From positions 1 through 64,000 of the forward strand of contig JAGVAD010000024.1 of assembly GCA_020060465.1 (NCBI GenBank): 64,000 nucleotides of DNA, read 5' to 3'. The stretch comes from Anaerolineales bacterium. GTDB taxonomy: Bacteria; Chloroflexota; Anaerolineae; Anaerolineales; UBA4823. The first letter of the stretch is position 1, and the number at the start of each line of letters is the position of its first letter. The position numbers and the translations under genes were made by a program. The notes beneath the pieces are model-generated. The model had not been told where the DNA came from and did not search any database. It saw only the letters and a program-made list of their open reading frames with translations. This document shows positions 1 to 64,000 of this stretch, piece by piece.

Positions 1-1
1 C

Positions 2-1882
2 GTCGTCACCACCGGCGTAGGGGCGCACGGCCGTGCGCCCGGTGGCAAAACCTACCGCCTGCCCACCGAAGCCGACCTGGCTGCCTACCGCGCCGCCGAA
101 CAGGCCCTGCAGGCCCAACGCGAACAACTGCGCGCCGCCTGGGGCATGGAACCCCTGCCGGATGAGCCGACACCTGAGGGCAAAGGGAGTGGCGCAGAAC
201 GCGCTTTCTCCGTAAGAAATTACGGCTTGGACACTTGGAGCGACCTGTTCAACCCGCGTCAGGCGCTGGCGCTGCTCACCTTTGCCGATGCCGTCCGCCG
301 CGCCCACGCCGAAATGCTCACCCAGGGCTATCCCGAAGACTTTGCCCGCGCCGTGGCGACGTATTTGGGAATTGCGGTGGATAATCTCTCTGAAAAAGAC
401 AATTTTTTGAGCAGATGGGCAAATACAAAGGAAACTGTAGCAGGGTCTTTTGGTAGACAAGCCTTGCCGATGCTTTGGGATTACGTCGAAATAAACCCTT
501 TGAGTGATTCAACAGGAGGATGGGCAGGTGCAACCGAATACAATTTGAGAATAATTGACCACTTGAGCCACATTCCTGCTGTACCAGGCGGGGAGCGCTC
601 TCACTCGGAGACTCCCCCCTCTCCCCTCGTGGGAGAGGGGGGCCGGGGGGGTGAGGGGGTGAGGGTCACCCACGCCTCCGCCACGCGCCTGCCCTATCCC
701 GACGGCTTCTTCGACACCATCCTCACCGACCCGCCCTACTACGACAACGTACCCTATTCCTACCTTTCCGACTTTTTCTACGTCTGGCTCAAGCGCACCG
801 TCGGACACCTCTACCCCGACCTGTTCAGCACGCCGCTCACGCCCAAGGCTGGCGAGATTGTCGCCTATTCCCAGGTCGAGGGCGGCTTCGAGGCGGGCAA
901 GCGCTTCTTCGAGGAGCAACTGGCTGCTGCCTTCCGCGAGAGCGCCCGCGTGCTCAAGCCAGGCGGCGCGGCGGTGGTGGTCTATGCCCACAAATCCACC
1001 GCCGGCTGGGAGACGGTCATCAACGCCCTGCTCGATTCCGGCCTGGTGACCAGCGCCGCCTGGCCGCTCAACACCGAAATGCAATCGCGCCTGCGCGCCA
1101 ATGAATCCGCCGCGCTGGCCTCGTCCATCTACATCGTCGTCCGCAAAGTGCCGCGCCAGCCCACCGGCTTCTACAACGACGTGCGCCAGGAATTGCAGCA
1201 ACACCTGAACGCCAAACTCCAGCGCCTGTGGGAAGAAGGCATCGGCGGGGCGGATTTCTTCATCGCCGCCATCGGCTCTGCCATCGAGGTCTTCGGCAAG
1301 TACGAGAAGGTGATGGATTACGAGGGCAACATCGTGCGCGCCGACCGCCTGCTGGAAGAAGTGCGCGCCATCGCCACCAATTACGCCGTCAGGCAAATTT
1401 TGCACAACGGCTTTGCATCTGAAATCACCCCGCTGGCGCGCTTCTACGTGCTGTGGCGCTGGAACTATGGCGAAGCGCTCGTCCCCTTCGACGAAGCCAA
1501 CAAACTGGCGCACTCCTGCGGGCTGGATTTGAGCCTGCAATTCGGCAAGGGCGGCTGCATCAAGAAGGAAAAGGAATTCGTCCGCCTGCTCGGTCCGCAA
1601 GCGCGCAAACTGGACGACCTGGACGAGCCGCGCGACCTGATAGACGTGCTGCACAAGTCGCTGCTGCTGTGGGAGAAAGGTCAGCGCGCCGAGATGGTCA
1701 AGGCGCTGGCGGAAAGCGGCTTTGGGCGCAGCGCAGCCTTCTACCGCGTGGCGCAAGCCATCTCCGAAACGCTGCCGCTGGAGAGCAAAGAAAAGAAACT
1801 GCTCGACGGCTTCCTGGCGGGGAGGGAACGCGTGCAGCAGGAAGTGGAGAAGGAAGGCAGACAGGGTAAGTTGTGGGAATGA
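2..1882 (+). CDS. DUF1156-type adenine-specific DNA methylase, N-terminus outside window
   Basis: Reading frame stays open from base 2; TDPPYYDNVPYSYLSDFFYVWLKR methylase motif IV (DPPY), followed by AARVLKPGG-like block. Confidence 0.85.
   Translation, partial: VVTTGVGAHGRAPGGKTYRLPTEADLAAYRAAEQALQAQREQLRAAWGMEPLPDEPTPEGKGSGAERAFSVRNYGLDTWSDLFNPRQALALLTFADAVRRAHAEMLTQGYPEDFARAVATYLGIAVDNLSEKDNFLSRWANTKETVAGSFGRQALPMLWDYVEINPLSDSTGGWAGATEYNLRIIDHLSHIPAVPGGERSHSETPPSPLVGEGGRGGEGVRVTHASATRLPYPDGFFDTILTDPPYYDNVPYSYLSDFFYVWLKRTVGHLYPDLFSTPLTPKAGEIVAYSQVEGGFEAGKRFFEEQLAAAFRESARVLKPGGAAVVVYAHKSTAGWETVINALLDSGLVTSAAWPLNTEMQSRLRANESAALASSIYIVVRKVPRQPTGFYNDVRQELQQHLNAKLQRLWEEGIGGADFFIAAIGSAIEVFGKYEKVMDYEGNIVRADRLLEEVRAIATNYAVRQILHNGFASEITPLARFYVLWRWNYGEALVPFDEANKLAHSCGLDLSLQFGKGGCIKKEKEFVRLLGPQARKLDDLDEPRDLIDVLHKSLLLWEKGQRAEMVKALAESGFGRSAAFYRVAQAISETLPLESKEKKLLDGFLAGRERVQQEVEKEGRQGKLWE
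598..665. repeat. G/C-rich palindromic repeat inserted in frame within the methylase CDS
   Basis: CCCCCCTCTCCC (614-625) - CTCGT - GGGAGAGGGGGG (631-642), 12-bp perfect inverted repeat; encodes low-complexity SETPPSPLVGEGGRGGEG. Confidence 0.75.
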
Positions 1883-2505
1883 AGAGCAGAGATTTTTCTA
1901 ACTGGGACAATGTCAGCCTTGCGCCATCCCGCCATGGCGGCGACTGGACAGTTGCAGATTACAAAGCCATTGATTTCAACACTGAAGAAGGCTGGCAAAG
2001 GGCGATAGACATTTTCGAAGACCGCATCAGAAGCCGATTCTTGAATGTGGTTGCTGAGATTGAGGATATGCCTCATTCTGGCTTTGCAGTGATGGCGCTG
2101 GATTGCTTGCTGATTGAAACCCTGGAGCAGACCCGTCAAGGCGTTGCTGAAACGCCAAGCAGAATGGGTAAAAAATATTTCGTTGATTTTTTGACGAAAA
2201 CCGCTTTTCAATCCAGTTTTGTAAACGACATGGCACAGAGATTCTATAGGTGGATACGGTGCGGCATCTTACACCAGGCAGAAGTCAAAGGCAGTTCGAG
2301 AATTCGCACCGATTCCAACTTGCCGCTTGTTCAATTCTCTCCTGATGGGAATGGATTGATTATCAACAGGCGTAAGTTTCATCGCAAACTGGTATGCGTT
2401 TTCGAAGACTTTATAGATACTTTGCGAAACCCCGCCAACGACGTGGAGCGCAATAATTTTCGAAACAAAATGGATGCCATCTGTCACTACCAGAGAACGC
2501 CATGA
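1873..2505 (+). CDS. Uncharacterised protein with HEPN-like R-x4-H motif
   Basis: 210 aa; overlaps upstream and downstream genes; FYRWIRCGILHQAE contains RCGILH. Confidence 0.6.
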   Translation: MGMKSRDFSNWDNVSLAPSRHGGDWTVADYKAIDFNTEEGWQRAIDIFEDRIRSRFLNVVAEIEDMPHSGFAVMALDCLLIETLEQTRQGVAETPSRMGKKYFVDFLTKTAFQSSFVNDMAQRFYRWIRCGILHQAEVKGSSRIRTDSNLPLVQFSPDGNGLIINRRKFHRKLVCVFEDFIDTLRNPANDVERNNFRNKMDAICHYQRTP

Positions 2506-2969
2506 GCATTTATTACTTTGCCTATGGATCGAATATGCTCAGCGAACGCATGGTTGAACGCATCCCTGAAGCAAAAATTGCAGGGATTGCTCGTCTGTAC
2601 GGCTGGGACCTTGTTTGGGACAAGATCAGCAAAGATGGATCGGGAAAAGCCAATTTGAGAGAAGAAAACGGGAAAGTGGTCTGGGGCGTGGTTTATATCA
2701 TTCCAAAGTCTAGAATGCCCGATTTAGACAAGGTAGAAGATGGCTATCAGCGCATCAAGGTGGAAGTTGAGTGCGACAAGAACGGCAAGCTTGCCGCCTA
2801 CACGTATGTTTCAGAGAAACGTGACGCAAACCTATTGCCTTATGATTGGTACAAAGACCTGGTTTTGAAAGGCGCAAAAGAGCATTCTCTGCCGTCCGCT
2901 TATATTGAAAAAATTGCCAGAATCGAATCGCAATCCGATAATCGTAAAGCAGCAGGAGAAACCCCATGA
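2502..2969 (+). CDS. Gamma-glutamylcyclotransferase (GGCT/AIG2-like) family protein
   Basis: N-terminal YYFAYGSNML signature; ATGA overlap with both neighbours. Confidence 0.85.
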   Translation: MSIYYFAYGSNMLSERMVERIPEAKIAGIARLYGWDLVWDKISKDGSGKANLREENGKVVWGVVYIIPKSRMPDLDKVEDGYQRIKVEVECDKNGKLAAYTYVSEKRDANLLPYDWYKDLVLKGAKEHSLPSAYIEKIARIESQSDNRKAAGETP

Positions 2970-5524
2970 CCGCTTTCCATACCATCGCCATCCCTCACGA
3001 TGACATCCTGCAGGGTCGCCTGACGATGGATGTCTTTGCTGCCGATTTGTGGGACGTGTTCAAGAATCGCGGCGCAGAAGAATATCGCAAAGCCGATCTG
3101 TTCTTCCAGAAGACTTACCAGACCGAGGGCTTGTCCACGCTCCTGGATGTAGTCGAAGCGCGGCTGAAGGGCAAGGGCGGCGACCCGGTTCTGCAAATTC
3201 AAACCCCGTTCGGCGGCGGCAAAACCCACGCCCTGATTGCCATGTATCACAAAGCGGCGGAGTGGGGCGCGCAGCGCGTCGTCATGGTCGGCACGGCGAT
3301 GAGTGCCAAAGATACCCTGTGGGGGATGCTCGAAGAACAATTGACGGGCCAGAGGGTGAAATTTGAGGGATTAACTTCTCCAGGTCGCACGGATGAATTC
3401 CGCGAACTGCTTTCTAACCGCGCGCCGCTCATCATCATGATAGACGAATTGCTGGAATATGTCACCAAGGCCGCAGGCGTCAGGGTGGCAGACAGCACGC
3501 TCGCCGCGCAGACGATTGCTTTCATGCAGGAAATCACTGAAGCCGTCAGCACCATTGACAAAGTTGTGCTGGTGGTCACGCTGCCCTCCAGCAGTCTGGA
3601 ACATTTCGACGAGCAGGCGGCGCGTCTCTTCCAACAACTGCAACGGGTTTCAGGGCGCGTCGAAAAGATATATACCCCGGTTCAAGAGCATGAGATTACC
3701 CAGGTCATTCGCCGCCGCTTGTTTGCCAGTGTGAAGCGAGAGGCTGTCCAAAAACAGATCGGCGAATTTATGGATTACGCAGTCCGTGAGAACCTCCTAC
3801 CCGCTGGCGTCGAGCCGTCGCAATACCGCGAACGCTTCGAAGCCTCCTACCCGTTCCTGCCCGACGTGGTGGATGTGCTGTACCAACGCTGGGGAAGTTT
3901 CTCCACCTTCCAGCGCACGCGCGGCGTCCTGCGCTTGCTTGCCCTGGTTGTCCATGCGCTGAAAAACAAAAACATCCCTTACATCTCGCTGGCTGATTTC
4001 GACCTTGCCAACCAGGAAATCCGCCGTGAGTTATTGAAGCACATCGGCCCAGAGTACGATGGCGTCATCGCCTCCGACATCACAGGCGCGGAGGCGGGCG
4101 CAAAACAGGTCAACAAAAGTTTGGGCAAGTCCTATCAGGGACTGCAACTGGGCGAGCGCGTCACCACCAGTATCTTCATGTACTCATTCTCCGGCGGCAC
4201 CGAGCGCGGGTTGACGCTTGCCGAAATCAAGCGCAATGCGACCACGTTGGAAAATCCAGCCAGCGCCGTCGCCGAAGTGGTGGAAGACCTCAAGGGCCGC
4301 CTGTTCTACATCCAGAACCAGGCAGGCAAATACTTCTTCTCGAATCAAATCAATCTCAACCGCATGTTGCTCATCCGCATGGAGAACATCCCCGACGAAG
4401 ATGTGACGCAAACCGAAGAGGCTTTGCTGCGCGCAAAGATACGAGGGGATCGTTTCAAGGTCTATATATGGCGTCATGAAAGTTCGGACATTGCGGATAC
4501 TCCCGATCTGAAACTGGTCATCCTGGACGAGAGGAACGAATCCCTAATGAGAAAGATGCTGGAGGAGAAGGGCGGCAGTCCACGCGTGCACCGTAACACA
4601 CTATTCTTTCTCGTTCCCCTGGCAAATGAACGTCCTGCGTTTTCCAACTTTGTGCGCAAGTCACTGGCTTATCGCACCATGGACAGCGACCCAACCCTGT
4701 CCCTGACGGCAGAGCAGCACAAGGAAATCAGAGACGGTTTGAAGAAGCTGGACAGCGATCTCGCAGAAGGCGTCAGGAGATTGTATCGTCAGATTTTCGT
4801 TCCCGACCGTAACGGTTGGAAGGAATTTGATCTGGGTATTCCCACTGTCGGCGAAGCTAGACCGCTCGATCAGGATGTATATGACCGACTGCGCTCCGAG
4901 GGCGAGATTTTGGAGAGAATTGTCGCGCTGGTCATTAAGGAAAAATACCTCAAGGGGCGGGATTACGTTTCAACCAATCAACTGTATCAAGCCAGTTTAA
5001 AGACGCCTGGCGAGCCTCGCGCTGTTTCCCAAAACGCCTGGGATGCTGGTATTGCAGAAGGGGTTCACCGCGGCATTTTTGGTTTGGGCGAGTTGATAGA
5101 TGGTCAACCGGTTTGCAGATACTTCAGAGAAGAATGCTCGCTCAGTTTCAGCGACAATGAAATACTCATCCAGGCTGAAATCTGCGAAGCGCAACGACGC
5201 GCCCAAGAGGGGCAGATTACATTTCCTCCTGGTCAAACTGTGACTGGTCAGCCTATGAGCGAAGCAGTTGCTCCCTCTATTGCGGTTACTCAACCGCCGT
5301 TCTTGTCCACTGCGCCTGTTACTGGGAAATACCAGCAACTTCACTTCAATTTCGTTGTGCCGAAAGGCAAAGTCTCCAGCCTGATGGGGGTGCTGAATTT
5401 CCTGCAAAGCCGCTACGACAGGGTAGAAATTTCATTGAACCTGGGTGATGGTCAACTTACCGAACAAGAATTCGAAGATAAGGTCAAAGAGGCGTTCAGA
5501 CAGATGGGGATTGAGATCGAATAG
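2966..5524 (+). CDS. DUF499-type AAA+ ATPase
   Basis: 852 aa; Walker A-like QTPFGGGKTHAL, Walker B-like LIIMIDELLEY; adjacent to DUF1156 methylase. Confidence 0.85.
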   Translation: MTAFHTIAIPHDDILQGRLTMDVFAADLWDVFKNRGAEEYRKADLFFQKTYQTEGLSTLLDVVEARLKGKGGDPVLQIQTPFGGGKTHALIAMYHKAAEWGAQRVVMVGTAMSAKDTLWGMLEEQLTGQRVKFEGLTSPGRTDEFRELLSNRAPLIIMIDELLEYVTKAAGVRVADSTLAAQTIAFMQEITEAVSTIDKVVLVVTLPSSSLEHFDEQAARLFQQLQRVSGRVEKIYTPVQEHEITQVIRRRLFASVKREAVQKQIGEFMDYAVRENLLPAGVEPSQYRERFEASYPFLPDVVDVLYQRWGSFSTFQRTRGVLRLLALVVHALKNKNIPYISLADFDLANQEIRRELLKHIGPEYDGVIASDITGAEAGAKQVNKSLGKSYQGLQLGERVTTSIFMYSFSGGTERGLTLAEIKRNATTLENPASAVAEVVEDLKGRLFYIQNQAGKYFFSNQINLNRMLLIRMENIPDEDVTQTEEALLRAKIRGDRFKVYIWRHESSDIADTPDLKLVILDERNESLMRKMLEEKGGSPRVHRNTLFFLVPLANERPAFSNFVRKSLAYRTMDSDPTLSLTAEQHKEIRDGLKKLDSDLAEGVRRLYRQIFVPDRNGWKEFDLGIPTVGEARPLDQDVYDRLRSEGEILERIVALVIKEKYLKGRDYVSTNQLYQASLKTPGEPRAVSQNAWDAGIAEGVHRGIFGLGELIDGQPVCRYFREECSLSFSDNEILIQAEICEAQRRAQEGQITFPPGQTVTGQPMSEAVAPSIAVTQPPFLSTAPVTGKYQQLHFNFVVPKGKVSSLMGVLNFLQSRYDRVEISLNLGDGQLTEQEFEDKVKEAFRQMGIEIE

Positions 5525-5695
5525 GGGTGGGATTTCACTTACACCAGGCATGAGCAATTGTTCCGCTTGACGAAGGGATCATGATAGCGCTGTAGTTTCA
5601 GACGCCATCTTTGTAACCTCTGGCGCGATTTCGCGTCCAATAAGGTGGTGGATTAATCCGCCGAGTCTGTTCAATCCAATTACGGGAGCATCCCT

Positions 5696-6223
5696 TTGAC
5701 CAAAACCGATTTCTTCGACAAACTGCTGCAAAACCCCCGCCCGGTGGTGGTAGATTTTTGGGCGCCATGGTGTGGACCCTGCCACGCAATTGAACCAATG
5801 CTCAAAAAGGCCAGCGCCAAATACGTCGGACGCGTGGACGTGTGGCGCATCAACGCCGACGAGCACCCCGAGCTGCTGCACCAACTGGGTATCTATGGCA
5901 TCCCCACGCTCATCAGCTTCCGCGGCGATCAGGAGGTCGCCCGCCAGACTGGCGTGACCTCTTCAGAGGCGTTGAGCGCCTTGTTTGAGTCCGCCCTGAG
6001 CGGAGAGAAGCCGCAGCCAGTTGGCATCAGTTTGTTCGACCGCTTGCTGCGGTTATCCACTGGCGCGGCGATCGTGCTGTTGGCTTATACGCGTGGATTG
6101 GAGGGGCTCTATCTGCTGCTGGCGGCGGTCGGCGGCCTGGTGATGTTCAGCGCCGTCCACGACCGTTGTCCAGTGTGGAAAGCGATCCAGGCCAGGTTAA
6201 AAAAGGATCGCCCGGCGGTATAA
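5696..6223 (+). CDS. Thioredoxin domain fused to C-terminal membrane domain (DUF2892-like)
   Basis: FWAPWCGPCHAIEP active site; C-terminal LLRLSTGAAIVLLAYTRG...GGLVMFSAVHDRCPVW; TTG start. Confidence 0.85.
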   Translation: MTKTDFFDKLLQNPRPVVVDFWAPWCGPCHAIEPMLKKASAKYVGRVDVWRINADEHPELLHQLGIYGIPTLISFRGDQEVARQTGVTSSEALSALFESALSGEKPQPVGISLFDRLLRLSTGAAIVLLAYTRGLEGLYLLLAAVGGLVMFSAVHDRCPVWKAIQARLKKDRPAV

Positions 6224-6244
6224 TTCCATGTTATAGTACGTGGC

Positions 6245-6475
6245 ATGGATACAGATATTCCGCGCTATATTGTCTGGAGCATAGACCACGTTGATCTCGA
6301 TGACCCGTTTCAGCGCCGCTGGTGGTTGCGCCAGGTATTAATGCACGGTCGCGCTGAAGACATCCAAAAGCTCGACTTCGACGAAATCGAAAGCGTGCTG
6401 GATCAACTACGCCTGCCTCCAGCGATTGATCGTCTCTGGCGTTCCTACTTCAACAATAAAAATGAGCGCCAATAA
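6245..6475 (+). CDS. Small protein upstream of AbiEii-type nucleotidyltransferase
   Basis: 76 aa, overlaps the next ORF start (ATG 6462). Confidence 0.6.
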   Translation: MDTDIPRYIVWSIDHVDLDDPFQRRWWLRQVLMHGRAEDIQKLDFDEIESVLDQLRLPPAIDRLWRSYFNNKNERQ

Positions 6476-7154
6476 TACCCCGATCACCGGCAAAGGGTTG
6501 CTCACCTCAATTCAGCGCTCGTTCCTGACGCTGTTCTCTCAACTTCAAGATCAAAATCAATTTTATCTTACCGGTGGTACGGCCCTAGCCGAGTATTATC
6601 TTGGACACCGGCTTTCCTTTGATCTGGATTTTTTTACAGGCGTTGATGGATTAATCTTGCCGGCTTCCTATCAAATTGAGAAACGGGCTGAAGCACATGG
6701 ATTGCAAATCACAGTGACTCGTCGTTTTGCAACCTACGTCGAATTTCTTCTTAGCGATGAACAAGACAGCTTGAAAATTGACTTGGCGCTTGATTCTCCT
6801 TTCAGATTCGAACCTCCCGTTCCATCTACTGAAGGGATTTGGGTCAACAATTATCAAGACCTAATCATTGATAAACTTCTAGCCTATTACGGCAGAGCAG
6901 AACCGCGAGATGCAGTAGATCTCTATTTCATTCTTCAAAATAGTTCAATCGAAGCTTTGATAGAGAAAGCCAGGGCGAAGGATCCAGGTTTTGACCTGTA
7001 TTGGTTCGTAATCGCGTTGAATCGCAGCTCCGAATTCCCGGATGAGCTAGATCGTTGGCCAGTCAAAATGATCAGCGGCTTTGATCCGGTAAAATTAAAA
7101 GCAGACTTCCAAAAGCTGGCATTTCGCTTCATGGATCAGCTAAAGAAATCCTGA
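6462..7154 (+). CDS. AbiEii/AbiGii-type nucleotidyltransferase
   Basis: FYLTGGTALAEYYLGHRLSFDLDFFT motif; start chosen at MSANN overlapping upstream ORF. Confidence 0.85.
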   Translation: MSANNTPITGKGLLTSIQRSFLTLFSQLQDQNQFYLTGGTALAEYYLGHRLSFDLDFFTGVDGLILPASYQIEKRAEAHGLQITVTRRFATYVEFLLSDEQDSLKIDLALDSPFRFEPPVPSTEGIWVNNYQDLIIDKLLAYYGRAEPRDAVDLYFILQNSSIEALIEKARAKDPGFDLYWFVIALNRSSEFPDELDRWPVKMISGFDPVKLKADFQKLAFRFMDQLKKS

Positions 7155-7197
7155 GGCAGCCGATCCATATTCTCATTCTTCGTGCATTGACTCCTCT

Positions 7198-10100
7198 TTA
7201 TCCCCTCATCAACTGTTCCACCCGGCTCTCTCCCACGCTGAAGTATTTTGCCTGCGGGTGATGCACGATGATGGCCGCGGTGGACTGCTCTGGCACAAGC
7301 TGGCAGGCGGCGGTGAGAGACATGCCCAGCTCGCTCTCGGCGGGCAACAAGTCGAAGACCTTGCGGTGGTCGTCCAGGGTGGGGATGGCCGGATAGCCCC
7401 ACGAATAGCGCTTGCCTTGTCCTTCGGGCAGCCCCAGTTCGCGGCGGATGTGACGGTGCAAATATTCGGCGGCGGCTTCTGCGGTCTGCACCGCCAATCC
7501 ATGCAGGAAATACGCTTCCGAATAGTCGCCGGCGGCTTGCAGGCGATCAAAGCGCTGCGTGGCTTCCGCCCCCACCGTCACCACCTGAAAGGCGACCACA
7601 TCATAAACCCCCGACTCCACCGGCGCGAAATAATCCGCCAGACACAGCGCCTCGCCATCCGGCTGGCGCGGGAAGGCAAAACGGGTTAATTCCTGCGCGC
7701 TCTGCGCTCCGTCTATCAGACTGGCAGGGTCGTACACGATCAACTCATCTCCACCCGCCTGACACGGCCAATAGCCGTACACCGCCTGCGGACGCAGCCA
7801 GCCCTCGCGCAGCGCCTGGCGGGTCATGCGCTCTAAACGCCGTTCGAACTCGGCGCTCAACCGCTGCCACTCTTCTCCATGCGCGTTCTTTGCCCCCCAA
7901 GAAAGGCGGAACAACTCGTTTTTGAAAAGATGCTGAAAGACCATCTCCAAAGGCATCTGGCGCGCCACGCGTGGCCCCCAGGGAACACCCTCGGGCAACG
8001 AGATCGGCGCCGGTTGCACCGCCGAACGCGAGTTCCCGACGGCTTTGCCCGGCGCAGCAGCGCTGCGGCCAGCCTCGCGCTCAACCTCGCGGCGCAACTG
8101 TTCCAGCAGCGGCTCGCGCTGTGCCGGGTCTAGCAAGGCGTCCATCGTCGCCAATCCCTCGAAGGCGTCTTTGCAATAAAACACGCCGGGTTCATAAAAC
8201 GAGCCGTCTTCGACGAAAGCGATGCGCCAGCCGAAGCGCCGGTTGATCGCCGCCCCGCCGATCAAGACCGGGAATTTCAACCCGCGGCGCTGCAACTCAT
8301 TGACAATCAAGGGCATTTGTTTGCTGGTGTTAACCAGCAACGCGCTCAGCCCAATGGCGTCGGCGTTCACTTCCACGGCTTTGGAGATGATCGTCTCGGC
8401 AGGCGTCTGCTTGCCCAAGTCCAGTACGGTGTATCCGTTGTTCGAGAGAATGGTCTTGACCAAGTTCTTGCCAATATCATGCACGTCGCCATACACCGTC
8501 GCCAGAACCACGGTGCCTTTGCTGGCGCCGTCTTTGCGTTCCAGGAAACGCTCGACATGCGAGACGGCTTTCTTCATTACTTCCGCCGATTGCAGCACAA
8601 AGGGCAGGATCAGCTCACCGGCGCCAAACCGGTCGCCGACTTCTTTCATCGCCGGTAGCAGCGTCTGGTTAAGGATGGCGATCGCCGCTTCGTGGGGAGA
8701 CAAATCGCCGCGCGCGGCCAGAATCTCGTCAATATCTGCCTCCACACCATCTTTGCGGCGGTGCAGGATGCGCCATGCCAGACGTTCCTGGGGCGTCATG
8801 CCTTGTAATGGATCGCCGCTGGTTTCCGGGTGTGAAGGTTGATTGGCTTCTGACTGGAAATATTCGATGAAACGCTGCAGAGCATCCGGACGGCGATTGA
8901 AGATCAAATCCTCGGTGATCTGGCGCTGCTCGGCGGGTATTTCTGCATACGGCGTGATATGCGCCGGGTTGACAATGGCCATATCCAGCCCGGCCTGCAC
9001 GGCGTGATAGAGCATGACGCTGTTCAGCACCGGTCGGGCGGCTGCTTCCAGGCCAAAAGAGACATTGCTGACGCCTAAAGAGGTCAGCACGCCAGGCAAT
9101 TCACGCTTGATGCGTCGGATACCCTCCAGCGTCTCTATAGCGGAGTTGGCAAATTCTGGATCGCCGGTCGCCAGGGTAAAAGTCAGCGTATCGAAAACCA
9201 GCGCCTCAGGGCGCAATCCAAATTCGCCGACCGCCATATCGTAAATTCTGCGCGCCACGTTGAGCTTTTCCTCGGCGGTCTTGGCCATGCCTTTCTCGTC
9301 AATGGTCAGGCACAACACCGCAGCGTTGTGTCGACGCGCCAGATCGAAGACGCGCTCCGCTTTTGCTCGCCCCCCTTCCAAATGCGTCGAGTTCAGCAGA
9401 CAGCGCCCCGGAGCGGTTTTCAAGGCGGCTTCCATCACTTCCGGCTCGGTGGTATCTATGACCAAAGGCGCTTCAACGCCGGAAGCCAGCTTCTTGACCA
9501 CCTGGCGCATCAGATACAGTTCATCCGGGCGTTCAGTGACCGCGGTAGAGATGTCCAGCGCATGAGCGCCGCCCTCCACCTGTTCGCGGGCGATCTCCAG
9601 GATGGCGTCGTAATCTTCGGCCAGCAGCAGGCGCTTGAACTTGCGGCTGCCCTGCGCATTGCAGCGCTCGCCGATCAGCAGCGGCGGCGGTTCCTGGTGC
9701 ATGGCGACAGCGCGAGCAGCCGAAGCCAGACGAGGTTGAGTCGCTGCCGGGCGCGGCGCGCGTCGGCGGCGAGTGTTGAACGACGCTCCGCCGAGAGCCT
9801 CCACCAGCAGCTTCAGATGCCCCGGCGTGGTGCCGCAGCAGCCGCCCACCACGCTGATGTGGTGTTTTTCCACAAATTCCACCAGCGCCTGGCTGAACGG
9901 CTCTGCTTCCAGCGGATACACCGCCTCGCCGTCCACGTTGATCGGCAGCCCGGCGTTGGGGATGCACGACACCGGCAGAGCGGCGTTCTCGCCCAGATAC
10001 TGAATTGGCTGGCGCATGTGTTCGGGTCCAGTGGAGCAATTCAGACCGATCACGGCAATCGGCAGACCTTCCAGGATAGCCAGAGCGGCGGCGACATCCG

Positions 10101-10752
10101 TGCCTAATAACATCCGTCCGGTGGTGTCCAGGGTGACTTGCGCCTGGATGGGCAGGTAAACATCCGCCTGCTCAAACGCCTGGCGGACGCCGGCGATGGC
10201 GGCGCGCACTTCGAGGATATCCTGTGAGGTCTCAATCAACATCAGATCCACGCCGCCCTGGATTAACCCCAACGCCTGCTCGCGAAATACATCCGCCAAC
10301 TCGTCGTAGGTAATATTGGACAACTCCGGGTCATCGGCAGAGGGCAGCTTGCCCGAAGGGCCAATTGAACCGGCGACAAAGCGCGGGTGATCGGGAGTGG
10401 AATATTCGTCTGCCAGGCGGCGGGCTAACGCCGCAGCCGTTCGATTGATTTCGATGACCCGCTCTTGTAAGCCGTACTCCGCCAGCGTGATGCGGTTCGA
10501 ACGAAACGTGTTCGTCTCCAGAACGTCCACGCCAGCTTCCAGAAAGGCGCGATGAACTTTTTCCACCGCCTGCGGGAAACTGATGACCAGGTAATCGTTG
10601 CAGCCGTTGAATTGCTCACCGCCAAAGTGTGCCGCGGTGAGATGCTGCGCTTGCAGGTTGGTGCCCATAGCCCCGTCGAAGATCAACACTCGTTCCTGCA
10701 AAGCGTCCAGGTAACGCCGATTGGTGTATTTTAAATCCATCATGAAAACCAC
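7198..10752 (-). CDS. metH: Cobalamin-dependent methionine synthase
   Basis: 1184 aa; HMT domain (GAMGTNLQ, GGCCGTTPGH), pterin-binding, B12-binding GDVHDIGKN, C-terminal activation domain (GYPAIPTLDDH). Confidence 0.95.
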   Translation of the reverse strand: MVFMMDLKYTNRRYLDALQERVLIFDGAMGTNLQAQHLTAAHFGGEQFNGCNDYLVISFPQAVEKVHRAFLEAGVDVLETNTFRSNRITLAEYGLQERVIEINRTAAALARRLADEYSTPDHPRFVAGSIGPSGKLPSADDPELSNITYDELADVFREQALGLIQGGVDLMLIETSQDILEVRAAIAGVRQAFEQADVYLPIQAQVTLDTTGRMLLGTDVAAALAILEGLPIAVIGLNCSTGPEHMRQPIQYLGENAALPVSCIPNAGLPINVDGEAVYPLEAEPFSQALVEFVEKHHISVVGGCCGTTPGHLKLLVEALGGASFNTRRRRAPRPAATQPRLASAARAVAMHQEPPPLLIGERCNAQGSRKFKRLLLAEDYDAILEIAREQVEGGAHALDISTAVTERPDELYLMRQVVKKLASGVEAPLVIDTTEPEVMEAALKTAPGRCLLNSTHLEGGRAKAERVFDLARRHNAAVLCLTIDEKGMAKTAEEKLNVARRIYDMAVGEFGLRPEALVFDTLTFTLATGDPEFANSAIETLEGIRRIKRELPGVLTSLGVSNVSFGLEAAARPVLNSVMLYHAVQAGLDMAIVNPAHITPYAEIPAEQRQITEDLIFNRRPDALQRFIEYFQSEANQPSHPETSGDPLQGMTPQERLAWRILHRRKDGVEADIDEILAARGDLSPHEAAIAILNQTLLPAMKEVGDRFGAGELILPFVLQSAEVMKKAVSHVERFLERKDGASKGTVVLATVYGDVHDIGKNLVKTILSNNGYTVLDLGKQTPAETIISKAVEVNADAIGLSALLVNTSKQMPLIVNELQRRGLKFPVLIGGAAINRRFGWRIAFVEDGSFYEPGVFYCKDAFEGLATMDALLDPAQREPLLEQLRREVEREAGRSAAAPGKAVGNSRSAVQPAPISLPEGVPWGPRVARQMPLEMVFQHLFKNELFRLSWGAKNAHGEEWQRLSAEFERRLERMTRQALREGWLRPQAVYGYWPCQAGGDELIVYDPASLIDGAQSAQELTRFAFPRQPDGEALCLADYFAPVESGVYDVVAFQVVTVGAEATQRFDRLQAAGDYSEAYFLHGLAVQTAEAAAEYLHRHIRRELGLPEGQGKRYSWGYPAIPTLDDHRKVFDLLPAESELGMSLTAACQLVPEQSTAAIIVHHPQAKYFSVGESRVEQLMRG

Positions 10753-10929
10753 TATCCGAAGGAATGATTACAAATCTGATTTGAGTGGTCAGTTTACCAC
10801 GCCCAATTGGGCATGTCAAAGGAAAAAACGCAATCGCAACAAAGCCAACGTTCTGATCACGAGCAGCCTTTTCCTTAACAAAAGAAAATCTCCAACTTTT
10901 GGGGTGAAACTTTAGGTAAAATAAGAGCC

Positions 10930-11065
10930 TGTGCAACAAGCAATCGTGGGTAGTGTATTTCCACGATCAACGTTATTTCAAAAATCGGACATGCCCGACG
11001 TGGAACGTTCTGGCGCGGCTCGAACCTCCATCCAAGCGGCGTGTCAGGATAGGAAGGAGACATTT
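10930..11065 (+). promoter_or_regulatory. Structured 5' leader of modA-like gene
   Basis: ATCGTGG (10943-10949)/CCACGAT (10961-10967) hairpin, AACGTT at 10969-10974 and 11004-11009, RBS ggaaggaga before ATG 11066. Confidence 0.4.
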
Positions 11066-12052
11066 ATGCAACGAAAAGTTACACTCCTGGCGCCGATCCT
11101 GGCGCTGGTAGTCAGCATGTTGGCGTGCGGTCTGCCATCGGCGGCTACAACCCCCGAAGCGACGCCGGCGCCCACCGACGCGGGTTTTCAACCGCCCACA
11201 GAAGCGGTTGGCTCTGCGCCCACGCCCGCCGAAACAGAACCCCCAGCGCAGGGAAGCCCTGAAGCATCCCCTGTCGCTGGCGGAGAAGGGGTTGACAAAG
11301 AAATCACTCTGGCCTCTACCGAAAGTCTGGCGAAAATCGGTCTTTTGGGTAAACTGGTTGACGCCTTTCAAAACACAACTGGCTACAGGGTTAAACTTGA
11401 GTTGGGCGGGGCTGGGCGGGCGTTCCGTCTGGGCGAGAAATACGTGGCCGATGTCTTGCTGGTCAACGAACCGGGCAGCGAAATCAAGTTCATCAGCGAT
11501 GGTTACGGCAAAGACCGCGTCCTGGTATTCCACACCGATTATGTGATCGTCGGCCCCGCGGATGACCCGGCGGGGATAAAAGGTCTGCCCAGCGCCGTTG
11601 AGGCGCTCAAGAAGATCGCCGGCGCGCAGGCAAAATTTATCACCCGCAACGCAGAATCGGAAGTGGTCAAACGCGAGAAGAGGCTTTGGGCAGACGCCGG
11701 CATCAACCCGTCCGGTGATTGGTATATCCCGGCTGTGGATGCAGGGATGGTCGGCGTGTTGAAGCTGGCTTCAGATAAAAAGGCTTACACGCTTACGGAT
11801 CGCGCTACTTTCTTGGAGAACAAGGGGAACTTGCAACTGGTGATCTTGCTTCAAGGCGACCCGGCGTTGTCCGATCCATATCACGTGGTCACCGGCAACC
11901 CAGACCGCTCGCCAAAAATCAACGCCATTGTTTCGCAAGCTTTTGTTGACTTTCTGCTCTCCCCCCAGGCGCAAGAAATCATCGCCCAGTTTGGGGTAGA
12001 CACTTATGGAGAGCCACTCTTTTTCGCTGACGCCGGAAAAGCAGAGAATTAG
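11066..12052 (+). CDS. Molybdate-type ABC transporter substrate-binding lipoprotein (ModA-like)
   Basis: Lipobox VSMLACG, Pro/Thr/Ala linker, ITLASTESLAKIGLLGKLVDAF..., VLLVNEPG. Confidence 0.75.
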   Translation: MQRKVTLLAPILALVVSMLACGLPSAATTPEATPAPTDAGFQPPTEAVGSAPTPAETEPPAQGSPEASPVAGGEGVDKEITLASTESLAKIGLLGKLVDAFQNTTGYRVKLELGGAGRAFRLGEKYVADVLLVNEPGSEIKFISDGYGKDRVLVFHTDYVIVGPADDPAGIKGLPSAVEALKKIAGAQAKFITRNAESEVVKREKRLWADAGINPSGDWYIPAVDAGMVGVLKLASDKKAYTLTDRATFLENKGNLQLVILLQGDPALSDPYHVVTGNPDRSPKINAIVSQAFVDFLLSPQAQEIIAQFGVDTYGEPLFFADAGKAEN

Positions 12053-12055
12053 AGG

Positions 12056-12104
12056 AAAAATCGCTGCGTTGACCGGACGTATTTGCCGCCCGGTCAACGC
12101 AGCG
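12056..12104 (-). terminator. Rho-independent terminator of dnaX-ybaB-recR
   Basis: 15-bp perfect hairpin cgctgcgttgaccgg/ccggtcaacgcagcg; A5 on + strand = U-run on - strand. Confidence 0.85.
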
Positions 12105-12122
12105 TGAGGTTATTCCGCCCGG

Positions 12123-12731
12123 CTAGTCGTTCAGCTCCTGCCGCCCAGCCAGAGCGCGCAACAAAGTATTCTGGTCGGCGTATTCCAGGTCGCCGCCAAC
12201 CGGCAGGCCGCGCGCCAGCCGCGTCAGGCGAACGCTGTAGGGCTGCAAACGCTGGCGCAGGTAGGCCGCGGTATAGTCGCCCTCCAGGCTGGGGTTGGTC
12301 GCCAGGATAATTTCGTTCACGCCGCCTGCCTCCACGCGGGCGATCAGCTCACGAACCTTCAACTGTTCGGGACCAATGCCTTCGATGGGCGAGAGAGCGC
12401 CGTGCAAGACGTGATAGCGCCCCGTGAAACCGCCTGTGCGCTCCAAAGCGATCACATCCAATGGCTCTTCCACTACACAGATCAAGGAAGAATCGCGGCT
12501 GGCATCGCTGCATACTTCACATTCGGTGCGGTTGGCGGCGGTGATGTTATAACATACCTGGCAATAGCCGGTGCCCGATTTTAGATTCGCCAACGCCTCT
12601 GCCAGATCACGGGAAAGATCTTCGGGGGCGCGCAGCAGGAAAAACGTCAGCCGCGAGGCGGTCTTGGGACCAATTCCGGGCAGACGCGCCAGGGCGTTAA
12701 TCAGGTTCTGGATCGGTTCTGGGAGCAGCAT
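12123..12731 (-). CDS. recR: Recombination protein RecR
   Basis: LPGIGPKTASRLTFFLL, Cys4 zinc motif, Toprim; 202 aa. Confidence 0.95.
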   Translation of the reverse strand: MLLPEPIQNLINALARLPGIGPKTASRLTFFLLRAPEDLSRDLAEALANLKSGTGYCQVCYNITAANRTECEVCSDASRDSSLICVVEEPLDVIALERTGGFTGRYHVLHGALSPIEGIGPEQLKVRELIARVEAGGVNEIILATNPSLEGDYTAAYLRQRLQPYSVRLTRLARGLPVGGDLEYADQNTLLRALAGRQELND

Positions 12732-12772
12732 TCAAGAATTTTGCCGATGAACGGCTAAAAAAGCCTTAAGGA

Positions 12773-13099
12773 TTAAAACGGCAAACCGCCCGCCAAAGGC
12801 CCCAAACGCTCCGCCGCCAGGTTACGTGAAGCTTCGAGGGCATTGTTGAAAGCGGTCAAGATTAAATCCTGGAGCATTTCCACATCTGCATCTTGGAGCA
12901 GAGCGGGGTCAATCTCCACTGCTTTGCAATGTTGATCGCCGGTTACAGTGATCTTCACTGCGCCGCCGCCTGCCGAGGCGGTCACCGTTTCTTGCGCTAG
13001 CTGATCTTGCACCTGCTGGATCTGTTCCTGAAGTTTCTGTAACTGCCCCATCATATTCATCGGGTTCTGCATTTTGGGGGCCTTAAATCCTTTGGCCAT
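12773..13099 (-). CDS. YbaB/EbfC nucleoid-associated protein
   Basis: Small protein between dnaX and recR; MMGQLQKLQEQIQQVQDQLAQETVTASAGGGAVKITVTG. Confidence 0.93.
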   Translation of the reverse strand: MAKGFKAPKMQNPMNMMGQLQKLQEQIQQVQDQLAQETVTASAGGGAVKITVTGDQHCKAVEIDPALLQDADVEMLQDLILTAFNNALEASRNLAAERLGPLAGGLPF

Positions 13100-13115
13100 A
13101 AAATCCTCCGCAAAA

Positions 13116-14702
13116 CTAATTGATATCTACCAGTTCTCCGCCCAGGTCGCGCAGCGCCGCAGCCACCATTCCATCTTCATCTACTCCTTGAGGAACGCTA
13201 TCCCGGCGGGTCGTATCCACCACACAACGGATCATCAATTCTCGTCCCAAAACCTGTTTCAGTGCGTTTTGCAGCAAGCTCAGGTTCTCCGGTCTCTCCA
13301 TCTTCCCTTTCAGCAAATTGCTGGCAAAGCTGAGGGTCAGGTGATCGCCGCTCAGCAGCCGCGACGTGGATGAGTTCAAAGTGGCGTAAGCCGGCTGACT
13401 TTGCTGGCGCACCAGATGAAGGATCTGCGGCCAGGCTTCTGCCAGCCGCTTATTTGCCTGCGCATCGGCTGAACCGCTGGCGGGGGCTGTCTCGTCCGAG
13501 GTTTCGCTGGCAGGGGGCGTCGCCTGAGCCTTGGGGGGCGGGGAAATTGCGGTCTTTGTGGGTGCTCGCGATAAATTTTGCCCCGACGAAGTGGGGCCTG
13601 TCGGAACGCTCTCTGCGGCATTGGTCAGCGATTCTAGAGCCTCCACGAAAGCCAGTTCCAACGGCAAAGACGGCTGCCAGGCGTTGCGCGCTTCGCCCGC
13701 CGAATAGTTGAAAATTCGGATGAGACGCAACAGCTCGCTGGCGCTCAATTGCCGGGCGTGCTGCTCCATGAGGGCTTTCACCTCTGCCGTCCCATCCACC
13801 TGTTTGACATCCCCTAGTTTGATCAGCAAGACATCGCGCAAATAATCCACGATTTGGCGGGTTAGCTGACGTGCGTCGCTTCCGCCGTCCAGGGCTTCAT
13901 GGATTCGGTCCAAACCTGGGCCGGCCTGGCGTGCGATCAGCGCCTCAACCACTGCCAGCACAGATTGGCTGGCGGCAGCGCCCAGCACATTCTGCGCCAT
14001 CTCCAGGGTGATCTTCTTACCGGTGGAAGCGAGCTGATCCAACAGGGAGATGGCGTCACGCATCGCGCCGGTGGATTGGCGCGCGATCAAGGTTAAGGCT
14101 TCCGGTTCAGCCTGAATTCCCTCTTCTGTGCTCATTTGGGTCAATTGCGCCACGATCTCTTGCAACGGGATGCGGCGGAATTCGTGGCGCTGGCAGCGCG
14201 AAAGCACTGTGGCAGGGATTTTGTGCACTTCGGTGGTGGCGAGGATGAAAATCGCGTGAGGCGGCGGTTCTTCTAAGGTCTTCAGCAGCGCGTTGAACGC
14301 CGCAGTCGAAAGCATGTGAACTTCGTCAATGATATAGACCTTGTAACGCCCCTGGTTAGGGGCGAAATTGATCTTGTCGCGCAGATCGCGCACGTCATCC
14401 ACGCTGGTGTTCGAGGCGGCGTCTATCTCGATCAGATCCAGAAAACGCCCCTGGCTGACCGCCAGGCAGGGTTCGCATTTTCCGCACGGGCGATTGGATA
14501 AATCTTCCTCCAGACAATTGACTGCTTTTGCCAGCAGGCGCGCCGTGGTGGTCTTGCCTGTGCCGCGTGGACCGGCAAATAGATAGGCATGCGCCACGCG
14601 CCCTGCAGCCAGCGCGTTGCGCAGGGTGCTGATCACATGCGGTTGACCAATAACTGCTTCCCAGGTCTGTGGACGCCATTTACGATACAGAGCTTGAGAC
14701 AT
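13116..14702 (-). CDS. dnaX: DNA polymerase III subunit gamma/tau
   Basis: YRKWRPQTWEAVIGQPHV, GPRGTGKTTTARLLAKAVNC, Cys4 zinc module, VYIIDEVHMLSTAAFNALLKTLEEPP. Confidence 0.97.
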   Translation of the reverse strand: MSQALYRKWRPQTWEAVIGQPHVISTLRNALAAGRVAHAYLFAGPRGTGKTTTARLLAKAVNCLEEDLSNRPCGKCEPCLAVSQGRFLDLIEIDAASNTSVDDVRDLRDKINFAPNQGRYKVYIIDEVHMLSTAAFNALLKTLEEPPPHAIFILATTEVHKIPATVLSRCQRHEFRRIPLQEIVAQLTQMSTEEGIQAEPEALTLIARQSTGAMRDAISLLDQLASTGKKITLEMAQNVLGAAASQSVLAVVEALIARQAGPGLDRIHEALDGGSDARQLTRQIVDYLRDVLLIKLGDVKQVDGTAEVKALMEQHARQLSASELLRLIRIFNYSAGEARNAWQPSLPLELAFVEALESLTNAAESVPTGPTSSGQNLSRAPTKTAISPPPKAQATPPASETSDETAPASGSADAQANKRLAEAWPQILHLVRQQSQPAYATLNSSTSRLLSGDHLTLSFASNLLKGKMERPENLSLLQNALKQVLGRELMIRCVVDTTRRDSVPQGVDEDGMVAAALRDLGGELVDIN

Positions 14703-14845
14703 GGCTAGAGTGTATCAGATTGCTTTCCGACGGTCAATCAAATTGATCAAGGCGCGACGCGCTTCCGCAATGGAAGCAGCTAAAACCTTCGTCGCCGGTC
14801 TCATCCTAATTCGACTTAAACGCCTTGCGCCGGCTTCTTACGGAC

Positions 14846-15280
14846 TTATACGTCGCTCAAGGAGCGAAGTTCACGCTCGAGATTGAGTTTCCTGAGTTGT
14901 AAGCCCATCGTCGGCGCTTGCAGATTATAGTCAAGAATCCGCCGATTAATCCGCTCCACCTGCTCGCTGAAGTCCCGGCAAGCGCGTTGCCATTCCGCCT
15001 CAGATGCAGGATTGGGCTGCTGGCGACTCGACGTCTCTTTATACCATTCCCAGGCGCGCCGCAACGCCTGGCGCGCAGCTTCGATCTCCGCTTCAATTTC
15101 CCGCCGAGCTTCAATCCAGGGCAAGGTGAACCCGCTGTTTTTCAACACATGATGCGCCAGACGCCATTCCGGGTCCTCGTGCGGATGATCTTCCAACTTG
15201 AGCGGTTTCCCTTTTCCCGGCAAGTGATCAAACTTGCCCTCCCGCATTGCTTGTTCAATCGAGTTCTCTATATCAGACAT
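14846..15280 (-). CDS. DUF1992 (DnaJ-homologue subfamily C28-type) protein
   Basis: EQAMREGKFDHLPGKGKPLKLE...LPWIEARREIEAEI. Confidence 0.85.
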   Translation of the reverse strand: MSDIENSIEQAMREGKFDHLPGKGKPLKLEDHPHEDPEWRLAHHVLKNSGFTLPWIEARREIEAEIEAARQALRRAWEWYKETSSRQQPNPASEAEWQRACRDFSEQVERINRRILDYNLQAPTMGLQLRKLNLERELRSLSDV

Positions 15281-15292
15281 GCAAACTCACCC

Positions 15293-15982
15293 TTAAGGCA
15301 CCACGTAAGTCGCATGGACGTTGCCCTGCGCATCTCTCAGAATCACCGTAGATCCCGATGACCATACCGGATGATCCAAGCCCCAAAACAAATCAACCAC
15401 CGTGTTAACGCCGGTTTTTGTATAGATGTTCACTGCGCCGCCTGGGAATAATCTGAGTTGCGGCGACTGCGGGAATATAAACACATTGCCGCGGTCATCT
15501 TCCAACCGCCAACCGACCAGCGAGATCTCGCCGCCGTCGCGGTGTTTGAGTAGCACTCGTTCCGTATCCAGATCTCCTGCGCCGATGACGCTGTCAATCG
15601 CCACACTGCCCCTGGGATGAAGCGGAATACGCAACACTTCGCCTGCGCCTAACGGCTGCGAGCGAGTAAAACCGTTGATCGCTACCAATTCTTCAACGCT
15701 GATGTCATAGTTGGCGGCGATGCTTTCAAAGGTATCTCCAGATTGCACCTGATAAACAATAAAAGCCTCCGTGGGCGCCGGTTCAGATTGGGGCGCGCCC
15801 GTCGCTGCGGCTTTGGGCGTGGCTGTGGCGGGCGATGAAAGCCGACTGAGCGCTTTGGGCAGCAGATTCCTGGGCATGGGGCCATACATTTGATCCCACA
15901 GGAAAAGCACCGTCACAGTGGTACAGGCGGATACGAAAATGTTTAGTAGAAGATAGAAGAGCAGTCTTTTCCAAGATTTCAT
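15293..15982 (-). CDS. Membrane-anchored LysM-domain protein
   Basis: N-terminal TM, linker, YQVQSGDTFESIAANYDISVEELVAINGF LysM. Confidence 0.85.
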   Translation of the reverse strand: MKSWKRLLFYLLLNIFVSACTTVTVLFLWDQMYGPMPRNLLPKALSRLSSPATATPKAAATGAPQSEPAPTEAFIVYQVQSGDTFESIAANYDISVEELVAINGFTRSQPLGAGEVLRIPLHPRGSVAIDSVIGAGDLDTERVLLKHRDGGEISLVGWRLEDDRGNVFIFPQSPQLRLFPGGAVNIYTKTGVNTVVDLFWGLDHPVWSSGSTVILRDAQGNVHATYVVP

Positions 15983-16101
15983 CTCAATATCTTTGCGCCC
16001 TTACAGCTAAAATAGAACGCCCCGCCCTGGAGGCCTGGACAAAGAAATGATAGCACAAATTCTAGATTGACGGGGAGAGTGTTTGTCAATAAAATGAACT
16101 T

Positions 16102-16584
16102 ATGCCATACCTGATTGATGGGCATAACCTGATCCCCAAAATCCCTGGGCTGAGCCTGGAAGATGTTGACGATGAACAACAATTATTGGAGATGTTGCAA
16201 GAATATTGCCGTTGGCAGCGAAAGAAAGCGGAAGTATTTTTTGACAACGCTCCGCCGGGCGGAATGCGGACGCGCAGCTTTGGGCTGGTGACGGCGCGCT
16301 TTGTGCGCCAGGGGAACAGCGCCGACGAGGCGATCCGCAAGCGGCTGATCAACCTGGGGCGCGCCGCCCGCAACTGGACTGTGGTCAGTTCAGATCTGGC
16401 GGTGCAGGCGTCAGCCCGCGCTTCCCAGGCGCGTTATCTCTCTTCCGAAGCATTCGCAGAGTCGCTTCTCCAGGTATTGGAAAAGAGGGGAAAGGATGCA
16501 GGGGAAAACGCGCAAGCGGAGTTAGCGCCCGAAGAAGTGGACGAGTGGTTGAAATTGTTCAGTGATGATGAAGCAGGGGAATAG
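16102..16584 (+). CDS. NYN (YacP-like) domain RNase family protein
   Basis: MPYLIDGHNLIPKIPG...VVFFDN, SSDLAVQ. Confidence 0.85.
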   Translation: MPYLIDGHNLIPKIPGLSLEDVDDEQQLLEMLQEYCRWQRKKAEVFFDNAPPGGMRTRSFGLVTARFVRQGNSADEAIRKRLINLGRAARNWTVVSSDLAVQASARASQARYLSSEAFAESLLQVLEKRGKDAGENAQAELAPEEVDEWLKLFSDDEAGE

Positions 16585-16649
16585 TTGGATCGTTAGAACC
16601 AACTCTAAGAGGTTTTTAATCCAAATAAGACCAAATTAGTGTATATTAT

Positions 16650-16798
16650 AGAGGCAGACACCTGCCCCCCCTTTATTGGTATATTAGGTGTCCTGTCGCC
16701 GGCGTAAAGCGTTCAGCACGTCCCCCCCGTGTTGCGCATCCGGTGGCCCTCCTAGAGATTGCCGAGCGTATTTACACACGCTCGGCAATCGCCGTTTT
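16650..16798 (+). ncRNA. 6C-RNA-like structured small RNA candidate
   Basis: TATATT/TATTAT -10 at 16642-16649; hairpin 1 GACACCT/AGGTGTC with C7 loop (16665-16671); hairpin 2 GCG-tt-CAGCACG/CGTGTTG-CGC with C7 run (16722-16728); terminator. Confidence 0.7.
16757..16798 (+). terminator. Rho-independent terminator of the intergenic RNA
   Basis: GATTGCCGAGCG/CGCTCGGCAATC 12-bp perfect inverted repeat followed by gccgttttt. Confidence 0.85.
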
Positions 16799-16811
16799 TG
16801 CTATCGTTGTG

Positions 16812-19800
16812 CTATTCAATGCGATTCTGATTTGGTTTGCGGCGCAGCACCAATAACGTCAGGTCGTCCGAAAGCGGCGATTGTTCGATAAAGTCTTGCA
16901 CTGCGCGATCAATGCTATCCAAGATGTCTTGTGCAGAGGGCTGATCCGCCGTAGATGGGGACAGACCGGTGATGACTTCTTCAACAGCCTGACGCAGTCT
17001 ATGCTCTCCAAAAGGGTCGCCTTGCGGCGAAAACGATTCTGTAACGCCATCGGTGTATAAAATAAGCCAATCTCCATCGTCCAGATTGGTGTGGCCTTCC
17101 TGAATGGGAGACTCCGCTTCCACCCCGATCGCCATGCCGCCTCTTACCAGGCGTTCGATTTCGCCGCTCTGGCAACGCGCCAGCAGCGGGGGGTTATGTC
17201 CGGCGTTCGCATAATCCAACTTGCCGCTGTTCAGGTCCAGAACCGCATAGAAGATGGTGACAAACATGCCGGATTGGGCATCTGGCACAATGACGTTATT
17301 TGCCCGTTCCAGCGCCTGCGCTGGCGAGTCGATCTCTTTCACAGTGGCGCGCAGCAAAGTGCGCACCAAAGTCATATATAAAGCAGCCGGCATCCCCTTA
17401 TCCGCCACATCGGCGATCACCAGACCAAAACGGTCGCCGGGCAATTCGAAATAGTCGTAGAAATCGCCCCCTACCTCGCGGGCAGTGAGCCAGCGGACTT
17501 TTAGATCCCAACCGGGAAGTTCTGGCACGGTTTGAGGCAGAAATGTGCGTTGAATGTCTCGCGCCAACTGCATCTCGCGCTCCAGGCGCTCGCGTTCCAC
17601 CATTTCTCGTTGCAACAGATCATTTTCAATCGCCAGAGCGGCTTGTTGAGAGATGCCGGTAATGATCTCCAGGCGCTTGTTCCGCAAGCGTCGGTTTGTG
17701 TTGCCGCTGCTAAAACCCGCGCCCGGCGCCGGTTCGGGTTCTTCGACCAGGAAAACGCCCAACACCTTGCCCTTCACCGAGAGCGGAAAAGCCAGCAGCA
17801 AACAAGCGGCGTTCTCCAAATACTCGTCTACTTTTTCCAACTCTGGAGCAGGCAAATAAGTCCATACCTCAGGCACATCTTCTGCGGCGGAAAGCTCGCT
17901 CCATAAAGGATGCGCCAACAGGGCGTCTTCGATCAACACGGCATCCAGCAATGGGAATTCCCCCAGCGCGTAGGTGGGTGTTGCAGCGGCGCGCGAGACG
18001 CCGTAGGCTTGCGAGAGGCGAAATGTCTTATGGGCTTCATCCCAAAGATAAATCAGGGCGCGTTTCACGCCCACCAGGATAGGGGTAATGCGGACGATAG
18101 AGCCGAGCGCTTCATCCAAATCGTTCGATGAAACAACCGCCTGAGCCACCTGAAGCAGCGCCACAGAGACATAAGCCTCTTCTTTCTGCGACTTGAGCAG
18201 ATTGATGTTATCTACTGCGATTGCTGTCTGGTGAGCGATTCCTTGCAGGATCGCCAACCGTTCGTCAAAGAACGCCTCTAAAGACTTACCGCTGACAGCC
18301 GCTGGGGCAACGCTGTAATCCACCAGGAAGGCTCCCAGCACCTCGCCTCGCGCCAGCATGGGCACCAATACGGTCAAACCCAAGTGGTCTGGCTGCGCCT
18401 TCTCTTCACCGGCGGTCAAAATACTGGTCAGGCGTCTGTCGTCTTGACCGCCGTGCAAGAAGACCGGCGCCCGATCCACCAACAGGCGGTCGAGGGCAGC
18501 CACATCTCCTGGCGCAAACCGCCAACGCTCAAATTCCGTTTGCTGCTCAGCATCCAAACCGGACGCAGCAGCAGGGGCAAAGTTACCATCTTCATCGAGA
18601 ATATAGAGCAGGCAAGCTTTTACACCAGCCAGCATGGGAGTGATATGGATAACCGTCGCCAACAATTCATTCAAATCGGTGATGGTTTGCGTGGCATTAG
18701 CGACCTGCAAGAGCACGGTAGATACCCAGGCTTGTTCATGCGCATCTTCGTACAGGCGCGCGTTTTCAATCGCCACCGCTGCGGAACTGGCGAATGCAGC
18801 CGTCATGGCGACCGCTTCGCTGCCATAGCGGCCGGCAGCGCGATGCGCCAGCGTCAGCACACCCAACGGCTGGTCGCCAAGCCGCAAAGGCGCGGCAATG
18901 GCGGAGTAATCCACCGGAAACCCCAACGCAGCGCCCAACGGTTCAAAGAGCGACTCAGATGAGCGGATGATAGGTTGGCTGGCCTGCAGCGCCTCTTGCA
19001 GCCAGGCTGAGGCGTTCTCCGGCTTTAAGATGCGCGGTTCGGAAAGGTTACATTCAATGACATCCTCCGGCGTCAGACCAATCTCCAAATCCAGATCGGC
19101 GGTCCCCTCGCCCTGCACCGCGGCGAGATGGAGCAGAGGCGATTGAGGAGGGTCTTCTTCGCCGTTGTGGTCTGTTAGCCAGATCGCTGCCACATCCAGG
19201 GGCAGCGTGCGCGCCAGCACGGCTAAGATCGCCTGAAGCACCTGATCCAGATCCACATCCGCCGAAAGCAGACCGGCCACCTCGCGCAAACTCTCGGTTG
19301 TCGTCCGCCGCCAGGTTTCCGAACGATACAGATACGCATTGCGCAGGGCGACGGCAATATGGTCTGCAAGCGCCTCGAATAGGAAGAGGTCATCCTGGCT
19401 GAAGGCATTCAGGCGATCGCTCTGAACATCCAGAACGCCCAGCACCGTATTGCCGAAGATGAGAGGCACGCATAGTTCCGCTTGTGTTTCGTCGGGGGGC
19501 AATTGCGAGGGGCGATAGCGCGGCTCCTGGTTGACGTCATTCGCCAGCACCGCCTCGCCATGCCGCGCCACCCAGGGGATGATCCCCTGCGGGTCGTCTA
19601 AATCGTAGGCGAAGTTTTGTTCTCGCAACGCCCGGCTGCGAGGCCCGCTACCGGCCTCATAGAATATCTTGCGCCGCCCCGAATGCACGGTGAACAGGTG
19701 TACATAAGGATGGCCAAAGCGTTGTTGGATCAACTCAACCACTTCATTTAGCAGCGTTTCTTGATCCAGGATGGAGGTGATGGCGCTGCTGACTTGATAC

Positions 19801-20915
19801 AACGTTTCCAATTGGCTGGCACGCCGACGCAGGGCATGATAGAGACGGGCGTCTTCCACCGCCATGGCGATGTTGCTGGCCAGCGCGCGCAAAACCAGCA
19901 TGTCCGTTTCGTTGAAATCATCCAGTTGATCGCTTTGCACATCCAGCACGCCCAAGATTCGATCATGGAACTTGAGCGGCAACGCCGCTTCGGAGCGCGT
20001 GCCCGGTAGCGCATCCAGATGGCGGTATAACGGCTCGGAACGAACATCTCCCGCCACGATTTCCTGGCCGGTTTGAGCGACATGTCCAATGACGCCTTCG
20101 CCGAGCCGTACAGCCAGAGACAATGTTGCAATGCCTTCCTGCTGCTCTTCATGGTTCAGCGGACTGGCCATGGCGCGGAATTTGAGCATCTGCTCGCCTG
20201 GCTCAACGGTAAAAATCGCTACGGAATAATATTTGAAGGTGTCCTGGATCAAGCGCGTGACATGCTGGGCGATTTGGTCCAGATCGCGCAAATCCACGAT
20301 CTGCAGGGTCACCTGGCGAACCAGTTGCAGTTGCTGCAACCGCCATTGCTCAATTGCAATCTGTAAACTTGCCTGCAATGCCAGCGCCGCCTGAATCGCC
20401 AGCATCTCAAGCAGTTCGAAATCTGCCCGGTTGAACGCCGGGGCATGAGAGCGTTCTACCTGAATAACGCCCAACAGGCTGGCTTTCTCTACCAAACGGT
20501 CGCGAATCAGCATCGGAGCAGCGATGACCTCCGCCTGAGTATGCTCGCCGAATTCTTCCATGCACCGGAAATCGTCCGGGCAGTTGCTCTCGCGAAAAAC
20601 GGGCTTCTGCTGATGCATTGCGTAGCGCATCAGGCGAGAGAGACGTTTGCCAGCCTTTTTACTGCGCGGCGCAGCAGGCGAGCGATCGGTCCATTGCCGC
20701 ATGACATCATCGGATAACCACAGACTGGCCTTGCCGCCCAGCAGACGCGCGGCAGTATCCACGATCAGCCGCCGTTGGGCTTGGAGCATATCCTCCGCAG
20801 GCCAGTGGTTGGCCGCGGCGTGTTGCGCCAGATGCAACACATCTTCGCCAAGCGCGAGCGCCTGGCGCAAACGATCATCAACCGGCGAAGAAAGGCCCGG
20901 CCGCACGGCGTCCAA
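16812..20915 (-). CDS. Multi-GAF SpoIIE/RsbU-type serine phosphatase
   Basis: 1367 aa; about six GAF-like blocks; C-terminal PP2C VGGDFYDYF, LVIADVADKGMPAALYM, ANAGHNPP. Confidence 0.92.
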   Translation of the reverse strand: MDAVRPGLSSPVDDRLRQALALGEDVLHLAQHAAANHWPAEDMLQAQRRLIVDTAARLLGGKASLWLSDDVMRQWTDRSPAAPRSKKAGKRLSRLMRYAMHQQKPVFRESNCPDDFRCMEEFGEHTQAEVIAAPMLIRDRLVEKASLLGVIQVERSHAPAFNRADFELLEMLAIQAALALQASLQIAIEQWRLQQLQLVRQVTLQIVDLRDLDQIAQHVTRLIQDTFKYYSVAIFTVEPGEQMLKFRAMASPLNHEEQQEGIATLSLAVRLGEGVIGHVAQTGQEIVAGDVRSEPLYRHLDALPGTRSEAALPLKFHDRILGVLDVQSDQLDDFNETDMLVLRALASNIAMAVEDARLYHALRRRASQLETLYQVSSAITSILDQETLLNEVVELIQQRFGHPYVHLFTVHSGRRKIFYEAGSGPRSRALREQNFAYDLDDPQGIIPWVARHGEAVLANDVNQEPRYRPSQLPPDETQAELCVPLIFGNTVLGVLDVQSDRLNAFSQDDLFLFEALADHIAVALRNAYLYRSETWRRTTTESLREVAGLLSADVDLDQVLQAILAVLARTLPLDVAAIWLTDHNGEEDPPQSPLLHLAAVQGEGTADLDLEIGLTPEDVIECNLSEPRILKPENASAWLQEALQASQPIIRSSESLFEPLGAALGFPVDYSAIAAPLRLGDQPLGVLTLAHRAAGRYGSEAVAMTAAFASSAAVAIENARLYEDAHEQAWVSTVLLQVANATQTITDLNELLATVIHITPMLAGVKACLLYILDEDGNFAPAAASGLDAEQQTEFERWRFAPGDVAALDRLLVDRAPVFLHGGQDDRRLTSILTAGEEKAQPDHLGLTVLVPMLARGEVLGAFLVDYSVAPAAVSGKSLEAFFDERLAILQGIAHQTAIAVDNINLLKSQKEEAYVSVALLQVAQAVVSSNDLDEALGSIVRITPILVGVKRALIYLWDEAHKTFRLSQAYGVSRAAATPTYALGEFPLLDAVLIEDALLAHPLWSELSAAEDVPEVWTYLPAPELEKVDEYLENAACLLLAFPLSVKGKVLGVFLVEEPEPAPGAGFSSGNTNRRLRNKRLEIITGISQQAALAIENDLLQREMVERERLEREMQLARDIQRTFLPQTVPELPGWDLKVRWLTAREVGGDFYDYFELPGDRFGLVIADVADKGMPAALYMTLVRTLLRATVKEIDSPAQALERANNVIVPDAQSGMFVTIFYAVLDLNSGKLDYANAGHNPPLLARCQSGEIERLVRGGMAIGVEAESPIQEGHTNLDDGDWLILYTDGVTESFSPQGDPFGEHRLRQAVEEVITGLSPSTADQPSAQDILDSIDRAVQDFIEQSPLSDDLTLLVLRRKPNQNRIE

Positions 20916-20916
20916 G

Positions 20917-21420
20917 TTACTTCTCCTTACGTTTCACCATGCGAAGCAAATTGCAGGTTTTCCCTGTCTCGGGTTGATCTACAAAGATAAATTGCACCTC
21001 ATCCATCAATTGATGGATAAAGTAAAGTCCCAGTCCCCCAACTTCACGATCTTCTAAGTCTGCCTCGAAATCCGGTTCGGGCACCGCCGTGGGGTCAAAC
21101 GGCTTGCCGCAATCTCTCAAGGTGATGACCAGAGCATCTTTTTCAATCTGACACGCGCATTCGATTTTTTCTTCGCTCTCGCCGCCATAAGCATGTTCGA
21201 TGATGTTGGTAAAGGCTTCGTCCACCGCCAGTTGCACAGCGTAGACCGCCGCCGGCTCCAGACCGCATTTCTCAGCCAGTTCAGCTACAAAATCGCGCAC
21301 CCGGTCCAGATTCTCAAAACGCGCCGAATAAATCGCTGTATAGGTTGAATTCATCGAGGAATCTGCAGAACTCTTATGAGAGTTTTTCTTTCGGCGCATT
21401 TGCCGATTGCCATAAATCAT
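20917..21420 (-). CDS. RsbW-like anti-sigma regulatory factor (HATPase)
   Basis: AVDEAFTNIIEHAYGG, LRDCGKPFDP, GGLGLYFIHQLMDEV. Confidence 0.9.
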   Translation of the reverse strand: MIYGNRQMRRKKNSHKSSADSSMNSTYTAIYSARFENLDRVRDFVAELAEKCGLEPAAVYAVQLAVDEAFTNIIEHAYGGESEEKIECACQIEKDALVITLRDCGKPFDPTAVPEPDFEADLEDREVGGLGLYFIHQLMDEVQFIFVDQPETGKTCNLLRMVKRKEK

Positions 21421-21515
21421 ACAACATCTTCACCAACACCAACAGCTCATGAAAGACAGAGGCTGAAGGAAACCCAAGCCTCCAGCCTCTACACACCGAA
21501 TGATCTCGAAAGGGG

Positions 21516-21851
21516 CTAAATGGAGCCCACCGCGTCGAGTACGTTATCAAAGAACCGGAAAAGCGGTACGAATCCCGCTAATTCTAAAGCGTCATAGATT
21601 CGTTTGGGCACCGATGCCAGGACGACCTCGCCGCGGTTATAACGTTTACAGGTTTTCTGCGTCCCGATCAACACACGCAGACCTGCGCTAGACATGAATT
21701 CCACTTCCTCCAGATCAAGTATGATTCGATAGCGCCCAGCATTGGTGATCTCATCCAAAGTTTTTGCCAATTGAGGCGCCGTGGCGCTATCAATCCTTCC
21801 GTTAACCTTGACCAGGTCGCTGTGCTTGTACTGAGTGGTGGTAATATCCAT
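21516..21851 (-). CDS. STAS-domain anti-sigma factor antagonist (RsbV-like)
   Basis: VNGRIDSATAPQLAKTLDE, LDLEEVEFMSSAGLRVLIG. Confidence 0.92.
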   Translation of the reverse strand: MDITTTQYKHSDLVKVNGRIDSATAPQLAKTLDEITNAGRYRIILDLEEVEFMSSAGLRVLIGTQKTCKRYNRGEVVLASVPKRIYDALELAGFVPLFRFFDNVLDAVGSI

Positions 21852-21877
21852 CGGCTAACCTCCGCTTTAATTAGGAA

Positions 21878-21901
21878 ATAATTCCGGCAGCAGGAATTAT
21901 A
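21878..21901. promoter_or_regulatory. Inverted repeat overlapping -10-like hexamer upstream of STAS gene
   Basis: ATAATTCC-ggcagca-GGAATTAT; minus-strand TATAAT at 21901-21896. Confidence 0.4.
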
Positions 21902-22008
21902 TCACACCGCTGCGCTCAGATTTTTATGCCAGCCGGGATAAACGCACGGTCGTAGGCTGTTCAGGGTAAAATTAGGCCAAACGATGCATCCTCGAACGGA
22001 GAACGGAG

Positions 22009-23301
22009 ATGAAAACCACATCCAAATACCGCTGGGTTGTTGTTGGCGTGTTATTCGCCTTCATGCTGCTCCATCAGACCGATAAGTTGTTGATCGGGCC
22101 ATTGACCACGGATATCATGCGGGAGTTCAACCTCAACCGCGCCCAGATGGGCTTCGTCACCACCGGCGCGCTTTTCGTTGGCGCCATTTTTTATCCATTA
22201 TGGGGCTATTTGTATGATCGCTACGCCCGCGCCAGACTGCTGGCGCTGGCGTCTTTTATCTGGGGTTCTACAACCTGGCTGGGCGCTATCGCTCCCACCT
22301 ATCCCACATTTGCCGCAGCGCGCGCCTCCACCGGCATAGACGATTCCAGCTACCCTGGTCTGTATAGTTTAATCACCGACTATTTCCTGCCGCACATGCG
22401 CGGCAAGATTTATGGCTTGCTCGAATTATCCATGCCAATTGGTTACCTGTTGGGTATGGTGCTGGGTTTGTTGCTCAGCGGCGTGATTGGCTGGCGCGCC
22501 ATTTTTTACATTACCGGCTCGTTGGGCATCATCCTGGCAGCAGCGATCCTTCTAGGAGTGCGTGAACCAGAGCGCGGTAAGGGCGAGCCGGAACTGGCTG
22601 ACCTGGAACATATCACTGAAGTCCGCTTCAATTGGGCGACTGCCCGCGATCTGTTCAAGAAGCGCACCTTGCTCATCCTGTTCGTTCAGGGCTTTTTTGG
22701 CGTCTTTCCGTGGAATGTAATTACCTATTGGATCTTCAACTACCTGGAGACCGAGCGCGGTTACAGCGAGACGCAGGTTTTCATTACGATGGTGGCGGCG
22801 GTGCTGGTGCTGGCGGCTGGCTATCCATTGGGCGGCGCATTGGGGGATTATTTTTTCAAACGCACGCCGCGCGGACGGGCGCTGGTAGCCATGACTGGCG
22901 TGTTGAGCGGCGCAGTGCTGTTGATGATTACGCTGAATATACCAAACGAAAGCCGGTTGCTTTTTGGCGTCATGCTGGCAGTTACCGCAGCGTTTATTCC
23001 TCTGGCATCTCCCAATGTCGTTGCCACTGTTTATGATGTAACAGTGCCAGAGGTGCGTAGCACGGCTTTGTCTATTCAGTATTTTATTGAATCCTCTGGC
23101 GCGGCGCTCGCGCCGGGTATCGCTGGACTGATCGCCGATCAAACTACCCTGAAATCCGCATTTCTTTTGATTTGTGTAACAACCTGGATCCTGTGCGGTT
23201 TGTTCTTTGCTCTGGTTGCCTATTTCGCGCCCCACGATATACACCGGCTGCGAGAACAGATGCGCCAGCGCGCCGATGCGGAACGCACCTTGACCGGTTA
23301 G
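22009..23301 (+). CDS. MFS transporter
   Basis: 12-TM-like hydrophobic profile, GALFVGAIFYPLWGYLYDRYARARLLA. Confidence 0.9.
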   Translation: MKTTSKYRWVVVGVLFAFMLLHQTDKLLIGPLTTDIMREFNLNRAQMGFVTTGALFVGAIFYPLWGYLYDRYARARLLALASFIWGSTTWLGAIAPTYPTFAAARASTGIDDSSYPGLYSLITDYFLPHMRGKIYGLLELSMPIGYLLGMVLGLLLSGVIGWRAIFYITGSLGIILAAAILLGVREPERGKGEPELADLEHITEVRFNWATARDLFKKRTLLILFVQGFFGVFPWNVITYWIFNYLETERGYSETQVFITMVAAVLVLAAGYPLGGALGDYFFKRTPRGRALVAMTGVLSGAVLLMITLNIPNESRLLFGVMLAVTAAFIPLASPNVVATVYDVTVPEVRSTALSIQYFIESSGAALAPGIAGLIADQTTLKSAFLLICVTTWILCGLFFALVAYFAPHDIHRLREQMRQRADAERTLTG

Positions 23302-23969
23302 CTGTCTTCTTCCAGCAAAACCGTCAGACGCGGGTGATCTGCATAGGCCCCCCGCCGTTCGGGTGGCAGCAGGGCAGCGATACGGCACATGATCTCGTCG
23401 GTGTATTGCTCCAGCATCGTATCGCGGTCCTTGCCGTTCGCCGGCGGCAAGCGAAATAGTTTTCCGACACGAATGGTCACTTTCGGACGCTTGAAGCGGC
23501 GCAATTGAGCGACCACCAGCGCGTCATCGGAGCCGACCAGGGCGACAGGCAAAATCGGCGCGCCGGCTTTCATCGCCAGGTAGCTGGCTCCGGCGCGCGC
23601 TTTTTGCAATCGCCCATCCGGGCTGCGGGTACCCTCTGGCGCTAACACCAGAACGCCGCCCCTCTTCAAACGAGCCAGAGTTTCTCGTACCGCGCTAAAA
23701 TCGGCGTTGAAGCGATCTACCCAAATGACATCCAGTTGTTTGGCCAGCCATCTTACTACGGGGATTTTGCGATATTTCTCCGCCGCCAACATGATAATAT
23801 CCTTGCGCTTGCTAAATGCGTAAATCAACACCGCATCCAACCGACCGATATGGTTGGCAGCGATGATGAAACTGGAATGCGAGGGCATGTTTTCCATGCC
23901 GATCACTTCTAATCTGGCGACCAAACGCAGGATCACCTGGATGAGAAAACGTGTAAGTCGGTATCCCAT
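23298..23969 (-). CDS. 1-acyl-sn-glycerol-3-phosphate acyltransferase (PlsC-like)
   Basis: ANHIGRLDAVLI (NHxxxxD) and VLAPEGTRSPDGRL. Confidence 0.92.
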   Translation of the reverse strand: MGYRLTRFLIQVILRLVARLEVIGMENMPSHSSFIIAANHIGRLDAVLIYAFSKRKDIIMLAAEKYRKIPVVRWLAKQLDVIWVDRFNADFSAVRETLARLKRGGVLVLAPEGTRSPDGRLQKARAGASYLAMKAGAPILPVALVGSDDALVVAQLRRFKRPKVTIRVGKLFRLPPANGKDRDTMLEQYTDEIMCRIAALLPPERRGAYADHPRLTVLLEEDS

Positions 23970-24124
23970 AGAAATTTTTATAGACTAGAAGAGATGTAGT
24001 ATCGAAACCTGTCCCTGATGGTGAGCATCACGCTGTATGATAGCCTGCACCTCAAAAAACGTCAATTGATTGATTTGGTATAATCAAATTTTGTTGCCGT
24101 TCCTCCGAAAGCAGAGATTACCCG

Positions 24125-25330
24125 ATGAGCTTCTCAACCGAGTTAGAACCGATACGATACAAGAATTTGATCCTTTTGTTCCTCAGCCAGGTGCTTGGCG
24201 GCAGCGGAGCCCCGATTATGGTGTTGGTTGGTGGGTTGGTTGGTGCAGAGCTGGCACCTTCTCCCACCCTGGCAACACTCCCCGTTTCGATTATGGTAGT
24301 TGGCGTCGCCATTTCAACCCTTCCAGCCGCCTGGTTGCTGCGCCAGTTTGGCCGGCGGCGTGGCTATATGCTCGGCAGTGGGCTGGGGCTGGCAGCGGCT
24401 TTGCTGGCGGCTTTCGCCATTGGGCAGCAGAACTTCGTTTTATTCTGCCTGGCTTCTCTGTTGATTGGGTCAAACGGCGCATTCCTTCAGCAATATCGGT
24501 TTGCCGCCGTCGAGAGCGTCCCTGCGGCGCGCTCTGGACAGGCTGTATCCTTTGTGCTGCTTGGCGGAATGGTCTCCGGCTATTTGGGGCCGGAAATTGC
24601 CCGTCGCTCTCAAAATTGGCTGGACGGAGAAGCTTTTCGCAGCGGGTTTATCATTCTGGCGGGTTTGTACGTTTGCGTGATGGTGCTGCTCAACTTTCTG
24701 CAAGACACCTATCGGGTGGATCAAGTCGAAGATGACACCGAGCGCCCCATGCTGGAGATCATGAGCCAACCGACGTTGATCATTGCCATTTTCGCCAGCG
24801 CAATCGCCTATGGCGTGATGAGCTTGATTATGACCGCCACGCCGGTAGAAATGCACAAGATGCATGGCTTCTCTCTGGCGGATACCGCCTGGGTGATTCA
24901 AAGCCATATTATTGCCATGTATCTGCCTTCGTTTTTCACCGGGCTGTTGTTCACCCGTTTCGGGGAACGCCAGGTGATGTTGATCGGGGTGTTCTGTCTG
25001 CTGGCGTGTGTCATTCTTGGGCTGGTGAGCGATGTTTTGTTTGAGTTTTGGGGAGCGCTGGTGCTGCTGGGCGTGGGATGGAATTTCCTCTTTGTCGGCG
25101 GAACGGTGCTGCTTACCCGGTGTTATCGTCCGGCAGAGCGTTTTAAAGTACAGGCTGTCAACGACTTCACTGTATTCGGGATTCAGGCGATTACCTCGCT
25201 TTCTGCTGGCGTGCTCCTGTTCCAGGCCAGTTGGGATGCGCTGTTGCTCGCCAACTTGCCTGTGCTTTTGTTGATGTTGATCTTACTGGCTGTAATGATC
25301 AGACGATTTCCACAGACCGCTGCTGCATAG
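24125..25330 (+). CDS. MFS transporter
   Basis: Hydrophobic, LLRQFGRRRGYMLGSGLGLAAALLAAF. Confidence 0.88.
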   Translation: MSFSTELEPIRYKNLILLFLSQVLGGSGAPIMVLVGGLVGAELAPSPTLATLPVSIMVVGVAISTLPAAWLLRQFGRRRGYMLGSGLGLAAALLAAFAIGQQNFVLFCLASLLIGSNGAFLQQYRFAAVESVPAARSGQAVSFVLLGGMVSGYLGPEIARRSQNWLDGEAFRSGFIILAGLYVCVMVLLNFLQDTYRVDQVEDDTERPMLEIMSQPTLIIAIFASAIAYGVMSLIMTATPVEMHKMHGFSLADTAWVIQSHIIAMYLPSFFTGLLFTRFGERQVMLIGVFCLLACVILGLVSDVLFEFWGALVLLGVGWNFLFVGGTVLLTRCYRPAERFKVQAVNDFTVFGIQAITSLSAGVLLFQASWDALLLANLPVLLLMLILLAVMIRRFPQTAAA

Positions 25331-25395
25331 GTTTAATCTGCCCTCTGGGTTCGATCGTCTCCATGTGCATTGTTGATGATCAATGGGATGAATGT

Positions 25396-25482
25396 TTGAG
25401 CCGCAGAGAGCACAGAGAAAATGGAGGGAAATCTCTGCGTATGCTGCGTCTGAGTATGAAAATAGTCTCTCTGTGGCCTTTG
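25396..25482. repeat. Degenerate gccgcagagagcacagag...tctctgtggcc inverted repeat
   Basis: Imperfect inverted arms in intergenic DNA. Confidence 0.4.
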
Positions 25483-25646
25483 TAAACTTTTCATCCTTTG
25501 AGGCGAACTGTTGTTCATGACAATGCCAACGCTCAAGAGGGAGAGTATGCCGGGTTACATGCGAGTATAATTTCGCGGCGAGCTGATCCGATGATCAGGA
25601 TCGTCAACCATCACTGAGCATTAGTTATTTGTAAGGAGGAAAATCT

Positions 25647-26618
25647 ATGCGCTATCGCCGTTTTGGTCGTACTGGATGGATGGTCAGCGAAATCGGTTAT
25701 GGCATGTGGGGAATGGGCGGCTGGAGCGGATCCGAAGATGCCGAGTCGTTGAACTCCCTGCAACTTGCCGTAGATTTGGGCTGCAATTTCTTTGATACCG
25801 CCTGGGCGTATGGCGATGGTCATAGCGAGCGTCTGCTGGGTCAGCTCGTGAAAGCCAACCCGAACCGACGCCTGTACATTGCCACCAAAATCCCGCCCAA
25901 AAACCGCATCTGGCCTAGCCGACGAGGCTTCACCCTGGATGAAGTCTTCCCGCCCGAATATATCGAAGAGTATGTACATAAAAGCCTGGAGAATCTTGGG
26001 GTGGAGACGATTGATCTGATCCAGTTCCATGTCTGGGAGGATGATTGGGTGCAGGATCCTCGTTGGGCGAAAAAGCTCGACGAATTGCGCGGCCAGGGGC
26101 TGATCCGCGCCGCGGGCATCAGCATTAACCGCTGGGAACCCTGGAATGGCGTAAAGGCTGTGCGCAGCGGGCTGATTGACGCCGTGCAGGTCATCTATAA
26201 CATCTTCGATCAAAACCCGGAGGACGAGTTGTTCCCGGCTTGCCGTGAAATGGATGTGGCGGTGATTGCACGCGTGCCTTTCGATGAGGGAACGCTCACC
26301 GGAACGCTGACCTTGGACAGCAAATGGCCGGAGGGCGATTGGCGCAATACTTATTTCGTGCCGGAGAACCTCAAAGCCAGCGTTGAGCGCGCTGAACGGC
26401 TGAGACCACTCATCCCAGCCGGGATGACCATGCCAGAAATGGCGCTGCGTTTCATCCTGAACGAGCCGACGGTCAGCACCATTATCCCTGGGATGCGCAA
26501 GGAACACCACGTGCGCGCCAACATCGCTTGCAGCGACGACGGCCCATTGCCCGCCGACCTTCACCAGGCTTTACGCGCCCACCGCTGGGATCGCACGCCC
26601 ACGGAATGGTCGCAATAA
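25647..26618 (+). CDS. Aldo/keto reductase
   Basis: MRYRRFGRTGWMVSEIGYGMWGMGGW, FFDTAWAYGDGHSERLLG. Confidence 0.93.
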   Translation: MRYRRFGRTGWMVSEIGYGMWGMGGWSGSEDAESLNSLQLAVDLGCNFFDTAWAYGDGHSERLLGQLVKANPNRRLYIATKIPPKNRIWPSRRGFTLDEVFPPEYIEEYVHKSLENLGVETIDLIQFHVWEDDWVQDPRWAKKLDELRGQGLIRAAGISINRWEPWNGVKAVRSGLIDAVQVIYNIFDQNPEDELFPACREMDVAVIARVPFDEGTLTGTLTLDSKWPEGDWRNTYFVPENLKASVERAERLRPLIPAGMTMPEMALRFILNEPTVSTIIPGMRKEHHVRANIACSDDGPLPADLHQALRAHRWDRTPTEWSQ

Positions 26619-26642
26619 GCCGACGGGCTGGCAAAAGGTCAA

Positions 26643-27911
26643 TTATTCAGCGAATTGGATCACGCCCCATTGCCCGTTGGAAAGCCAACCGGGGTGGGTG
26701 GCGTCCATCTCTTCTTGTTTGCCGGGCGGCAAGCCCACAATCAATTCAGCTTTGTTGACGCGCAGCGCCAACAGCGGCGCAGGACGGTACGCCAGCACTG
26801 CGGAAAACGGAGTCGTGAACGGCCAATGACGGTCGCCCAGCCAGCGACGATAGTTGGCGTCGCCTTTGCTGACGATTAAATCTGCCTGGGCCAGCTCGCG
26901 GCGCAAGTCCATTGGCGCCTCCCAGCCGGCCAGGGGTGAGATCCAGAAATATTCGCTCTGCACGCGCAGGCGGTCTTCTTTCATTTGCTGATCCAACCGG
27001 CTAGCCAGGCTGCGCAAATCAGCATCGCCGTTTTGCAGAAGGAAGTCAAGCATTTGTTCCACTTCAGGCACAGTGACATCCGAAACATAAGTCGGGAACG
27101 GCTTGGCGTGATAAACCACCACCTGCGCCAAATCATGCTCTAGCAAAAAGTTGGTCAGCAGCAGATCGTAACCCAATTCCAGGCCAGTATTATCCAGGAT
27201 AAAATCCACCCGTGTTCGCTGGCTTTTGCGCTGCAACAAAAACCGGCTGACCACTGGCGAATCGTCTGCCAGCAGATGTGCAGCGATCAGCTCTGCATCA
27301 GGGTGATTCGGCGGGTCGCCCGCCTCGATTGCGCCCGCCGGCCACAAACTCAGGTCGGCCTGGTTGCCCCAAACCACGGTGCGCAACAGGCGTGTCAGGG
27401 TTGCATCCAGGGCGCTCTCGGAGAGGGACAGCCTCTCAGCATTTAATGCCGCGCAGACCGTCGCCAACGGTTTCAACGCCGCTTCCAGCCCAGCGCGTTT
27501 CTGCGCCTGATACGGATCAACACCGCGCCCCGGGCTATCCTGGAAATAACCCGTCGCTTCTAAGATGCGGCGAAAGAAATAGACCTCAGCGGCAAACCAG
27601 GGCGCATCCAGCCAACTCTGTCCCAGGTAGGGCGTCAACCACTCTGCCCACAACGCTTCGTCTGGAGCGCCGGGGTCCTGAAGCGGACGCAGCCGCCCGT
27701 GAGGCATATCCTGGATCAGCTCCTCCAGTCGGCGGCGCGCATCCACATGCCAGTCCCGTTCCTGTAAGACTCGCCGGGCAATGCCCGGCAGGCGACGGGA
27801 GAGGGTGTCCTCTGCAAAAGTTCCCGGCTCATTGCCGCGCAAAGGCTCAGGTATTGCCGCCGGGCGCAGGATGTCCATCTCTGTATAGCTTTTTTTCCCT
27901 TGAGGTTTCAT
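26643..27911 (-). CDS. DUF89/ARMT1-like damage-control phosphatase family protein
   Basis: DFILDNTGLELGYDLLLTNFLL, IVSKGDANYRRWLGDRHWPFTTPF. Confidence 0.88.
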   Translation of the reverse strand: MKPQGKKSYTEMDILRPAAIPEPLRGNEPGTFAEDTLSRRLPGIARRVLQERDWHVDARRRLEELIQDMPHGRLRPLQDPGAPDEALWAEWLTPYLGQSWLDAPWFAAEVYFFRRILEATGYFQDSPGRGVDPYQAQKRAGLEAALKPLATVCAALNAERLSLSESALDATLTRLLRTVVWGNQADLSLWPAGAIEAGDPPNHPDAELIAAHLLADDSPVVSRFLLQRKSQRTRVDFILDNTGLELGYDLLLTNFLLEHDLAQVVVYHAKPFPTYVSDVTVPEVEQMLDFLLQNGDADLRSLASRLDQQMKEDRLRVQSEYFWISPLAGWEAPMDLRRELAQADLIVSKGDANYRRWLGDRHWPFTTPFSAVLAYRPAPLLALRVNKAELIVGLPPGKQEEMDATHPGWLSNGQWGVIQFAE

Positions 27912-28206
27912 TGTTCGCGGTTCACAACCGATTCGGATGTATGTTCCTTTCCAAGATTGCCTCCGGCTGGCAGCGCATTCTGCTCATGCCAGCCGGAGAG
28001 TTTGACGATCCGGGATGTTTTTACGCTTTTGGAGTATTGGCGGCGGGTAAGTTTTATTGATATTTACCGAAAGTGGTTAATCTCATCGGTGTAAAACGTC
28101 CCATAGGTTCCCCTAGAAACAAGCCTGTGTGATCAAAAACCCGCGGGACGTTCATAGCTAAATTATCCGAAGATCAATAGAACTAGCGACCTAACAGTTT
28201 CCAAAA

Positions 28207-28309
28207 TGTCATTGCGAAGGAGCGCAGCGACTGAAGCAATCCCCTGCCAAAGTCATTTTCTAGCCGCCGGAAGATTGCTTCGGGGCAAGAAACACCCTTC
28301 GCAATGACA
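28207..28309. repeat. Dispersed palindromic intergenic repeat
   Basis: tgtcattgcgaagg (28207-28220)/ccttcgcaatgaca (28296-28309) perfect arms, inner gaagcaatc (28233-28241)/gattgcttc (28273-28281). Confidence 0.8.
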
Positions 28310-28383
28310 TCGCTCCGTGGAGGAGTAAAACTGTCTGGTAGCTAGCAATAGAATGGTCAAAAGGTCTGGCGAATGTGGAAGAG

Positions 28384-29451
28384 CTATGTTCCTATTTTCC
28401 CATCCAGCCCAATCCGGCCTGGTTTTTCGCTCTGGAAGGCGACTGCCACCAGGTCGGTTTCAATCACCTCGGCAGGCTTCAAGATCAGCGCGCTGCCGTT
28501 TTTAATTGCGTTCTGAATCCCTGCCGGCGGGTAGCTGGTGAATGGCTCCAAGGCGCAGTTATAAGTGCGTCCATACCAGGGGTAATCGTTATGCCCCCCA
28601 TAGACCTGCCACATCCAGAGATATTTGAACAGGCTTACATCCCACGCCATGCCAAAGCCGAGGCCGGTTTTTTGATTGGTGATATTGTACCAACCCTCGC
28701 TCAGCTCTTTGAAGAAGACCACATCCACCGAACGGGTTTCTCGAGGCAGCACGCGACGAATATCCTGCTTCTCTCCGCTGCGTTGATTGGGCACCATCGG
28801 GAAATCATAATCGCCGCCGGGCTTCCACAACCCGTTGGGGTGGAAAGCCAGGACCTCCACTTTCTTTGCCGGTGTCGCAACCACACAGTTTTCATCCAGG
28901 AAAGGCGCCCCTAGCGCGGGATGATGCCCCCACATCACCGCGAATTCGCTTTCCGATTCGTTCACCAGCCGCTCGTGAATGAACAGCGCAGCGAGGTTCT
29001 TCTTGACTGTCATCGTCCTCTCCAGCGTGAGCGGCGAGCGATAAGTGCGAACTCTGGTTTTTAAGGAAACCAAATCCGGCTGGTCCTCCTGGATAAATGC
29101 CTCGAACGGCAGCAAAGACACCTCGCCGTGCAGCCCTTGAAAAGTTCCCAGGTAAGGTTCAGACGCCCAGCCAGCCGACGGCAACACTTCTTGCCATCCG
29201 CCGTAGAAATAATCGTGGAAGGCGCCTTCAGGCAGCGCACTGGTGGCGACAAATGGCTTACGCATCTCGATGGGCGATTGCCACATGAAGTCCAGGTCTG
29301 CGGGTTTGTAGGTGAATTCAAAAATGTCTGCGCCTTTATCCAACAAAACCCCCACCCGGATGACCTCATTTTCCAGGAATGCCACGCGCATACCACGATA
29401 GGTATAATCCAGGCTCATCCGGCAGCCCGTTTTTCTTCCGTATGTGTACAT
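28384..29451 (-). CDS. DUF4432/aldose-epimerase-like protein
   Basis: MWGHHPALGAPFLDENCVV, MWQVYGGHNDYPWYGRTYNCALEPFTSYP. Confidence 0.85.
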   Translation of the reverse strand: MYTYGRKTGCRMSLDYTYRGMRVAFLENEVIRVGVLLDKGADIFEFTYKPADLDFMWQSPIEMRKPFVATSALPEGAFHDYFYGGWQEVLPSAGWASEPYLGTFQGLHGEVSLLPFEAFIQEDQPDLVSLKTRVRTYRSPLTLERTMTVKKNLAALFIHERLVNESESEFAVMWGHHPALGAPFLDENCVVATPAKKVEVLAFHPNGLWKPGGDYDFPMVPNQRSGEKQDIRRVLPRETRSVDVVFFKELSEGWYNITNQKTGLGFGMAWDVSLFKYLWMWQVYGGHNDYPWYGRTYNCALEPFTSYPPAGIQNAIKNGSALILKPAEVIETDLVAVAFQSEKPGRIGLDGKIGT

Positions 29452-29558
29452 CGTGCCTCCTTACTCTACTTTTTTCCTTCGATTAAGATCGTCATTTTTG
29501 CGCCATATCTCACAGGTCCAACGCGACCGCAGGCTGCCAACCTGTCAGGTCGTAAAGA

Positions 29559-30533
29559 TCATGTCTGACGAAATAATTTTGAAAACGCTCGCCCAATGGA
29601 AGATTTCCACATGTCCAGTCCGACCGCAGCCACGATCACGATGCCAAGCGTGATCTCTTGCCAGGAAGCAGGCACCGCCAGAAGGTTCAATCCATTCTGA
29701 ACGACCGCCACGGTCAGCGCGCCCACCAGTGTGGCGATCATGCTGCCATAGCCGCCCACCAGGCTGGCGCCTCCAATCACCGCCGCGGCAATTGACTGTA
29801 AGCCCAATTCTGCGCCATAGTTAGGAGAGCCGGAGTTCAGCCAGGCGGTGAGCAAGACGCCGCCGATTGCAGCGGTCAGCCCGGCGACCACAAAAGCGAG
29901 CAGCTTGCTGCGGTTGACCGCAATACCCGTCAGCCGGGCAGCCGATTCGTTGCCCCCCACTGCATAGATTGCTCTACCCTGAACCGTATTGCGTAGAAAG
30001 AGCGACCCCAGCGCATACAGGATGACCACATAATAGAAAGGCAGCGGAATGCCTAACAGCTTTCCATAGAAAAGAGGCTCAAGCGCAGGCGAGACCGAGA
30101 AGATAGGAGTGCCTTTGGTGATCAAGAACGCCAGTCCGCGGTAGATGCTCATCGTGGCAAGTGTGACAATGAACGAGGGGATTCTGCCGTAAGTGCTGAA
30201 GAAACCATTGACGAATCCACATGCAACGCCGAGCAAGAGCACCAACAAAATCCCCACCGGCAACGGCAGGCCCATATTCTTGACCAGGATTGCCAGTGTG
30301 CAGGTGACCAGGGCCACTGTTGACCCAGGCGAGAGATCAATTCCGCCCGTCAGGATAACCAGCGTCGCTCCGATGGATACCACTGCCACGGTTGCTACCT
30401 GGAGGGAGACGTTCGAAAGATTTTGGGGTTGCAAAAAGCGCGGCGTTGCCAGACTCGCAAAGGTCGCAACTACCAGGAATGCCACCAAAGGACCGGCAAC
30501 AGTCGAACGAAAAAATCTCGAAACTCTCTCCAT
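29559..30533 (-). CDS. Sugar ABC transporter permease (RbsC family)
   Basis: GGIDLSPGSTVAL, YAVGGNESAARLTGIAVN, AAAVIGGASLVGGYGS. Confidence 0.93.
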   Translation of the reverse strand: MERVSRFFRSTVAGPLVAFLVVATFASLATPRFLQPQNLSNVSLQVATVAVVSIGATLVILTGGIDLSPGSTVALVTCTLAILVKNMGLPLPVGILLVLLLGVACGFVNGFFSTYGRIPSFIVTLATMSIYRGLAFLITKGTPIFSVSPALEPLFYGKLLGIPLPFYYVVILYALGSLFLRNTVQGRAIYAVGGNESAARLTGIAVNRSKLLAFVVAGLTAAIGGVLLTAWLNSGSPNYGAELGLQSIAAAVIGGASLVGGYGSMIATLVGALTVAVVQNGLNLLAVPASWQEITLGIVIVAAVGLDMWKSSIGRAFSKLFRQT

Positions 30534-30542
30534 GCTATCTCC

Positions 30543-32096
30543 TTATTCGATTTCGTCACTTGTCCCAGCCCCGGAAGCCATTCCGATCAACTGGTACTCT
30601 GTCATTTGCTCACTCTGGGTAATATGTAAGATCTTGCCATCGCGCACCACCGCCACCCGATCGCTCATGGCTAACAACTCTGGAAAATCTGAGCTGATCA
30701 GGATAATGCTGATCCCGCTGGCAGTCAACTCGTTGATGACATGATAGACCTCCAGCTTGGCGCCAATGTCAATCCCCTGGGTAGGCTCATCCATAATCAA
30801 GATGCGAGCCTGCGAGAACAGCCAACGCGCCAGGATCACTTTTTGTTGATTTCCACCCGATAAATATTGCACCGATCTCTCCAGCGCGGTGGCAGGGATG
30901 TTCATCCGCTTGAGATAAAGCTCGCCAAATTCACGCTCTTTTAGCAGGCTCAAGAATGGACCCTGGAGCAACTCCTTCAGCCTCGAGATGGTGATGTTCT
31001 TCGGGCCTTCGAAGTTGAAAAAGCAGCCATCTGCTTTGCGGTTTTCAGGCACCATGCCGACCCCGGCGGCGACTGCTTCTCTGGGTGAATTGAAGACGAC
31101 CTGACGTCCGTTCAGGAGGATTTTCCCCGCCACGATCTTATCCAGTCCATAAATTGCCCGGGCGATTTCGGTGCGTCCGGAGCCCAGCATCCCGCCTAAT
31201 CCAAAGACTTCGCCCACTCGCACCGAAAAGCTGACATCGTTAACTCCATTCTCGGTGCGAATGCCCTGCACTTCCAGACAAACTTCATCCCGAACATGGC
31301 GCTCCTTCGGATAGTGTTGCTGGATGTCGAAGCCCACCATTGCCCGCACCACGTCGCCCATCTTCAGCTTTGAAATCGGCTCGCTCGCCACGCGCCGACC
31401 ATCTTTCAGGATAGTGACTCGATCCGCAATTTGAAAGACTTCATCCAAACGATGGGAAATATAGATAATGGCTTTATTTTGCGCCGTCAGGCGGCGGATC
31501 AATTCCATCAGGCGCTGGGTTTCCAACAAGCCTAGCGCCGCAGTCGGTTCATCCATGATCAGCAGATTAGATTCCAGCGAGATCGCCTTGGCGATCTCGA
31601 CCAACTGCTGTTCGGCGACCGAAAGGGTGCGCACGATTTCGTCCGGGTCAATCGCCAGAGATAGCTGCTCCAGCACCTGGCGGGTACCCTTGCGAACGGC
31701 AGGCCAGTCAATCATTCCAGCCGAATTGCGGGGATAGCGCCCCAAATAGATGTTTTCGGCTACCGTTAGAGAAGGGACAAGCGAAAATTCCTGGTAGATC
31801 GTCGCCACTCCCGCGGCGCGTGCGTCCATGGGGTGATGAAACCGCACCGGTCGCCCCCGGAACAAGATCTCGCCCTTTTCTGGCTGATGGACGCCCGCTA
31901 TGCATTTGGCCAGCGTGGATTTTCCAGAACCGTTTTCGCCCAGCAGGGCGTGCACCTCTCCAGGATAGATGTCCATTGAAACATCCTCCAGCGCCTGCAC
32001 ACCTGGAAAGGCTTTCGAGATTCCACGTACTTGCCAGAGCGGCTCATTCAGAGGGGTTTCCAGCACACCAACTCGGTCTGCGGTCATGTCGCTCAT
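30543..32096 (-). CDS. Sugar ABC transporter ATP-binding protein (RbsA/MglA family, two NBDs)
   Basis: GENGSGKSTLAKCIAG, LIMDEPTAAL, LSGGNQQKVILARWL, IDIGAKLEVY. Confidence 0.95.
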   Translation of the reverse strand: MSDMTADRVGVLETPLNEPLWQVRGISKAFPGVQALEDVSMDIYPGEVHALLGENGSGKSTLAKCIAGVHQPEKGEILFRGRPVRFHHPMDARAAGVATIYQEFSLVPSLTVAENIYLGRYPRNSAGMIDWPAVRKGTRQVLEQLSLAIDPDEIVRTLSVAEQQLVEIAKAISLESNLLIMDEPTAALGLLETQRLMELIRRLTAQNKAIIYISHRLDEVFQIADRVTILKDGRRVASEPISKLKMGDVVRAMVGFDIQQHYPKERHVRDEVCLEVQGIRTENGVNDVSFSVRVGEVFGLGGMLGSGRTEIARAIYGLDKIVAGKILLNGRQVVFNSPREAVAAGVGMVPENRKADGCFFNFEGPKNITISRLKELLQGPFLSLLKEREFGELYLKRMNIPATALERSVQYLSGGNQQKVILARWLFSQARILIMDEPTQGIDIGAKLEVYHVINELTASGISIILISSDFPELLAMSDRVAVVRDGKILHITQSEQMTEYQLIGMASGAGTSDEIE

Positions 32097-32160
32097 GCGC
32101 TTCTCCCAGGGTATCTTTGAGGAGCAAAGACAGATTTCATTTTACCTGAAACCTCCCTTA

Positions 32161-32203
32161 CCAGGCCCAGGAAAAACCGATGGCGGCTTTCCCTGGGACC
32201 TGG
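32161..32203 (-). promoter_or_regulatory. Intra-operon hairpin between substrate-binding gene and ATPase gene
   Basis: CCAGGCCCAGG (32161-32171)/CCTGGGACCTGG (32192-32203), single A bulge; no U-tract. Confidence 0.6.
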
Positions 32204-32231
32204 TTTATGGGGTGATTAACTCATCTTCCCT

Positions 32232-33386
32232 CTATGGGCATGTATAGACCATTGAGGGTTTCGGATACAGTTCTTCGGGGTGGCACAAGAACGAGAGGAC
32301 ATTGTTCTTGTCGGTTGTGATGGAGGGGGTCTCGACCCAACCGCCGGGGAATTTCCCGTTCAAGACATCCATAGCCACCATCAGCGCCACCTTGCCCATC
32401 ACGAAGGGGGTGGTGTTCTGGGTCGCCGTCCAGCGTCCGGCGGCGATGTCTTCCAGTCCGGTGGTGTCGCCGTCGTTGCCGAAGATCAGGATGTCCTTGC
32501 GCCCCAACGCTTCAGCCGCCTTGGCCGCGCCAATCGCGATGTAGTCGTTAGCCGCCACCACCAGGTTGATCTCTGGGTGCGCCTGGATCATGTCCATCAT
32601 CGCCTTGTTGCCTGTCTCCACGTTCCATTCGGTGGGCAGGGTGGCGATGATCTTCATGTCAGGGTAGTTCTTGAAGGCATCCAGGAAGCCGCCGATGCGC
32701 TCGGTGGAGTGGTAACCGGGCAACCCTTCCAGCACGCCCACATTCGCCTTGCCGTTGACCATCTTGGCAGCGTACTCGCCCAGGTTCTTGGTGCCTTTGC
32801 GCTGACCATAGCCCACCACCGCATTCACCGGGGTGGGGAAGGAAGCGATGTCGGAGTTCACGATCACCACTGCGATGCCCTTGTCTATGGCTTGCTTGAC
32901 CAGCGGGGCGGCAGCGTTCTCGTCATGGGTGGACAGGATGATCGCATCCACGCCCTGGGTGGTCACATCTTGCAGCATTTTCATCTGCGTGGCGATGTCG
33001 GAGCCGCTTTGCGGAGCCAGCATGAAGGTCTCCACGCCCAACTCGGCGGCTTTGGTCTTGATGCCTTCGCCGATAGCCATGTAGTAGTTGAACTCGGTGG
33101 CGGGGGGCATGTAGGCGATGCGCACCGGAGCGCCGGGTTTGTAAGCCACCGGGGCGGTGGATTGCGAGCCCGCCTCCAACGGCATGATGGATACAGCGCC
33201 CTCAGGCAGGACGTATTCGCCGGCTGGCGCTTCGGCCTGGGTCGGCGCTGCAGGTGGTTCGGTTGCCGCGGCTGGGGCGGTTGTAGATACAGGCGGAGCT
33301 TGAGTAGCTGGCGTTGTGCAAGCCGAAAGGATAAACGCAATCGCCATCAAAATGCTGAGCAGTTTCCTCATTTCATCTCTCCTCAT
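32232..33386 (-). CDS. Sugar ABC transporter substrate-binding lipoprotein
   Basis: Lipobox FILSACT, Pro/Ala linker, periplasmic-binding fold (VDAIILSTHDENAAAPLVKQAIDKGIAVVIVNSD). Confidence 0.93.
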   Translation of the reverse strand: MRRDEMRKLLSILMAIAFILSACTTPATQAPPVSTTAPAAATEPPAAPTQAEAPAGEYVLPEGAVSIMPLEAGSQSTAPVAYKPGAPVRIAYMPPATEFNYYMAIGEGIKTKAAELGVETFMLAPQSGSDIATQMKMLQDVTTQGVDAIILSTHDENAAAPLVKQAIDKGIAVVIVNSDIASFPTPVNAVVGYGQRKGTKNLGEYAAKMVNGKANVGVLEGLPGYHSTERIGGFLDAFKNYPDMKIIATLPTEWNVETGNKAMMDMIQAHPEINLVVAANDYIAIGAAKAAEALGRKDILIFGNDGDTTGLEDIAAGRWTATQNTTPFVMGKVALMVAMDVLNGKFPGGWVETPSITTDKNNVLSFLCHPEELYPKPSMVYTCP

Positions 33387-33476
33387 GAGTAATCGAATAT
33401 CGGATTAACCAGTTGATTGAATTTGTACTTGGCAGGTTTGTTCTGGATTTTATGAAATCACCTCCTCTCGCTAGTT

Positions 33477-34454
33477 TCACTTCTGCCTGCTTTTTCTGCG
33501 CTCATTCAGCACATCAACGACCACTGCAATGATCAGAATTAAACCGGTAACCAGATTTTGCCAATAGATATCCATTCCCAGTAGATTTAACGCGTTTGCC
33601 AGCACCCCCATGAAAAGCGCGCCCAGAAAGGCTCCAAACACCGACCCTTCGCCGCCGCTCAGGCTGGCGCCGCCGATGATGGTGGCGGTGATCACCCGCA
33701 GCTCAACGCCTGTGCCGACGGTCAGCGAAGAGGAGCCAAAACGCGCAGTAATCATGATCCCAGCAATGCCCGCCAGGAGCGCCACCAAGCAGTAGTTAAA
33801 GATCTTCACCAGGTCAACCGGGATACCCGATAAACCGGCAGCCTTTTCATTCCCGCCAATGTAATAGGATTGGCGGAAGAAACGCGAGTTGCGCATCAAC
33901 AAATCGCCCACAATGACCAGTGTGAGCATAATATAGATTGGATATTGCACGCCAAACAGTCTCCCCTGCCCGACGACCGTGAACGATGCAGGCAGGTTGA
34001 GAACCGCTTTGCCGCTCGCCAGCACCAGGGTAAGCCCGCGCACGGTGATTTGCATCCCCAGAGTGGCGATAAATGGGTTGATCTTGAGCTTCGAAACAAG
34101 CAATCCGTTGATCAACCCTATCCCCAGCGCGGCCAGTAAACCTAAGAGGATCGAAATCACCGCTGGGAGTTTAAGTACTGTTAAGGCAAGTCCACACACC
34201 ACCCCTGTAAAAGCCAATGTGGATCCAACAGAAAGGTCCAGCCCGCCAGAAATGAGCAAGATCACCATCCCCACCGCGATGGTCGCTTCAACGGATAAGC
34301 CCAAGAGGATGGCTTCGATATTCGCCTTATTCATGAAAACGTCAGACACCATGGTCATGATCAGGCTGACGACCACCAAGACAATGAAAAGCGAGAACTC
34401 GCGGTATGCGGCAACATCTCTGACTGTTCGGGCAATCTTTCCGCTTATAGTCAT
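33477..34454 (-). CDS. Sugar ABC transporter permease (RbsC family)
   Basis: ISGGLDLSVGSTLAFTGVV, YYIGGNEKAAGLSGIPVD, IIGGASLSGGEGS. Confidence 0.93.
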   Translation of the reverse strand: MTISGKIARTVRDVAAYREFSLFIVLVVVSLIMTMVSDVFMNKANIEAILLGLSVEATIAVGMVILLISGGLDLSVGSTLAFTGVVCGLALTVLKLPAVISILLGLLAALGIGLINGLLVSKLKINPFIATLGMQITVRGLTLVLASGKAVLNLPASFTVVGQGRLFGVQYPIYIMLTLVIVGDLLMRNSRFFRQSYYIGGNEKAAGLSGIPVDLVKIFNYCLVALLAGIAGIMITARFGSSSLTVGTGVELRVITATIIGGASLSGGEGSVFGAFLGALFMGVLANALNLLGMDIYWQNLVTGLILIIAVVVDVLNERRKSRQK

Positions 34455-34515
34455 TTCTGCGTTTTCCTCGTTGCTTTCCTTTTCCTCTATTCTTTCAATT
34501 CATCATAGCTGGGCT

Positions 34516-36024
34516 TTAAGCGTGCTGCGTTTCTTCCAGGCCCGCCGCATAGGACAGGATTAATTCCTCGGAAAAGTCTTTTCGTTGAACTTCTCCCTTG
34601 ATCCGCCCCTGATGCATCACCAGTATTCGATCGCACATGCCAATCAGCTCTGGCAGGTCAGACGAAATTAAGATAATCCCCACGCCTGCATTGGCGAACT
34701 CACGCAGCGTTTTATAGATTTCTGCACGAGCGCCTACATCTACGCCCCGTGTGGGCTCGTCGAAAATCACAACCTCGGGCTGGATGCCCATCCACATTGC
34801 CACCAGACATTTCTGTTGATTGCCGCCGGATAAATGCAACACCTTCTTCAAAATCGAAGCCGTCTGGATGGAATAGATCTCGATTTGTTTTTCGGCGTAC
34901 TCGTTAACCAGCTTCTGGTTCAGGAAATCCATTCGTGAGGCGAACCGTTTTAAGGATGGGGCGATCAAGTTTTCGCGCACTGTCATTCCCAAGAACAGCC
35001 CCCATCCTTTGCGATCCTCGGTGAGATATGCAATTCGCCTCTTGATCGCGTCTTCAGGTTTTGAGATCTGGATCTCATTTCCATTCAAATAGATCTTCCC
35101 CGAATCCTTTCGATCAATCCCGAAGATCGCTCGTGCCACTTCCGTTCTGCCTGCGCCCACCAATCCTGCAAAGCCAAGAATTTCACCCGCCCGCAGTTGG
35201 AAATTGATATCCTGAAACACCCCTTTGCGGGAGAGAGACTCAACCCGCAGGCGCTCTGCGCCCAACGGCTTTTCGACAGCCGCGCCGTAAAGGTTCGTGA
35301 TCTGGCGTCCTACCATCATCGAAACGAGATCGTTCTCCGACACTTCGCTCACATTCCGACTGGCGATATACTTGCCATCCCGCATCACAATGACGCGACT
35401 GGCGATCTGAAAGATCTCCGACAGTTTATGTGTGATGTAGATAAAAGACATGCCCTGTTCCTGCAATTTGCGGATGTTTTGGAACAGGTAGGCAATTTCA
35501 TTTTCGGTCAGCGAAGATGTGGGTTCATCCAGGATCAAAACCTTAGGGTGAGTAGAGATCGCTTTAAGAATCTCCAGGATTTGCTGTTGCCCCATAGACA
35601 ACCGTTTTACCAATATCCGTGGGTCAAGATCCAGATCAAACCTGCTGAGAAAATCTTGCGCCTCTTGGTAGAGCGCTTTCCACTGTACGTTGTTCAGCCT
35701 GCCAACCGGCTGGCGATTGGCGAAGATATTTTCTGCTACGGATAAGCTTCCAACCAGGGAGAGTTCCTGGAATACCATACTGATCCCTGCTCGAATGGCA
35801 TCGGCTGGCGAGTTGAATGAAACGGTCTTTCCTTCCAGGATAATTCGGCCCGAGTCGGGTCGTTGCGCTCCGCCCAGGATTTGCGTTAATGTGCTTTTCC
35901 CTGCTCCATTCTCTCCCACCAGGGCCAGGATTTCACCATGTCCCAGCGACAGGCTTACGTTATCCACCGCCAGTACGCCTGGAAAGCTTTTAGAAATGTT
36001 TTCTGCTCGCAGGACCTCTTCCAT
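34516..36024 (-). CDS. Sugar ABC transporter ATP-binding protein (RbsA/MglA family)
   Basis: GENGAGKSTLTQILGG, LILDEPTSSL, LSGGNQQKCLVAMW, VDVGARAEIY; ATG 36024 preferred over TTG 36039. Confidence 0.94.
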   Translation of the reverse strand: MEEVLRAENISKSFPGVLAVDNVSLSLGHGEILALVGENGAGKSTLTQILGGAQRPDSGRIILEGKTVSFNSPADAIRAGISMVFQELSLVGSLSVAENIFANRQPVGRLNNVQWKALYQEAQDFLSRFDLDLDPRILVKRLSMGQQQILEILKAISTHPKVLILDEPTSSLTENEIAYLFQNIRKLQEQGMSFIYITHKLSEIFQIASRVIVMRDGKYIASRNVSEVSENDLVSMMVGRQITNLYGAAVEKPLGAERLRVESLSRKGVFQDINFQLRAGEILGFAGLVGAGRTEVARAIFGIDRKDSGKIYLNGNEIQISKPEDAIKRRIAYLTEDRKGWGLFLGMTVRENLIAPSLKRFASRMDFLNQKLVNEYAEKQIEIYSIQTASILKKVLHLSGGNQQKCLVAMWMGIQPEVVIFDEPTRGVDVGARAEIYKTLREFANAGVGIILISSDLPELIGMCDRILVMHQGRIKGEVQRKDFSEELILSYAAGLEETQHA

Positions 36025-36035
36025 CTCGTCTCTGT

Positions 36036-36076
36036 TCAAAAAGGGGGATGCAAATGATGATCTGCATCCCCCCTTT
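36036..36076 (-). terminator. Intra-operon terminator/attenuator-like hairpin downstream of second substrate-binding gene
   Basis: aaagggggatgca...tgcatccccccttt inverted repeat, followed by U5 on minus strand. Confidence 0.7.
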
Positions 36077-36079
36077 AGC

Positions 36080-37117
36080 TTATTTCGTGTATATCTCGTT
36101 GGCGGCCAGGAAGTAATCTACATTATCTTTGTTGATGTAGTTCACCCACATAAAGATGTTCGTTGGACCTGTGATCACACCGGCTGCCTTATTGTCGGAG
36201 GTCAACGGCGCCTGGTGATGGACATAGTTGTAGAGGACCTGCAGGCACCAGAAAGCCATCGCCGCGTCGTCTTGGGCTACGGTCCCAGTGAGCGTCCCGT
36301 TTTTGATCTTTTGCAGGATGTCTGAGTTGCGATCCATTGCTACAACCTTCACTTGCCCAACCTTGCCGGCTTCCTCTACGGCTGTGGCAGCGCCAATTCC
36401 TGCGGTCGAGTCGGTGCCCACAAACGCAGCCAGATCCGGGTTGCGCTGCAGGATGTCCTTGGCAACATTCACTGCGGTGACCGTGTCAGCTTTCGTATCG
36501 CCAACCTGGACAACTTCAATATCGGGGTAGGCTTTGAACGCATCGCGATAACCAGCTTCGCGATCATCGAACATTTGCACGCCGGGGATGCTGAGAATAG
36601 CAACCTTGCCCTTGCCGCCGAGCGCCTCAGCGATCGCCTTCCCGCCGGTGTACCCCAGGTCGTGCTGGTAGGAGCCAACATAGGCAATGCGCTTGGATTC
36701 AGGCAGGTCTCCCAGGATGGTGACTACCGGGATGCCAGCGTCGCTCGCCTTGTTAATTTCGGGTGTCAGCACAGGTTCAACCCCGAAGACGCATATCCCT
36801 TTCGGCTGCCTGGCGATCGCCTGATCGAAAGCTGCCACCATGGCATTCATGTCGTACTCAGCGGGGCCGACATAACTGGTCTTAACGCCCAGCACTTCTC
36901 CGCCCCATTTCCAGCCGTATTTGTGGGCGTTGAAGAACTCCAGGTTACCCATCGAAGAGACATAAATGTACTCCTCGTCTGCCGTCGCCGGTTGCGCCGG
37001 TTGCGCCGGTTCGGCGTTGGCTGGAGCCTGGGTAGCGACTGGCTGCTGTGAGCAGGCCCCTAGAAGAAGGGCCAACCCAGTCAGCAGGCTGAACAGGATC
37101 ATAAGTTTGGATTTCAT
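36080..37117 (-). CDS. Sugar ABC transporter substrate-binding lipoprotein
   Basis: Lipobox LLLGACS, ribose-binding-protein-like fold. Confidence 0.93.
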   Translation of the reverse strand: MKSKLMILFSLLTGLALLLGACSQQPVATQAPANAEPAQPAQPATADEEYIYVSSMGNLEFFNAHKYGWKWGGEVLGVKTSYVGPAEYDMNAMVAAFDQAIARQPKGICVFGVEPVLTPEINKASDAGIPVVTILGDLPESKRIAYVGSYQHDLGYTGGKAIAEALGGKGKVAILSIPGVQMFDDREAGYRDAFKAYPDIEVVQVGDTKADTVTAVNVAKDILQRNPDLAAFVGTDSTAGIGAATAVEEAGKVGQVKVVAMDRNSDILQKIKNGTLTGTVAQDDAAMAFWCLQVLYNYVHHQAPLTSDNKAAGVITGPTNIFMWVNYINKDNVDYFLAANEIYTK

Positions 37118-37201
37118 TGGGTCTTCTCCTTCATTTCTCTTCGAATATTGATCTTCCCGGATGACGGATCGGTCTATTGCTCCGGGTGGTGAATTGCTGA
37201 C

Positions 37202-38359
37202 TTAGCGGGCGACGCGCTTGCCGCCGCCAAGTACGTCCGCCTTAAGCAGTTCTTGCACTTCTGCCCGAGTCACGATCGGCAAATCAAACATCAGTGTCTG
37301 TTTGATGCGCGTGGCTGCATCGCCGACCAGTAACCCCTTTTCCATACCTTCGGTATTGAAACCGGCGGTAAGCAGACCGTAATAGAAACCTCCATTCCAG
37401 GTGTCGCCTCCTCCAAGCCTGTCCATCAACACAATGGATTTGACGGCGGGAGAACGAATGAAGTTGCCCTGCGAATCCATCACTGCCGTTTCCCATCGCT
37501 GCTGCTCAAACGTATCCGGGTAACGAATGGTGATGGCGACGATTTTTGTATCGAACTGTTCGCCAACCTGCGCGGCGAAATCCTTAATGTCCTGGTCGGT
37601 CAGCTCGCCGATGTCGCCTTGATCAATTTGCTGCGCGCTGTATTGACCGCACCCAATTCCGTAGAGGGCGGCCATATCCTCGATTGTGGTGATCAAAATA
37701 TCAACATTTTGTTTCAAGATGGGCGTCATCACAGCTTTACATTGCTCAGGGCTCCACAGCGTCGCACGGTAGTTGAAATCCATCCCCACCAGGCAGTCCG
37801 CTGGTTTGGCTGCTATTGCTTCCTGAAATGCTTCCAGCAGGTAGTTTTTCTCGTATTTGCTGTGATGCGACAAGCCGAAGGTGATCCCAGAAGTGTGGAA
37901 TAATTTGCAGTCCTTCAGCGCAGCAGCCCAATTGACCATCCCAGCCCCCAGCCGGCTGGCAGCAGAGTACATTCGCTGGTAGTAAGCCACGCTCTTGCGC
38001 GGCGTGCGACCTAATTCATAGAGCAGACGGCCAATCGGCTCTGTCTTTGGCGCCCAGACGAAATAATTGGTATTAATCCCCTGCCCTCGCGCGGTGTCGC
38101 GCAGCAGCCACCCATACGGGTTGTCTGGTACGCGGGTGATATAGGCAGAGGGGATTCCGAATCGAGCCAAAACCATGCACAGCGTCAATTCGCTTCCCGC
38201 CAAAGAGATATATACCTGTCGGGTGGTCTCCAAACGTTGCGCATCGCACGGCGTGTCGCGAATCATCGTCTCGCCGAAGGTAACAAAAGCCGGTCCCTTT
38301 CCAGCGAAGGAGCTCAAATCATCCTTTGTGATGTCGTACTTGATTTTGCCATCGCCCAT
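37202..38359 (-). CDS. PfkB-family sugar kinase (2-keto-3-deoxygluconate kinase-like)
   Basis: VTFGETMIRDTP, DRLGGGDTWNGGFYYGLL. Confidence 0.88.
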   Translation of the reverse strand: MGDGKIKYDITKDDLSSFAGKGPAFVTFGETMIRDTPCDAQRLETTRQVYISLAGSELTLCMVLARFGIPSAYITRVPDNPYGWLLRDTARGQGINTNYFVWAPKTEPIGRLLYELGRTPRKSVAYYQRMYSAASRLGAGMVNWAAALKDCKLFHTSGITFGLSHHSKYEKNYLLEAFQEAIAAKPADCLVGMDFNYRATLWSPEQCKAVMTPILKQNVDILITTIEDMAALYGIGCGQYSAQQIDQGDIGELTDQDIKDFAAQVGEQFDTKIVAITIRYPDTFEQQRWETAVMDSQGNFIRSPAVKSIVLMDRLGGGDTWNGGFYYGLLTAGFNTEGMEKGLLVGDAATRIKQTLMFDLPIVTRAEVQELLKADVLGGGKRVAR

Positions 38360-38374
38360 TATCCATCGTCCTCT

Positions 38375-39145
38375 CTACCAGGTTTCGAGCTGGGCAGTCA
38401 ATCCGCCATCTACAAAGAGTTGAGTCCCGGTAATGAAAGACGCCTCATCGCTTGCCAGGAACGCCGCCGCATAACCGATATCCTCCGGTTGACCGATGCG
38501 CTTCATCACCTGCCGTTTTTCCACCAGGCGACGCTGTTCTTCTGGGTCATCGTAGCTGTCGAAGATGCTTTGAATGAGCGGCGTAAGCACCCAGCCCGGG
38601 GCAATCGAATTGACCCGGATGGTCGGGCCGTAATCAATGGCCATGTTGCGCGTCAGCGCCGTGATCCCGCCTTTGGATGCGGCGTATGGGGCGACGCCGT
38701 TGACCGTCTGGAAAGAATGGACAGACGAAATATTAATAATCGCTCCCTTGCCGATCTTCTGCATGTGCGGGATCACATACTTGGAGCACAGGAATTGACC
38801 TTTTAGGTTGACATTCAAACAGCGATCCCAGTCTTCGCTGCTTGTATCCAGCAGCGTTTTATAGACGCCAATCCCGGCGTTGTTCACCAGGATATCAATC
38901 CTGCCATAATGAGCCAGCGTCTTTTCGACCATGGCCTTGACCTGCTCTTCATTGGAGACATCGCACAGGATGAATATGGCGTCTCCGCCCATTTGGCGCA
39001 TTTGCTCGGCTGTAGCTTCGCCGCCCTTTTCATCCCAATCAACCACGGCAACTTTTGCCCCTTCTTGGATGAACACTTTGACGATGCCCCAGCCAATGCC
39101 TTTGGCGCCTCCAGTGACAATTGCAACTCGGTCTTTAAGTTTCAT
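38375..39145 (-). CDS. SDR-family oxidoreductase
   Basis: VAIVTGGAKGIGWGI, NNAGIG, YAASKGG; ATG 39145 (MKLKDRVAIV). Confidence 0.94.
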   Translation of the reverse strand: MKLKDRVAIVTGGAKGIGWGIVKVFIQEGAKVAVVDWDEKGGEATAEQMRQMGGDAIFILCDVSNEEQVKAMVEKTLAHYGRIDILVNNAGIGVYKTLLDTSSEDWDRCLNVNLKGQFLCSKYVIPHMQKIGKGAIINISSVHSFQTVNGVAPYAASKGGITALTRNMAIDYGPTIRVNSIAPGWVLTPLIQSIFDSYDDPEEQRRLVEKRQVMKRIGQPEDIGYAAAFLASDEASFITGTQLFVDGGLTAQLETW

Positions 39146-39221
39146 GTCGGACCCCTTTCGTTGGTTTTTCAAATCATCGGTTTCATTCAGATAACAGTCG
39201 CCCTCAAGCGGTCGAAATGAT

Positions 39222-40400
39222 TTACCAGGGAGTGCGCGGCGTCGAAAGGAACACCGGGCCATCTGCCCCTACTGCCACATTGTCTTCGATGCGTAACCCG
39301 CCAAAATCTGGAATATAGACGCCGGGCTCGACGCTGCTTACCATTCCCTTCTCCAACGTTCCCTCCGCTCCGGGCATTAAGAAGGGGATGAATTCGTGGT
39401 AGCGCAGACCTACACCATGCCCGGTGATATGGACGAAATACTGTCCCAGGCCGGCTTTTTCCAGCACTTCGCGAGCAGCCCGGTCTGGAGCTGCAAAGGA
39501 AGCCCCGTGGCGCATCTGCCCTGCTGCTGCCTGTTGCGCTTCAAGAAGGTGATTGTAAACTTCCTTCTGCCTCTCATTTGGGCCGCCGGCGACTGCCATG
39601 TACGTCAGATCAGACCAATAGCCATCTACAACCGTTGCCAGTTCGATCATCACAAAATCGCCTGAATGAATGACGTTGGTTGTGGATGGGACCAGCAGCG
39701 TCCCTTTGGTGCTGTTGACCGGCCCTGCGCCGACTTCGCACGAAGCGCGCACCAGACGGGCGCCTTTGTAACCCGGCCCTTCTGCCCGCGCATAAAACTC
39801 AACCCACGCGCCAACTTCGGCTTCCGTCATTCCTGGCTCCAGCTTTGCCAGCGTTTTTCTCAGAGCGTTCTCCGCAATTTCGTTGGCGATGCGCAGCTTG
39901 ATCAGCTCATAGTCGCTTTTGATGGCTCGCACGCCTTGCAGAAAGCCAGTGATATCCACAAGAGTTGAATCGGCAAAAACCGAATCCAGCATACTGTTCC
40001 ACGGCAACGCCGGCACAACCGGCTCAGCCGACCGATAGGTGGGGGCGACTACTTCAAAACTTTTCTCAACCCCAATCCGCTTGCCTGCCAGGCTCAGTTT
40101 CTGGCTCGCCATCTTGAGCAAGCGTTGGTAGTTTTCATAAAGATCTCCATCCTTGAGCAAGCCCCAGCCAAACGGCGCAACGTCTGTCCAATCTGGGTTG
40201 GCGTACTCTTGTTCCACTTCAGGCAAGAAGAGCATCGGTTTCCCTTCCTGAGGTAGGACAGCGACCGAAAACCCATGATGCGGCCAGTAGTCCGTCAGAT
40301 AAACCACATTTTCCGGCAGCCGGCACACCAGGGCCGCCAGATTTTCGTCTGCCATCTTCTTCTGCAGCCGTTCGAGGCGCACGTGATCAACATCTTTCAT
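39222..40400 (-). CDS. M24-family Xaa-Pro peptidase-like protein
   Basis: YFVHITGHGVGLRYHE, MVSSVEPGVYIPDFGGLRIEDNV; ATG 40400. Confidence 0.92.
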   Translation of the reverse strand: MKDVDHVRLERLQKKMADENLAALVCRLPENVVYLTDYWPHHGFSVAVLPQEGKPMLFLPEVEQEYANPDWTDVAPFGWGLLKDGDLYENYQRLLKMASQKLSLAGKRIGVEKSFEVVAPTYRSAEPVVPALPWNSMLDSVFADSTLVDITGFLQGVRAIKSDYELIKLRIANEIAENALRKTLAKLEPGMTEAEVGAWVEFYARAEGPGYKGARLVRASCEVGAGPVNSTKGTLLVPSTTNVIHSGDFVMIELATVVDGYWSDLTYMAVAGGPNERQKEVYNHLLEAQQAAAGQMRHGASFAAPDRAAREVLEKAGLGQYFVHITGHGVGLRYHEFIPFLMPGAEGTLEKGMVSSVEPGVYIPDFGGLRIEDNVAVGADGPVFLSTPRTPW

Positions 40401-40467
40401 AATCGTTTCTCCTCTCTGATTTCGGCCTAATTTGCTTTTCAACCGTTGTGGCGCGGTTTCCACCGCC

Positions 40468-41148
40468 TCACAGGCGCCCAAATTCCGCCAGCAGCTCCTC
40501 GACGGTTTTGCCTTCGCGGATCTTGGCGCGTGTCTTCTCTTCTTTCTCTGCCTGTTCACGCGCCTTTTCTAATACCTGAGCCGCGTTCTCTAACGGGATG
40601 ACCACCACGCCGATCTCATCGCCCAACACCAGATCGCCTGGACGCACCACCACGCCCGCGCATTGGATCGGGACATTGACCTCGATTGGCTCCATTCGCC
40701 CAGAGTAGGGGGAATGCGTTGAACGTGGAACAATCGCCTTTGAGAAGATGAAGAAACCCAGATCCCTCGTCTCGTCTGTATCTCGAATGGCGCCATCTAC
40801 CACAGCACCCACCACGCCCTTCATCTTACATAATCCCGACATCAGACCGCCCCAAATCGAGGTCTCTGTTTCTCCGGCTGCATCAACCACGATCACATCG
40901 CCCGCCTGGGCTACAGATAGCGCATCCAGGCAATCCACCTGGTTGCCTGGCTCAAGCCGCACTGTGAGCGCAGGCCCAACAAAGCGGGTTTCAGTGCTGA
41001 GCGGGCGCAAATAAGAGCGCATCACCCCGGCCCGTTCCTGCGCATCAGCCACGACGCAGGATGGGCTGTACACTTTGAGCAAATCTTTGAAACCCTGCAA
41101 TACCTGAGGATCGGGCTCTTGTTGACGTTGAAGGATCACTTTTCGCAT
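40468..41148 (-). CDS. RraA-family protein (HMG/CHA aldolase-like)
   Basis: DVIVVDAAGETETSIWGGLMSGLCKMKGVVGAVVDGAIRDT, GDLVLGDEIGVVVIP. Confidence 0.93.
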   Translation of the reverse strand: MRKVILQRQQEPDPQVLQGFKDLLKVYSPSCVVADAQERAGVMRSYLRPLSTETRFVGPALTVRLEPGNQVDCLDALSVAQAGDVIVVDAAGETETSIWGGLMSGLCKMKGVVGAVVDGAIRDTDETRDLGFFIFSKAIVPRSTHSPYSGRMEPIEVNVPIQCAGVVVRPGDLVLGDEIGVVVIPLENAAQVLEKAREQAEKEEKTRAKIREGKTVEELLAEFGRL

Positions 41149-41175
41149 GTGGATTTGCCTGCCTTTCTCAAGAGA

Positions 41176-41982
41176 TTATTTGGGCGGAATGTATCCGAGG
41201 CGAGAAGATATTTTCATTGCCGTCCGTTTCGCCTGTTCAATCAACTCCTTGTTCTTTTCGATTGGATCCATCCGAGCCGCCGGTCCAGAGATGCTGATGG
41301 CTGCTACAACTTTCCCGTTGATGTCGAAAATCGGCGCCGCCACGCAACGCACTTCCTCTTCATGCTCGCCTTTATCGAGAGCAAAACCTTGCTGGCGAAT
41401 TTGTTCCAGGTGCTTCATTAACGTATCCAGCTCAGTGATCGTTGAATCGGTGTACCGACGCAGGCCGTGCGACTGGTAATATTCACAAACTTGCTCTGGT
41501 TTCTGATACGCCAGGAGCGCCTTTCCTACGCCAGTGCAGTATGCTGGCGAACGCAGCCCAACGCGTGAAGACATCAATCCAATCGCGTGCAACCCAGGCA
41601 GCTTTTCGAGGTAAACGATCTGCATCCGATCCAAGACGACCAGGTGAACCGTTTCTTTCGTCTCATCTCGCAGCGCTTCAAGTTCTGGCAAAGCCGCCTG
41701 GCGGATGTCATCGCTGGCGATAAAGTTCTGAGCCAATTCGAGGCAAGCCAGACCAAGCTTGTATTGATTTGTTTTCTCATTCCGCTGAACGAAGCGGTGG
41801 TAGGCTAAGGTAGATAACATACGAAAGGTGGTGCTTGGGCTGAGGCCAATGCTTTCGGCGATCTCCGCCGGATTGCGCAGCTTGCCGTCCGATAGCAGAG
41901 TCAGGATGCGAATCGCCCGATCCAGCACGCGGATGTTATAGCGATCATCATTCCCACTTCTGGGTGTTAACGGCCTGCTCAC
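41176..41982 (-). CDS. IclR-family transcriptional regulator
   Basis: RAIRILTLLSDGKLRNPAEIAESIGLSPSTTFRMLSTLAY HTH; GTG 41982 overlaps upstream stop (GTGA). Confidence 0.93.
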   Translation of the reverse strand: MSRPLTPRSGNDDRYNIRVLDRAIRILTLLSDGKLRNPAEIAESIGLSPSTTFRMLSTLAYHRFVQRNEKTNQYKLGLACLELAQNFIASDDIRQAALPELEALRDETKETVHLVVLDRMQIVYLEKLPGLHAIGLMSSRVGLRSPAYCTGVGKALLAYQKPEQVCEYYQSHGLRRYTDSTITELDTLMKHLEQIRQQGFALDKGEHEEEVRCVAAPIFDINGKVVAAISISGPAARMDPIEKNKELIEQAKRTAMKISSRLGYIPPK

Positions 41983-42266
41983 GCCACCACCTCGTAAACC
42001 TGCAAGTGGCTTTCCGAATACATGGATTTCAACCGGGGCGAGAGCGCCTGGTGCTCGGCAGATGCCCGCCAATGCGCCGCCGCCTCTCCCGATTCAAAGC
42101 GGATCACCATTTGATAACGCCCTGGGGTTTCTTGTTCCTGCAACAAATCCGCGCGAATAAACCCGGGCATCTTAGACATGGCCGGGCGATATTCTTCTTG
42201 GAAAAACTGTTCAAAAGCCCCTGCTTGATCGGGAAAGACATCGAAAGTTACATGTCTTTCAATCAT
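41979..42266 (-). CDS. Antibiotic-biosynthesis-monooxygenase-like dimeric alpha-beta barrel protein
   Basis: FDVFPDQAGAFEQFFQEEYRPAMSKMPGFIRADLLQ. Confidence 0.75.
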   Translation of the reverse strand: MIERHVTFDVFPDQAGAFEQFFQEEYRPAMSKMPGFIRADLLQEQETPGRYQMVIRFESGEAAAHWRASAEHQALSPRLKSMYSESHLQVYEVVA

Positions 42267-42320
42267 TTTGCCCTCCACAAAAAACGCCAGATAATGATTG
42301 TTCCGATCATTATCTGGCGT

Positions 42321-42968
42321 CTATTTCCTGCGTCCTTCATCAGCCTGACGCCGGAAAATCTTCGCCCGCTCGGTAATCTCGGTGAAATTCTGCGCATCCA
42401 GCAATTTCTGGTTAACCAATTCGCCGCCTACACCCACCACATCAACACCGGCGCGGAAAAACTCAGCCGTCGTGTTTTGATCAACACCGCCCACTGCCGC
42501 CAGACGGATTTGCGGCAGCGGGCCTTTGATGGCTTTGATATACGCTGGCCCGCCAACGCTTGCCGGAAAGACCTTGACCACATCTGCGCCTGCTTCCCAG
42601 GCGGTCAAAATCTCGGTTGGGGTGTAGGCTCCCGGCATAACTGGTATCGAATAGCGTTTGCAGATTTGGATCGTGTTCGGGTTTAGGGTTGGGCAGACCA
42701 CAAATTGCGCCCCCGCCAATATTGCTGCTCGGGCTGTTTCGGCGTCTAAAACAGACCCAACCCCAAACAGAACCTCGCCGCCGAACTTCTGGCGCGCCTG
42801 GCGGATTACTTCGATTGCCCCGGGCGTAGTCATTGTGACTTCGATTGCCTGCACCCCTCCTGCCAGGATTGCTTCCGCAGCGGCAAGAAGCTGATCGGAG
42901 CTTTTGGCGCGCATAATCGCGACGACGCCGGTCTTCAAAATAAGGTCAAGTGTTGTTTCCTGCTCCAT
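42321..42968 (-). CDS. KDPG/KHG aldolase family protein
   Basis: VVAIMRAKSSDQLLAAAEAILAGGVQAIEVTMTTPGA, FGVGSVLDAETARAAILAGAQFVVCPTLN, VMPGAYTPTEI, VKVFPA. Confidence 0.94.
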   Translation of the reverse strand: MEQETTLDLILKTGVVAIMRAKSSDQLLAAAEAILAGGVQAIEVTMTTPGAIEVIRQARQKFGGEVLFGVGSVLDAETARAAILAGAQFVVCPTLNPNTIQICKRYSIPVMPGAYTPTEILTAWEAGADVVKVFPASVGGPAYIKAIKGPLPQIRLAAVGGVDQNTTAEFFRAGVDVVGVGGELVNQKLLDAQNFTEITERAKIFRRQADEGRRK

Positions 42969-43035
42969 TGAATTCTCCAGAGAGGGAAAAGAAAGGAATG
43001 AAAATTGATCGCAGTTGTTTTTGTTTTTATTGGGG

Positions 43036-43077
43036 TTATTTCGCTAGATGAAATAATAATTTGTTTAATGAAATAAT
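43036..43077. promoter_or_regulatory. Putative IclR-family operator
   Basis: TTATTTC-gctagat-GAAATAA perfect inverted repeat (43036-43056); ATGAAATAAT repeated at 43048 and 43068 (20-bp phase). Confidence 0.6.
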
Positions 43078-43150
43078 ATCTTAAATAAAATCGTTTGTCA
43101 AGAATTAATTGCCTTGGGCGCTAAACGCGCACAGTACATTTGTGGTTTAT

Positions 43151-43175
43151 AATTCCCCCTGAATTGGGGGGAATT
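43151..43175. promoter_or_regulatory. Inverted repeat adjoining TATAAT upstream of reductive-dehalogenase-like gene
   Basis: AATTCCCCC-tgaattg-GGGGGAATT just after TATAAT (43148-43153). Confidence 0.5.
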
Positions 43176-43266
43176 CGGAAGCCTGCAAGTGTGTTCCGCT
43201 CCGGCGGCGTTGATCCGCGTCGGCGTTTTATTGAATGGGTCTCTAGATCATCATTGATAGAGGTGG

Positions 43267-44553
43267 ATGAGCATGAACATCTTTTCGCAGGGCAAACGCC
43301 CCCTACATTTAGGCAAATATCCGATGGAGAAGATACGCCGCGTGGAGCAGACCACTACCCGCATCACCGACCAGATTCCGAGGGTCTCGAAGCGCGCCAA
43401 CTTTTTCAACCGCGCTCGCTTCGGCGATCTGGGCGATAAGCCAGCGCAAGAGGTGCGCCGTTTCGTCACCAAGTCCCCGCTTTCAAAGGCTTTGGATGTG
43501 GTTGCCAGCAGCCAGGTTCCGTTGCAGGATGGGCCGGTGAACCCACAGAAAGCGCCGCTGCCAGAGGATCCGCAAGAGCTGACCAATCACATCAAGGCGC
43601 TGTGCTATTTTCTGGACGCGGATGTGGTGGGGATGTGCGAAGCGCCGGAATATGTGTGGTATTCGCATGATTTGCAAGGCAACCCCATCCAAGCGCGCCA
43701 CCGCTACGCCATCGTGCTTTTGATTGACCAGGGCTATGAGACCATGGCCGGCTCCAGCGGAGACGACTGGATCAGCAGCAGCCAGAGCTATCGCGCCTAT
43801 CTGAAAGGTTCGACCATTGCCTGCATCGTGGCTGATTACATCCGCCAGTTGGGTTACGAAGCCCGCGCCCAGACTGACCAGGATAGCGAAGTGGTGCAAA
43901 CGCCGCTGATATTACTGGCTGGGTTGGGTGAACTCTCGCGCATCGGCGAGGTGGTGCTAAACCCGTTTTTGGGGCCGCGCTTCAAGTCGGCGGTGATCAC
44001 TACCAATTTGCCGCTCGTCCCCGATCAGCCGATTGACTTTGGCTTGCAGCGTTTCTGTCAGACTTGCATGAAGTGTGCGCGTGAATGCCCTTGTTCGGCG
44101 ATCTCTTTCGGCGACAAGGTGATGTTCAATGGCTATGAAATGTGGAAGCCGGATGTGGAAGCCTGCACCCGCTACCGCGTGACCAACCCGGGCGGTTCTT
44201 CGTGTGGGCGCTGCATGAAGGTCTGCCCGTTCAATCGGGAGAACTTGTTGCATCACCGCCTGGCGTTGTGGCTGGCCATCCACGTTCCCGCCTCGCATCC
44301 TTTGCTGATCTGGCTGGACGACTTCCTCCAACATGGTCGGCGGCAGACCAAATGGAAGTGGTGGCTGGATCTGGAATATCGTGAGGGTCAGCTAAAACAG
44401 GCGGAACGCATCAACACTCGCGATTTGCGTCCGCAACGCAAAGCGCCGAAACATCAGGTGATCCCCTTGTATTCGATTGAGGTCAACCCCCCGCCAGATT
44501 TTCGGGAGGCTTTCCCGGTGAAAAGGGGTGAGGCGCTAAAGCCAGATCGCTAG
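43267..44553 (+). CDS. Reductive-dehalogenase-like (RdhA-type) double 4Fe-4S protein
   Basis: FCQTCMKCARECPCSAISFG ... SSCGRCMKVCPFNRE, VVLNPFLGPRFKSAVITTNLPL; no signal peptide. Confidence 0.8.
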   Translation: MSMNIFSQGKRPLHLGKYPMEKIRRVEQTTTRITDQIPRVSKRANFFNRARFGDLGDKPAQEVRRFVTKSPLSKALDVVASSQVPLQDGPVNPQKAPLPEDPQELTNHIKALCYFLDADVVGMCEAPEYVWYSHDLQGNPIQARHRYAIVLLIDQGYETMAGSSGDDWISSSQSYRAYLKGSTIACIVADYIRQLGYEARAQTDQDSEVVQTPLILLAGLGELSRIGEVVLNPFLGPRFKSAVITTNLPLVPDQPIDFGLQRFCQTCMKCARECPCSAISFGDKVMFNGYEMWKPDVEACTRYRVTNPGGSSCGRCMKVCPFNRENLLHHRLALWLAIHVPASHPLLIWLDDFLQHGRRQTKWKWWLDLEYREGQLKQAERINTRDLRPQRKAPKHQVIPLYSIEVNPPPDFREAFPVKRGEALKPDR

Positions 44554-44589
44554 AGCGCGCGCCGCGCGAAGAACGGTTATAATCAAAGT

Positions 44590-45900
44590 ATGTGGAAACG
44601 CTTTGGGTGGTTGCTTTGGGTTGTTGTCCTGCTTTTCTCTACGCCGGCTGCGGCGCAGGGTGAGCGTGGCCCGGTGATCGTGCTTACCGCCGAAGGCCCA
44701 CTCACTCCGGCCATGTATGAGTACCTGGCGCGGGGGCTGCGCCTAGCCGAACAGCGCGGCGCTCAGGCAGTGGTTTTCGAGCTGAACACGCCCGGCGGCA
44801 GCATTGACCTGATGAACAAAATGGTAGAGACTATCCGCGCCAGCCGCATACCGGTGGTGGTCTATATTACTCCGCGCGGCGCAATGGCGGGCAGCGCTGG
44901 CACAGTCATCACCCTTGCTGGTCATGCCGCCGCCATGGCGCCAGAGACGGTCATTGGCGCCGCCAGTCCGGTCAGTTCGGAGGGCCAGGACCTGGGCGAA
45001 ACAATGGAGGCCAAAGCCAAAAATATCCTCAAGGCTACCGTGCGTTCCCTGGCGGAGCGGCGCGGCGAAAAGGCGGTGCAGATGGCGGAGGAGACCATCG
45101 AGAGCGCCAGCGCCGTCTCGGCCAGAGAGGCGCTTGAAATTGGATTGGTGGATTTTATAGCCGGCGATTTACAGGATCTGCTGCGCCAGCTCGATGGTTT
45201 CACCGTCCAGGCTAGAGATGAGGAGATTGTATTGCACACCGCTCAGGCGGAAGTTCAGCGTGTGGGGACCACCTTTATTGAAAAGTTGCTGGGGGTGTTG
45301 ACCAATCCCACGCTGGTCTTTCTCCTGTTGACCATTGGGGTGCAGGCGATCTTAATTGAACTTTCCAGCCCTGGCGGTTGGGTGGCTGGTTTCATCGGGG
45401 TAGTGTGCCTGGCGCTGGCGGCTTATGGGTTGGGCGTGCTGCCGGTCAATTGGTTTGGCGTGGTTTTCTTGATAACCGCCTTCATTTTGTTCCTCTTAGA
45501 TATTAAAGCGCCTACGCATGGCGCTTTGACTGCGGCAGGCGTGGCTTCCCTCATCGTCGGGGCGTTGGTGTTGTTCAACTCCCCTTCAGTGCCTAATTTC
45601 CAGCGCGTTCCTGTACCAGTGATTGTGGGAACATCGCTCGCCAGTGGAGGCATCTTCTTCGTGATTTTGATGTTTGCCGTGCGGGCGCAGAAATCTCCGG
45701 TGCGCATGGGGGTGGAGAGCATGGTGGGGAGGATTGGCATCGCGCAAAACGACATTAACCCGGTGGGGCTGGTGCAATTGGGCGGCGAGCAATGGACCGC
45801 CGAGCTGTCGGAAGGCGAAGAACCGATCGAGCGTAACGAACGCGTCGAAGTCACAGCCGTGCAAGGTCTGAGGCTGCTGGTGCGAAAAGCCAGGAAATAA
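44590..45900 (+). CDS. NfeD-family membrane-bound ClpP-class protease
   Basis: FELNTPGGSIDLMNKMVETI, GAMAGSAGTVITLAGHAAAMAPETVIGAA, C-terminal TMs and OB-fold. Confidence 0.93.
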   Translation: MWKRFGWLLWVVVLLFSTPAAAQGERGPVIVLTAEGPLTPAMYEYLARGLRLAEQRGAQAVVFELNTPGGSIDLMNKMVETIRASRIPVVVYITPRGAMAGSAGTVITLAGHAAAMAPETVIGAASPVSSEGQDLGETMEAKAKNILKATVRSLAERRGEKAVQMAEETIESASAVSAREALEIGLVDFIAGDLQDLLRQLDGFTVQARDEEIVLHTAQAEVQRVGTTFIEKLLGVLTNPTLVFLLLTIGVQAILIELSSPGGWVAGFIGVVCLALAAYGLGVLPVNWFGVVFLITAFILFLLDIKAPTHGALTAAGVASLIVGALVLFNSPSVPNFQRVPVPVIVGTSLASGGIFFVILMFAVRAQKSPVRMGVESMVGRIGIAQNDINPVGLVQLGGEQWTAELSEGEEPIERNERVEVTAVQGLRLLVRKARK

Positions 45901-45904
45901 GACC

Positions 45905-46714
45905 GTGCGCACCACTGCATATCGCTATCCAGGCGAACATCTGATTTTGTTGCTCACCCTGAGCCTGGTGTTGGGGGTGATTGCCCTCACCGCGGCTGCC
46001 ACGGTTTGCGCCAGTGTTGTTTTCGTTCTGGGGTTTGTGCTATTGGCATATCTTTTTACTCGCTCCCATCATCAGGCGTTGGTGCAGTCCGCCAGGCGGG
46101 TGACGCCACAAACAGCGCCGGAACTGGCGGCCATCGTTCAACGCGGCGTGAAACGGTTGCAGCCTGGCGAGGTGGAGGTGTATGTCGCCCCCGGCGCGGA
46201 ACTGAACGCCTACACATTCGGTGTATCGCAGCCGAAAGTGGTGGTCTTATACACCGGCCTGTTGCGCGTCATGGACGCGGATGAGATGCTGTTTATATTG
46301 GGCCACGAACTGGGGCATGTGGCGCTGGGGCATACGGCGCTCAATTCGCTGGTGGGGGGCATGGCGGGCATCCCCAGCCCGTTTTCCGCGGCGGTATTGC
46401 TCAGCCTGGCCTTTTTGTGGTGGAACCGGGCGTGCGAGTTTTCGGCGGACCGCGCCGGCTTGTTGGCTTGCGGCAAGCCACAAAAAGCCATTTCGGCTTT
46501 GATCAAACTGGCCGCCGGGCCGCAGGCGAACACCGCCGCGGAACTGGCGCAAGCCTACCGCCAGGTTGATGCCGAAGATGATACGCTGATGGGCAGCCTG
46601 AATGAAGCCCTCAGCACACACCCTATGCTCATCCGGCGAATCAACGAAATCCGTCGCTATGCTGCCACACAGCAGTACCGCCGCCTGTTGACGCAGATGG
46701 AGCGCACCGCCTGA
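45905..46714 (+). CDS. M48-family metallopeptidase
   Basis: FILGHELGHVALGHTALNSL (HExxH), downstream ACEFSADRAGL. Confidence 0.93.
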   Translation: MRTTAYRYPGEHLILLLTLSLVLGVIALTAAATVCASVVFVLGFVLLAYLFTRSHHQALVQSARRVTPQTAPELAAIVQRGVKRLQPGEVEVYVAPGAELNAYTFGVSQPKVVVLYTGLLRVMDADEMLFILGHELGHVALGHTALNSLVGGMAGIPSPFSAAVLLSLAFLWWNRACEFSADRAGLLACGKPQKAISALIKLAAGPQANTAAELAQAYRQVDAEDDTLMGSLNEALSTHPMLIRRINEIRRYAATQQYRRLLTQMERTA

Positions 46715-46775
46715 AGCGATTTTGGGGAGCGAGAAATACTACAGAAGGCGGTCGAAAATTAAGTCATAAGTCGTA

Positions 46776-46803
46776 TTGCCAGGCGTCGAGATATGGTTAA
46801 AAT
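46776..46803 (+). promoter_or_regulatory. Putative promoter of small-ORF cluster
   Basis: TTGCCA - 16 nt - TAAAAT upstream of the first small ORF. Confidence 0.45.
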
Positions 46804-46860
46804 AATTGCATAAGGTCAGTCCATACTAAGTAAGATGCTCAGTTGAAAAGGAGAGAACCC

Positions 46861-47061
46861 ATGTACGTGCGAACTGATATGAAGTCTGGAGCTGCTTGCT
46901 ACACGGTCCAGTCTGGCGATAATCTAACCCGCATTGCCCAGCGTTTTTATGGCAGCGGAACCGCTGACAACGTCAACAAGATCTATTACTCCAATATGGC
47001 GACCATCGGAGCCAACCCGAACCTGATTTACCCCAGCCAGAAGCTGTACATCCCCGATTAG
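46861..47061 (+). CDS. Small LysM protein, first member of small-ORF cluster
   Basis: MYVRTDMKSGAACYTVQSGDNLTRIAQRFYGS; aaggagag RBS. Confidence 0.85.
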   Translation: MYVRTDMKSGAACYTVQSGDNLTRIAQRFYGSGTADNVNKIYYSNMATIGANPNLIYPSQKLYIPD

Positions 47062-47130
47062 GTTTCACCTGCCGGCTTCGAAACTTTCAATGCAGTTGCG
47101 CCTCAGAGGCGTTCTGCCAGGAGAAATTTT

Positions 47131-47367
47131 ATGGAAAAAGAATGTGTAGGTCCACAGTTTCAGGTGCGCACGCAGGTGCATAGCGGTCAGTACGGCGGCG
47201 GCGGTTGGGTCAACGGCGTGTGGTACGCGGATAAGAGCGGGGTATGCGGCGGTTATGTCCCGCCCGTTCCTCCGACGCCTCCCGTTCCGCTTCCGACTCC
47301 TCCCCCCTCTGGCGGCGGCTATATCGGCGGCGTGTGGTACCCCGACCGCAGCGGCGTTTGCGGATAA
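47131..47367 (+). CDS. Small repeat peptide with two GVWYxD[KR]SGxCG units
   Basis: aggaga RBS; VRTQVHSG motif; GGGWVNGVWYADKSGVCG ... Pro-rich spacer ... GGGYIGGVWYPDRSGVCG-stop. Confidence 0.75.
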   Translation: MEKECVGPQFQVRTQVHSGQYGGGGWVNGVWYADKSGVCGGYVPPVPPTPPVPLPTPPPSGGGYIGGVWYPDRSGVCG

Positions 47368-47444
47368 GGATCGCAGATCTGGACGGCGAGATCAAGCCTG
47401 GCCTCGTGAGTCCAGGTGGTTTCATTCAAGGGAGATACGACGTT

Positions 47445-47624
47445 ATGGAAACGAAGAATTCCAACATCGGGTCCAGTGTTCGCCAGACGACCGCTCCGCA
47501 AATGCAGGTGCGCTCTAACGTCCGCAGCGGCGGCGATTTGGAGACTTGCATGTTTAACTTGAACAAGTGGCGCGATCGTTATTACTACTGGTATAACCAG
47601 GCCCGCCGACAGGGTAAGATCTAG
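47445..47624 (+). CDS. Small protein of the VRSNVRSG family
   Basis: gggaga RBS; METKNSNIGSSVRQTTAPQMQVRSNVRSGGDLETCMFNLNKWRDRYYYWYNQARRQGKI. Confidence 0.7.
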   Translation: METKNSNIGSSVRQTTAPQMQVRSNVRSGGDLETCMFNLNKWRDRYYYWYNQARRQGKI

Positions 47625-47636
47625 GTGAGGTGGACA

Positions 47637-47858
47637 ATGAAGACGCGAACAAATATTCACGCCGGCGATGCGCTGCGCAATTGCCAACGAGAGCGCGATT
47701 ATTGGAAAGCTCAGGCAGAGCGCATGGAAGCTATCGCCAAAGGCCCCGGCCCTTACCGTCCACCTTCGCCTTCGCCTACGCCTTCACCGCTTCCACAGCC
47801 GGGCGGCGGCTGGGTTGGCGGCGTATGGTATTCCGACCGAAGCGGCTGGTGCGGATAA
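47637..47858 (+). CDS. Small repeat peptide with C-terminal GVWYSDRSGWCG
   Basis: gaggtgg RBS; MKTRTNIHAGDALRNC..., Pro-rich spacer, GGGWVGGVWYSDRSGWCG-stop. Confidence 0.75.
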   Translation: MKTRTNIHAGDALRNCQRERDYWKAQAERMEAIAKGPGPYRPPSPSPTPSPLPQPGGGWVGGVWYSDRSGWCG

Positions 47859-47877
47859 CGCAGAAGAGCGAGGATTG

Positions 47878-48057
47878 ATGATGAAGGTAAAGACGAACCT
47901 CAAAGCTGGAGACGCCTTGCAAGATGTCACAGCGACTGCCAGTCAAACGGCTGGCGATGTACAGACCTTTTTCTCTAACGCCAGCAATCAGGCTCAGGGC
48001 TTCACCGACGCTGTGGTAAGGAAAACCAAAGCTGTTTGGAATGCTTTACTGAGCTGA
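47878..48057 (+). CDS. Small protein of the VKTNLKAG family
   Basis: MMKVKTNLKAGDALQDVTATASQTAGDVQTFF. Confidence 0.7.
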   Translation: MMKVKTNLKAGDALQDVTATASQTAGDVQTFFSNASNQAQGFTDAVVRKTKAVWNALLS

Positions 48058-48078
48058 AGAGCGATTTGAAGATATAGC

Positions 48079-48113
48079 TTCCCCGTACAGCCCAGCGTTG
48101 TACGGGGAATTTT
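48079..48113 (+). terminator. Rho-independent terminator of small-ORF cluster
   Basis: ttccccgtaca-gcccagcgt-tgtacggggaa then tttt. Confidence 0.85.
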
Positions 48114-48155
48114 GTTTCTACCGCTTGAATGAGGATACGGCGAGACATTACCGCC

Positions 48156-49775
48156 TCAGGGGACGATTTGTTGAAAGATTTGGGCTGCGAAATAAGCGAC
48201 AGCTTGGATATCCTTCTCGCTGGCCATGGCTGAACCCAGACCGTCGAAGATCACCCAGGAGGTCACCGCGTGACTGTTGCTAACCGCGTACACCTCTCCT
48301 TCGAAGTCATCCAAACGATTCTCCCAGGATTGAAGCTGAGCCAGTTGGTCGCGGTTCAGGTTGGCGCGCCCCAGCTCGCGCTGAGAAGAACAATCGTAAG
48401 CGATGGCGACAGCGCGGGAGGAGCTGCTGTAAAAAATGCGCAGCTCATCGCATGTTCCATCATTGGGTATGTTCTCTCGCATCCAAACCAGAATATAAGT
48501 GTTGGGAGTCAATCCTTGCTGAACGCGCGGCCGCAGCCAGAAGGCGTTCGCCGCGCGCGCCTGCCCTCGGTTATACACGCTCAAGATGAGAGAGATCGTC
48601 CGACCACTGAGCGGCGACAGATCCACATCAATGAAGCTGGTTTGGCCGTCATAGGTTTCGCGCCAACGGCCCAGCCGCCCAGAGACGCCGTCTGTGGTCT
48701 GATAATCTAATTGGAAGAGAACTTCACACCCCTGGCTGTCTCTCAGGCACCCCACCTCGGTTAGAAAATGATCATCGCTGCGCACGGTGAAAGGCGGAGT
48801 GCGGCCGCTGATCCAACCGTTGCTGTCGCGGTTGGGCTTCGTCCACAGTCCGTAATCATTGACTCGACCAGATTCCAGAGCCGGATTTTGAACCAGCAGG
48901 ACGAAACCGTCGTTATCCTCCGCCAGGCCGGGGCAGGGTAAGCTGCCGACGGCGCTGCTCCAGGTTGCCGCGCAATAGTTGGAGGCGATATCCAGCACAT
49001 AGTCGCGGCCAATGATGGGGCTATACGTCTGGATGCGCGCCAGCAACGGGACAGATGCGTCCCTCCCCGCGCCAAAGAGCTGGCCAACGTCGCTGCGCAA
49101 CATCCAGGTCCCTTGATAGACTCCGGGAACACTGGGCGCGCTGAGCGTTACCGCTAAATCTACAGTCTGGCCTGGCGCAACCACAGCCGGCAGGCTTACC
49201 ACCGGTGGACTGCCGGTCAGGTTGCCGCCGGTGAAGACCAGGGCATAGCCAGTAGTCCAGGTGCACGAGCCGATATTGCGGGCGCGCCAGATTTTTGTGA
49301 ATGTTGCTCCGGTGGGAATGGTTGAATCGGGCGGATAAGTCACATCCCCCAACCATTCCGCCCAGTTGCATGGAGCTGCAGTAATGGCTGCTGTTGGGAT
49401 GGATTGGACTGCGGTCGGCGTGGGTTGAACTGGGATTTGCGTCGCCGACGCGGGCGTATCCACCAGCGGCGGGCGAGGGGTTGATGTAGGCGATGTTTTT
49501 GGGGGCGGGGCGATGGCGTAGGTGGCTTGAGCCAGACGGGTGAGCTGTGCAGCCGCGGTTTTCCCGGCGTCCAGCGTAAGTTGAACCAAGACAGTCGAAG
49601 CCGCTGCGGTATAGATGGCTTCAGGCTGCTGATCGGGGGACAGAAATAGCGGAAAACAACTGGCAGCAAGCAGCGACAAAAGCGACGCTGTAATGAGCAA
49701 TAAAACAACCCTGACTGGCTGCCGAATCATATCATCTGTAGAAATTATACCATTCGGCTGGATAGATAAGAGCAT
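48156..49775 (-). CDS. Membrane-anchored NBR1-type Ig-like domain protein
   Basis: DVTYPPDSTIPTGATFTKIWRARNIGSCTWTTGYALVFTGG...PGVYQGTWMLRSDVGQLFGAG. Confidence 0.8.
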   Translation of the reverse strand: MLLSIQPNGIISTDDMIRQPVRVVLLLITASLLSLLAASCFPLFLSPDQQPEAIYTAAASTVLVQLTLDAGKTAAAQLTRLAQATYAIAPPPKTSPTSTPRPPLVDTPASATQIPVQPTPTAVQSIPTAAITAAPCNWAEWLGDVTYPPDSTIPTGATFTKIWRARNIGSCTWTTGYALVFTGGNLTGSPPVVSLPAVVAPGQTVDLAVTLSAPSVPGVYQGTWMLRSDVGQLFGAGRDASVPLLARIQTYSPIIGRDYVLDIASNYCAATWSSAVGSLPCPGLAEDNDGFVLLVQNPALESGRVNDYGLWTKPNRDSNGWISGRTPPFTVRSDDHFLTEVGCLRDSQGCEVLFQLDYQTTDGVSGRLGRWRETYDGQTSFIDVDLSPLSGRTISLILSVYNRGQARAANAFWLRPRVQQGLTPNTYILVWMRENIPNDGTCDELRIFYSSSSRAVAIAYDCSSQRELGRANLNRDQLAQLQSWENRLDDFEGEVYAVSNSHAVTSWVIFDGLGSAMASEKDIQAVAYFAAQIFQQIVP

Positions 49776-49878
49776 CCTGAGTCTGGATGATGTCTGCTGG
49801 TAGGAGTCGTTGAATCGGAGTACAATTTATGAAACTTATCGGCAACCAGTCTGGATAGTAAATCGAGGTTGAAAATCT

Positions 49879-50850
49879 ATGCCATTTACGCCAACCAGAG
49901 ATCGAGTAAAAAGTGAACAAATAGATACCTCTCCCAAGCGCCGACCGGAGTGGATCAAAGTGCGCGCCCCTTCAGGGGAAACGTACGAGTGGTTGCAAGG
50001 GTTGATGCGCAGCAAAGCCTTGCACACCGTTTGTGAAGAAGCCATGTGCCCCAATATGGGCGAATGTTGGGGACACGGCACAGCTACGTTTTTGATGATG
50101 GGTGACATCTGCACCCGCTCATGTGGTTTCTGCGACATCAAGCGCGGCCAGCCCTCGCCGCTGGATTGGGTGGAGCCGGAGCGCGTCGCTCAGGCGGTGA
50201 AAGCTATGAATCTGCGTCACGCGGTGATCACCAGCGTCAACCGCGATGACCGCAAAGACGGCGGCGCTCCGATCTTTGCCATGGTGATCCGTCGCATCCG
50301 CGCCGTTCACCCAGGTTGTTCTATTGAAGTGCTGATCCCTGACTTTAAGGGCAGCCTGGAGGCGTTGAAAATCGTAATGGATGCCCGCCCGGAGATTCTT
50401 AACCATAATGTGGAAACAGTGCCGCGCCTGTTTAAGCTGGTTCAGCCGCAAGATCGGTACGAGTGGGCGGCGGCCACGTTAACCCACGCCAAACAGCTTG
50501 ACCCAGAAGTATTGACCAAGTCTGGCATTATGGTCGGTTTGGGCGAGACGATGGAAGAGATCAAGGCAGTGATGCGCGATCAGCGCGCCTGGGGCGTAGA
50601 CATCCTGACCGTAGGGCAGTACCTGCAACCCAGCAAGAAACATCTGCCGATCTCCCGCTACTATACTTTAGAGGAATTCGCTGAAATCAAGGAATATGGC
50701 CTCTCCATCGGGTTTAAATGGGTGGAAAGCGGGCCGTTGGTGCGTTCGTCGTATCACGCCGCCGAGCAGGTGCGGGCGTTGAGCCTTGTGCATCGCAAGC
50801 TTTACGGCGAAGCGGAAGCCGCCGCGCTCGGCGAGGAACATTTGAGATAG
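49879..50850 (+). CDS. lipA: Lipoyl synthase
   Basis: [27 protein letters not shown] radical-SAM motif. Confidence 0.97.
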
Positions 50851-50853
50851 GAT

Positions 50854-51885
50854 ATGGTTTCGCAAACTGTTCGGCTGGCCAGACGGTTTGGCTGGCTGGT
50901 AAGTTGGGTGAGCCTGATCGGCATACTTTCCGCCTGCCAGTTTCCCGCGCCGGCAGGGGGGCGCCCTACCACACCCGCGCCCCAAGCGCTCTTCACGGCA
51001 GCGGCGCAAACCGCAGAGGCGTTGCGTTTAGAGCGTTTTGGACAGACGCCTACCCCGGCGCCGGCGCTGCTGGTGGCGAGCATCGCTGCGCCTTCCCCAA
51101 CCGTCGAGGAATCGCCCACCGTCTTATCCACGCCGTCGGCTACCGCTCCTGCCACAATTGTTGCCCGCAGCGGCGCAGACGGTGCGTCCTTTATCGAAGA
51201 TGTTACTGTCCCGGATGGAACCGTTTTTGCTCCCGGTGAGACCTTCGAAAAAATATGGCGCATCTCCAACACCGGCCAATCTATCTGGACGACAGATTAC
51301 GCGCTCATTTATATTGACGGAGAAATGATGGGCGCGCCAACGACAGTTCCTATTCCGAAAGAGGTCAAACCGGGCGAACAAGTGGATGTTGCTGTGGCGA
51401 TGATTGCCCCGCAGACGCCGGGCAACTATATCAGTTACTGGAAAATGACCAATGCCGAGGGCAAGATTTTTGGGTTCGGCGCTGCGGGCAACGAAGCTAT
51501 CTGGGTGAAGATCGCGGTGCAAGGTTCAAGCGCTCTGGCGACAGCGGCGACTGCCACTGCAACGCCGTCAAGCGCCATCACTTCGGTCACGCTCAGCGTG
51601 GATCAGCCATCGTTTACCGGCGACTGCCCGCATACTTTTATCTTCACCGCCCAGCTCACCTTAAACAAGGCTGCCTCGGTGACATATCTGCTGGAAGCCG
51701 GCGATCTTACCGGCGGCGAGGTCATACTACCTTCGCCGATTACGCGCAATTTGTTGCCGGGCGTGCATCCGATCGTTTATGAGCTTACTTTCCCCGGCGA
51801 TGTTTCTGGTTGGGTACGCTTACGATTTACGAAACCGGTAGAGTTGTTGTCCAATCAGGTTGATTTCTCCCTGACTTGTGGCTGA
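50854..51885 (+). CDS. NBR1-type Ig-like domain lipoprotein
   Basis: Lipobox IGILSACQ; DVTVPDGTVFAPGETFEKIWRISNTGQSIWTTDYALIYIDGE. Confidence 0.82.
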   Translation: MVSQTVRLARRFGWLVSWVSLIGILSACQFPAPAGGRPTTPAPQALFTAAAQTAEALRLERFGQTPTPAPALLVASIAAPSPTVEESPTVLSTPSATAPATIVARSGADGASFIEDVTVPDGTVFAPGETFEKIWRISNTGQSIWTTDYALIYIDGEMMGAPTTVPIPKEVKPGEQVDVAVAMIAPQTPGNYISYWKMTNAEGKIFGFGAAGNEAIWVKIAVQGSSALATAATATATPSSAITSVTLSVDQPSFTGDCPHTFIFTAQLTLNKAASVTYLLEAGDLTGGEVILPSPITRNLLPGVHPIVYELTFPGDVSGWVRLRFTKPVELLSNQVDFSLTCG

Positions 51886-53080
51886 GCGAAGAGAAAGCAA
51901 GACCTTGCGGGACGCTATTGAAGCAGAAGTCCGCCGTTTGGGGTTTGAACTTTTTGGGGTGGCTGCTCCCGATCCGCCGGCGCATTTCTCGGTTTATGAA
52001 GCCTGGCTGGCGGCAGGTCGGCATGGAGAAATGGGTTATCTGGCTGACGAGCGCGCCCGCCAGCGCCGCGCCGATCTGCTGCAGATCCTTCCCGAATGCA
52101 AATCCATCCTGGTGTTAGGCGCTCGCTATTCAGCGTCCAATGTTCGGCGCAAACATGGATACGGCCGTGTGGCTTCGTATGCCTGGGGCGATGATTACCA
52201 CGATGTACTGCTGGAACGGCTGAAGCGGCTGGTGGAATATATCGAAGCGCAGGTCGGCGCGCCGGTGAAGAATCGTTATTACACGGATACCGGCCCCGTT
52301 CTGGAGCGCGAGCTGGCGCAACGCGCCGGGTTAGGCTGGATTGGCAAAAATACCTGTCTCATCCACCCACGGATGGGTTCATATTTCCTGCTGGCGGAGA
52401 TTTTGCTGGGCATCGAGCTGCAACCGGATGCGCCGTTTGTAGAGGATCGTTGCGGCTCCTGCACTCGCTGTCTGGATGCCTGCCCAACTGCCTGTATTTT
52501 GCCAGACCGTACGTTGGATGCGCGCCGCTGTATTTCCTACCTGACAATTGAGCTGAAAGGCGCGATCCCCGTCGAGCTGCGTCCGCAGATGGAGGATTGG
52601 GTCTTCGGTTGCGATGTTTGTCAGCAAGTTTGTCCGTGGAACCAGCGATTCGGTACTTCACACGGCGATCCGGTTTTTTCTTCACGCCCTGAAGTCAGGC
52701 AGCCGCATCTGATCGGCGAGCTTTCGCTGACCCCGGAGCAGTTCAACCGCAAATTTAAAGGCAGCCCCATCCGGCGCGCCAAACGCCGCGGCTATTTGCG
52801 CAACGTCACCGTGGCGTTGGGGAACTCTTTGGACTCCCAGGCCGTCTCATCCCTGGCTGAGACGCTGCGCCAGGATGCGGAGCCGTTGGCGCGCGGCCAT
52901 GCCGCCTGGGCGCTGGGGCAATTGGGCGGTCAGGCAGCTTTGACCGCATTACAAGATGCGCTGGATCAAGAGACCGATGGCTCTGTCCTGGCAGAAATTT
53001 GCGCTGCAATGGAAAGACTTTCTGCTGAAGTGATGACTCGTTCAATGGATGGACAGGAAGGTGGAGGAAAATGCGCCTGA
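51878..53080 (+). CDS. queG: Epoxyqueuosine reductase with C-terminal HEAT-like repeat
   Basis: DTGPVLERELAQRAGLGWIGKNTCLI, CGSCTRCLDACPTACI, CDVCQQVCPWNQ. Confidence 0.95.
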   Translation: MAERRESKTLRDAIEAEVRRLGFELFGVAAPDPPAHFSVYEAWLAAGRHGEMGYLADERARQRRADLLQILPECKSILVLGARYSASNVRRKHGYGRVASYAWGDDYHDVLLERLKRLVEYIEAQVGAPVKNRYYTDTGPVLERELAQRAGLGWIGKNTCLIHPRMGSYFLLAEILLGIELQPDAPFVEDRCGSCTRCLDACPTACILPDRTLDARRCISYLTIELKGAIPVELRPQMEDWVFGCDVCQQVCPWNQRFGTSHGDPVFSSRPEVRQPHLIGELSLTPEQFNRKFKGSPIRRAKRRGYLRNVTVALGNSLDSQAVSSLAETLRQDAEPLARGHAAWALGQLGGQAALTALQDALDQETDGSVLAEICAAMERLSAEVMTRSMDGQEGGGKCA

Positions 53081-54432
53081 CGAGGCCGCGCCGGCGCAAA
53101 CGACGGTCGTTTGCCTTATGGTTTCTGGTCGGCGGCGTTGTGATTTGCCTGGCAATGTTTGCGCTCACCCTTCTACCGCCCGTGCGGGAGCGCCTGACCT
53201 GGCAAGCGGCGCGTTGGCAAGCACAGGTGAGGCGCGCTCTCAACCCGCCGGAAGAAGTGGTCTTCGTTCCGCAAACGCAGATCACGCCAGGCGCAGCGCA
53301 GATGACAGCTTTCGCCGCTTTGAGCGCGGACTCAACCGCAAGTCCAACCACAGTTCTTACAGCTTCGCCCGTTGCCATGACAGTTGATGCTGCTGTGGTT
53401 ACTGCGCCCTCTACGGCTGCGCCAACGCCGTTGCCTTCTCCAACGCCCTTGCCGCCAAAGGTGATGCTGACCGGCGTGGTGCATGAATATCAACAATTCA
53501 ACAATTGCGGCCCAGCCAACCTGGCTATGGCGCTTTCGTTCTGGGGCTGGCAGGGCGATCAGCGCGACACGCGCGCCTTCTTGCGCCCCAACCTGGAAGT
53601 GGACGATAAAAATGTATCGCCGGAGGAGATGGTTGCCTTTGTGCAGCGTTTCACTGCCTTGCGTGCACTGACGCGTGTGGGCGGCGACCTGGATTTGCTC
53701 AAAGGGCTGATTGCGGGTGGGTTCCCCGTCCTCATCGAGGCTGGCCATCACCCGCCCAAAGATTGGTGGATGGGTCATTACCTGGTGGTTAACGGCTATG
53801 ATGATACAACCGGTTATTTCACGGTTCAGGATTCCCTAATCAACCCCGATCAACCATTTCTTTACGAGGAGTTGGCTTCGCGCTGGTGGCGAGATTTCAA
53901 TTATGTCTATGTGCTGATCTACCCGCCCGAACGAGAAGCGCAGTTATTCAGCATTTTAGGGCCGCGCCTGGATGAGGCTTACAGCTACGAGCTGGCCGCC
54001 CAACGCGCTTTGCGGGAAATACCCGCGCGCGAAGGGCGAGATTTATTTTTCACCTGGTTCAATTTAGGCTCCAGCCGAGTCGGTCTGAAAGATTACTCCG
54101 CCGCAGCTCAGGCTTATGATATGGCGTTTTCGATCTATCGGACGCTCAGTGAAGAGCAGCGGCCCTACCGCCTGATGTGGTATCAGATGGGACCGTATGA
54201 GGCTTATTACTATACCGGTCGCTTTCAGGATGTCATCAACCTTGCCAACACCACCTTCACCTGGGTCGGTCAGGCGGTTTTGGAAGAAAGTTATTATTGG
54301 CGCGGCATGGCTTATGCGGCCTTGGGCCAGACCAACCAGGCAATTGCTGATTTTCAAAAGGCGGCGGCGCTCAACCCAAACTATGCCGCCCCCCGACAAG
54401 AATTAGAAAAACTGGGAGCCAGCCTCCCATGA
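53071..54432 (+). CDS. C39-like peptidase + TPR protein, paralogue 1
   Basis: TM, Thr/Pro linker, NNCGPANLAMALSFWGWQGDQRD, MGHYLVVNGYDD, VQDSL, C-terminal TPRs. Confidence 0.85.
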   Translation: MRLTRPRRRKRRSFALWFLVGGVVICLAMFALTLLPPVRERLTWQAARWQAQVRRALNPPEEVVFVPQTQITPGAAQMTAFAALSADSTASPTTVLTASPVAMTVDAAVVTAPSTAAPTPLPSPTPLPPKVMLTGVVHEYQQFNNCGPANLAMALSFWGWQGDQRDTRAFLRPNLEVDDKNVSPEEMVAFVQRFTALRALTRVGGDLDLLKGLIAGGFPVLIEAGHHPPKDWWMGHYLVVNGYDDTTGYFTVQDSLINPDQPFLYEELASRWWRDFNYVYVLIYPPEREAQLFSILGPRLDEAYSYELAAQRALREIPAREGRDLFFTWFNLGSSRVGLKDYSAAAQAYDMAFSIYRTLSEEQRPYRLMWYQMGPYEAYYYTGRFQDVINLANTTFTWVGQAVLEESYYWRGMAYAALGQTNQAIADFQKAAALNPNYAAPRQELEKLGASLP

Positions 54433-54451
54433 TGACTGGGTGTGAATAGAG

Positions 54452-55765
54452 ATGCGTAAAAATTTCCTCTTAGCGGTTGTGTTGATTCCTGCGGTTTGCC
54501 TTTGCGCGGCGGGCTTCTATTATCTGCCGCCCGTGCACGACAGGCTGGCATGGCGGGTGGATGAGGCGGTGTTGCGCCTGCAATATCAACTGCACCCACC
54601 GGCCAAACAGGTTTTCACGCCTCAGCAGCAGCCGCCCACCTCCGTCGCCCAGCTTGTTTGGATAGCTACTTCGACGCCTGCCAGCCCGACGCGAACGTTG
54701 CCTGCAACCGCTCCCGTCTTGCAGGAAACGCCAGCGCCCAGTCCAACTCTGTCGGCGAGCCCCACGCCATTGCCGCCGCAGGTTATGTTGAGTGGGGTGA
54801 TCTATGAGGATCAGCATGGGCGCTGGAATTACTGTGCGCCCTCCAACCTGGCTATGGCGTTGTCCTTCTGGGGCTGGCAGGGGAACCGCGATGTGGTGGG
54901 CCCCGTCCTCAAGCCGTTGGAAAAAGACAAGAACGTCATGCCTTATGAAATGGTGGATTATGTCAACGAGCGCACAGATTTGAGGGCTGTCCTGCGCCTG
55001 GCTGGAGATGTGGAATTGCTCAAGCGATTTATCTCCGCAGGTTTCCCCGTGTTGGTGGAGAAGGGCGCGTATTTGCGCGATTTGACCGGCGTGGTAAGCT
55101 GGATGGGACATTATCAAGTGGTCACCGGTTATGACGATGCGGGTGAATATTTCATCGCGCAAGATTCGTTCATCAAGCCGGATCACAAAGTTTCCTACGC
55201 GGATATGATTTCGGGCTGGCGGGCGTTCAATTACACGTATATCATCATTTATCCACCCGAAAAGGAGGCGCAGGTTTTCGAGCTGTTGGGCGCAGATGCA
55301 GATGAGACCGCCAATGCGGAGAATGCGGCGCTTAAAGCGTCTGCTGAAATCTTCAGCCTGTCGGGCATAGATCAATACTTCGCCTGGTTTAATCGCGGTT
55401 CCAGCCTTGTGAAGCTGCAAGACTACGCCGGGGCTTCCTTCGCCTATGATGATGCGTTCAAAGTCTATCCAACGATCCCGGAGGACAAGCGTCCCTGGCG
55501 CATGATGTGGTATCAAACCGGCCCTTATTTTGCCTATTTCTATGCCCAAAGATATTACGATGTGCTGTATCTGGCCGACGGCACTTTGAACGCCATGCAA
55601 AGTGATAAGAACCTGGAGGAAAGCTATTATTGGCGCGGTATGGCGCGCGCCGCGTTGGGAGATACAGCAAACGCCGTGGAGGATTTTCGCCTGAGTTTGC
55701 AATATCACCCAGGCTTTCCACCAGCGCTGTATCAGCTTCAGGTGTTAGGCGTCTCGGCACCGTAG
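54452..55765 (+). CDS. C39-like peptidase + TPR protein, paralogue 2
   Basis: NYCAPSNLAMALSFWGWQG, MGHYQVVTGYDD, AQDSF. Confidence 0.85.
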   Translation: MRKNFLLAVVLIPAVCLCAAGFYYLPPVHDRLAWRVDEAVLRLQYQLHPPAKQVFTPQQQPPTSVAQLVWIATSTPASPTRTLPATAPVLQETPAPSPTLSASPTPLPPQVMLSGVIYEDQHGRWNYCAPSNLAMALSFWGWQGNRDVVGPVLKPLEKDKNVMPYEMVDYVNERTDLRAVLRLAGDVELLKRFISAGFPVLVEKGAYLRDLTGVVSWMGHYQVVTGYDDAGEYFIAQDSFIKPDHKVSYADMISGWRAFNYTYIIIYPPEKEAQVFELLGADADETANAENAALKASAEIFSLSGIDQYFAWFNRGSSLVKLQDYAGASFAYDDAFKVYPTIPEDKRPWRMMWYQTGPYFAYFYAQRYYDVLYLADGTLNAMQSDKNLEESYYWRGMARAALGDTANAVEDFRLSLQYHPGFPPALYQLQVLGVSAP

Positions 55766-55783
55766 AACGAGGAAATTGCATCT

Positions 55784-57058
55784 ATGCCAAGATCGCTTCA
55801 ATTTTCAATAATTGCTCTGCTGATCCTGCTTCTTTTAGCCGGAGTGCTATGGATTGTCTCCTCTGATGCGTTTGGCTGGCGTTTTGACGCCTTGCGCGCC
55901 CAGCTCAAATATGCGCTGAACCCGCCAGAGAAGGTGGTTTTCGTTCCGTCGGGTCAACAAACAGAGCGGCCCTCTCCAACAGCGCGACCCAGCCGTACCC
56001 CCACCCCAACGATTGCCCTGGCAACGGTTGCACCCACTCACACGCCTACGCCTCTCCCGACGGCGACCCAGTCGCCGACGCCGCTTCCGCCGCAGGCTAT
56101 GTTGAGTGGAATTGTGCATCAATACCAGATGTGGAACAACTGCGGGCCGGCCAACCTGGCAATGGCGTTGTCGTATTGGGGTTGGAAAGGCGATCAGCGC
56201 GACGCGGCCGCCTTTCTTAAACCCAATGCGCGCGATAAAAATGTCATGCCCTACGAGATGGAAGCCTTCGTCGAAGAACAGGCCGGTCTGGATGCTGTCG
56301 TCCGCGTGGGCGGCAACCTGCAGACGCTGAAAGCGTTCATTTCATCTGGCTTGCCGGTGATTGTAGAAAAAGGCTTTGAGGGCGTTGGCTTTGATGGCTG
56401 GATGGGGCATTATCAGGTCGTGAATGGCTATGATGACGCCAAAAGCGTGTTTTACGTGCAGGACTCATATAAGGGACCCGACTTGCCCATCTCTTATGAG
56501 GACATGACGAGCAACTGGCGGGCGTTCAACTTCACCTATATTGTGATTTATCCTGATGAGCGACGTCAGCAAGTGCTCGATATCCTGGGCTTGAACGCCT
56601 ACGATAACTTTAACTATCGCACTGCTGAACAGATTGCCACGCAGGACATCAGCCACTTGAGTGGGCGCGATTTGTATTTCGCCCTCTTTAACCAGGGCGC
56701 CAGCCGTGTGGCGCTGCAAGATTATGCGGGCGCGGCAGCCTCCTTTGACGCGGCGTTTGCCAATTACGAACGCATCCCAACCGAACAGCGTCCCTGGCGC
56801 ATGATGTGGTATCAAACCGGCCCCTATTTTGCGTACTACTTCACCGGTCGTTATGAGGATGTGATCAACCTGGCGACGCAAACCCTGGATGCGATGAGCG
56901 AGCCAATCCTCGAAGAAAGCTATTACTGGAGGGCGCGCGCCTTGCTGGCTTTAGGGGATAACGAAGCGGCTATCAAAGATTTAAACCAATGCCTGGAAGT
57001 GCATGAGGGTTTTGCTCCTTGCCTGAGTGAACTGGCAAAGCTGGGTATTTTCCCTTAG
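55784..57058 (+). CDS. C39-like peptidase + TPR protein, paralogue 3
   Basis: NNCGPANLAMALSYWGWKGDQRD, MGHYQVVNGYDD, VQDSY. Confidence 0.85.
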   Translation: MPRSLQFSIIALLILLLLAGVLWIVSSDAFGWRFDALRAQLKYALNPPEKVVFVPSGQQTERPSPTARPSRTPTPTIALATVAPTHTPTPLPTATQSPTPLPPQAMLSGIVHQYQMWNNCGPANLAMALSYWGWKGDQRDAAAFLKPNARDKNVMPYEMEAFVEEQAGLDAVVRVGGNLQTLKAFISSGLPVIVEKGFEGVGFDGWMGHYQVVNGYDDAKSVFYVQDSYKGPDLPISYEDMTSNWRAFNFTYIVIYPDERRQQVLDILGLNAYDNFNYRTAEQIATQDISHLSGRDLYFALFNQGASRVALQDYAGAAASFDAAFANYERIPTEQRPWRMMWYQTGPYFAYYFTGRYEDVINLATQTLDAMSEPILEESYYWRARALLALGDNEAAIKDLNQCLEVHEGFAPCLSELAKLGIFP

Positions 57059-57364
57059 AGGCTGGGGCTGCGCACTCAACCGATGACCTGCATGACCTGA
57101 GGTGGGGTTTCCTGAACTCTAGCGGGCAAGCGCGACCGGCGCCGGTTACACGAACCCGGCTCTTTGGCAAACTCTGTGGTAGCAGCCAGATAGGGGGTGG
57201 TTTTGATACCCATCGCAAAAATCTACAAGCAATCATCACAAAAATTTCTAGAGGATTTTAATGGTTTATAAAACAAATGTGCTATAATAAATCCTCGTCT
57301 GTCTTCATCATAGCTTCTGTCTTGGCTACATTAATTCCATACTCATTCATTTTGAACGGGTCCT

Positions 57365-60289
57365 ATGTCACAAGATGTTATTCGAGTAGTTGGCGCGCGC
57401 GAGCATAATCTCAAGAACATCACTGTGGAGATCCCGCGCGATAAGCTGGTCGTGATCACCGGCCTATCCGGGTCTGGCAAATCCTCTCTGGCGTTCGACA
57501 CCATCTTCGCTGAGGGTCAGCGGCGCTACGTCGAATCGCTTTCTGCTTACGCCCGGCAATTTCTGGGTCAAATGGAAAAACCGGATGTTGATTACATCGA
57601 AGGTCTTTCCCCGGCGGTTTCGATTGACCAAAAAGGCGCTTCGCACAACCCGCGCTCCACCGTAGGGACGGTGACCGAAATCTATGATTATTTGCGTCTG
57701 CTCTTCGCACGCGCTGGCGTTCCGCACTGTCCTGTCTGCGGGCGAGAAGTGTCGCGCCAATCGGCGCAGGAGATCGTAGATGAGGTGCTGCGACTGCCGG
57801 AAGGGGCGCGGCTGTTATTGCTCGCCCCGCTGGTGCGCGGTCGAAAGGGAACACATCAGGCTGTGCTGGAAGAAATCCGCAAAGCCGGCTTTGTGCGAGC
57901 GCGCGTGGATGGGCAGGTGTACGAGCTGGACGAAGACATCCAGATGGACCGCTACAAAATCCACACCATTGAAGCGGTGGTTGACCGCCTGGTGATCCAC
58001 ACTCCTGGAAACGAGGAAGAAGCGCAATCCGCGCTCTCCCGGTTGACCGACTCGGTGGAAACAGCGCTGAAGTTTGGCGAAGGATACATGACAGTGCATT
58101 GGATGAACCCGCCCTCCCAACCGACCAGCGAAGCGCCAGAGGGCGGGAGAGAACAGGGCCGCGACCTGCACTTTTCAGAGCATCTGGCCTGCCCGGAGCA
58201 TGGTTCGGTGTTACCGGAGATTGAGCCGCGCACATTTTCCTTCAACACGCCGCATGGCGCCTGCCCAGATTGCCAGGGGCTGGGCGGCAAGCTGGAGATT
58301 GATCCAGACTTGCTCATCCCTAACCGCGATCTGTCGCTTAATGAAGGCGCGATCGTGGCTTCCGAATGGCGCGGGCCGCGTGAAGAAGGCGGCTATTACT
58401 GGCAGGCGCTGGAAGCTGTAGCCAGACATTACCACATCAATTTAGATGATCCGGTGCGGAAAATCCCGCCGGAGAAACTGGATGTAATTCTGTATGGCAC
58501 CAAAGGGCAGGAAGTAACCATTCATTACCACAACAAGGACGGGCGGCAATCCACCTTCCGCATGGCTTTTGAAGGCGTGATCGGCAACCTGCAGCGCCGT
58601 TACAACGAGACCGGTTCGGATTATATGCGAGAACGCATCGCCGAATTGATGAGCGAGCAGATCTGCCCCACCTGCAATGGAGCGCGCCTGCGTCAGGAAG
58701 CGCTGGCTGTCACCGTGGATGGATTTAATATTGTTGAAGTCACCCAGTGGCCGGTGAACCGCACGCTGGAATGGGTGCGCAAATTGAGCGGCCCCGACAC
58801 GTCACTCACCCCACGCCAACAGGCCATCGCTGAACGCATCTTGAAAGAGATCCAGGCGCGCCTGGGTTTTCTGGTAGATGTGGGATTGGATTATCTGACC
58901 CTACAGCGTTCGGCCTCGACGCTTTCCGGCGGCGAAGCGCAACGCATTCGCCTGGCGACGCAGATCGGCTCGCGATTGATGGGCGTGCTCTACGTGCTGG
59001 ACGAACCCTCCATTGGTCTGCACCCGCGCGATAATAATCGGCTGCTGAATACGCTAAAGGGGTTACGCGATCTGGGCAACACCGTCCTGGTAGTAGAGCA
59101 TGACACAGAAACCATCCTCTCCGCAGATTGGATTGTGGACCTGGGTCCACGCGCCGGCGAACATGGCGGGCGCGTGATCGCCGAGGGGCAGGTAAAAGAC
59201 ATTCTCGAAGCTCCGGAATCGCTCACCGGCGCCTATCTTTCTGGTCGTTTGAAAGTGCCCATCCCCGAAAGGCGGCGCAACGGAAACGGGAAATACCTGC
59301 AAATCATCGGCGCGCGCGAACACAACCTCAAGAATATCAACGTACGCATCCCTCTGGGCAAACTGGTGTGCATCACCGGCGTCTCCGGGTCGGGAAAATC
59401 CACCTTAATGGTGGAAATCCTGTATAAGGCTCTGGCGCGCGCTCTGAACGGCGCTCATACTCAGCCCGGCGAGTACGAACGCATCGAAGGCCTGGAATAC
59501 CTGGACAAGATCATCAACATTGACCAGTCGCCTATCGGGCGTACCCCGCGTTCCAACCCGGGTACGTACACCGGTCTCTTCGATCAGATTCGTCAATTAT
59601 TCGCCGAGTTGCCGGAAAGCAAAGTGCGCGGCTATAAGCCCGGGCGTTTCTCTTTCAATGTGCATGGCGGGCGCTGTGAGGCCTGCCAGGGGCAGGGGCA
59701 ACTGCGCATCGAAATGCAGTTCCTACCGGATGTGTACGTGCCGTGCGACGTTTGTCATGGGGCGCGCTTCAACCGTGAGACGCTGCAGGTGCGTTTTAAA
59801 GACCTGAATATTTCCGAGGTTCTTGATCTGACAGTGGATGAGGGTCTGGAGCTGTTCTCCGCCTTTCCGGCCATGGTCAGCCGTTTGCAGACACTACAAG
59901 ATGTGGGGCTGGGGTACATCCGCATTGGGCAGCCTGCGCCGACCCTGTCCGGCGGCGAAGCGCAGCGCGTCAAGCTGGCGCGCGAGCTGTCCAAACGCGC
60001 CACCGGGCGCACACTCTATGTTCTGGATGAGCCATCGGTCGGCCTGCATGCCGCGGACGTCCACAAGTTGATCGAGGTGTTGCAGCGCCTGGTGGATGCC
60101 GGCAACAGTGTATTAATCATCGAGCATAACCTGGATATTATCAAGGTCGCTGATTATTTGATTGACCTGGGGCCAGAGGGCGGCGATCGCGGCGGAGAGA
60201 TTGTAGCGGAGGGCACGCCCGAGGAGGTATGCGCTCTGGACAATTCTTACACCGGGCAATACTTGCGCCCGTTTATATGCCGGAAATAA
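57365..60289 (+). CDS. uvrA: Excinuclease ABC subunit A
   Basis: [37 protein letters not shown]; two ABC signatures [24 protein letters not shown]; zinc motifs. Confidence 0.98.
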
Positions 60290-60509
60290 CCCGCTGCGAA
60301 CCTCTGGGTTGAGGCGCGGCCGCTTTTGACTCGTGCCGTGCTGGGCAGCGGCATAGGTTACCCGCAGCCCGAAATAGAGGTTTTTTGGCTTTTTTGGCCT
60401 TCCCTTGCGATTGTGTTTAAAAGATGGCATAATTAGACTTCTGTAAACTGCGGGAGAAAGTCCCTCAGTTTGACGTTGATATAAAAATTAACAGGAGAGA
60501 GTGATTACG

Positions 60510-61571
60510 ATGTTAAAGACCTTTACAATGAGGCTGGCTGCCTTGCTGGTTCTGTCCAGCCTTGTGTTATCCGCTTGTTCTTCCCTGGGCGGCCCTACCC
60601 CCACCGAGGTTGAAATCGTCTTCGACCCGGCGCAGATCCAGACGCAGGAAGCTGCTTCGCCTCAACCCACCCCCACTTTGCGGCCCACATCCACCCCTAC
60701 GCCAGAACCGGCGATTCCCCCCACGCCTACCAACACATTGGATCCATATCACACATTGATCTTCGAGGGCGTTCAATTGCGCGAGCAAGAGAAATTTGAA
60801 GAATCGTTAGCAAAATTGAACGAAGCTGTCCAAATGGATCCGGCCAACCCGAAAGGTTATATTGAGCGCGGCATTACGTATGTCGCCATGCAACGTTTGG
60901 ATGAAGCCATCACTGAGTTCAATTTCGCCTTGAATTACGACCCCAACTCTGCGGAAGCCTACAACGCCCGCGGCAACGCCTGGGTGCAAAAGAATCAATA
61001 CAACCAGGCGATTAAAGACTTCAGCAAAGCCATTGAACTGCAACCCGACTTTGCCAAGGCCTATACCAATCGGGCGATTACCTACATGTTACAAGGCAAC
61101 GTTGAGGAAAGCCTGAAAGATTTCACCAAAGTCGTCGAGTTGAGACCGGATGACCCGGAGGCCTATTTCAATCGTGGCCAGGCTTATATCAACGCTGCCA
61201 ACAAGTTTGAAGATGCGCTTTATGTTGAACTATGCATCGCCGATTTCACCCAGGCTATCGCCATTTACCCGGACAACCCCGACAGCTATTTCAACCGAGG
61301 TTTATGCAATTCTATCAAGGGGAATATTGTGCGAAGCATGGAAGACTACAATAAAGCTATCAGCCTGGATGCAAATCAGGCGAAGTATTATCTCTATCGC
61401 GCCTTGCTTTACCCGGATCTGGGCACTTTGGAACAAGCTTTGAGCGACGCGCAAAAAGTTATCGAGCTGGCGCAAGATAATGATTTGCGCCAGGTGGCGG
61501 AGCAAATGCTGACCGCCATCCCCAAGACGCCCACCCCAACCGCCGGCCCCACTCCAACGCCATTGGATTAG
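60510..61571 (+). CDS. TPR-repeat lipoprotein
   Basis: Lipobox LVLSACS, Pro/Thr linker, multiple TPRs (AEAYNARGNAWVQKNQYNQAIKDFSKAIELQPDFAKAYTNRA). Confidence 0.9.
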   Translation: MLKTFTMRLAALLVLSSLVLSACSSLGGPTPTEVEIVFDPAQIQTQEAASPQPTPTLRPTSTPTPEPAIPPTPTNTLDPYHTLIFEGVQLREQEKFEESLAKLNEAVQMDPANPKGYIERGITYVAMQRLDEAITEFNFALNYDPNSAEAYNARGNAWVQKNQYNQAIKDFSKAIELQPDFAKAYTNRAITYMLQGNVEESLKDFTKVVELRPDDPEAYFNRGQAYINAANKFEDALYVELCIADFTQAIAIYPDNPDSYFNRGLCNSIKGNIVRSMEDYNKAISLDANQAKYYLYRALLYPDLGTLEQALSDAQKVIELAQDNDLRQVAEQMLTAIPKTPTPTAGPTPTPLD

Positions 61572-61580
61572 AGTCTCTAG

Positions 61581-61694
61581 GTGGTTCTCTCGCTAAATTC
61601 ACAGCATATTGCCCTCATCTCTTCCCATGTTAGGAGAGGGGAAGGGGCAGGGGTTGGGGCGAGGGGTAACTCAAAGATATAGCGAGAATACCAC
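61581..61694. mobile_element. MITE-like element with terminal inverted repeats
   Basis: GTGGTTCTCTCGCTAAAT (61581-61598) / ATATAGCGAGAATACCAC (61677-61694) imperfect TIRs around G-rich core. Confidence 0.6.
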
Positions 61695-61707
61695 TAAGAT
61701 ACTGTTT

Positions 61708-61749
61708 CTTGCGGAGAGCCTCTGACATCAGCTCTCCGCAAGCTTTTTT
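61708..61749 (+). terminator. Rho-independent terminator
   Basis: cttgcggagagc ... gctctccgcaag followed by cttttttc. Confidence 0.9.
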
Positions 61750-61827
61750 CAAGATGAAGGTGAAAATACATGCCACGCTTCTTTAAGAAACAGTTAAGAA
61801 TATACAGAAAATTGATTAGCAAAAGTA

Positions 61828-61856
61828 TTGACTCTGGTTAAGCGTTGTGCTATAAT
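61828..61856 (+). promoter_or_regulatory. Strong sigma70-type promoter
   Basis: TTGACT - 17 nt - TATAAT. Confidence 0.85.
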
Positions 61857-61915
61857 TTTTTTCGTACGGACAATCCTAAGTTCATGACACTATCAGTAAA
61901 AAGGAGAATGTCAAG

Positions 61916-62533
61916 ATGAAGAAAGTTTCTTTGCTCATCCTGCTGGCCATCGTGCTGTCAACCATGCTGATGGCGGCGGTCCCGACCAAGATGGTGCGCC
62001 TGACCGTCATCAATAAGTCTGGCTATGACGTTTTCATCAAGCTCACCGGTTCGGCAGTGACGGATGCGTTCTATTACCTGACCATCCCCAGCGGCGACCG
62101 CGACGCGCCAACCATCAAGGTCTTCACCATCATGAGCGACCTGTATGATCGCGAGACCTGGCAGTGCGACGGCGTCAAGAGCAGCGGCATCCTGATCGTG
62201 GATGGCAACATCCGCCTGACCTTCACCCCCTGCGGCGAATTCAGGACCTACTGCTATTACTATGATGCAGGTCTCGCCTTCTTGGGCAAGGACATCTGCG
62301 GCCGCTTTGCTCCGCTGGGCTGGACCTATGCATTCACCAGCACCGCTTGGCGTGTTGCCGGCGAGCCCCGCATGGAGAAGGTGACCTACTTCCGCTATCT
62401 GCAGTATGGCGATCCCGACTGGTCCCTGGCTTTTCTCTACAACGGCTTCTGGACCACCGGCTGCACCACCCTCTTCTGGCGCTCCCGCACCTGGCTGACC
62501 CCCACCGGTTGCTCCTGGCGCTATCAGTACTAA
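61916..62533 (+). CDS. Small secreted protein of unknown family
   Basis: N-terminal signal peptide MKKVSLLILLAIVLSTMLMAAVP; aaaggag RBS; strongly G/C-ending codon choice; eight Cys, W/Y-rich C-terminus. Confidence 0.85.
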   Translation: MKKVSLLILLAIVLSTMLMAAVPTKMVRLTVINKSGYDVFIKLTGSAVTDAFYYLTIPSGDRDAPTIKVFTIMSDLYDRETWQCDGVKSSGILIVDGNIRLTFTPCGEFRTYCYYYDAGLAFLGKDICGRFAPLGWTYAFTSTAWRVAGEPRMEKVTYFRYLQYGDPDWSLAFLYNGFWTTGCTTLFWRSRTWLTPTGCSWRYQY

Positions 62534-62594
62534 GCCGATGGCAACTGGCTGAGAGGTTCATAATCCCAGCCGGATGAACAAAACTGAATAAGCA

Positions 62595-62625
62595 ATCGGG
62601 GCCTCGTGATCCACGAGGCCCCGAT
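62595..62625. terminator. Perfect 14-bp hairpin without U-tract
   Basis: ATCGGGGCCTCGTG-atc-CACGAGGCCCCGAT. Confidence 0.6.
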
Positions 62626-62642
62626 GTGGTTAAATGGAAAGC

Positions 62643-62727
62643 GTTCGGAAATTCCCCCCACCCCTATTCCCCCTTCCCAGCGGGAAGGTAAGCCAGGGGG
62701 GATGGGTAAGAAAGACGGTTTCCGAAC
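62643..62727. mobile_element. Second MITE-like element
   Basis: GTTCGGAAA (62643-62651) / TTTCCGAAC (62719-62727) TIRs around C/G-rich palindromic core. Confidence 0.5.
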
Positions 62728-62829
62728 ATTCTCAATGATATAATCTGAGTTGACTCCGAGGCGCAAAGGTCACAAGCAAGCGTTGTGGGCGATGCGCCTT
62801 TTAAATGCCAGGATGGACTGATTGAGAAT

Positions 62830-63891
62830 ATGTTGGAAAAGCTGAAAGCAATCGAAGAACGGTACGAAGAAATCAATCATTTATTGATGGAAACCGGCAA
62901 CGACTACCAGCGCGCCGCCGAACTGGGTATGGAACGCGCCGAACTGGAACCTATCGTGCACAAGGCGCAGGAATATCGCCAGGCGCTAACGCGCCTGGAA
63001 GAAGCGCGCAGCCTGCGCGAGAGCGAAGATGAAGAACTGCATCTGCTGGCGCAAGCCGAGATCGAGGAATTGGAACCGCAAATCGAACGCCTGGAGGCCG
63101 AGATTAAGGGTCTGCTCTTGCCCAAAGACCCGCGCGACCAGCGCAATGTAATCATGGAAATCCGCGCCGGCGCCGGCGGGGACGAGGCAGCTTTATTCGC
63201 CGCCGATCTGTTTCGCATGTATTCGCGCTACGCTGAGCGACAGGGCTGGACGGTGGAGGTGCTTTCCGCCAATGAGATCGGCATCGGCGGCTACAAAGAA
63301 ATCATCTTCATGGTCAAGGGGCGCGGTGCATATTCGCGCCTCAAATACGAGTCGGGCGTCCATCGCGTACAACGCGTGCCGGTCACCGAAGCCTCCGGCC
63401 GCATTCACACCTCTACAGCCACGGTAGCCGTTCTGGCAGAGGTGGACGAGGTCGAAGTAGATATTCCCGAAAGCGACATCCGCATGGATGTTTATAAATC
63501 GGCCGGCGCCGGCGGACAGAATGTGCAAAAGAACGCCACCGCAGTACGCATCACCCATATTCCCACCGGCATCGTAGTCGCCTGCCAGGATGAGCGTTCG
63601 CAATTGCAGAACCGGCTGCGGGCGATGAGCATCCTGCGCGCCCGATTATACGAGATCGAACAGGAAAAGCTGCGCCAGGAAGTAGATGAAACCCGCCGCT
63701 CTCAGGTAGGCACCGGCGATCGGTCGGAGAAGATCCGCACTTATAATTATCCACAGTCGCGCGTCACCGATCACCGCATCAACCTATCGAACTATAACCT
63801 TCCGGCGGTGATGGAAGGGTATATTGACGAATTTATCGAAGAACTGGCTTTGCAGGACGAAACCGAACGTCTGGCGACCATTGGGGAATGA
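62830..63891 (+). CDS. prfA: Peptide chain release factor 1
   Basis: GGQ motif SAGAGGQNVQKNATAVRITHIPTGIVVACQDERSQ; RVPVTEASGRIHTS; ATG 62830. Confidence 0.96.
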   Translation: MLEKLKAIEERYEEINHLLMETGNDYQRAAELGMERAELEPIVHKAQEYRQALTRLEEARSLRESEDEELHLLAQAEIEELEPQIERLEAEIKGLLLPKDPRDQRNVIMEIRAGAGGDEAALFAADLFRMYSRYAERQGWTVEVLSANEIGIGGYKEIIFMVKGRGAYSRLKYESGVHRVQRVPVTEASGRIHTSTATVAVLAEVDEVEVDIPESDIRMDVYKSAGAGGQNVQKNATAVRITHIPTGIVVACQDERSQLQNRLRAMSILRARLYEIEQEKLRQEVDETRRSQVGTGDRSEKIRTYNYPQSRVTDHRINLSNYNLPAVMEGYIDEFIEELALQDETERLATIGE

Positions 63892-63914
63892 AAAGCCCTG
63901 CATCTGAGTGATCC

Positions 63915-64000
63915 TTGATTTATCCCACCTCTGTTCTGTCCAGCGTTACGCAACGGCTTAGCAGCGTCAGTGAAAGCGCTGCGCTGGATGCCCAGGTGTT
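63915..64000 (+). CDS. prmC: Start of PrmC/HemK release-factor glutamine methyltransferase (truncated by window)
   Basis: TTG start frame MIYPTSVLSSVTQRLSSVSESAALDAQV, directly downstream of prfA. Confidence 0.6.
   Translation, partial: MIYPTSVLSSVTQRLSSVSESAALDAQV

Follow-up and report, generated by a model that had tools for sequence, protein, structure and literature searches.

Introduction

RsaE/RoxS and other UCCC-loop small RNAs (sRNAs) of the Firmicutes direct C-rich motifs against Shine-Dalgarno (SD) sequences, and the 6C RNA reportedly acts without RNA chaperones (Mai et al. 2019). In mycobacteria, the C loops of B11/6C bind a G tract by the ribosome-binding site (RBS) (PMC10470900), and in M. 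marinum the terminator C-loop of B11/6C binds a G tract near the RBS (PMC12395582). The sX13 RNA of Xanthomonas has three structured stems with C-rich loops, is associated with G-rich motifs at start sites and does not need Hfq (PMC3771888). LhrC of Listeria is encoded in five near-identical copies of about 111-114 nt with short UCCC motifs, carries UCCC in a loop, in a single-stranded stretch and in the terminator, requires the two-component system LisRK for expression and can dispense with Hfq (PMC4132741).

In the window analysed here, a stretch of 64,000 nucleotides from an Anaerolineales bacterium, an sRNA candidate of 157 bases was located at 16642-16798, where a promoter, two C-loop hairpins and a terminator can be recognized from sequence and fold. 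Comparison of sequences indicates that this RNA is a real, conserved and structured sRNA family of the Anaerolineales that was hitherto undescribed; neither Rfam 15 nor the searched literature, which included few subscription papers, describes a comparable C-loop sRNA from the Chloroflexota.

The closest known system in architecture is LhrC. Long-form relatives of the window copy likewise carry a C-rich motif in a loop, in a single-stranded linker and in the terminator loop, and the action of LhrC without Hfq has its parallel in the fact that Hfq was not found in 101 genomes (control positive in 5). In contrast to LhrC, the Anaerolineales RNA is single-copy and has longer C runs, and a regulator is suggested for it only by 11-bp repeats. 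Its linkage to an NYN gene is not noted in the description of LhrC consulted, the two RNAs being likened by architecture. The 6C/B11 RNAs share stem-loops with at least six Cs, whereas the Anaerolineales RNA has different stems, an anti-SD-like linker and an invariant UUUAYUGGUA, as well as another promoter, other neighbours and another phylum. sX13 differs in having 4-5 Cs per loop and shows no sequence relation through Rfam, and RsaE/RoxS differ in their short UCCC motifs and other structure, with no Rfam match here. The family is a variant of the C-loop sRNA design and, to the extent that the Rfam test can tell, arose independently.

Architecture of the window copy

The features of the locus are compiled in Table 1. 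The −10-like box and the two C-loop hairpins had been reported in a first-pass annotation of the window, and re-reading of the sequence showed that their coordinates and letters were correct. The same annotation had described a perfect 12-bp terminator with U-run; the terminator is present and has 13 bp, and the U-run is also present but is offset from the hairpin by GCCG. Not covered by it were the third stem and the linker, the promoter repeats that resemble an operator, the C runs that relatives have in the terminator loop, and the NYN linkage.

Table 1 Coordinates of the features at the sRNA locus
Feature	Position in window	Strand	Basis
Promoter of nyn: TTGACG, N17, TAAAAT; predicted start at A of ATG	TTGACG 16067-16072; TAAAAT 16090-16095; ATG 16102	+	
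nyn, YacP/Rae1-like NYN RNase gene	16102..16584	+	Pfam PF05991, E 3.6e-16
Operator-like element, three 7-mers at 11-bp spacing	16603..16631 (CTCTAAG 16603-16609; TTTTAAT 16614-16620; ATAAGAC 16625-16631)	+	Conserved in 80 loci
Extended −10 box TG-TATATT	16640..16647 (TATATT 16642-16647)	+	Sequence, conserved in relatives
Predicted RNA start site	near 16654	+	
Hairpin 1: GACACCTG - C7 - TTTAYTGGTA - AGGTGTC	16657..16692 (arms GACACCT 16657-16663 / AGGTGTC 16686-16692; C7 16665-16671)	+	Sequence, fold, relatives
Outer stem P2, around hairpin 2	16697..16745 (CGCCGG 16697-16702 / CCGGTG 16740-16745)	+	Fold, covariation
Hairpin 2, loop TCCCCCC	16714..16734 (arms CAGCACG 16714-16720 / CGTGTTG 16728-16734; C7 16722-16728)	+	Sequence, fold; 6/7 pairs change both sides in alignment A3
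Linker CCCTCCTAG, C-rich, anti-SD-like	16747..16755	+	Relatives, predicted unpaired
Intrinsic terminator, 13 bp + U5, loop ATTTACAC	16757..16799 (arms GATTGCCGAGCGT 16757-16769 / ACGCTCGGCAATC 16778-16790; U-run 16795-16799)	+	11/14 pairs change both sides
GAF/SpoIIE-type phosphatase gene, convergent to the RNA	16812-20915	-	Pfam

The predicted minimum free energy was −64.3 kcal/mol, compared with −40.6 ± 3.4 kcal/mol for shuffled sequences (z = −6.96), and 0 of 200 shuffles were as good. In the predicted folds, the mean unpaired probability was 1.00 for loop 2, in which six of the seven Cs lie in the loop and the seventh is paired in the stem, 0.82 for the linker and 0.72 for the C run of loop 1, where some Cs are able to pair with the conserved UGGUA. 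The terminator loop of the window copy has no C run. In 2.4 Mb of one relative, single hairpins with a loop of C6 or more were not rare (55, vs 70-110 in Markov shuffles) and two such hairpins no more than 90 nt apart were rare (0 real, 0-1 shuffled), so that the case for the RNA rests on conservation.

Conservation and distribution of the family

By blastn, the RNA was found in 30 of 61 relatives. The covariance model R1, which was built from relatives and used for genome counts, detected the RNA in 126 of the 300 Anaerolineales genomes searched, always with exactly one match. In searches of 299 genomes of the class and 301 genomes of the phylum, matches were confined to the Anaerolineales except for one weak match in the class (G532), rejected as a family member as it comprises the terminator hairpin only, and two weak matches in the phylum, from another family (G753 and G781). 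The latter two have UUCCCCCC together with loops of C7; they could be distantly related or the product of convergence. The exact hairpin-1 pattern matched 85 stretches among 85,488 species, all titled Chloroflexota and mostly Anaerolineales, against a chance expectation of about 0.5 by our own estimate, and had no match in viral contigs. A custom model over Anaerolineae with a conservation check had been suggested in the first-pass annotation as a way of examining the candidate, and the results showed kept C loops and compensatory changes in relatives.

Two side observations were also made. In family f82 of the Chloroflexota, UUCCCCCC occurs together with a C7 terminator loop (L158 1507-1624; L159 1525-1638), a locus that is possibly a distant relative or a second C-loop sRNA. 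T-box leader and SAM riboswitches lie near the RNA in some relatives (L034 3067-3334; L047 345-440; L084 5372-5520; L035 4880-5054).

In a MAFFT alignment blind to structure, 91.4% of the cells pair, and both-side changes affect 15 of 35 pairs, with 67 cells compared with 7-13 in slid controls. The model-fitted alignment A3 gave 88 both-side cells vs 12-18 in slid controls, and a wider set with distant members, in an alignment fitted to structure, gave 241 vs 18-69; both of these alignments favour structure by construction. Covariation, another check put forward for the candidate at the outset, is strong in the helices, with both-side changes far above the slid controls, and comparison of the sequences indicates that the RNA structure is under selection. 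The hairpin-1 stem is almost invariant and hence uninformative on pairing among close members; its invariance suggests that the sequence itself is constrained.

Relatives carry up to four C-rich elements, namely loop 1 (CCCUCCC), loop 2 (YCCCCCC closed by G-C), the anti-SD-like linker ((A/C)CCUCCUUAG, occurring as ACCTCCTTAG or CCCTCCC) and the terminator loop (C7-8). The C7 in loop 1 noted previously is correct for the window genome and is a variant of that genome, since relatives carry CCCTCCC. Among 30 long-form relatives, CCTCC is present in the linker of 29, six or more Cs in loop 2 of 25 and six or more Cs in the terminator loop of 20. Short-form members have neither the linker nor a separate terminator, their U-run directly following the outer stem P2, and loop 2 with six or more Cs is invariant in 36 short-form sequences. 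The distant members (families f5 and f14) retain the promoter and the C loops. UUUAYUGGUA, at 16672-16681 in loop 1 of the window copy, is near-invariant in relatives and is retained in f14 members though their loop 1 loses CCCUCCC. UAYUGGUA is self-complementary with G-U pairs; from its sequence, it is possibly a dimerisation or protein site.

A putative response-regulator promoter

Alignment of 80 loci showed that the upstream region keeps the 11-bp-spaced repeats plus the −10 region GGTGTATATT, and column self-similarity upstream gave a clear peak at lag 11 (permutation p 0.001). The operator consensus in relatives is TTCTAAT-N4-TTTTAAT-N4-TTCGGAC. When about 1 Mb of loci was scored with the operator model, high scores were obtained almost only at sRNA loci. 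Direct repeats of 11 bp are typical of OmpR/PhoB-family response regulators, and the RNA promoter is probably controlled by a response regulator through the operator-like repeats.

Membership in the Pho regulon was rejected, as the regions before pstS gave no score with the operator model in 30 relatives; separately, one f14 genome (G049 C23 193855-199913) has the RNA some 5 kb upstream of a pstS gene. On the minus strand of genome G017 (C1), operator-like matches were seen upstream of an msrPQ-like gene (~1203200) and of csp (~1213600), with scores of 22.9 and 22.3, respectively. Co-regulation with the cold-shock protein or msrP was also rejected, each having one strong operator-like match in one genome, near chance level, and the csp match is not conserved upstream of csp in relatives.

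The neighbouring nyn gene

The NYN protein encoded upstream of the RNA also gave a weak match to the solved YacP structure 5mq8 (E 0.006). In 49 of 51 R1-positive genomes, the RNA shares the strand of the NYN gene and lies no more than 250 nt downstream of it; the two exceptions are at 251 nt and 7.7 kb. A permissive search showed two sub-threshold copies in the usual place, and another copy, clearly recognizable, 1 kb downstream of nyn; in genomes G128 and G139, the RNA is 1 and 7.7 kb away from nyn. An NYN ORF is directly upstream of the RNA in 90 of 99 independent loci, and five of the other nine have less than 520 nt of upstream sequence on the contig (contig ends). The linkage spans at least six families and the gene downstream of the RNA varies. 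In many genomes that carry the NYN gene, no RNA was detected.

A −10-like box is positioned 5-8 nt before the NYN ATG in many relatives, and nyn is probably leaderless. A leaderless nyn mRNA would have no SD for the RNA to cover, and regulation of that type was rejected for nyn on this ground.

Relation to the 6C RNA

The RNA had initially been read as a homologue or a convergent analogue of the 6C RNA (RF01066) outside Actinobacteria. Two stem-loops with at least six Cs are present in the window copy, and in most relatives loop 1 carries CCCUCCC instead of C6. The cmscan result showed no RF01066 match in the window at the gathering score and none on the element even at E ≤ 10. Among 121 genomes from the order, RF01066 matched 0, in a test that is only moderately sensitive, since the positive control, one genome (Corynebacterium glutamicum), was detected but below the cut-off. 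No Rfam 15 family matched the RNA at the gathering score, and Actinobacteria were absent from the 85 hairpin-1 pattern matches in 85,488 species. Thus, the claim of homology was not borne out, and the convergent-analogue half of the proposal is favoured over it, the build being similar without an RF01066 match. Homology to the 6C RNA, even distant, is unlikely.

Candidate target sites

The first-pass annotation had suggested a search for G-rich targets at ribosome-binding regions, and such sequences were looked for at the start sites of one relative (2.4 Mb). The result showed that runs of G6 or more were not enriched there (5 genes; control windows, 7 and 4). GGGAGGG was found at 10 start sites vs 2 and 2 in controls, and AAGGAGG at 44 vs 2 and 0, an enrichment of the kind that ordinary SD sequences would show. 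The H+-pyrophosphatase gene, the one candidate examined individually, was dismissed as a target, its GGGAGGG site not being kept in the few relatives with a readable start.

Discussion

From the anatomy of the RNA and by analogy with described systems, the locus is likely a stand-alone sRNA gene of about 145 nt (about 16654-16799) encoding an Hfq-independent trans-acting repressor that pairs via C-rich elements with G-rich or SD sites. By this mechanism, a response regulator answering to an inducing signal would act on the RNA's own promoter, and transcription would end at the intrinsic terminator. Rigid hairpins would expose the C runs of loops 1 and 2 and of the linker, and in most long-form relatives that of the terminator loop as well. 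The runs would pair with G-rich and SD sequences around mRNA start sites, blocking ribosome entry and leading to mRNA decay without Hfq, and the presence of several equivalent C-rich elements would provide redundancy and multiple targets. The retention of the C runs while the stems change is evidence for such a mechanism. Counting against it are the missing enrichment of G6 runs at start sites in the relative searched and the GGGAGGG site of the H+-pyrophosphatase gene, which was not kept; the invariant hairpin-1 stem and UUUAYUGGUA, kept where CCCUCCC is lost, are likewise unexplained by C-loop pairing.

These two invariant elements would suit contact with a protein or a fixed RNA better than pairing with variable mRNAs, and the C runs might bind protein instead of mRNA, the RNA being a sponge for a C-binding RNA-binding protein. 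However, no candidate protein is known, the anti-SD-like linker and the mixed CCCUCCC/CCCCCC suit SD-like pairing better, and characterised C-loop RNAs act by base pairing, so that a sponge is improbable. Even less probable is that the sequence belongs to nyn, as a cis-acting element or as its 3′ UTR, and is no separate RNA: the common strand and the almost fixed distance behind nyn would fit it, but an extended −10 box and operator-like repeats, both conserved, lie between nyn and the RNA, and the copies of G128 and G139 are 1 and 7.7 kb from nyn. A true but diverged 6C RNA, homologous to RF01066, is hardly credible; the stem-loops with at least six Cs and the similar length are shared, whereas RF01066 is silent at E ≤ 10 and in the 121 genomes, and matches to the RNA are effectively limited to one order of Chloroflexota.

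A partnership with the neighbouring NYN/YacP-like RNase is conceivable, if doubtful. The RNase might mature the RNA, or the RNA might recruit or titrate the enzyme on ribosome-bound mRNAs, with the C runs and the anti-SD linker steering the complex to start sites. The same-strand placement within 250 nt in 49 of the 51 genomes, the NYN ORF upstream at 90 of the 99 loci and the persistence of the arrangement in at least six families, in contrast to the variable gene on the downstream side, all argue for it. Against it stand the many genomes that have the NYN gene with no RNA detected and the RNA's own conserved promoter, and adjacency alone is no proof of function. It is unlikely that the two form one riboregulatory module, in which an SD-complementary RNA induced by the response regulator would single out SD-led mRNAs, to be repressed or to be cut by the enzyme encoded beside it, and the leaderless nyn mRNA would escape.

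The tight linkage to a predicted RNase gene offers a testable protein partner for the RNA, and the covariance model and the conserved promoter are immediate handles on the family. The design shared with LhrC, sX13 and 6C, in which C runs in loops and terminator face G-rich start sites, supports repeated origin. The family is conserved through much of its order, which is large, consists mostly of uncultured bacteria and gave no match in the search for Hfq.
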